Below, one piece after another: positions 1-32,035 of a stretch of 32,035 nt of DNA; the first letter of the stretch is position 1, and each line of letters opens with the position of its first letter. The notes under the pieces are model-generated. The model did no database searches. It saw nothing but the letters and a program-made list of their open reading frames with translations, and was not told the DNA's origin. The translations under genes were made by a program, and so were the position numbers. Source of the DNA: Myxococcales bacterium (lineage in GTDB: Bacteria; Myxococcota_A; Polyangia; JAHFDS01); contig JAHFDS010000035.1 in NCBI GenBank assembly GCA_023248855.1, positions 1 to 32,035 on the forward strand, written 5' to 3'.

Positions 1-417
1 ACGCTGTCCCCGCGGGTCGTGGGCGAGCTCCTTCGCAGCGAGCTGGGCTTTTCGGGCGTGTGCGTCTCGGACGACCTCGAGATGAAGGCGATCACGGACC
101 ACTACGGCGTGCCGGAGGCGGGCGTTCGCGCGGTGCGCGCGGGCTGCGATGCGCTGCTGGTCTGTCGCAACGTGACCTGGCAGGTGGAGACGCACGAGGC
201 GCTGGTGCGCCAGGCCGAGCGCTCGAGCGAGCTCCGGGCGCGCCTCGGCGCTGCGGCGGATCGCGTGCGCGCGCTGCGCCGCCGCCTCGGCCGTCCCTCG
301 CTCGATCCCACCGCCGCGGCCGCGCGCTTCCCGTTCTCCGCGCACGCTGAGCTGGCGCGTCGCGTGGGTCTCCCGGTCGGGCCGCTGTCGGATCCGACCG
401 AGACGGGCCGACGGTAG
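1..417 (+). CDS. nagZ: Beta-N-acetylhexosaminidase (glycoside hydrolase family 3, NagZ-like), C-terminal part
   Basis: The frame is open from the first base, so the 5' end lies outside the window; about 138 residues are visible. The segment SGVCVSDDLEMKAI (near residues 18-31 of the visible part) matches the NagZ motif G-F-x-G-V-x-x-S-D-D-L-x-M, in which the first Asp is the catalytic nucleophile of GH3 N-acetylglucosaminidases. The following AGCDALLVCRN fits the end of the (beta/alpha)8 barrel. Known family role: removal of terminal N-acetylglucosamine from muropeptides during peptidoglycan recycling, usually in the cytoplasm. The last 70 residues are Arg/Ala-rich and less diagnostic. The gene ends 60 bp before deoC on the same strand, so it may be read with it, but no functional link to nucleoside salvage is evident. 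Because the N-terminus is missing, a secreted GH3 relative cannot be excluded. Confidence 0.85.
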   Translation, partial: TLSPRVVGELLRSELGFSGVCVSDDLEMKAITDHYGVPEAGVRAVRAGCDALLVCRNVTWQVETHEALVRQAERSSELRARLGAAADRVRALRRRLGRPSLDPTAAAARFPFSAHAELARRVGLPVGPLSDPTETGRR

Positions 418-477
418 CCGCCTCGAACCTGGACGTGATCGTGGACCGTGGACGCGCGTGCTAGATTGCGCGTCCTG

Positions 478-1410
478 ATGTCGGATCTGGATCGCCTGGT
501 CGAAACCATCGCCGAGAAGGTGCGCCTGCGCCTTGCGGAGCCGACCCCGTCGCCCGCGGGCGGCCCCTGTACGAGCCCCACGTTGGAGGGGAATTCCTGC
601 GAGGCCTGTCAGGGCGGGTGCATCGTCCGGCGCAAGGAGGCCACCCAGAACGTGATCGGCGCGGGCGCCGAGCGCATCGGCGCGGGCCTCGGCGTGGTCA
701 CGGGCGATCTCGTGCCGGCCGACCTCGCGCAGCTCATCGATCACACGCTCCTCAAGCAGGATGCGACGCGAGACGACGTGCGGAAGATCTGCGAGGACGC
801 GCGCAAGCACCACTTCAAGACCGTGTGTGTGAACTCGACCTGGGTGCCGCTCGCGAAGTCGCTGCTCGGGGGCTCGGGCGTCGGCATCACCGCCGTGGTC
901 GGCTTCCCGCTCGGCGCGATGGCGCCGAACGCGAAGGCGTTCGAGGCGCGCGAAGCCGTGCGCGCTGGGGCCGACGAGATCGACATGGTGATCAACGTGG
1001 GCGCGCTCAAGAGCCGCGACTACGCGACCGTGCTGGACGACATCAAGAAGGTGGTCGACGCGTCGCGGCCGGCGCGCGTCAAGGTGATCCTCGAGACCGG
1101 CGCGCTCAATGCCGAGGAGAAGATCCAGGGCATCACGCTCAGCAAGGTGGGCGGCGCGGCCTTCGTCAAGACCTCGACCGGGTTCGGTCCCGGCGGCGCG
1201 ACCGTCGAGGACATCGCGCTCATGCGGCGCCTGGTCGGCAGCGAGCTCGGCGTCAAGGCGTCGGGGGGGGTGCGCACGCAGGAGGATGCCCTGGCGATGG
1301 TGGCCGCGGGTGCGAACCGCATCGGCGCCTCGGCGTCGGTCGCGATCGTGACGGGGGCCAAGACCGAAGCGAAGGACCAGCGCGGCTCGAAGCGCCCGGG
1401 CCAGTACTGA
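478..1410 (+). CDS. deoC: Deoxyribose-phosphate aldolase with encapsulation-peptide-like N-terminal extension
   Basis: Family reaction: reversible cleavage of 2-deoxyribose-5-phosphate to glyceraldehyde-3-phosphate and acetaldehyde. With the ATG at 478 the protein has 310 residues. The canonical class I aldolase core starts near residue 83 (LAQLIDHTLL). It contains the Schiff-base Lys in FVKTSTGF (K231), the second Lys in VKASGGVR (K260) and the Asp in EIDMVIN (D169). DeoC proteins are usually about 220-260 residues; here about 80 extra residues precede the core. They are a predicted amphipathic helix (DRLVETIAEKVRLRL), a Pro/Gly linker and a cluster of four Cys (C31, C41, C44, C48). Helix plus linker is the usual form of a bacterial-microcompartment encapsulation peptide; that reading is inference. 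A GTG at 448 is an in-frame alternative start, but ATG 478 begins directly at the helix. No clear Shine-Dalgarno is seen for either. The phosphorylase gene follows after 8 bp. Confidence 0.93.
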   Translation: MSDLDRLVETIAEKVRLRLAEPTPSPAGGPCTSPTLEGNSCEACQGGCIVRRKEATQNVIGAGAERIGAGLGVVTGDLVPADLAQLIDHTLLKQDATRDDVRKICEDARKHHFKTVCVNSTWVPLAKSLLGGSGVGITAVVGFPLGAMAPNAKAFEAREAVRAGADEIDMVINVGALKSRDYATVLDDIKKVVDASRPARVKVILETGALNAEEKIQGITLSKVGGAAFVKTSTGFGPGGATVEDIALMRRLVGSELGVKASGGVRTQEDALAMVAAGANRIGASASVAIVTGAKTEAKDQRGSKRPGQY

Positions 1411-1418
1411 TCGTGACC

Positions 1419-2720
1419 ATGAACGTCGCCGAGCAGATCCGCAGGAAGCGCGACGGCGAGGCCCTGCCCGCCGACGTCATCCGCAAGCTCGTCTCCGGCA
1501 TCACGACCGGAGACATCCCCGACTACCAGGCCTCGGCGCTGCTCATGGCCATCTACTTCCGGGGCCTCTCGCCCGAGGAGCTGTCCACGCTCACCGACGC
1601 GATGCTGCACTCGGGCGAGGTGCTGTCGCTGCCCGAGATCAAGGCCGCCAAGATCGACAAGCACTCGACAGGCGGCGTGGGCGACAAGATCTCCATCTGT
1701 CTCGCGCCGGCCGTGGCCGCGTGCGGCGTGGCGGTGCCGATGATCTCGGGGCGGGGCCTCGGCCACACGGGGGGCACGCTGGACAAGCTCGAGGCCATCC
1801 CGGGCTTTCGCGTCCAGCTCGATGGCGACGAGTTCAGAAAGGTGCTCGGCACCTGCGGCATGGTGATGGGCGGTCAGACTCCGCGCATCGCGCCCGCGGA
1901 CCGCAAGCTCTATGCGCTGCGCGACGTCACCGGCACTGTCGAGTCGATCCCACTCATCGCGAGCTCGATCATGTCGAAGAAGCTCGCCGAGGGCATCGAC
2001 GGCCTCGTGCTCGACGTCAAGGTCGGGCGCGGCGCGTTCATGAAGACGCTCGAGCAGGCGCGCGCGCTGGCCGAGACGCTGGTCGGCATCGGTCGTCGCG
2101 CCGGCAAGCGCACCACGGCGGTGCTCTCGCGCATGGATCAGCCGCTCGGTCGCGCCATCGGAAACGGCGTGGAGGTGGAGGAGGCGATCGCGGTCATGCG
2201 CGCCGATGGCCCGCCCGACGTCACCGAGCTGACCCTGGTGCTCGGCGCCGAGATGTTGCTCCTTGGCGGGGTCGCGTCGTCGTTCGACGATGGGCGTGCG
2301 CGCATCGCCAAGGTGCTCACGAACGGCAGCGCGCTCGCGGTGTTTCGACGCTGCGTCGAGCTGCAGGGGGGCGACCCGCACGTCATCGACGAGCCGAACC
2401 GGCTGTACTCGACCACCGTCGCCCACGCCGTGCGCGCGCCGCGGGCCGGCGTCATCTCGGACATCGACGCCGAGGCGCTGGCCTATGCTGCCCTGAACGC
2501 CGGTGCGGGTCGCCTGCGCAAGGAGGACCCGGTGGACCCGGCGGTGGGCATCCTGCTCGCGAAGAAGGTCGGGGACGAGGTGGCGCAGAACGAGCCGGTG
2601 GCGGTGCTGCTGCACCGGATGCGCCGGCAGGACTGCATCGAGGCCATCGCCCGCGCCTTCACGGTCGCCGACTCCGTCCCAGACGCCCCCTCGATCGTGA
2701 TCGACACGCTGCGCGGCTGA
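1419..2720 (+). CDS. pdp: Pyrimidine-nucleoside (thymidine) phosphorylase
   Basis: Known family reaction: phosphorolysis of thymidine, deoxyuridine or uridine to the free base and (deoxy)ribose-1-phosphate. From ATG 1419 the product is 433 residues, the usual length. The N-terminal helical domain (RRKRDGEALPADVI) is followed by the phosphate-binding motif KHSTGGVGDKIS and the family signature SGRGLGHTGGTLDKLE. Substrate-site residues follow in SSIMSKKLAEG. The C-terminal PYNP_C domain (about residues 345-425) is complete. A GTG at 1413 is an alternative start two codons upstream. The gene lies 8 bp after deoC in what looks like one operon. After isomerisation by a phosphopentomutase, not present here, its deoxyribose-1-phosphate product becomes the DeoC substrate. 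The sequence alone does not separate thymidine-specific DeoA from the broader Pdp type. Confidence 0.95.
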   Translation: MNVAEQIRRKRDGEALPADVIRKLVSGITTGDIPDYQASALLMAIYFRGLSPEELSTLTDAMLHSGEVLSLPEIKAAKIDKHSTGGVGDKISICLAPAVAACGVAVPMISGRGLGHTGGTLDKLEAIPGFRVQLDGDEFRKVLGTCGMVMGGQTPRIAPADRKLYALRDVTGTVESIPLIASSIMSKKLAEGIDGLVLDVKVGRGAFMKTLEQARALAETLVGIGRRAGKRTTAVLSRMDQPLGRAIGNGVEVEEAIAVMRADGPPDVTELTLVLGAEMLLLGGVASSFDDGRARIAKVLTNGSALAVFRRCVELQGGDPHVIDEPNRLYSTTVAHAVRAPRAGVISDIDAEALAYAALNAGAGRLRKEDPVDPAVGILLAKKVGDEVAQNEPVAVLLHRMRRQDCIEAIARAFTVADSVPDAPSIVIDTLRG

Positions 2721-2729
2721 TAGGCCAGC

Positions 2730-3530
2730 TCAGCGCGCGCGCAGCACGAGGACCTGCTGCTCGCTCGCGTCGTCGAGCGGGCCGCCTGAAAAGTCGCCGT
2801 AACGACGCTCGAGCCGCAGGCCCGCCAGCTCGGCGTAGGTGAGCAGCTCCTCGGGGAAGAACATCCGGTGCGCCACGCGCACGACCTCTTCGGGACCACG
2901 CTCCGGCTGGTAGTAGATGCGGATGTGGTTCACCTGCGAGATCCGGTCGTAGAGGTGATTGGTCGTGTAGACGACGGACGCTCCGGTGGTCGGATGCCGG
3001 AACTTCGTGCGCGACCAGCGGCGCTCGGGGTCACGGGCGAGCCAGCCGAGGTCGGGGTTCATGACGTCGAGCGCGACCCGCCCGCCTGCCGCGAGGTGCT
3101 CGCGCGAGAGGCCCAGCACACCCACGACCTCTCGCCGATGGTAGACGTGCTGGAGCGTGTTGAAGGCGATGATGACGAGGTCGAAGCGACGGCGGAGCGC
3201 GAAGCGGCGCAGGTCCGCCCGGAGGATCGCCACGCGCCGATGGCGCAGCGTCCCTCGCGAGAGGCGCGCGCGCAGGACCGCGAGCATCTCGGCCGAGCGA
3301 TCGAGGCCGACCGGCCGGTGCCCGTCGGAGGCGAGCGCGCACAGGAGGCGCCCGGTGCCGCAGCCGAGCTCGAGCACGTCGAGCGGCTTTCCGGGCGGTC
3401 GGCCGAGCTCGCGCGCCAGGCGCCGGTAGAACGTCACGTCGGCCCGACGACGCCGGTACTCGAAGTCGTACAGGCGCGCGTCCCGATAGTGCTCGACGGT
3501 GCCCGCCTCGAGATCGTCGCCGCCGCTCAT
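2730..3530 (-). CDS. Class I SAM-dependent methyltransferase
   Basis: The product is 266 residues from the ATG at 3530 ([10 protein letters not shown]). The Rossmann-fold SAM-binding motif I is [13 protein letters not shown] (about residues 51-63), followed by the acidic residue that binds the ribose hydroxyls in VGLDRS (D77). The third motif, [13 protein letters not shown], and the post-motif segment [13 protein letters not shown] also fit the Methyltransf_25/11 group. The C-terminal half contains aromatic-rich strands ([15 protein letters not shown]) that probably shape the substrate pocket. The substrate is not recognisable. The gene converges on pdp with only 9 bp between stop codons and is divergent from queC across a 76-bp gap holding two hairpin repeats. 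The frame stays open upstream of 3530, but the extra residues lie over the repeats and queC and look non-coding. Confidence 0.85.
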
Positions 3531-3540
3531 GCGCCAACTC

Positions 3541-3592
3541 TCCGGCCGAAGGCCGGAACACGCAAGACTTCCGGGCGAAGGCCGGAACACGC
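3541..3592. repeat. Two imperfect tandem copies of a 23-bp palindrome-containing repeat
   Basis: Copies at 3541-3563 and 3570-3592 differ at one base and are offset by 29 bp. Each holds a short hairpin; in the first it is CCGGCC-GAA-GGCCGG, a perfect 6-bp stem with a 3-nt loop, and the second has one stem mismatch. Both copies end in the same GGAACACGC tail. They lie between the divergent methyltransferase and queC genes, close to the queC start, so they could be transcribed into its leader. The same CCGGCC-N3-GGCCGG core occurs twice at 18242-18286. Function unknown. Confidence 0.8.
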
Positions 3593-3606
3593 TACATGTA
3601 CCACCG

Positions 3607-4296
3607 ATGACCGGTGATCGCCTCGCCATCGTCCTCCTCTCCGGCGGCCTCGATTCCGCCACCGTGCTCGCGCTCGCCAGGCGGGACGGCTTTGGGACGC
3701 TGGCGATCTCGTTTCGGTATGGCCAGCGCCACGCGACGGAGCTCGACGCTGCGGCGCGTGTCGCGAGGGCCCTGGGCGCCGTCGAGCATCGCGTGGTCGA
3801 GCTCGATCTGCGCGTCTTTGGCGGCTCGGCGCTGACCGCAGACCTCGCCGTGCCCAAGGACCGCTCGGACGCCGAGCTCGGCGCCGGCATCCCCGTCACC
3901 TACGTCCCGGCGCGCAACACGATCTTCCTGTCCTACGCGCTCGCGTGGGCCGACGTCTCCGGCGCGCGCGACCTCTTCATCGGCGTCAATGCCGTCGACT
4001 ACTCGGGCTACCCGGATTGCAGGCCCGAGTTCATCGCTGCCTTCGAGCGCGTGGCCAACCTCGGCACGCGCGCGGGCGCCGAGGGCTCGCCGATTCGAAT
4101 CCAGGCGCCGCTCGTGCACCTGTCGAAGGCCGACATCATCCGGCTCGGCACGGCGCTCGGCGTGGACTATGGCCTCACCGTCTCCTGCTACGAGGCCGAC
4201 GCGGCCGGCCGCGCGTGCGGCCGCTGCGACTCCTGCGTGCTCCGGCGTCGCGGATTCCTCGAGGCCGGCGTGCCGGATCCGACGCGCTACGTGTGA
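3607..4296 (+). CDS. queC: 7-cyano-7-deazaguanine (preQ0) synthase QueC
   Basis: QueC uses ATP and ammonia to convert 7-carboxy-7-deazaguanine to preQ0 in queuosine biosynthesis. The 229-residue product has the expected length. The PP-loop is [11 protein letters not shown] (near residues 9-19), and the family segment [18 protein letters not shown] is intact. The C-terminal zinc site is C-x10-C-x2-C-x2-C ([18 protein letters not shown]), as in authentic QueC. ATG 3607 is chosen because it starts immediately before the first beta strand; no strong ribosome binding site is visible. No queD, queE, queF or dpdA-type gene lies nearby, so this looks like a lone housekeeping tRNA-modification gene, not part of a deazaguanine DNA-modification or Qat-type defence cluster. 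Confidence 0.96.
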
Positions 4297-4319
4297 TCCC
4301 CGGCGCCGCGCGGGGTCAC
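4293..4319 (+). terminator. GC-rich hairpin at the queC stop codon
   Basis: The arms GTGA-t-CCCCG (4293-4302) and CGGGGTCAC (4311-4319) form a 9-bp stem with one bulged T. The stem includes the end of the queC TGA and lies just before the arsR promoter. There is no T-tract, so it may be a weak or Rho-assisted terminator, or simply insulate queC from arsR. Confidence 0.4.
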
Positions 4320-4322
4320 CCC

Positions 4323-4350
4323 TTGACAGGGTTATAAATTCGATTATATT
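4323..4350 (+). promoter_or_regulatory. Sigma70-like promoter with overlapping palindromic operator, ahead of arsR
   Basis: TTGACA (4323-4328) is a perfect -35 hexamer; TATATT (4345-4350) is a good -10; the spacer is 16 bp. A palindrome TATAA-N6-TTATA (4333-4348) fills the spacer and overlaps the -10, the classic position for an autorepressing ArsR/SmtB operator. The block 4331-4350 is strongly AT-rich in very GC-rich DNA. A start site about 7 bp after the -10 falls on or next to the GTG at 4357, so the mRNA could be leaderless or have only a 6-nt leader to ATG 4363. Confidence 0.75.
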
Positions 4351-4356
4351 GGAAAT

Positions 4357-4695
4357 GTGGAAATGACGAAGCGCCTGCGCCGCTGCGCCGCGATGTTCGC
4401 CGCGCTCGGCGCTCCGATGCGGCTGCAGCTCGTGCGCGCGCTCCTGCGCGCCCACCCCACGGGCCTGGTCGCCGGCGTGTTGCAGGAGGCGGTGGCGATC
4501 CCCGCCTCGACGCTGTCACACCACCTCGACGCTCTGCTCAAGGCCGAGCTCGTCGAGCAGACGCGCGAGGGGCGCTTCCTGCGCTACCGCGTCGCCGACG
4601 GGGCGCTGCGAGATCTGCTCGCGTTCATGCTCGAGGAGTGCTGCACCGGCGCTGCCGTCGTGCCGCTGTCCACGCTCACCGCGCGCAAGCGCTGA
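4357..4695 (+). CDS. ArsR/SmtB-family transcriptional repressor
   Basis: A 112-residue winged-helix protein. The ArsR core runs from MFAALGAPMRLQLVRAL (near residues 13-29) through the recognition helix IPASTLSHHLDALLKA (about 48-63) to the wing EGRFLRYRV. Known role: dimeric repressor released by metal(loid) or another signal. A vicinal Cys pair lies in EECCTG (C95, C96), as in arsenite sensors of the Acidithiobacillus ArsR type, which use two adjacent C-terminal cysteines plus a third a few residues later. Here no third Cys follows; the only other one is C10. Sensing of As(III) or Sb(III) is therefore plausible but not secured. The start is GTG 4357 or ATG 4363, both right at the expected transcription start. 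The methyltransferase gene follows after 11 bp, and the palindrome at 4333-4348 suggests autoregulation. Confidence 0.88.
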   Translation: MEMTKRLRRCAAMFAALGAPMRLQLVRALLRAHPTGLVAGVLQEAVAIPASTLSHHLDALLKAELVEQTREGRFLRYRVADGALRDLLAFMLEECCTGAAVVPLSTLTARKR

Positions 4696-4706
4696 AAGGA
4701 ACCACT

Positions 4707-5405
4707 ATGTCGGCTTCCCCGTTGCCCGCACGTTCCGCTCCCTCCTGCTGCGCCGAGGTCAGCCTGCCCGCCGGGGTCCGGCAAGCCGACGTGCCCGCCG
4801 TGTACGCCCGCGTGGCGCCAATCTACGACCTCTGGGCGGCGCTCACCGAGTCGCGCGCGCGCGCGCGGGCGCTCGAGCTGGCCGCGATCCAGGATGGCGA
4901 GCGCGTGCTCGAGATCGCCGTCGGGACCGGCGGCACGTTCGCCGAGGTGCTGCGCCGAAACCCGCGTGGCCAGAACGTGGGCGTGGACCTGACGCCCGAG
5001 ATGCTGGCGCGCGCGCGCGAAAAGGCCGAGCGCACCGGCGTGGCGCACACGCTCTCGATCGGCGACGCCAGGGCGCTCGCGCAGCCGGACCACGCGTTCG
5101 ACCTGGTGCTCAACGCCTACATGTTCGACCTCCTGCCCGAGGAGGCCTTCGGCCCCGTGCTCGGCGAGATGCGGCGGGTGCTGCGGCCCGGTGGCCGGCT
5201 GCTGCTCACCAACATGGCGCGTGGCCGGCGCTGGCACGAGCGCCTCTACGAGGCCATCTACAAGCTGCGCCCCGCGCTCATGGGCGGCTGCCGCGGCGTG
5301 GGCCTGCGCCCGCACCTCGAGGCGGCGGGTTTCCGTGTCATGCACGAGGAGCGGCTCACGCAGCTCGGCTTCCCGAGCGAGATCCTGGTCGCCGCGGCCA
5401 GCTGA
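4707..5405 (+). CDS. UbiE/COQ5-like SAM-dependent methyltransferase, coupled to arsR
   Basis: The 232-residue product has the class I methyltransferase motifs VLEIAVGTGGTF (about residues 66-77), VGVDLTPEML (acidic D in motif II), FDLVLNAYMFDLL and LRPGGRLLLTNMA. This order matches UbiE-like and phospholipid N-methyltransferase-like enzymes. The ribosome binding site AAAGGA lies 6 nt before ATG 4707. Position behind an ArsR-type regulator with a Cys pair recalls arsR-arsM units. However, the protein is shorter than typical ArsM (arsenite methyltransferase), and the three spaced Cys of that family are not evident; only C14-C15 near the N-terminus and one in GGCRG are seen. Arsenic methylation is therefore a hypothesis; a lipid or quinone methyltransferase under metal-responsive control is equally compatible. 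Confidence 0.85.
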   Translation: MSASPLPARSAPSCCAEVSLPAGVRQADVPAVYARVAPIYDLWAALTESRARARALELAAIQDGERVLEIAVGTGGTFAEVLRRNPRGQNVGVDLTPEMLARAREKAERTGVAHTLSIGDARALAQPDHAFDLVLNAYMFDLLPEEAFGPVLGEMRRVLRPGGRLLLTNMARGRRWHERLYEAIYKLRPALMGGCRGVGLRPHLEAAGFRVMHEERLTQLGFPSEILVAAAS

Positions 5406-5409
5406 CGTC

Positions 5410-6000
5410 CTACGTCTTCTCGGGCTCCCAGAGCGGCTCGGGCTCGCCAGAGACGTGCGCGGCCCAGCGGCCCATCACGAACAGGGCATCCGAAAGCCGG
5501 TTCAGGTAGCGTACGCACTCGGGGCGGAGCGTCTCCTGCCGCGCGAGGGCCACCGTGAGCCGCTCCGCGCGCCGGCACACCGTGCGCGCCTGGTGCAGGT
5601 ACGACGACAACCAGCCGCCGCCCGGCAGCACGAAGCTGCGCAGCTCCGGCAGCTGGTCGTTCATCTCGTCGAGGTCGCGCTCGAGCGCCGCGATGTGCCG
5701 CTCCTCGACCACCGGCTGCTGCGGGTGGCGGTCTGCGGCCATGGTCGCGAGGTCGCTGCCGAGGTTGAAGAGCTCGTTCTGCACGCGCCGGAGGATGCTG
5801 TCGAAGCGCGCCTTCTCGGCGTCCGGCGCCTTGCCGTCGGCCGCCGCCTGGCGACAGAGGCCGAGGATCGCGGACAGCTCGTCCACGGTGCCGTAGGACT
5901 CGATGCGCAGCGAGTCCTTGGGGACCTTCTGGCCGCCGACGAGGCGCGTCTCGCCGCCGTCGCCGGCCTTGGTGTACACGCGGTTGATGCGGATGGTCAC
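5410..6000 (-). CDS. pduO: PduO-type ATP:cob(I)alamin adenosyltransferase
   Basis: Known reaction: transfer of adenosyl from ATP to cob(I)alamin, giving adenosylcobalamin for B12-dependent enzymes. The protein has 196 residues. It carries the family ATP-binding N-terminus [16 protein letters not shown], the segment [13 protein letters not shown], the active-site motif VCRRAER and the C-terminal [12 protein letters not shown]. These are the hallmarks of the PduO/MMAB fold, distinct from the P-loop CobA type. ATG 6000 is 41 bp from the divergent GTG of the phosphoesterase-NACHT gene, so the two promoters must overlap or lie within coding sequence. The gene ends 4 bp from the arsR-linked methyltransferase (convergent). 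The symbol is by family; no propanediol operon is present, and the same enzyme serves methylmalonyl-CoA mutase in many bacteria. Confidence 0.95.
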
Positions 6001-6041
6001 GCGCGGACGCTACCACGGCGATGCGGTAATCTGCCCACCCC

Positions 6042-9000
6042 GTGGGCGCCGTCTTCCAGTGGCTGCACCTGACCGATCTGCACTGCGGCGTCGGCAAGCA
6101 GAGCTTCCTGTGGCCGAACGTACGCGACGCGTTCTGGAAGGACCTCGCCAAGCTGCACAAGGCCTTCGGGGCGATCGACGCCGTGTTGTTCACGGGCGAT
6201 CTCACGCAGCGAGGCAGCGCGCAGGAATTCGCGGAGCTCGACCGCGCGGTGCTGGGCTCGCTGTTCGAGCACCTCGGCCGGCTCGGGTCGCGCCCGTGCC
6301 TGGTCGCCATCCCTGGCAACCACGACCTCGTGCGCCCGCAGAAGGTCGGCGCCGCCGTGCGCATGCTGTCGCCCGAGCGCTTCGCCGAGGTGGCGGACGA
6401 GCTCTTCGAGCAGCCGGACAGCGAGTATCGAGCGGTCGTGCGCGCGGTGTTCGAGCCGTTCGAAGCGTGGCGCAAGGCCTGCAAGACCATCCCGAAGAAG
6501 GGCGCGACCGCCGGCCTGCTCCCCGGCGAAGCCGGCCTGACGCTCTCGGCGAATGGGCTCTCGGTCGGCATCGTGGGGCTGAACACGGCCTTCCTGCAGC
6601 TCGCCGCGGGCGACTATACCGGGCGCCTGCACCTCGACCCGCGGCAGCTCCACGCGGTCTGTAGCGGTGACCCGCCGGCGTTCTGCGAACGCCACGACGC
6701 CTGCCTGCTCTTGACGCACCATCCCCCCGACTGGCTCGATCCGCGCGCGCGCCAGGCGCTCGACACCGAGATCGCGCCGGCTGGCCGATTCGTGCACCTG
6801 TTCGGACATATGCATGAAAGCAGATATGAGAGCCGGGGCTATGGCGGGGGCCTGCTGCGGCACACCTGGCAGGGCAATTCGCTGTTCAGCCACGAGGCGT
6901 GGGGGGACCCTCCGCGCCTCGAGCGTCGCCACGGCTACGCCCTCGGGCGCATCGAGAAGTCGGGTGAGACCGTCACGCTGCGCCTCGTGCCCCGGCGCGC
7001 GAGCGAGGGCAAGAGCGGCTGGCGCTTCCAGCGCGACGAGAGCGCGGACCTGCCGCTCGAGGACGATGACGCGACGGCGCCGGTGCAGCTGTCGCGGGCG
7101 CGCGCCGCCACGCTCTCGGGCCGGCGCCCTGGCCGAAAGGTCAGGCCCGACGCCTCGCTCGAGGACTATCGCAAGACGCTCGCGTCGGCCTGCGGCACGC
7201 TCGAGCTGACCGCGCTGCCGCTCGATCCGCAGCTGGCCACGCGTCCCCCTTCGCTGCAGACGCTCTACATCCCGCAGCGCGTGGTGCGCGAGAGCCCGCA
7301 GGGAGCCCCCGAGCCAGCGCGCGAGTGGCAGCGGCCGACGCCGAGCGCCCCCGCCGAGGCGTTCGCGCCTCTGCTCGGCGCTGCACCTCGGCCGCGCCTG
7401 CTCGTGCTCGGCGAGCCTGGCAGCGGCAAGACGACGCTCCTGCACTGGATCGCGGGGGCGTACCTGCTGCGCCACGCGGCCCCGAGGGTCTGGTGCAGCT
7501 TGCCGGGTGCGGCTGCGCTCCCCGACGTCGACTGGACGCCGGTGCGGCTGCGTTGCCGCGATCTCGCGCTCTGTGCCGCGCCTGACTTCGACGAGCTCAT
7601 CCGGCAGGCCGTGCGGCGCCTCGAGACCGGGGCGAAGGCCAAGCCCATCGCTCGCGCGCTGCGGGTCTTGCTCGACGAAGGCCGGGCCATCTTGCTCGTC
7701 GATGGACTCGACGAGATCGCGGATCCAGTGGAGCGGGCGCGCTTCGTCGAGCAGCTCGAGGCCGTGTCGCGCCAGCTCGCGTCGGCCCCTATCGTGGTGA
7801 CGTCGCGCGCGGTCGGCTACCGGCAGACCACCCGGCACCTCGCCGGCTTCACCACGTTCACCCTGGCCGAGCTCGACGCCGCCGATCGCGCCGAGTTCGT
7901 GCGGCGGTTCAGCGAGGCCACGGAACCGACCGCGGAGCGTCGCAAGCAGCTCGCGACGCGCCTCGTACGCGCGCTCAAGGCCTCCGAGCGCGTGGCTCGC
8001 CTGGCCTCGAATCCCCTGTTGCTCGCCACGCTCGCCGTGGTGGCGCGCCGCGAGAGCCGCCTGCCGAGCCGTCGCCACAAGCTCTACGCCGAGGCGGTCA
8101 AGGTGCTCTTGCACTGGCGGCCCGAGGTCGATGCACCGCTCGACGAGGACGAGGTGCTCCCGCAGCTCGAATACGTCGCTCACGCGATGTGCGCGCGCGC
8201 CACGACGCAGCTGCGCAAGGACGAGCTCCTCGTGCTCTTCGAGGAGGTCCGCCGCGCGTATCCGAACATCCACGCGATCCACCGCCACGCCGGCGCGGAT
8301 ATTCTGCGGATGCTCGAGGCGCGCACGGGTCTCGTCGCCCAGGCCGGCGAGGTCTCGCACGACGGCCGCGCCGTCCCCGTGTACGAGCTCCGCCACCTGA
8401 GCATCCAGGAACATCTCGCCGCGCAGGCGCTCCTGTCAGGTCACCACGCGGGCTTCGATCGCAGCGTGCCGCTGGCCGCGCGGATCGGCGAGCTCGCGCG
8501 GCCAGTCGAGGGCGACCCTCCCGACGTGGCTTTTCAGTGGCGCGAGGTGGTGCGGCTGTGCATCGCCTCGTGCAACGACGGTGATGCGGACGCCCTGCTC
8601 GGTGCGGTCCTGGAGCCCGCCCCGGACGAGGCTCCCTCGAGCCAGTTGCCACGACTCGTCCTCGCGGCGCAGTGTCTCGCCGACGACCCGAACGTACGGC
8701 CGGCGATCGCGGCGCAGGTCCTCGGTGGCCTCGCGGGCGCGGTCGCGGAGCGGGGCAGCCTGGTGCGGCCCGCGCACCTGCGGTCGGCGGCTGCGGAGGT
8801 CGCGGTGTCGTCCTGGGCCGACCTGCTGGTGGAACAGCTCGCCGCGGCGGCGCTCGCGCACGGCGGCGGGACGCTGGGATGGGAGCAGCCGCTCCTCGCG
8901 GCGCTGGCTCGCACGCTGTCCAGCGGAAGCCCCAGGCGGGAATGGCTCGGCGTGCTGGTCTCGGATCTCGCGTGCAGCGACGAGCGAGCCGCGCGGGCCT

Positions 9001-9551
9001 GCCTGCTGCTCTTCGGAGCCAATGCCAATCGTACGACGCCCCCGTTGCGCGAGGAGATCGATCGACTGCTGGCCCTCGTCCGACGAGGGCCAGGGCTGTC
9101 CGAGCTGGCGAGCCAGGCGCTCGGCACGCTGGCGCAGGCCCGGGAAGGCCGGGACGATGGCCTGGTCCGGTACGGTCAGCAGCTCGTGCACCTCTTGGCG
9201 GAGGTGGAATCCGACTACGCGTGGGCCTCCCTCGCCATGGCCTGCGGCATTGCGCAGGCAGAGGCCGCGTTGCCACTCATCCGGGAAAAGGCCGGCCCGA
9301 ACGCGAGCCTGGTGGTGCGGATGGCGGCCCTGGCGAGCCTCGGGCGAATGCCGGCAGCGGCGAACGCCGCGGTCAGCGTCGCGAGCCTGTCGGATCCGCA
9401 CGCGACCGTCCGGAAGCTCGCGGCCAGGAGCGTTGGCGCGCTGTCCGACCCCGCCCTCGTGTCGCAGCTCGAGCCTCTGCTCGCCGACTCCGACGAATCC
9501 GTCCGCACCGCCGCGGCCGCGGCGATCGCTGCGTGCGGTCGCGCTGAATGA
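6042..9551 (+). CDS. Calcineurin-like phosphoesterase-NACHT NTPase-HEAT repeat protein (NLR-like, candidate defence protein)
   Basis: This 1169-residue fusion has four parts. (1) Residues 5-300 are a metallophosphoesterase with all metal-binding motifs: D12-L-H14, G-D53 in TGDLTQRG, G-N93-H94-D in PGNHD, H226/H227 in LLTHHPPDW, and G-H256-M-H258. (2) Residues 370-415 match the linker that often precedes bacterial NACHT domains (LQTLYIPQ). (3) Residues 450-800 are a NACHT NTPase: Walker A GEPGSGKTT (457-465), Walker B ILLVDGLDEIAD (550-561), sensor VVTSRAVGY (586-593) and the distal motif RHLSIQEHLAAQAL (784-797). (4) Residues 830-1169 are alpha-helical, with HEAT-like repeats clearest at 1085-1165. 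Family knowledge: such effector-NTPase-sensor proteins act like NLRs, with the repeats sensing and the N-terminal enzyme as effector. The substrate is unknown. GTG 6042 is the only usable start, since an in-frame stop lies at 6027. It appears to be a stand-alone gene. Confidence 0.92.
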   Translation: MGAVFQWLHLTDLHCGVGKQSFLWPNVRDAFWKDLAKLHKAFGAIDAVLFTGDLTQRGSAQEFAELDRAVLGSLFEHLGRLGSRPCLVAIPGNHDLVRPQKVGAAVRMLSPERFAEVADELFEQPDSEYRAVVRAVFEPFEAWRKACKTIPKKGATAGLLPGEAGLTLSANGLSVGIVGLNTAFLQLAAGDYTGRLHLDPRQLHAVCSGDPPAFCERHDACLLLTHHPPDWLDPRARQALDTEIAPAGRFVHLFGHMHESRYESRGYGGGLLRHTWQGNSLFSHEAWGDPPRLERRHGYALGRIEKSGETVTLRLVPRRASEGKSGWRFQRDESADLPLEDDDATAPVQLSRARAATLSGRRPGRKVRPDASLEDYRKTLASACGTLELTALPLDPQLATRPPSLQTLYIPQRVVRESPQGAPEPAREWQRPTPSAPAEAFAPLLGAAPRPRLLVLGEPGSGKTTLLHWIAGAYLLRHAAPRVWCSLPGAAALPDVDWTPVRLRCRDLALCAAPDFDELIRQAVRRLETGAKAKPIARALRVLLDEGRAILLVDGLDEIADPVERARFVEQLEAVSRQLASAPIVVTSRAVGYRQTTRHLAGFTTFTLAELDAADRAEFVRRFSEATEPTAERRKQLATRLVRALKASERVARLASNPLLLATLAVVARRESRLPSRRHKLYAEAVKVLLHWRPEVDAPLDEDEVLPQLEYVAHAMCARATTQLRKDELLVLFEEVRRAYPNIHAIHRHAGADILRMLEARTGLVAQAGEVSHDGRAVPVYELRHLSIQEHLAAQALLSGHHAGFDRSVPLAARIGELARPVEGDPPDVAFQWREVVRLCIASCNDGDADALLGAVLEPAPDEAPSSQLPRLVLAAQCLADDPNVRPAIAAQVLGGLAGAVAERGSLVRPAHLRSAAAEVAVSSWADLLVEQLAAAALAHGGGTLGWEQPLLAALARTLSSGSPRREWLGVLVSDLACSDERAARACLLLFGANANRTTPPLREEIDRLLALVRRGPGLSELASQALGTLAQAREGRDDGLVRYGQQLVHLLAEVESDYAWASLAMACGIAQAEAALPLIREKAGPNASLVVRMAALASLGRMPAAANAAVSVASLSDPHATVRKLAARSVGALSDPALVSQLEPLLADSDESVRTAAAAAIAACGRAE

Positions 9552-9624
9552 CCGGCCCCGAAGGCGCTCGTCGGCCGGTGACGACGGCCGCCCGCGCGCG
9601 GTACCATGAGGCCGCTTGCACTCG

Positions 9625-10272
9625 ATGGCGATCGACTTCCCGGACTGGGCCGCGCTCCTCGGGTTCTTGCAGACCGCGGAGCGTGGCGCCCGCTGCTTCG
9701 ACATCGGCAAGCCGCCGTCTCTGGGGCAGTTCGTGCTGCTCGAGGTGCGTGTGGGCGGGGTGGCGCGCGAGTACCTGCGGGGCCGCGTGACGTCGCTGCT
9801 CGGTGGCGTGGACGATCCCGAATGGATGCGCGGGATCGAGGTGCACTTCCTTGGCACCGAGGGCCCGAGGCTCGGCTACCTCGACAGGCTCGCGACCGGT
9901 CGGCTCGAGCAGGTGCGTCGCGAGCCCAGGCTGCCGGTGCGGCTGCGCGCCGTGGTCACGATCGATGACGAATCCAGCACCCACGCCGACGCGAGCGCGC
10001 TGGCCGAGGACATCGGCCGCTGGGGCGCCTTCCTGCGCACGTCGCTGCGCGTGGCGGTGGATGCGCACGTCTGGGTGGTGGTCTCGTCCGGCACGCCTCG
10101 TCTCGGCGAGCTCCGGATCCGCGCGCGTGTGGCCTGGGCCGGCACCGAGGGACTCGGCGTCTCCTTCGTGCCCTTCAACGAGACCGAGTGCGGCCACGTG
10201 ATCGCCTGGGTGGACGCGCTCACCGACGCGGTGCTCGAGGATCCCGGATCGTTCTGTCTGGCCGACGGCTGA
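9625..10272 (+). CDS. PilZ-like domain protein
   Basis: The protein has 215 residues from ATG 9625 (MAIDFPDWAALL); TTG 9616 is an in-frame alternative. Two beta-rich halves are visible. The first (about residues 20-80) resembles a PilZ-N or YcgR-N-like barrel (LGQFVLLEVRV, YLRGRVTSLL). The second (about 95-190) begins with RREPRLPVRLRAVV, matching the R-x-x-x-R c-di-GMP-binding turn. It continues with LAEDIGRWGAFLRT, a degenerate form of the D/N-x-S-x-x-G motif (Gly and the strand are kept, the Ser is replaced). Myxobacterial PilZ proteins commonly have this RR-x-PR-x-PV layout. Likely role: c-di-GMP-linked control of motility or envelope functions. Nucleotide binding is uncertain because the second motif is weak. 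Its stop codon is 4 bp from the stop of the convergent cheX-like gene. Confidence 0.7.
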   Translation: MAIDFPDWAALLGFLQTAERGARCFDIGKPPSLGQFVLLEVRVGGVAREYLRGRVTSLLGGVDDPEWMRGIEVHFLGTEGPRLGYLDRLATGRLEQVRREPRLPVRLRAVVTIDDESSTHADASALAEDIGRWGAFLRTSLRVAVDAHVWVVVSSGTPRLGELRIRARVAWAGTEGLGVSFVPFNETECGHVIAWVDALTDAVLEDPGSFCLADG

Positions 10273-10276
10273 CCGG

Positions 10277-11134
10277 CTACAAGACCCGCACGTCCAGGAC
10301 GCCCTCGGGGAAGTGCAGCGGGAACAGGTACCCTTCGCCCAGCGGGGGAGCGAGACCGTCGGTGGGCGGGCCGAGCTCCGCGCGCCTGCCCTGCCGCGCC
10401 CAGAGCGCGACCCCGTTGCCGCACACGAGGTTCGCGAACTCGCCGAAGGCGTCGTGGATCATGTCCACGCCGAGCGTCATGGCCTCGGCGCGAAAGAGCG
10501 CGCGCGCCAGACGACGCGCCACCGGCTCGCCGCAGGACAGGCTGTAGACGGCGCTCACTGCTCCCGAGATGTCGATGCCGACGGTCCAGGCGCGCGGCGC
10601 CGGCGGCGGCGGGGCCGGCATCCCGAGGCCCCACTTGCACTCGGCGTCGCACAAGCGGAGCGCGAGCCGCTGGGTGAGCGCCACCAGCATGGACAGCTCT
10701 TGCGCGAACGGCGCGTTGGCTGGCAGGGCGAGCTCGGTCATCCCGTAGCGCGCCTGGTCGGCCTTGAAGACGGCCAGCTCACGCTCGATGGCCTCCTTGT
10801 CGAGAAAGCCGAGCACCACGATGGCGCCGCCGAGGTACATGTGATCGTTCTGCTGCATCGTGACGAGCTCGTCGATCTGCGCGAGCGTCAGATACCCGAG
10901 CTCCATCGCGATCTCGCCGAAGCGGCGGTCCTCGGTGCGCTGGCGCGTGGCGATCTCCTCGGCCTGCTCCTGCGTGAGCAGACCGCGGCGCTGCGCATAG
11001 ACGCCGATCTTGTGGTTACGCGTCTCCTGCAACACGATCGCCGCCAGTAGCTGCTCGGGCGTGAGCAAGCCCCGTTCGAGCAGGTGCTGGCCGAAGAACC
11101 TGACGCTCAGAAAAGCACCTCGCTCACCCCTCAT
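10277..11134 (-). CDS. MshEN/GSPII_E-N-like repeats fused to a CheX-like phosphatase domain
   Basis: The 285-residue product has two regions. Residues 12-125 hold repeated helical motifs (FGQHLLERGLLTPEQLL, YAQRRGLLTQEQAEE, IAMELGYLTLAQIDEL, VVLGFLDKEAIE). They resemble the MshEN/GSPII_E N-terminal domain, which in some ATPases binds c-di-GMP. Residues 140-285 resemble CheX/CheC-family response-regulator phosphatases: a beta strand (WTVGIDISGAVSAVY), a helix and the catalytic-type E-x-x-N in FGEFANLVCGN (E232, N235). The domain ends with LHFPEGVLDVRVL. Its ATG (11134) overlaps the stop of the receiver gene by 11 bp, indicating translational coupling and a partner relationship. The likely role is dephosphorylating or otherwise tuning that receiver, with the N-terminal part adding a ligand or protein-binding input; this is inference. 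Confidence 0.72.
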   Translation of the reverse strand: MRGERGAFLSVRFFGQHLLERGLLTPEQLLAAIVLQETRNHKIGVYAQRRGLLTQEQAEEIATRQRTEDRRFGEIAMELGYLTLAQIDELVTMQQNDHMYLGGAIVVLGFLDKEAIERELAVFKADQARYGMTELALPANAPFAQELSMLVALTQRLALRLCDAECKWGLGMPAPPPPAPRAWTVGIDISGAVSAVYSLSCGEPVARRLARALFRAEAMTLGVDMIHDAFGEFANLVCGNGVALWARQGRRAELGPPTDGLAPPLGEGYLFPLHFPEGVLDVRVL

Positions 11135-11486
11135 TGTCCAGCGCGCGCAAGATCGTTTCGGGCTCGAAGGGCTTCGACAGGACGCCACGCGCGCCGAGCT
11201 TGAGGGCCTCGGAAACCTTCTCCGCGACGGCACCCACGGAGGACACCACGAAAACGCTAATCTCGGGGTGGCGCTGGTGCAGAAGGCGCAGCATCTGCAG
11301 GCCGTCCATCACCGGCATGACCAGATCGAGCAGGACGATGTCGGGTGCGAGCTCGGTGACAAGCTTGATGCCCTCGGCGCCGTTCTTGGCGTGGCCGGCC
11401 ACCGTGTAGCGGCCACTGCCCTCGACGATCTGCCTGAGCTGGCGGGCGATCGCTGCGCTGTCGTCGACCAAGAGCACCCGGCGCAT
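11124..11486 (-). CDS. Single-domain response regulator (CheY-like receiver)
   Basis: The 120-residue protein consists only of a receiver domain. Acidic pocket D8/D9 (LLVDDS), phospho-acceptor D54 (VLLDLVMP), conserved hydroxyl S82 (FVVSSVG) and Lys K105 (LSKPFEP) are all present, so it should be phosphorylatable. No output domain follows, so it must act through a partner, as CheY does. A strong ribosome binding site (GGGAGG, 5 nt before ATG) supports the start at 11486. The CheX-like gene overlaps its 3' end; the ExbD gene ends 56 bp upstream in the same direction. No histidine kinase lies in the window. A role in switching the adjacent proton-driven motor is a hypothesis from position only. 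Confidence 0.93.
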   Translation of the reverse strand: MRRVLLVDDSAAIARQLRQIVEGSGRYTVAGHAKNGAEGIKLVTELAPDIVLLDLVMPVMDGLQMLRLLHQRHPEISVFVVSSVGAVAEKVSEALKLGARGVLSKPFEPETILRALDNEG

Positions 11487-11542
11487 CCGACCTCCCTTCC
11501 TTGAAGTACCAGGTGCCGACTGCCCGCCTGGCCCATGTGGCC

Positions 11543-12088
11543 CTATTGCCCAGCCTGAACTGTGACCAGGCGGTAGTTGCGAAACTCCGCCTGACCCGCA
11601 GTGTAGAGCACCTCGGTCAGCAGGCGATAGGGGGTCTTCTTGTCCGCGACGAGCGCGAGCTCGCCCGTGAACTCCTCCCCGCGTAGCGTGGCGAGCTTCT
11701 TCTCGCGCGTGGCGTGCTGCGCGAGCAGCTGGTGCAGCGGCAGGATCAGGAAGCCGTTCGCGCCTTCCTGCTTGTACGACGGATCGATCGTGCCGGCACG
11801 GATGGGCACCACCTGCTGGCCGTCCACGAGCACGGCGGTCGGTGTCAACACGACCTTGAGCGAGTCGGCCGCCGCGAGGCGGGCGCTCGACTCCGGCGGT
11901 GACACGTCGCGCTCCACCACCCCCGAGGACACGGACCAGCTCTTGAGCAGGAAGACCAGCAGGATGGTCATCATGTCCATCATGGCCGTGATGTTGAGGT
12001 AGCTGACGTCCTCCTGGTTCTCTTCGAGCTTGCGCTTGTGGCGGAACAGCAGCTTGCGCGCTTGCCGGGTCGGCAGGTAGCCCTTCAC
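11543..12088 (-). CDS. ExbD/TolR-family proton-motor subunit (second copy)
   Basis: The 181-residue protein starts at GTG 12088. A basic cytoplasmic N-terminus (KLLFRHKRK) precedes a single membrane segment, LNITAMMDMMTILLVFLL, with the essential proton-channel Asp at D38, as in ExbD/TolR. The periplasmic part follows (residues 52-181), with TPTAVLVDGQQVVPI and the C-terminal VLYTAGQAEFRNYRLV typical of the family. The GTG overlaps the stop of the preceding exbD in a GTGA tetranucleotide, so the genes are translationally coupled. It works with the TolQ/ExbB subunit to turn proton flow into envelope work. One TolQ plus two TolR-like proteins is also the make-up of the myxobacterial gliding motor AglRQS; assignment to that system is speculative without agl/glt neighbours. 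Confidence 0.9.
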   Translation of the reverse strand: MKGYLPTRQARKLLFRHKRKLEENQEDVSYLNITAMMDMMTILLVFLLKSWSVSSGVVERDVSPPESSARLAAADSLKVVLTPTAVLVDGQQVVPIRAGTIDPSYKQEGANGFLILPLHQLLAQHATREKKLATLRGEEFTGELALVADKKTPYRLLTEVLYTAGQAEFRNYRLVTVQAGQ

Positions 12089-12648
12089 AGAAGGCCCCCG
12101 ATGCCCGGCGAGAACACGACGTCGGGGAACATCAGCCGACCTCCGACGTCCCTCCGGACCGCGTCGAGCGTCTTGACGACGATCTCGTAGGGCACGTCGG
12201 GGTTGGCGACGAACACGACGCGCGTCTCGTCCTTCCACTGGGCCTTGATGCTCGCGACGAGCGCGGTCAGCGTGGCGTACGGGTAGGCCCCGTCGCCCCT
12301 GGCGCCGCCGTCTCGAGGGATCGTGGGGACGTCATTGGTCTTCGGGTTCTTCATCACCGCGCCGGAGCCGGCGATGGTGAAGCCCGCCTCGCTGACCTGG
12401 AGCGTCAGGTTGAGCGGCGGCCGGTCGGCGGTCGGGGCGGCCGCCTCGGCCGAGCCGTAAGACGGCGCCGAGACGTTCACGTTGGCCAGCGTGGCGCTCA
12501 TGGTGATGGTCGCGAGCAAGAACATCACGATGTTCGAGACGATGTCGAGGTAGGGGACGAGGTTGAGCTCGCCCGACTCCTCTGCGGCTTCCTCGTACTC
12601 GTCGCGCATGCGGCGCATGCGCGCGCGCAGTCGCGAGAGGCTGGTCAC
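12085..12648 (-). CDS. ExbD/TolR-family proton-motor subunit (first copy)
   Basis: The 187-residue protein starts at GTG 12648, which overlaps the TGA of the TolQ/ExbB gene in GTGA. The N-terminal cytoplasmic part is charged (RMRDEYEEAAEESGE). One membrane helix follows, LNLVPYLDIVSNIVMFLLA, with Asp D35 at the position needed for proton translocation. The periplasmic part holds a Ser/Ala/Pro linker and then a TolR-like domain ending in the conserved strand-helix TRVVFVANPDVPYEIVVKTLDAVR. It differs clearly from the second copy in its periplasmic domain, so the two are not a recent duplication and may form a heteromeric stator pair. The upstream frame is open beyond 12648, but those residues lie over tolQ and are not real. 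Confidence 0.9.
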   Translation of the reverse strand: MTSLSRLRARMRRMRDEYEEAAEESGELNLVPYLDIVSNIVMFLLATITMSATLANVNVSAPSYGSAEAAAPTADRPPLNLTLQVSEAGFTIAGSGAVMKNPKTNDVPTIPRDGGARGDGAYPYATLTALVASIKAQWKDETRVVFVANPDVPYEIVVKTLDAVRRDVGGRLMFPDVVFSPGIGGLL

Positions 12649-13298
12649 GCGCCCTTCGGGTCCTGCTTCTCGGCGCCCGCGCCCTCGGCGACCACGTTCT
12701 CGAGCTTGAGCGCGAAGGACTCGAGGTCCGCCGCCTGCTTGCGCGCGATCGAGTTGAGCAGCACGTGACCGATGAGGCAGGTCACGGCGATGCCGAGGCC
12801 CATCGCCGTGTTGTACATGGCCTCGGCGATGCGGTCGGCGAGCAGCGCGGAGCGCTTCGAGGCCTCGGCGCTGCCGACCGCGGCGAACGCGCCGATGAGA
12901 CCCGAGATCGTGCCGAGCAGGCCGAGGAGCGTCGCGATGTTGGCGAGCGACCACAGGGCGGGGATGCGCTTCTTGATCTCGGGCGTGACGTCCACGAGCG
13001 CCTCTTCGATGCCCGTGGCGACGGCGAGCTCGCCCTTGTGCATGCGCTGCAGGCCCGCGTGCGCGACCCGCGCCACCGGCGCCTGCCCGGCAGCCTGGCA
13101 GAGCTTGATCGCGCGGTCGAGCTGGTCCGCGTGCAGGTACTTCTTGAGCTGGTCGAGGAAGGCGCGCGCATTGACGGCGCCCTTGCCGAGGAAGAAGTAG
13201 GTCCGCTCGAAGATGATCGCGAGGACGACCCCCGAGACCACGATGTTCAGGTACATGAAGAAGCCACCCTTGTGGAGGAACTCCCTCAGACCGTCCAT
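12645..13298 (-). CDS. MotA/TolQ/ExbB proton channel family protein
   Basis: This 217-residue inner-membrane protein has three predicted helices: about residues 14-36 (YLNIVVSGVVLAIIF), 115-141 (WSLANIATLLGLLGTISGLIGAF) and 163-183 (NTAMGLGIAVTCLIGHVLL). Helices 2 and 3 carry the polar Thr residues (T130, T165) that line the proton path in ExbB/TolQ. The cytoplasmic loop with the A-R-V-A-H-A-G motif is typical. GAGGAG lies shortly before ATG 13298, a strong ribosome binding site, marking this as the first gene of the minus-strand set tolQ-exbD-exbD, probably continuing into the receiver and CheX-like genes. Candidate roles are Tol-Pal-like envelope constriction, TonB energising or gliding. 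No TonB, TolA, TolB or Pal gene is adjacent. Confidence 0.92.
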   Translation of the reverse strand: MDGLREFLHKGGFFMYLNIVVSGVVLAIIFERTYFFLGKGAVNARAFLDQLKKYLHADQLDRAIKLCQAAGQAPVARVAHAGLQRMHKGELAVATGIEEALVDVTPEIKKRIPALWSLANIATLLGLLGTISGLIGAFAAVGSAEASKRSALLADRIAEAMYNTAMGLGIAVTCLIGHVLLNSIARKQAADLESFALKLENVVAEGAGAEKQDPKGA

Positions 13299-13366
13299 CC
13301 GTCTCCTCGGACGAATCTTAGGCTGGCTCGCCCGGTGCGTCCATCAAGTTCGCTAGCAGCCAAGAT

Positions 13367-13852
13367 TCAGTCGTTCTTGGCGCCCGCCTTGATCCAGTCC
13401 TTTAGCAAGGCGAGGCGGGCTGGCTCGAGCGCGTCACTCGACATCGGCATCCGCTCGTTCTTTCCGCCCGTCCCCGCGCACATCGCGTCGGGTGCGCCAG
13501 CCGGCGGCGTCGTCACCTTGAGATAGACCAGGCTCTGCTCGGGCATGCCCGGCACCACGAGCTTCATGCTGGGAAACTCGCAGGCCGCCTTGCCCGTGCC
13601 GGCGTCGCCCATCAGGGCCTTGTAGGGATCGAGGTCGAGCGCCATGGCGGCCTTGCCTGTCCCCTTGTGACAGCTCGAGGAGAGCGCGCAGCTCGGCGCG
13701 ATGATCTCCGCCTTGACCCGGGCGAAGGTCGGCGGGGCCGACGAGGCACCCCCACCGCTGCCGGCGCCGCCGCCCGCGCCTGCCGCGCCGCCGTCCGAGC
13801 CGCACGCACCGAGCGTCAGGCCGAGAAACAGAGTCACCGCCAGCTTCATCAT
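13367..13852 (-). CDS. Small lipoprotein with a cytochrome-like Cys-His motif
   Basis: The 161-residue protein has a signal peptide ending in lipobox LGAC (C17), so it is probably a lipoprotein exposed in the envelope. A Gly/Ala/Ser linker (about residues 19-40) follows. The segment IIAPSCALSSSCHKG contains C55 and C61-H62, a C-x5-CH arrangement. This resembles myxobacterial and planctomycete proteins annotated as cytochrome c-like, where C-x2-CH or C-x4-CH is usual. A later NERMPM could supply a Met axial ligand. Two further Cys occur (CEFPS, MCAGTG) and could form a disulfide, so haem binding is unproven. GAGGAG lies 9-10 nt before the start ATG at 13852; a second ATG follows directly. It lies just upstream of tolQ on the same strand, with its own gap of 68 bp. 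Confidence 0.75.
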   Translation of the reverse strand: MMKLAVTLFLGLTLGACGSDGGAAGAGGGAGSGGGASSAPPTFARVKAEIIAPSCALSSSCHKGTGKAAMALDLDPYKALMGDAGTGKAACEFPSMKLVVPGMPEQSLVYLKVTTPPAGAPDAMCAGTGGKNERMPMSSDALEPARLALLKDWIKAGAKND

Positions 13853-13941
13853 CGATCGATCTCCTCGGTTGAGTTGAGCCGAAGGCCAAGCCTATCGCCT
13901 GGGGGGCCCCGGCGGGGCCGGAACGCGGACCGGAACGGCGA

Positions 13942-15138
13942 TCAGTGCCCGGGCTTGCCGACCGGCGGGCAGCCGAAGACGGCCTGGATGTTGACCATCG
14001 TGGCCATGCGCAGTGAATCGCACGCGGCGCCGTGGAACTCGATCGACATCATGTCTGCCGACAGCTCCCAGCCGTTCATGGCGTTTCTGGGCACTGGCAT
14101 GCCGTTGATGGACACGTCGATGCGGGAGGGATCGGGCGGCCGCCGCTGCAGCGGATAGGTGCAGCTCGCGATCTGCCCGGTGATGGCCATGAGCGCGGTC
14201 TGCAGGTCCATGCCGTTCGTGACGCGGTAGTACGAGGGCGTGCCCATGCGGGGTACACCGCCTGCGACCGCCATCTGGTTGAGCGTGCTCTCGGTCATCG
14301 AGTCGGTCGCGATGCCGATGACGAACACCTTGACGTTGCCGGCGGCTGCCTGGGTGACGGCCATGATGGCGCCCATCGCGTCGTCGCCGCCCCCCGTGGG
14401 GGGCATGCAGATACCGAAGAAGTCGCAGCCCGTGCCGCCGCCGGGCAGCATGCAGGTGAGCTGGCCCGGCAGGCAGCCCATGCCGCAGTTCGGCGCACCG
14501 TCGGTCGCGAGCAGGATGTACTTCGGGTTCGGCGACGTGCGCGCCATCATGTAGCTCTTCGCGGCGGTGACTCCCGCCGCGGTGGGCGTCGCGCCGCCCG
14601 GTCGCCTCATTCCGAGCAGGCTCGAGATGGGGGTGCCGTTCATCGCATTGACCATCACGTCGATGTTCGCGGCGCCGCACATGGCGTCGGACGGAAACAG
14701 CGCCAGGCCCCAATTGACCTGGGCCTGCGTGGTGTTGACGACCGAGATGAGCGCCTGGGTGATCTGGGTCCACTTGGAGTCGGGCATGGACGTGCAGTCC
14801 GTGCCCGGCCGGCTCGTGCACTCGTTCATGGAGCCCGACTTGTCGAGCACGATCATCACGTCCGGCGGCATCCCCGGCTGCAGCATGAAGTCCTGCTGTG
14901 CGCACGGCGGTGCGTCGAACTGCATCGGAGGCCCATCGGGCGGGCCGCTGCGGGCGCCGGCATTGCCGGCATTGCCCGCATTGCCTGCATTACCTGCATT
15001 GCCACCCGAGCCGCCGCGCCCCGCGTCGCCCCCGCGTCCGCTGGCGGCGCCGCTACCGGATCCCCCAGCCTCTTCGGCCTTGGAGGGTCCACACGCTGCA
15101 AGCGTGCTTGCCAGAAAAATGCATGTGCTCATCCGCAT
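13942..15138 (-). CDS. VWA-domain lipoprotein
   Basis: The 398-residue product has a signal peptide with lipobox LAAC (C16). A low-complexity Gly/Asn/Ala linker (about residues 21-65, five NAG repeats) follows, then a von Willebrand factor A domain from about residue 92 to 325. The metal-ion-dependent adhesion site is complete: D99-x-S101-x-S103 in VLDKSGSM, the Thr in GGATPTAAG and the Asp in LLATDGAPN. About a dozen Cys in the domain suggest disulfides, consistent with an extracytoplasmic location. The VWA fold usually mediates metal-dependent protein binding; the partner is unknown. Such VWA lipoproteins with Gly-rich linkers are numerous in myxobacteria. Start ATG 15138 has GGGAG 9 nt upstream; ATG 15132 is an alternative. 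The gene is followed by the cytochrome-like lipoprotein. Confidence 0.88.
   Translation of the reverse strand: MRMSTCIFLASTLAACGPSKAEEAGGSGSGAASGRGGDAGRGGSGGNAGNAGNAGNAGNAGARSGPPDGPPMQFDAPPCAQQDFMLQPGMPPDVMIVLDKSGSMNECTSRPGTDCTSMPDSKWTQITQALISVVNTTQAQVNWGLALFPSDAMCGAANIDVMVNAMNGTPISSLLGMRRPGGATPTAAGVTAAKSYMMARTSPNPKYILLATDGAPNCGMGCLPGQLTCMLPGGGTGCDFFGICMPPTGGGDDAMGAIMAVTQAAAGNVKVFVIGIATDSMTESTLNQMAVAGGVPRMGTPSYYRVTNGMDLQTALMAITGQIASCTYPLQRRPPDPSRIDVSINGMPVPRNAMNGWELSADMMSIEFHGAACDSLRMATMVNIQAVFGCPPVGKPGH
14959..15003 (-). repeat. 9-bp tandem repeat (5 units) coding for the NAG linker
   Basis: Five consecutive 9-bp units of the form GGC-AAT-GCN (minus strand) encode (Gly-Asn-Ala)5 just after the lipobox of the VWA lipoprotein. 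The Asn codons fall every 9 bp between 14962 and 15000. Such a microsatellite can change unit number by slippage without breaking the frame and so vary the linker length. Confidence 0.85.
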
Positions 15139-15192
15139 ACGTGTTTGCTCCCAGTCGCTGACGTGGTTTCCCCACCCTCATCAGTTGCGCGC

Positions 15193-15222
15193 ATTCTAGC
15201 GATCGCGATCGTTGGAATACAA
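15193..15222 (-). promoter_or_regulatory. Possible sigma70-like promoter for the VWA lipoprotein gene
   Basis: On the minus strand a TAGAAT -10 (15193-15198) lies 18 bp downstream of TTGTAT (15217-15222). The -10 matches consensus at five of six positions; the -35 is weak. The spacer contains the palindrome GATCGCGATC. Transcription would start near 15186, about 48 nt before the ATG at 15138. This is the most AT-rich part of the gap. Confidence 0.35.
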
Positions 15223-15404
15223 AGGAATCCCAGGGCATTCGTGACGGTGCCCACCCCGGCGCACAGGCACCGACACGATGCCGCAATGCGTCGTCACATG
15301 GGACAGGCTCACTGAAACTCGTACCGGCATGGCGCTGCGCGCAGATGGAGGCGAGCGGGAGCGAGCCGCAAGGGCGTAGCGAAGCGAAGACGCAGGATGG
15401 GGGG
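15223..15404. other. Non-coding gap between the VWA lipoprotein and the penicillin-binding protein genes
   Basis: No convincing gene is seen. The first half looks like ordinary leader DNA. From about 15343 the sequence becomes repetitive (gagcgagccgcaagg, then gcgaagcgaagacgc). Its reverse complement, ccttgcggctcgct, is also found at 20785-20798 at the end of the 99-bp repeat, so this is probably another member of a dispersed intergenic repeat family. It runs directly into the hairpin cluster at 15405. Confidence 0.5.
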
Positions 15405-15476
15405 CCCGGATGGGCTTTGCCCATCCGGGGGAAGGGCAGTGTGCCCTTCCTGGTGGCCGGCTTCCGAGCCGGCCAC
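15405..15476. repeat. Cluster of three consecutive perfect hairpins
   Basis: Three hairpins lie head to tail: 15405-15429 (11-bp stem CCCGGATGGGC, loop TTT), 15430-15450 (9-bp stem GGAAGGGCA, loop GTG) and 15453-15476 (10-bp stem GTGGCCGGCT, loop TCCG). All stems are perfect. The cluster begins 6 bp after the stop codon of the penicillin-binding protein gene on the minus strand, so it would form in the 3' end of that mRNA. There it could stop transcription or protect the message. No T-run follows. Confidence 0.85.
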
Positions 15477-15482
15477 TCGCAA

Positions 15483-18317
15483 CTAGAACACCTCGTCCGT
15501 CCCCATGCTCGACTCACCCTTCTTGCCCTTGGCGGAGGCGAACGTGGCGGGCAACGTGCCGCGCTTGAAGGGCGCGAGGATGGACGAGCCGTCGCTCGGG
15601 GAGGCCGGCTTGCCTGTCACATGCGACGCGCGCACGAAGAGGATCCCGGGCGGCGCCGCGAAATCGCGGATGGGCGTCGGCGGGTGGGCCGCGCGCATGA
15701 AGTCCAGCCAGAAGGGCAGGGCGGTCGAGCCGCCGGTGGAGTTCGGGCCGATGGGCATGAAGTTGTCGCGGCCGACCCACACCACCGCGAACAGGTCCGG
15801 CGTGTAGCCGACGAACCAGTTGTCGCGGAAGCTCTGCGACGTGCCGGTCTTGCCGGCCGCGGGGCGGCCGAGCGCCTGGGCTGCCTTGCCGGTGCCGAAC
15901 TGCACGACGCCCTTCATGAGATCGACCATGAGGTACGCGGTCTCGGCGCCGATCTTCCGCTTGGGTGGCGGGGGCCTGGTGTGGTCCTCGAGCACCTCGC
16001 CGTCGGCGTCCACGACCTTGAGCACGAACAGCTGCGGCACATCGAGGCCACCGTTCGGGAACGTCGACTCCGCGTAGGCGACCTCCATCGGCGAGACGTC
16101 GATGGCGCCGAGGCAGATCGACATCGAGCGCGGGATCGGCGAGGTCAGGCCGAGGGTGCGCATCCATTCGATCTCGTTGTCGACGCCGATCTGCGCGAGC
16201 AGCTGCGCGGCGACCGTGTTGAGCGACTTCGCGAGCGCGGTCTTGAGCGTGACCGCCCCGAGGAACTCGTTCTTGTAGTTGTGCGGCGACCAGGTGCCCG
16301 ACGAGGTCTGGAACGACACCGGCTTGTCGTGGACGATCGACAGCACGTTGACGACGCCGCGATCGAGCGCGGCCGAGTAGATGAAGGGCTTGACCGCGCT
16401 GCCGATCTGCCGGCGAGCCTGCGTGGCGCGGTTGAACTGGCTCTGGAAGTAGTCGTAGCCGCCGACCATGGCCTTGAGGTGCCCCGTTTTCGGCTCGACT
16501 GCGACCAGGGCCGCCTGCAGGTCCGGCTGGTGCGCGAGCACGACCTCCTTCTGCGGGATCTTCTCGGTCTTCTTGCCCTTTCTCACGATCTTCGGGGGCT
16601 TGTCGACGACGCGCACCGCGAGCACGTCGCCCACCTCGACGTGCGCGATCTTGCGCGGCTTGGCCTTCTCGCCCTTGACCTTGCTGGCGGCGGCCTTGCT
16701 CGCTGCAGCGCGCTTCTCGCGGGCGCCGAGGACCTTGTCGTTGGCGCGCGAGGACCAGTTGCGGACGCGCGACGAGTCGAGGTCGTTGATGGGGATGCGG
16801 GTGTTCCCGACCGCCACGATGGCCTTGGGTTTGAGGGCGACCACCAGGCCGAGCACCGGCTGATCGGGCGGCGGCGCCTTGGGGTCCATCACGCGCGCGC
16901 CCTTGGTGGCGTCGGGCTTGGGCGCCTGGGCGACCCTGTCGCCCTCGATCACCGGCTTGGTCTTGCCGGCCTCGGCCTTCTGCTTCTGCCTGGCGGCCTC
17001 GGCGGCCCTGGCCTCGGGCGAGCTCGCGATCACCGCGGCGTCGGGCGGCTCGGGGGCCTCCTCGTCGTCGACGACGGCTGGCGGCTTGGTCAGGCGCGCC
17101 AGCTCCTCCGACGAGAAGGGCTTGGCCGGCTCCTTCTCCCAGCGCGCGCGCGCCTCGGGCGATTCGACGCGCCCGACCGGGCCGCGGAACGAATACTTGC
17201 GCGCGATCTCCTCGAGGTTCGAGCGCACGGCCACCTCGGCCGCGCGCTGCATCGACGCGTCGAGCGTCGTGAAGATCTTGAGGCCCCGATCGAAGAGCTC
17301 CTTGCCACCGTACGTCTGCTGCGCGTACTTGCGCACGTGCTCGACGAAGTAGGGCGCGGCCACCTTGGACAGCGGCGATTCGCGCGAGATGAGCGCGATG
17401 GGCTCGTGGCGCGCGGCGTCCGCGACGCCCTTCGAGATGAAGCCGAGCTCGAGCATGCGATCGAGCACGTAGCCCTGACGGAGCTTGCTGCGCTTGAAGT
17501 TCACGTAGGGGGAGTCGCGCGAGGGGGCCTTCGGCAGGCCCGCCAGGATCGCCGCCTCGGCGACCGTGAGGTCCTCGACGTTCTTGCCGTAGTAGGCCTC
17601 GGCCGCGGCCTGCACGCCGTAGGCGGCGTGGCCGAGGTAGACGTGGTTCAAGTAGATGGTGAGGATCTGGTCCTTGGACAGGTCCTTCTCGATGCGCCGC
17701 GCCAGGATGGCCTCGCGGATCTTGCGCACGAGCTTCTTCTCGCCGGAGAGCAGCATGAGCTTGGCGACCTGCTGCGTGATGGTCGAGCCGCCCTGGCGCA
17801 TGGCGCCGGCCTTGAAGTTCTCGTAGGCGGCGCGCGCGATGCCGATCGGATCGAGGCCGCCGTGCTCGTAGAAGCGGTTGTCCTCGCCGGCGACGAAGGC
17901 CTGCTGCACGTGGCGTGGGATGCGCGAAAACGGCACGAGCACGCGCCTCTGCAGGAAGAACTCGCCGATCAGCTCGCCGTGGATGTCGTACACGCGCGAG
18001 GCCCGCGACGGGCGGTAGTCGAGCAGCGTCGACAGCGTCGCCGGCAGATCGCGCGAGAACTCGCGGTAGGCGTACCAGCCGAAGCCCGAGGCGACGGTGC
18101 CGCCGACGAGGACCATGAGCACGAGGAAACGCCAGACCTTGAAGCGCTTCTTGCGCCGCGGCCGCCTGGCCTTCTGCTTGCCCGCGGTGGCGGGCGTCGT
18201 GGTCGGAGGGCCGACCGGCGGGTCCGAGCCTGCGCCAGGCTCCGGCCCTCGGCCGGGCCCACCCTTGTTTTCCGGCCCTTGGCCGGATTTTCTTGAACCG
18301 TCCCCAGTCGTGGCCAC
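15483..18317 (-). CDS. Class A penicillin-binding protein (PBP1A-type transglycosylase/transpeptidase)
   Basis: The 944-residue bifunctional peptidoglycan synthase has a disordered Gly/Pro-rich and then basic cytoplasmic tail (1-60) and one membrane anchor (62-83). The GT51 glycosyltransferase domain (about 105-285) carries the catalytic Glu in AGEDNRFYEHGG (E145) and the family motif GGSTITQQVAK. Between the domains is a long insert (about 350-600) with Lys/Ala/Pro/Glu low complexity and an OB-like portion. The transpeptidase domain (about 600-880) has S640-A-V-K643 (nucleophile Ser), S698-L-N and the KTGTS box (823-827). All catalytic residues are present. Start GTG 18317 is the first available; no later start precedes the membrane helix convincingly. 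The first 35 residues overlap two short palindromic repeats. The gene is divergent from the TPR gene. Confidence 0.95.
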   Translation of the reverse strand: MATTGDGSRKSGQGPENKGGPGRGPEPGAGSDPPVGPPTTTPATAGKQKARRPRRKKRFKVWRFLVLMVLVGGTVASGFGWYAYREFSRDLPATLSTLLDYRPSRASRVYDIHGELIGEFFLQRRVLVPFSRIPRHVQQAFVAGEDNRFYEHGGLDPIGIARAAYENFKAGAMRQGGSTITQQVAKLMLLSGEKKLVRKIREAILARRIEKDLSKDQILTIYLNHVYLGHAAYGVQAAAEAYYGKNVEDLTVAEAAILAGLPKAPSRDSPYVNFKRSKLRQGYVLDRMLELGFISKGVADAARHEPIALISRESPLSKVAAPYFVEHVRKYAQQTYGGKELFDRGLKIFTTLDASMQRAAEVAVRSNLEEIARKYSFRGPVGRVESPEARARWEKEPAKPFSSEELARLTKPPAVVDDEEAPEPPDAAVIASSPEARAAEAARQKQKAEAGKTKPVIEGDRVAQAPKPDATKGARVMDPKAPPPDQPVLGLVVALKPKAIVAVGNTRIPINDLDSSRVRNWSSRANDKVLGAREKRAAASKAAASKVKGEKAKPRKIAHVEVGDVLAVRVVDKPPKIVRKGKKTEKIPQKEVVLAHQPDLQAALVAVEPKTGHLKAMVGGYDYFQSQFNRATQARRQIGSAVKPFIYSAALDRGVVNVLSIVHDKPVSFQTSSGTWSPHNYKNEFLGAVTLKTALAKSLNTVAAQLLAQIGVDNEIEWMRTLGLTSPIPRSMSICLGAIDVSPMEVAYAESTFPNGGLDVPQLFVLKVVDADGEVLEDHTRPPPPKRKIGAETAYLMVDLMKGVVQFGTGKAAQALGRPAAGKTGTSQSFRDNWFVGYTPDLFAVVWVGRDNFMPIGPNSTGGSTALPFWLDFMRAAHPPTPIRDFAAPPGILFVRASHVTGKPASPSDGSSILAPFKRGTLPATFASAKGKKGESSMGTDEVF
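18242..18286. repeat. Two CCGGCC-N3-GGCCGG palindromes inside the PBP N-terminal coding region
   Basis: Perfect 6-bp stems with 3-nt loops lie at 18242-18256 (loop CTC) and 18272-18286 (loop CTT), 30 bp apart. The same core with loop GAA is found at 3542-3556 in the methyltransferase-queC gap, where the two copies are 29 bp apart. Here they fall within codons for the Gly/Pro-rich tail of the penicillin-binding protein, suggesting the tail was partly built from, or invaded by, an intergenic-type repeat. Confidence 0.7.
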
Positions 18318-18377
18318 AATGAACCTGTCGGAATGTTACGCCCCCAGCGGCGGGTTTCCAGGAATGTGCAGGCGGTG

Positions 18378-20255
18378 ATGGCTCGGCTCGCGAGAGCCGC
18401 TTGGGTGGGTGCGGTGCTCGTCACGGCCCTCGCGGGGCCGCGCCATGCCCACGCGCAGCCGCGCCCGGCCGCGCCGTTGCCGGATGCCTACCTCGTGTTC
18501 CCGTTCGAGAACGCCTCGCACGCGGCGGCGATGAACCCGTACGTGACGGGCCTGGCGCTGTCGCTCGCCGAGAGGCTGGAGTCGCACCCGGGCCTGCGGC
18601 CGGCCTACGAGGCGGCGATCTTGCTGACGCCCGTGCGCGTGCCGGCCTCGAGCGAGGAGGCCGGCAAGGTGTGCGCCGGTCACGGCGGACGGTTCGCGTT
18701 CGTGGGTGCGTTCGAGCGCAAGAGCGACTGGACCGAGGTGCAGGTCAAGGTCTCGGCGATCCTGTGCGATGCCAAGGGTGGCAAGGTGATCGCGTCGGCG
18801 ACCAAGAAGGGCGGCAAGGACGAGCTGCAGGATCTGCTCGCCAAGGCCGCCATCGACCTGCTCGAGCAGATCGCGCGGCCGGCGCCGGAGCTGGCGCGCG
18901 CAGAGATCCTGCGGCGCCAGACGCGCGACCCCTACGCCTTCTACCTCTACGGCAAGGCCAGCTTCGAGTACTTCCAGCCGCACCAGCCGCCGCCGCCGGA
19001 GGATGCGCGCAAGAAGGTCGCGCGGGCCCCCAAGCCCGAGCCGAAGGTGAAGGAGGAGGGGACGCGGCTCGAGTCCGCGCTCAAAACCGCCGCGCGGGCG
19101 ATCAACATCGATCCGAAGTACTCCGAGGCCTACCGGCTCTACGGCTTTCTGCAGCTCCAGGACGAGGAGCCGGGGCGCGCGCAGGGCTCGTATCAGCACG
19201 CGCTCGAGCTGCGGCCATCGTACTACCAGCCGCTGCTCGGGCTGGTGCGCATGTACCGGCAGAAGGGGCAGAACGCCAAGGCGTTCGAGCTCGTGCAGCG
19301 GGCGCTGATCCTGCGGCCGTTCGACTCGGAGACCCGGTATCTGTACGGGCAATCGCTGTACGAGCAGCAGAAGCTCGACGAGGCGGAAAAGGAGCTGCGC
19401 GAGGTGGTGCGGGGCGCGCCGCGGCACCTCGGCGCCAGGCGGACGCTGGTGCTCATCCACTCGACGCGCGGGGCGGGTGAGGAGCTGGCGGAGGAGCTCG
19501 AGGGCCTCCTGGCGCTGACGCCCGACGACTATGCCGCGCGGCTCGACCTTGGCAGCGCGTACCGGCGTCTGGGCCGGCCGGACAAGGCGATCTCGGCGTA
19601 CGAGCAGGTGCTGCGCACGAGGCCCACGCACTCGGGGGCGATCAAGTTCCTGGGTGACCTCTACCGCACCGTGGGCGAGCCGCAGAAGGCGACCGAGCAG
19701 TACCAGAAGCTCATGAAGATGGCGCCGTCGGACCCGCGGCCGTACTTCCTGGTCGGCGCCTCGCTCGTTGCGGCGGGCGAGGACAAGGAGGCCGAGAAGA
19801 TCTTCTCGCAGGCGCTGCGTTTCCAGAAGTACCAGCCGGCGCTGTGGAACAACCTCGGCGCCATCCGCTACCGGCGCGGTGACATCCAGGCGGCGCTGTC
19901 GCTCTTGCAGAAGGCGGCGGCCAAGCAGCCTGATCGGCCGCGCATCCGCTACAACCTGGGGCTCGCGCTGTCGGCCGCGCAGGAGAGGAAGCGCGCGCTC
20001 GAGGAGCTCAAGGCCGCCTCGGAGCTCGACCCGAACGATCCCGAGCCGCACTACGCGATGGGCGTGACGCTGCTTCGCATGGGGCAGCTCGCGGAGGCGG
20101 CGGCGGAGTTCCGCGAGGCGCTCGCGCGTCGCCCCGACCACGAGGACGCACAGCACAACCTGGCGCTGCTCGAGGACCTCGCGCGTCGCTCGGGCGAGAG
20201 CGAGATCATCGCGCCGGAGCTCAAGGGTGTCCGAGAGCCGCAGATGCGGAACTAG
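18378..20255 (+). CDS. Secreted or periplasmic TPR-repeat protein
   Basis: The protein has 625 residues from ATG 18378. It begins with a signal peptide: basic MARLAR, hydrophobic VGAVLVTALAG, probable cleavage after HAHA near residue 26. The next region (about 30-200) is a globular domain of the kind seen in myxobacterial TPR proteins, with YLVFPFENAS and an AGHGGRFAFVGAF strand-helix region. A Pro/Lys linker precedes about ten tetratricopeptide repeats (from about residue 225 to 610), for example YSEAYRLYGFLQLQDEEPGRA and PEPHYAMGVTLLRMGQLAEAA. TPRs scaffold protein-protein contacts; the partner is unknown. The longer open frame from 18333 would put 15 residues before the signal peptide and is disfavoured. 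The gene is divergent from the penicillin-binding protein gene, so a role in envelope assembly is possible. Confidence 0.88.
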   Translation: MARLARAAWVGAVLVTALAGPRHAHAQPRPAAPLPDAYLVFPFENASHAAAMNPYVTGLALSLAERLESHPGLRPAYEAAILLTPVRVPASSEEAGKVCAGHGGRFAFVGAFERKSDWTEVQVKVSAILCDAKGGKVIASATKKGGKDELQDLLAKAAIDLLEQIARPAPELARAEILRRQTRDPYAFYLYGKASFEYFQPHQPPPPEDARKKVARAPKPEPKVKEEGTRLESALKTAARAINIDPKYSEAYRLYGFLQLQDEEPGRAQGSYQHALELRPSYYQPLLGLVRMYRQKGQNAKAFELVQRALILRPFDSETRYLYGQSLYEQQKLDEAEKELREVVRGAPRHLGARRTLVLIHSTRGAGEELAEELEGLLALTPDDYAARLDLGSAYRRLGRPDKAISAYEQVLRTRPTHSGAIKFLGDLYRTVGEPQKATEQYQKLMKMAPSDPRPYFLVGASLVAAGEDKEAEKIFSQALRFQKYQPALWNNLGAIRYRRGDIQAALSLLQKAAAKQPDRPRIRYNLGLALSAAQERKRALEELKAASELDPNDPEPHYAMGVTLLRMGQLAEAAAEFREALARRPDHEDAQHNLALLEDLARRSGESEIIAPELKGVREPQMRN

Positions 20256-20349
20256 TTGACGATCGGTCGCCGCGGACGGCGACCGCAGAGGGGATGCCGA
20301 GCATCCCCTCCCCGTTCGGACAAGTCCTCACGGGCCCCCTCCCCTTGCG
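20251..20349. repeat. 99-bp direct repeat, copy A
   Basis: This copy is identical over 99 bp to 20693-20791 (offset 442 bp). It starts within the last codons of the TPR gene and includes that gene's TAG stop. It contains two perfect hairpins: 20264-20285 (9-bp stem CGGTCGCCG, loop CGGA) and 20288-20310 (10-bp stem GAGGGGATGC, loop CGA). Copy A is followed by sequence unrelated to that following copy B. Confidence 0.95.
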
Positions 20350-20692
20350 ATTGACAGCCGAGCGGCGTCCATTTGCGATTGCAGCGCCATCGGGGCGCTG
20401 GCTGGCCCACGGCGAGGAGATCAGGGACAGGCCCTAGTGCTGCCCGCCAATAGTTGGACGGCAGTTGAGCTCGGAGCAGCCTTCGCCAGCCAGCTGGCCG
20501 CAGCACTCGCGCACGCGAAGCGTGCGCAAGACAAACACCTGGGGCCGCTCGTCGAACCAGATGATTCCACTGGAATCACGGACAGCACTAGGTGTCTCGT
20601 TTGCTCGCGCTCTGCGCTCGCGAGTGCCGCACGCAGGATGTTCGACGATTTCTCTCCACAACCCTACTCCGGTCAAACTTCTGACGAGCGGC
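20350..20692. other. Non-coding spacer between the two 99-bp repeats, possible small insertion element
   Basis: This 343-bp stretch is less GC-rich and lacks the third-position GC bias of real genes here, although both strands have open frames of 84-86 codons. It contains near-inverted ends: CTAGTGC at 20434-20440 and GCACTAG at 20691-20697 (10 of 12 bases match when the arms are extended). It also holds a perfect 8-bp hairpin with a GAA loop at 20509-20527. A TTGACA at 20351 has no matching -10. The picture suits a decayed insertion or MITE-like segment; no transposase motif is recognised. Confidence 0.45.
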
Positions 20693-20791
20693 ACTAGTTG
20701 ACGATCGGTCGCCGCGGACGGCGACCGCAGAGGGGATGCCGAGCATCCCCTCCCCGTTCGGACAAGTCCTCACGGGCCCCCTCCCCTTGCG
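20693..20791. repeat. 99-bp direct repeat, copy B
   Basis: This is a perfect copy of 20251-20349 with the same two hairpins. Copy B continues into a purine/pyrimidine-biased stretch (20792-20850) of short GCTCGCT-type repeats, which also occurs in reverse complement near 15350. Copy B plus this tail therefore probably represents the original full intergenic element and copy A a duplicated part. Confidence 0.95.
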
Positions 20792-20890
20792 GCTCGCTGC
20801 GCTCGCTCTCGCTCCGTACGGGGGCGACTCGCTCCTGCTCCGTACGTGGGCCCGCGGCGGCGGGTCGATCGGACAGGTGGGTGAGCGCGG

Positions 20891-21607
20891 TCAGCGCGGG
20901 GCGGGGATGCCGGCCCGTACGGGCCAGGGCACCTCGAGCGCTTCGCGCACCACGAAGCGGTCGCCGCCCGGCTCCGAGCTCACCTGCACGACGAGGTCGG
21001 CAAAGCGCCACTGCCAGTCCAGCCGATTGGCTGGCAGCGCGGCTGGCACCTGGGCCGGCTGGGTGGGCGCGCCGAAGCGGCTGCGCATCCACTGCACGCT
21101 GCCGTCGAGGTCGAGGCGCGCGGCGGCCGCGTCCGTGTGGACGCGCGCGAAGGAGGCATGTCGCAGCGAGTGGGTCGGGCTGTCGAACGCGAACAGCAGC
21201 TCGCCGCCGACGGGCGGGCGCACGCGATCGCCCGGAGGGCTGCGGACGTGGCAGCGCCACACCACGCGCGGGCTGCGCTCTCCCGCGCTGACGAGGGCCC
21301 ACGAGGGCGTCGTGATCGCGTCGGTCGAACCCGCGGGCCGCGGCGCAGGCTTGGCGCCACCCACGCCGCACTGGGCCTTGAGTGCCTTGGCGACGTTCTG
21401 GGCGTCCGGCAGGTGCGACAGGCCCACACGCACGCCGAGCGCGCTGACGGCTGGTGCGAGCGGGCCTTTCGGCGTAACGAGGAACGCCGGCAGGAGCGCC
21501 TGCGTGGTCTCGGCGACCCGGCTGCGCAGGTACGCGCCGACGGCGAGCGTTGCCGCGAGCGCGGTGACGAGCGCGATCACCACCGCGCGTCCGCTCGTGC
21601 GGGACAC
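20891..21607 (-). CDS. Unknown single-pass membrane protein
   Basis: The protein is 238 residues from GTG 21607, which comes 1 nt after the stop codon of mog, so the two are probably co-translated. A short basic N-terminus precedes one hydrophobic segment (VVIALVTALAATLAVGAYL, near residues 10-28), which could be an uncleaved anchor. The rest is a soluble domain facing outward, with three Cys (CGVGG, WRCHV and one more nearby) and alternating strands (GELLFAFDSP, FADLVVQVSS, DRFVVREALEVP). No family was recognised and no function is offered. Codon use matches the neighbours. The gene ends 100 bp from repeat copy B. The longer open frame upstream overlaps mog and is not used. Confidence 0.65.
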   Translation of the reverse strand: MSRTSGRAVVIALVTALAATLAVGAYLRSRVAETTQALLPAFLVTPKGPLAPAVSALGVRVGLSHLPDAQNVAKALKAQCGVGGAKPAPRPAGSTDAITTPSWALVSAGERSPRVVWRCHVRSPPGDRVRPPVGGELLFAFDSPTHSLRHASFARVHTDAAAARLDLDGSVQWMRSRFGAPTQPAQVPAALPANRLDWQWRFADLVVQVSSEPGGDRFVVREALEVPWPVRAGIPAPR

Positions 21608-21608
21608 G

Positions 21609-22154
21609 TCAGGCCGACTTCGGGCGGAAGACCTTGATGTGCGCGGCGTTGCCCTCGATGCGCGGGCCGCCGATGAGGTCGATGCAGTACGGGATCGCCG
21701 GGAACACCGCCTCGAGGCAGGTCCGGATCGACCCCGGCTTGCCTGGCAGGTTGACGAGCAGCGCCTGGCCGCGGATGCCGGCGGTCTGTCGCGACAGGAT
21801 CGCGGTCGGCACCTCGCGCAGCGACACCTGGCGCATGAGCTCACCGAAGCCCGGCATCATCTTGTCGCAGACGGCCAGGGTGGCCTCGGGCGTCACGTCT
21901 CGCGGCGCGGGGCCGGTGCCCCCGGTCGTGACGACCAAGCAGCAGCCCTCGACGTCCACCAGGTGCACGAGGCCCGCCTCGATCTGTGCGCGCTCGTCGG
22001 GGACCAGCCGGTAGACGGCCTGCCACCCGGACGAGATGAACAGGCCCAGCGTCTCCTCGATGGCCTTGCCCGACGCGTCCGCGTAGACGCCGGCGCTGGC
22101 GCGGTCCGACGCGGTCAGGATTCCGATGCGGGCAGTGGGGGAAGCGGTGATCAT
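21609..22154 (-). CDS. mog: Molybdopterin adenylyltransferase (Mog/MoaB family)
   Basis: Known role: adenylation of molybdopterin before molybdenum insertion in molybdenum-cofactor synthesis. The 181-residue protein carries the family N-terminus IGILTASDRASAGVYAD and the MPT-binding signature VTTGGTGPAPRDVTPEA. It continues with the conserved segment LSRQTAGIRGQALLVNLPGKP. The D-R-x-S-x-G-x-Y-x-D-x-S-G pattern favours Mog over MoaB. ATG 22154 is 32 nt downstream of the rplX stop, so it may belong to the rpmG-rplX transcript. No other moa, mob or moe gene is in the window. Confidence 0.95.
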   Translation of the reverse strand: MITASPTARIGILTASDRASAGVYADASGKAIEETLGLFISSGWQAVYRLVPDERAQIEAGLVHLVDVEGCCLVVTTGGTGPAPRDVTPEATLAVCDKMMPGFGELMRQVSLREVPTAILSRQTAGIRGQALLVNLPGKPGSIRTCLEAVFPAIPYCIDLIGGPRIEGNAAHIKVFRPKSA

Positions 22155-22186
22155 GACGGCCGGCTTCGCCTTGCAGGTGAGCCTGC

Positions 22187-22513
22187 TCAGCTACGGGCGG
22201 TGGCGGGGATCTCGGCGCCGGTCTTGCGTCCGATGCGGATCGTGCCCGCCTCGGTGACCTTCTTGCCGACACGCGTGGGCTTGCCGCTCGAGGGATCGAT
22301 CGGCATCACGTTCGAGACGTGGATCGGCGCCTCCATCGAGACGATGCCGCCACCCTGGCCCTGCTGGTTCGGCTTCTTGTGCTTCTTGACCATGTTCAGG
22401 CCGCGCACGACGACGCGGTCGGTCTTGAGCAGGATGCGGAGCACCTCGCCGCGCTTGCCGCGTTCTTTGCCCGCGACGACCTCGACCTGATCACCCACAC
22501 GAATGCGCGCCAT
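22187..22513 (-). CDS. rplX: 50S ribosomal protein L24
   Basis: L24 is an assembly-initiating protein of the large subunit that binds 23S rRNA. The 108-residue product is full length. It has the KOW motif (VGDQVEVVAGKERGKRGEVLRI), the highly conserved GLNMVKKHKKPNQQ and the C-terminal EAPIHVSNVMPIDP with GKPTRVG. All hallmark residues look intact, so it should be functional. Its location is odd: rplX normally sits in the spc operon between rplN and rplE, but here it lies 2 bp downstream of rpmG and before mog. Either the gene has moved or this is a second copy. Confidence 0.95.
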   Translation of the reverse strand: MARIRVGDQVEVVAGKERGKRGEVLRILLKTDRVVVRGLNMVKKHKKPNQQGQGGGIVSMEAPIHVSNVMPIDPSSGKPTRVGKKVTEAGTIRIGRKTGAEIPATARS

Positions 22514-22515
22514 GA

Positions 22516-22677
22516 CTACTTCGCTTCCTTGAAGAGGACGTGCTTGCGCGCCACCGGATCGTACTTCTTGAACTCCAGCCGGTCGGGCGTGGTCCGCTTG
22601 TTCTTGGTCGTCGAGTAGAAGTAGCCGGTGTCCGCGGTGGACACGAGCTTGATGATCACGCGGGTCGCTTTGGCCAT
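22516..22677 (-). CDS. rpmG: 50S ribosomal protein L33
   Basis: The 53-residue product (start [13 protein letters not shown], then [23 protein letters not shown]) is an ordinary bacterial L33. It lacks the two C-x-x-C zinc pairs, so it is the Cys-minus (C-) form. AGAGGA lies shortly before ATG 22677. L33 is often next to rpmB or tRNA-Trp-secE-nusG; none of these is seen here. The downstream rplX begins after only 2 bp, so they are co-translated. Confidence 0.96.
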
Positions 22678-22817
22678 TGGTGTTCCTCTGAGTGCCTGGG
22701 CTTTCGCGAGCCCAAAGGGAACGAGCAAGTAACATGCTCCCGGGGGGTGATCAAGGGGAAAACCGCGGCCTGGCGACCGCGCTTGCCAGGGAGCCTGAAC
22801 ATCGGTTCCTCATCGCC

Positions 22818-24487
22818 TCAATCGAATTCGCCCTCGAGCACGGTGAACTCCACGCGGCGGTTGCGGTCGCGGCCGCTCTCGGTGGCGTTGTCGTCGATGG
22901 GCTTGTCGGGACCGTAGCCCTTGGCCACCAGGCGCTCCCCCGCGATGCCGTGCTCGATCAGGTATCGCACGACGGCCTCGGCCCGCTGCTGGGACAGCGT
23001 GCGGTTCTTGCCGCGCTTGCCGCGGCTATCCGTGTGGCCCTCGACGCGCACGAGCTTGATATGCGCCCGCTCCTTCATCACCTTCACCACCTGATCCACG
23101 ATCGGGAAGGATTCAGGCTGGATGACCGCCTTGTTCGTCTCGAACTCGATCTTGCCGATGATCTCGATCTTCTTCCGCAGGGGCGGTGGCGGTGGCGGCG
23201 GCGGCGGGCAGCCGTCGAGCTCGCGCACGCCAGGCACGTCGGGGCACTTGTCGAGGCGGTCCACGATGCCGTCCTGGTCCCGGTCGGCGTCGGGGCAGCC
23301 GTTGTTCTCCTTGGGGCCAGCCTGGTTCGGACACCCGTCCTTTGCGTCGGGGATGCCGTCCTGGTCGTTGTCGGGATCCGGGCAACCGTCGGCGTCCTCG
23401 AAGCCGTCCTTGTCCTCAGGGGCGTTCGGGCACTTGTCCGCCACGTCGGGGACGCCGTCCTGGTCGTTGTCGGGATCCGGGCAGCCATCGGCGTCCTCGA
23501 AGCCATCCTTGTCCTCGGGATCGTCGGGGCACTTGTCCTCGTCGTCCAGGATGCCGTCCTGATCGCGGTCGCGATCCTCGAAGATCGGCCGGACGCCGAT
23601 GAGCGCGCGCCAGTCCGGCGTGGCGAACCCGTTGCGCAGGCCCTCACCCACCGACGCGAACACCTGGGCCCTCTTGAAGTAGTACGCGAGGTAGGTCTGC
23701 CCCTCGAGCGAGATGGCGTTCGACTTCTCGTACAAGCGTGACGCCGACGTCGCCGACAGGAGCGCCGCGCCCACCTCGAACGGCGGCAGGCCGAGCGCGT
23801 CGAGCCGCAACGCCGCGCCTCCCCGCGCCTCGAACTCGTCATCGACCTTGATGTCGAGCAGCGTCGTGTCCTCGCGCCAGCGATAGGCCAGGTTCACGCC
23901 GACGCGCAGGCCGATCGGGTCGAAGCTACGCGACACCGCGATGCCGGGCACCCACGTCGGGCCAGGCTCGTCGAGGTAGGCCGACGACTTCCCGGTCGGG
24001 ATCGAGACGGTCCCGAGCAGGGCCAGCTCGAGGCCGTGCCTGTCCTGCCGCAGCAGCTGGATCTTCGGCACGATGCGCAGATCGCCCACGCCCGCCTGCT
24101 GCAGGTGGCTGAGCGTGCCCACGCCCATGATCGATTGATCGCGCGTCTGATACAGGACGATCGGCAGGTCCGCGCCGACCCGCAGCCACGGCAAGATCGT
24201 GTACGAGCCGCCGAGGTTGAGGTCCATGCGCTCGCCGACCAGGGACCCGAGGCGCTGGTTGCCCATTCGCACGACCAGCGGGTCGTTCACCCACTCCGTC
24301 CAGAACAAGAGGCTCCAGTCCCCTGGCTGCCCCGCACGCGCCGACTCGACGTCCAGGATGCCGTGGACGTCCGTCGAGATGCGCATGCGATCCAGCGGAA
24401 ACTTCTGGGTCTCCGAGACCGTCTGTGCCGCCGCTATACCGAGCTGAAGAAACGCTGCTGCCGCTGCCACCGCCACGAGCCGTCGGG

Positions 24488-24491
<4 letters not shown>
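22818..24491 (-). CDS. OmpA-family outer-membrane protein with thrombospondin type-3 repeats
   Basis: From TTG 24491 the protein has 557 residues. It starts with a signal peptide (TRRLVAVAAAAAFLQLG, cleavage near AAAQ at residue 23). Residues about 30-300 form a predicted beta-barrel region (alternating strands such as GLELALLGTVSIPTGKSSAY). Residues about 300-430 hold TSP type-3 calcium-binding motifs (DRDQDGILDDEDKCPDD, DNDQDGVPDVADKCPN and two or three more). A run of nine Pro follows, then a C-terminal OmpA/Pal peptidoglycan-binding domain (about 440-550) with RVEGHTDSRG, LSQQRAEAVVRYL and GRDRNRRVEF. Known layout: an OprF-like porin tied to the cell wall. The TTG start is chosen because it directly precedes the signal peptide and overlaps the stop of the giant gene in TTGA. 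This implies translational coupling to that surface protein. Confidence 0.92.

Positions 24492-32035
<7,544 letters not shown>

Follow-up and report, generated by a model that had tools for sequence, protein, structure and literature searches.

The gene at positions 6042..9551 of the forward strand of the window (the whole stretch of 32,035 nucleotides from a Myxococcales bacterium that was analysed) encodes a three-domain protein of 1169 amino acids, in which a calcineurin-like metallophosphoesterase (MPE) is joined to a NACHT STAND NTPase and a C-terminal array of HEAT-like repeats, with the active sites intact. We regard this MPE-NACHT-HEAT protein, with a probability of roughly 0.77, as a single-protein NLR-like receptor for defence against invaders, which would act by abortive infection through the attack of its MPE domain on a phosphodiester or nucleotide. 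An arrangement of effector, NACHT and sensor had been proposed in an earlier note made from the sequence alone, and this reading holds in view of the precedent set by the DS-8 protein, the shuffling of MPE domains among STAND modules, the carriage of related genes by prophages, the swapped sensors of two orthologues and the structural matches to NLR proteins.

The single open frame starts with GTG and shows GC contents of 0.77/0.52/0.89 at the three codon positions, a pattern typical of genuine coding sequence at 70.7% GC. Its N-terminus is well placed, because only four codons separate the GTG from an upstream in-frame stop and the homologues share the same start point. Neither a promoter nor a terminator was found in a scan. 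All Pfam matches lie above the curated cut-offs, namely Metallophos with 38.2 bits, NACHT (PF05729) with 45.9 bits against a cut-off of 26.7, HEAT_2 with 28.0 bits and HEAT with 24.8 bits, which bears out the earlier claim that one polypeptide combines a phosphoesterase, a NACHT module and a C-terminal helical/HEAT region.

The MPE effector occupies residues 1-331 (6042..7034, forward strand), as indicated by its match to PF00149, a structure model, the invariance of residues in relatives and Foldseek comparisons. The metal motifs of the superfamily (DxH, GD, GNH(D/E), H and GHxH) are all present here and in each of 48 aligned relatives from the same clade, with D12, H14, D53, N93, H94, H226, H256 and H258 invariant in 48/48. 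The catalytic residues named in the earlier note therefore stand with one exception, H227: this position is occupied by H in 35 and by Q in 13 of the 48 relatives, and the invariant ligand is the neighbouring H226. The AF2 model of the domain (pLDDT 90, pTM 0.91) finds its best enzymatically characterized PDB neighbours among phosphodiesterases, i.e., Rv0805, acid sphingomyelinase (ASMase), SMPDL3A and GpdQ; 5'-nucleotidase is also among the best characterized neighbours, and Mre11 is ranked lower. The Foldseek matches further include Lmo2642, with an integrative model of the YYDD-YYDB pair in first place. The class III cyclic nucleotide phosphodiesterase Rv0805 and SMPDL3A/acid sphingomyelinase share the same metal motifs and belong to the closest solved folds, but they are stand-alone enzymes and only 10-18% identical to the MPE domain in structural alignments.

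Since the MPE superfamily is functionally broad, homology does not fix the substrate of the domain. In a profile search, Rv0805, Lmo2642 and SbcD/Mre11 were about equally near, but a phosphodiesterase is favoured over a nuclease because Foldseek ranks the phosphodiesterases above Mre11. The activity is thus probably that of a nucleotidyl or cyclic-nucleotide phosphodiesterase, with a nuclease as the next candidate, albeit an unlikely one, and with phospholipids or phosphoproteins as less likely targets. The best surviving alternative to the main reading differs from it only in this substrate, proposing that an SbcD/Mre11-like MPE degrades DNA once activated. The profile matches to SbcD/Mre11 chains, which are about as good as those to Rv0805, speak for it, as does the use of DNase effectors of the PD-(D/E)XK type by bNACHT25/32 (PMC12169576). 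However, the sequence matches to SbcD/Mre11 span only the shared N-terminal metal motifs, and with the structural ranking given above we consider defence by a nuclease rather improbable.

The MPE domain is followed by a poorly conserved linker (residues about 332-440; 7035..7361, forward strand), which shows 18-25% identity to the homologues and was modelled with low confidence (pLDDT < 50 over residues 352-449). The NACHT STAND NTPase module comprises residues about 441-830 (7362..8531, forward strand), as judged from Pfam, Foldseek and its motifs: alignment reveals a Walker A motif at G457-T464 with K463, a Walker B motif (LLVDGLDE, 551-558) and a sensor-1-like VVTSR at residue 585, in keeping with the NACHT NTPase named in the earlier note. 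Apart from MPE proteins, human NLRP7, rabbit NOD2 and NLRP3 are among the top Foldseek matches of the full-length model, which is of moderate quality (pLDDT 65). The nearest NACHT module outside the MPE-NACHT family occurs in a protein encoded on an Agrobacterium plasmid and annotated as SIR2 family, in which SIR2 takes the effector slot. SIR2 is a known defence effector, and in other STAND proteins this slot is filled by SIR2, TIR or nucleases.

The C-terminal sensor (residues 831-1169; 8532..9548, forward strand) is the least conserved part of the protein in comparison with its homologues. Residues 831-1164 appear as consecutive alpha-hairpins in the full-length model, and the HEAT_2 and HEAT matches above cut-off fall within residues 1115-1166, which agrees with the helical/HEAT sensor-like region described in the earlier note. 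Full-length relatives are found in Alteromonadales (L018 and L020) and in a planctomycete (L019, which is interrupted), and more distant ones form a tandem pair in another planctomycete locus (L025). The two marine orthologues from Alteromonadales, encoded at 793-4491 of L018 and 4407-8132 of L020, both lie beside suhB, and their MPE and NACHT parts are 87-91% identical (dN 0.03-0.10). From about residue 840 onwards, the identity of their sensors falls to 36-46% with a dN of 0.39-0.60 and a dS that is saturated or nearly so, whereas the adjoining suhB genes differ by a dN of 0.02 and a dS of 0.26. The rise of dS at the sensor boundary suggests that the sensor was replaced by recombination and not just altered by fast substitution. 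Such a swap would be the pattern expected from an arms race at a recognition surface, and turnover of this kind fits poorly with a ligand that is internal and constant. The orthologue pair, with its near-identical effector and NACHT parts and its different sensors, offers a ready-made means to map the cue of each sensor.

A view on the relatives of the MPE domain shows that it is not tied to this architecture. A scan of species-representative genomes yielded 42 loci, most of which match only residues 1-350, and the clade was sampled with 48 members for the alignment and the MPE tree. These are spread across many phyla and carry about eight or more kinds of partners, including NACHT with or without a C-terminal FGE/sulfatase-modifying-factor domain, NB-ARC with TPR, nSTAND5, nSTAND1, AAA_35, caspase, a PfkB-like domain and a form of roughly 1100 amino acids with TPR-like repeats. 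The fusion partners are intermixed in the MPE tree, and three relatives from the class join a different MPE clade to a related NACHT; together with the SIR2-bearing NACHT protein, these features indicate that effector and switch have been exchanged as modules.

Some members of the clade deserve separate mention. The tandem MPE-NACHT proteins of L025 (7926-11627 and 12839-17113) are about 80% identical, and the first of them ends in an FGE-sulfatase (lectin-fold) domain, a type that is diversified by retroelements elsewhere. In L022 (7974-10160) and L027 (7992-10151, assigned by clustering), the MPE is joined to a caspase (Peptidase_C14), and these chains may represent two putative effectors in one protein. 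In L028 from Nannocystis (7050-9065), the MPE lies C-terminal to about 315 residues without a convincing known domain.

As had been noted earlier, the gene begins only 41 bp from a divergent housekeeping gene, which turns out to encode a cobalamin adenosyltransferase (5410..6000, reverse strand; PF01923, E 1.3e-59) and lies outside the system. The adenosyltransferase is present in 50/59 class-level genomes, while the full-length MPE-NACHT-HEAT gene occurs only in its own genome when the top candidates of each of the 59 genomes are scored. The data therefore do not show a vertically conserved gene in a fixed housekeeping position, the outcome that the earlier note had considered contrary to its proposal. 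The suggested nature of the gene as an acquired cassette stands as far as horizontal distribution is concerned, with the gene absent from the top candidates scored in 58 relatives and its nearest full-length homologues located in other phyla, but not in the sense of a recent foreign insert: its GC content is 0.726 compared with 0.704 in the rest of the window, its codon use is native, and base composition lends no support to a recent acquisition. As judged from these sequence features, it is probably a solitary, old horizontal acquisition. Its neighbours in the window are housekeeping genes with no known defence genes among them, and the locus is not a defence island, which counts against a role in defence, as does the native composition; a PADLOC survey of the genes adjoining the homologues, which had no control set, recovered defence genes only now and then, Septu PtuA/PtuB among them.

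No match was obtained in the INPHARED phage records, and two viral contigs of IMG/VR, both representing prophages, hold a gene of the MPE clade. On one of these it is flanked by phage tail genes and by the repressor/replication region; on the other, its neighbours are an integrase, a repressor and a CII-like gene. Anti-phage systems are known to be carried at cargo positions of prophages (PMC9122126). In L111, an AT-rich gene of the clade (7974-11309, GC3 0.31) lies beside tail genes of a GC-rich prophage (GC3 about 0.8) and looks like a recent cargo insertion because of this difference in composition.

The locus also bears on a second alternative, namely that the protein is a STAND protein with a signalling or regulatory task in a bacterium of social habit and complex development. 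The MPE would then tune cyclic nucleotides in response to an internal ligand, with the adjacent genes for PilZ, CheX and a response regulator as its context. A PilZ-domain gene indeed follows on the same strand after 64 bp (9616..10272, PF07238), the nearest solved relatives of the MPE include class III cNMP phosphodiesterases such as Rv0805, and NACHT proteins abound in the genome (15 matches). However, nothing indicates that the PilZ gene belongs to the system: it is absent beside the full-length homologues in L018, L019 and L020 and non-syntenic in relatives, and it was rejected as a co-operonic partner. With the absence of the full-length gene from the top candidates scored in the 58 class-level relatives, and with prophage carriage of the MPE clade and sensor swapping fitting a conflict better, a regulatory role seems quite unlikely. 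As to the NACHT proteins of the genome, about 15 NACHT-domain frames were counted, most of them 880-1450 amino acids long, and none of these was found in a whole-protein search with the MPE-NACHT-HEAT protein.

Two further features of the window were observed. The reverse-strand gene at 24488-32011 adjoins an OmpA-family gene and codes for a protein of 2507 amino acids with Sushi (17 stretches), Calx-beta and TSP3 repeats; so many Sushi repeats look unusual in a bacterium. At 15345-18296 (forward strand) and 15483-18317 (reverse strand), two overlapping frames of 983 and 944 amino acids run in opposite directions, the former without a Pfam match and the latter with the codon statistics of a gene.

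The combination of MPE and NACHT is already known through DS-8 (DefensePredictor; Science 2026), a single E. coli protein composed of a metallophosphatase and a NACHT module, in which mutation of either part abolishes phage defence (PMC13092281). In DS-9, a HAD partner accompanies a related phosphatase. Like DS-8 (NF053861), the protein described here carries an N-terminal metallophosphatase, with its catalytic residues intact, followed by NACHT in the same chain, and both NF053861 and PDC-S60 were matched through the MPE, which might suggest bona fide orthology to this validated protein of E. coli. The full-length score against NF053861 is only 60.1 bits compared with a cut-off of 790, however, and the pairwise comparison with a true DS-8 homologue of the same class (L064, 836 bits) is not significant, giving 26 bits (E 0.013) over the MPE motif only. 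DS-8 orthology was rejected on the model score and the pairwise comparison and is very improbable; the same values identify the MPE-NACHT-HEAT protein as a lineage separate from DS-8. Its MPE falls into the 48-member clade apart from that of DS-8 (SH-aLRT 99), with an exact placement relative to DS-8 that is unsure because of the long DS-8 branches. A decayed or non-functional remnant, as might be imagined from interrupted homologues such as L019, can practically be dismissed in view of the 1169-residue open frame, its normal codon statistics and the intactness of every catalytic motif.

Further parallels exist with other conflict systems. The tripartite layout of effector, NACHT and repeats is shared with bNACHT proteins such as bNACHT25/32, which differ in using the PD-(D/E)XK DNase instead of a di-metal phosphoesterase. 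Computational prediction has assigned calcineurin domains an effector role at the N-terminus of STAND-FGS and TRADD-N proteins (PMC8195603), and a calcineurin-type effector precedes a STAND NTPase in these as well as in the present protein; the relatives in L025 and L061 exhibit the NACHT-FGE form, whereas the protein of the window ends in HEAT-like repeats. Calcineurin/MPE domains are also the commonest effectors in GAP1-N1 GTPase conflict systems (PMC7159879), and the MPE likewise acts as the effector in the systems composed of MPE and GASH/DO-GTPase, which are NTP-dependent conflict systems. There, however, it is encoded by a separate gene beside GASH, and no GASH/DO-GTPase genes adjoin the gene of the window. 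An arrangement of this kind was observed on an IncR plasmid of Klebsiella pneumoniae (L060, 5992-8347), where a metallophosphoesterase gene is directly followed by a GASH gene. Finally, a DGR target joining metallophosphoesterase, NACHT and vWA has been described (PMC10907252).

As an NLR-like defence receptor, the MPE-NACHT-HEAT protein would be expected to operate in four steps, of which the trigger, the NACHT-driven assembly, the substrate and the anti-phage function itself are predicted. Its C-terminal HEAT-like array would bind a cue of infection, which is probably either a protein of the phage or a host protein altered by infection. By analogy to bacterial and animal NACHT proteins, binding of the cue would then free the NACHT module, allowing the exchange of ADP for ATP and oligomerization. 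The resulting clustering may switch on the N-terminal di-metal phosphoesterase, the active site of which is intact, and the activated enzyme would hydrolyse a pool of phosphodiesters or nucleotides needed by the cell or the phage, leading to abortive infection.

What makes these observations interesting is not so much the single gene as the broad range of the MPE effector clade and the molecule that it would destroy. Phosphoesterase effectors are not confined to one E. coli system (DS-8), as a second, distinct MPE clade occurs with human-type NACHT, plant-type NB-ARC and caspase partners. It may be speculated, tentatively, that this clade is a general-purpose death or signal-destroying immune effector which was recruited several times over and separately from DS-8, and whose substrate is unlike those of all characterized effectors (NAD+, DNA, membranes and proteins), for example a dedicated nucleotide messenger. 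Naming the target of the MPE would explain a whole set of predicted immune proteins at once.
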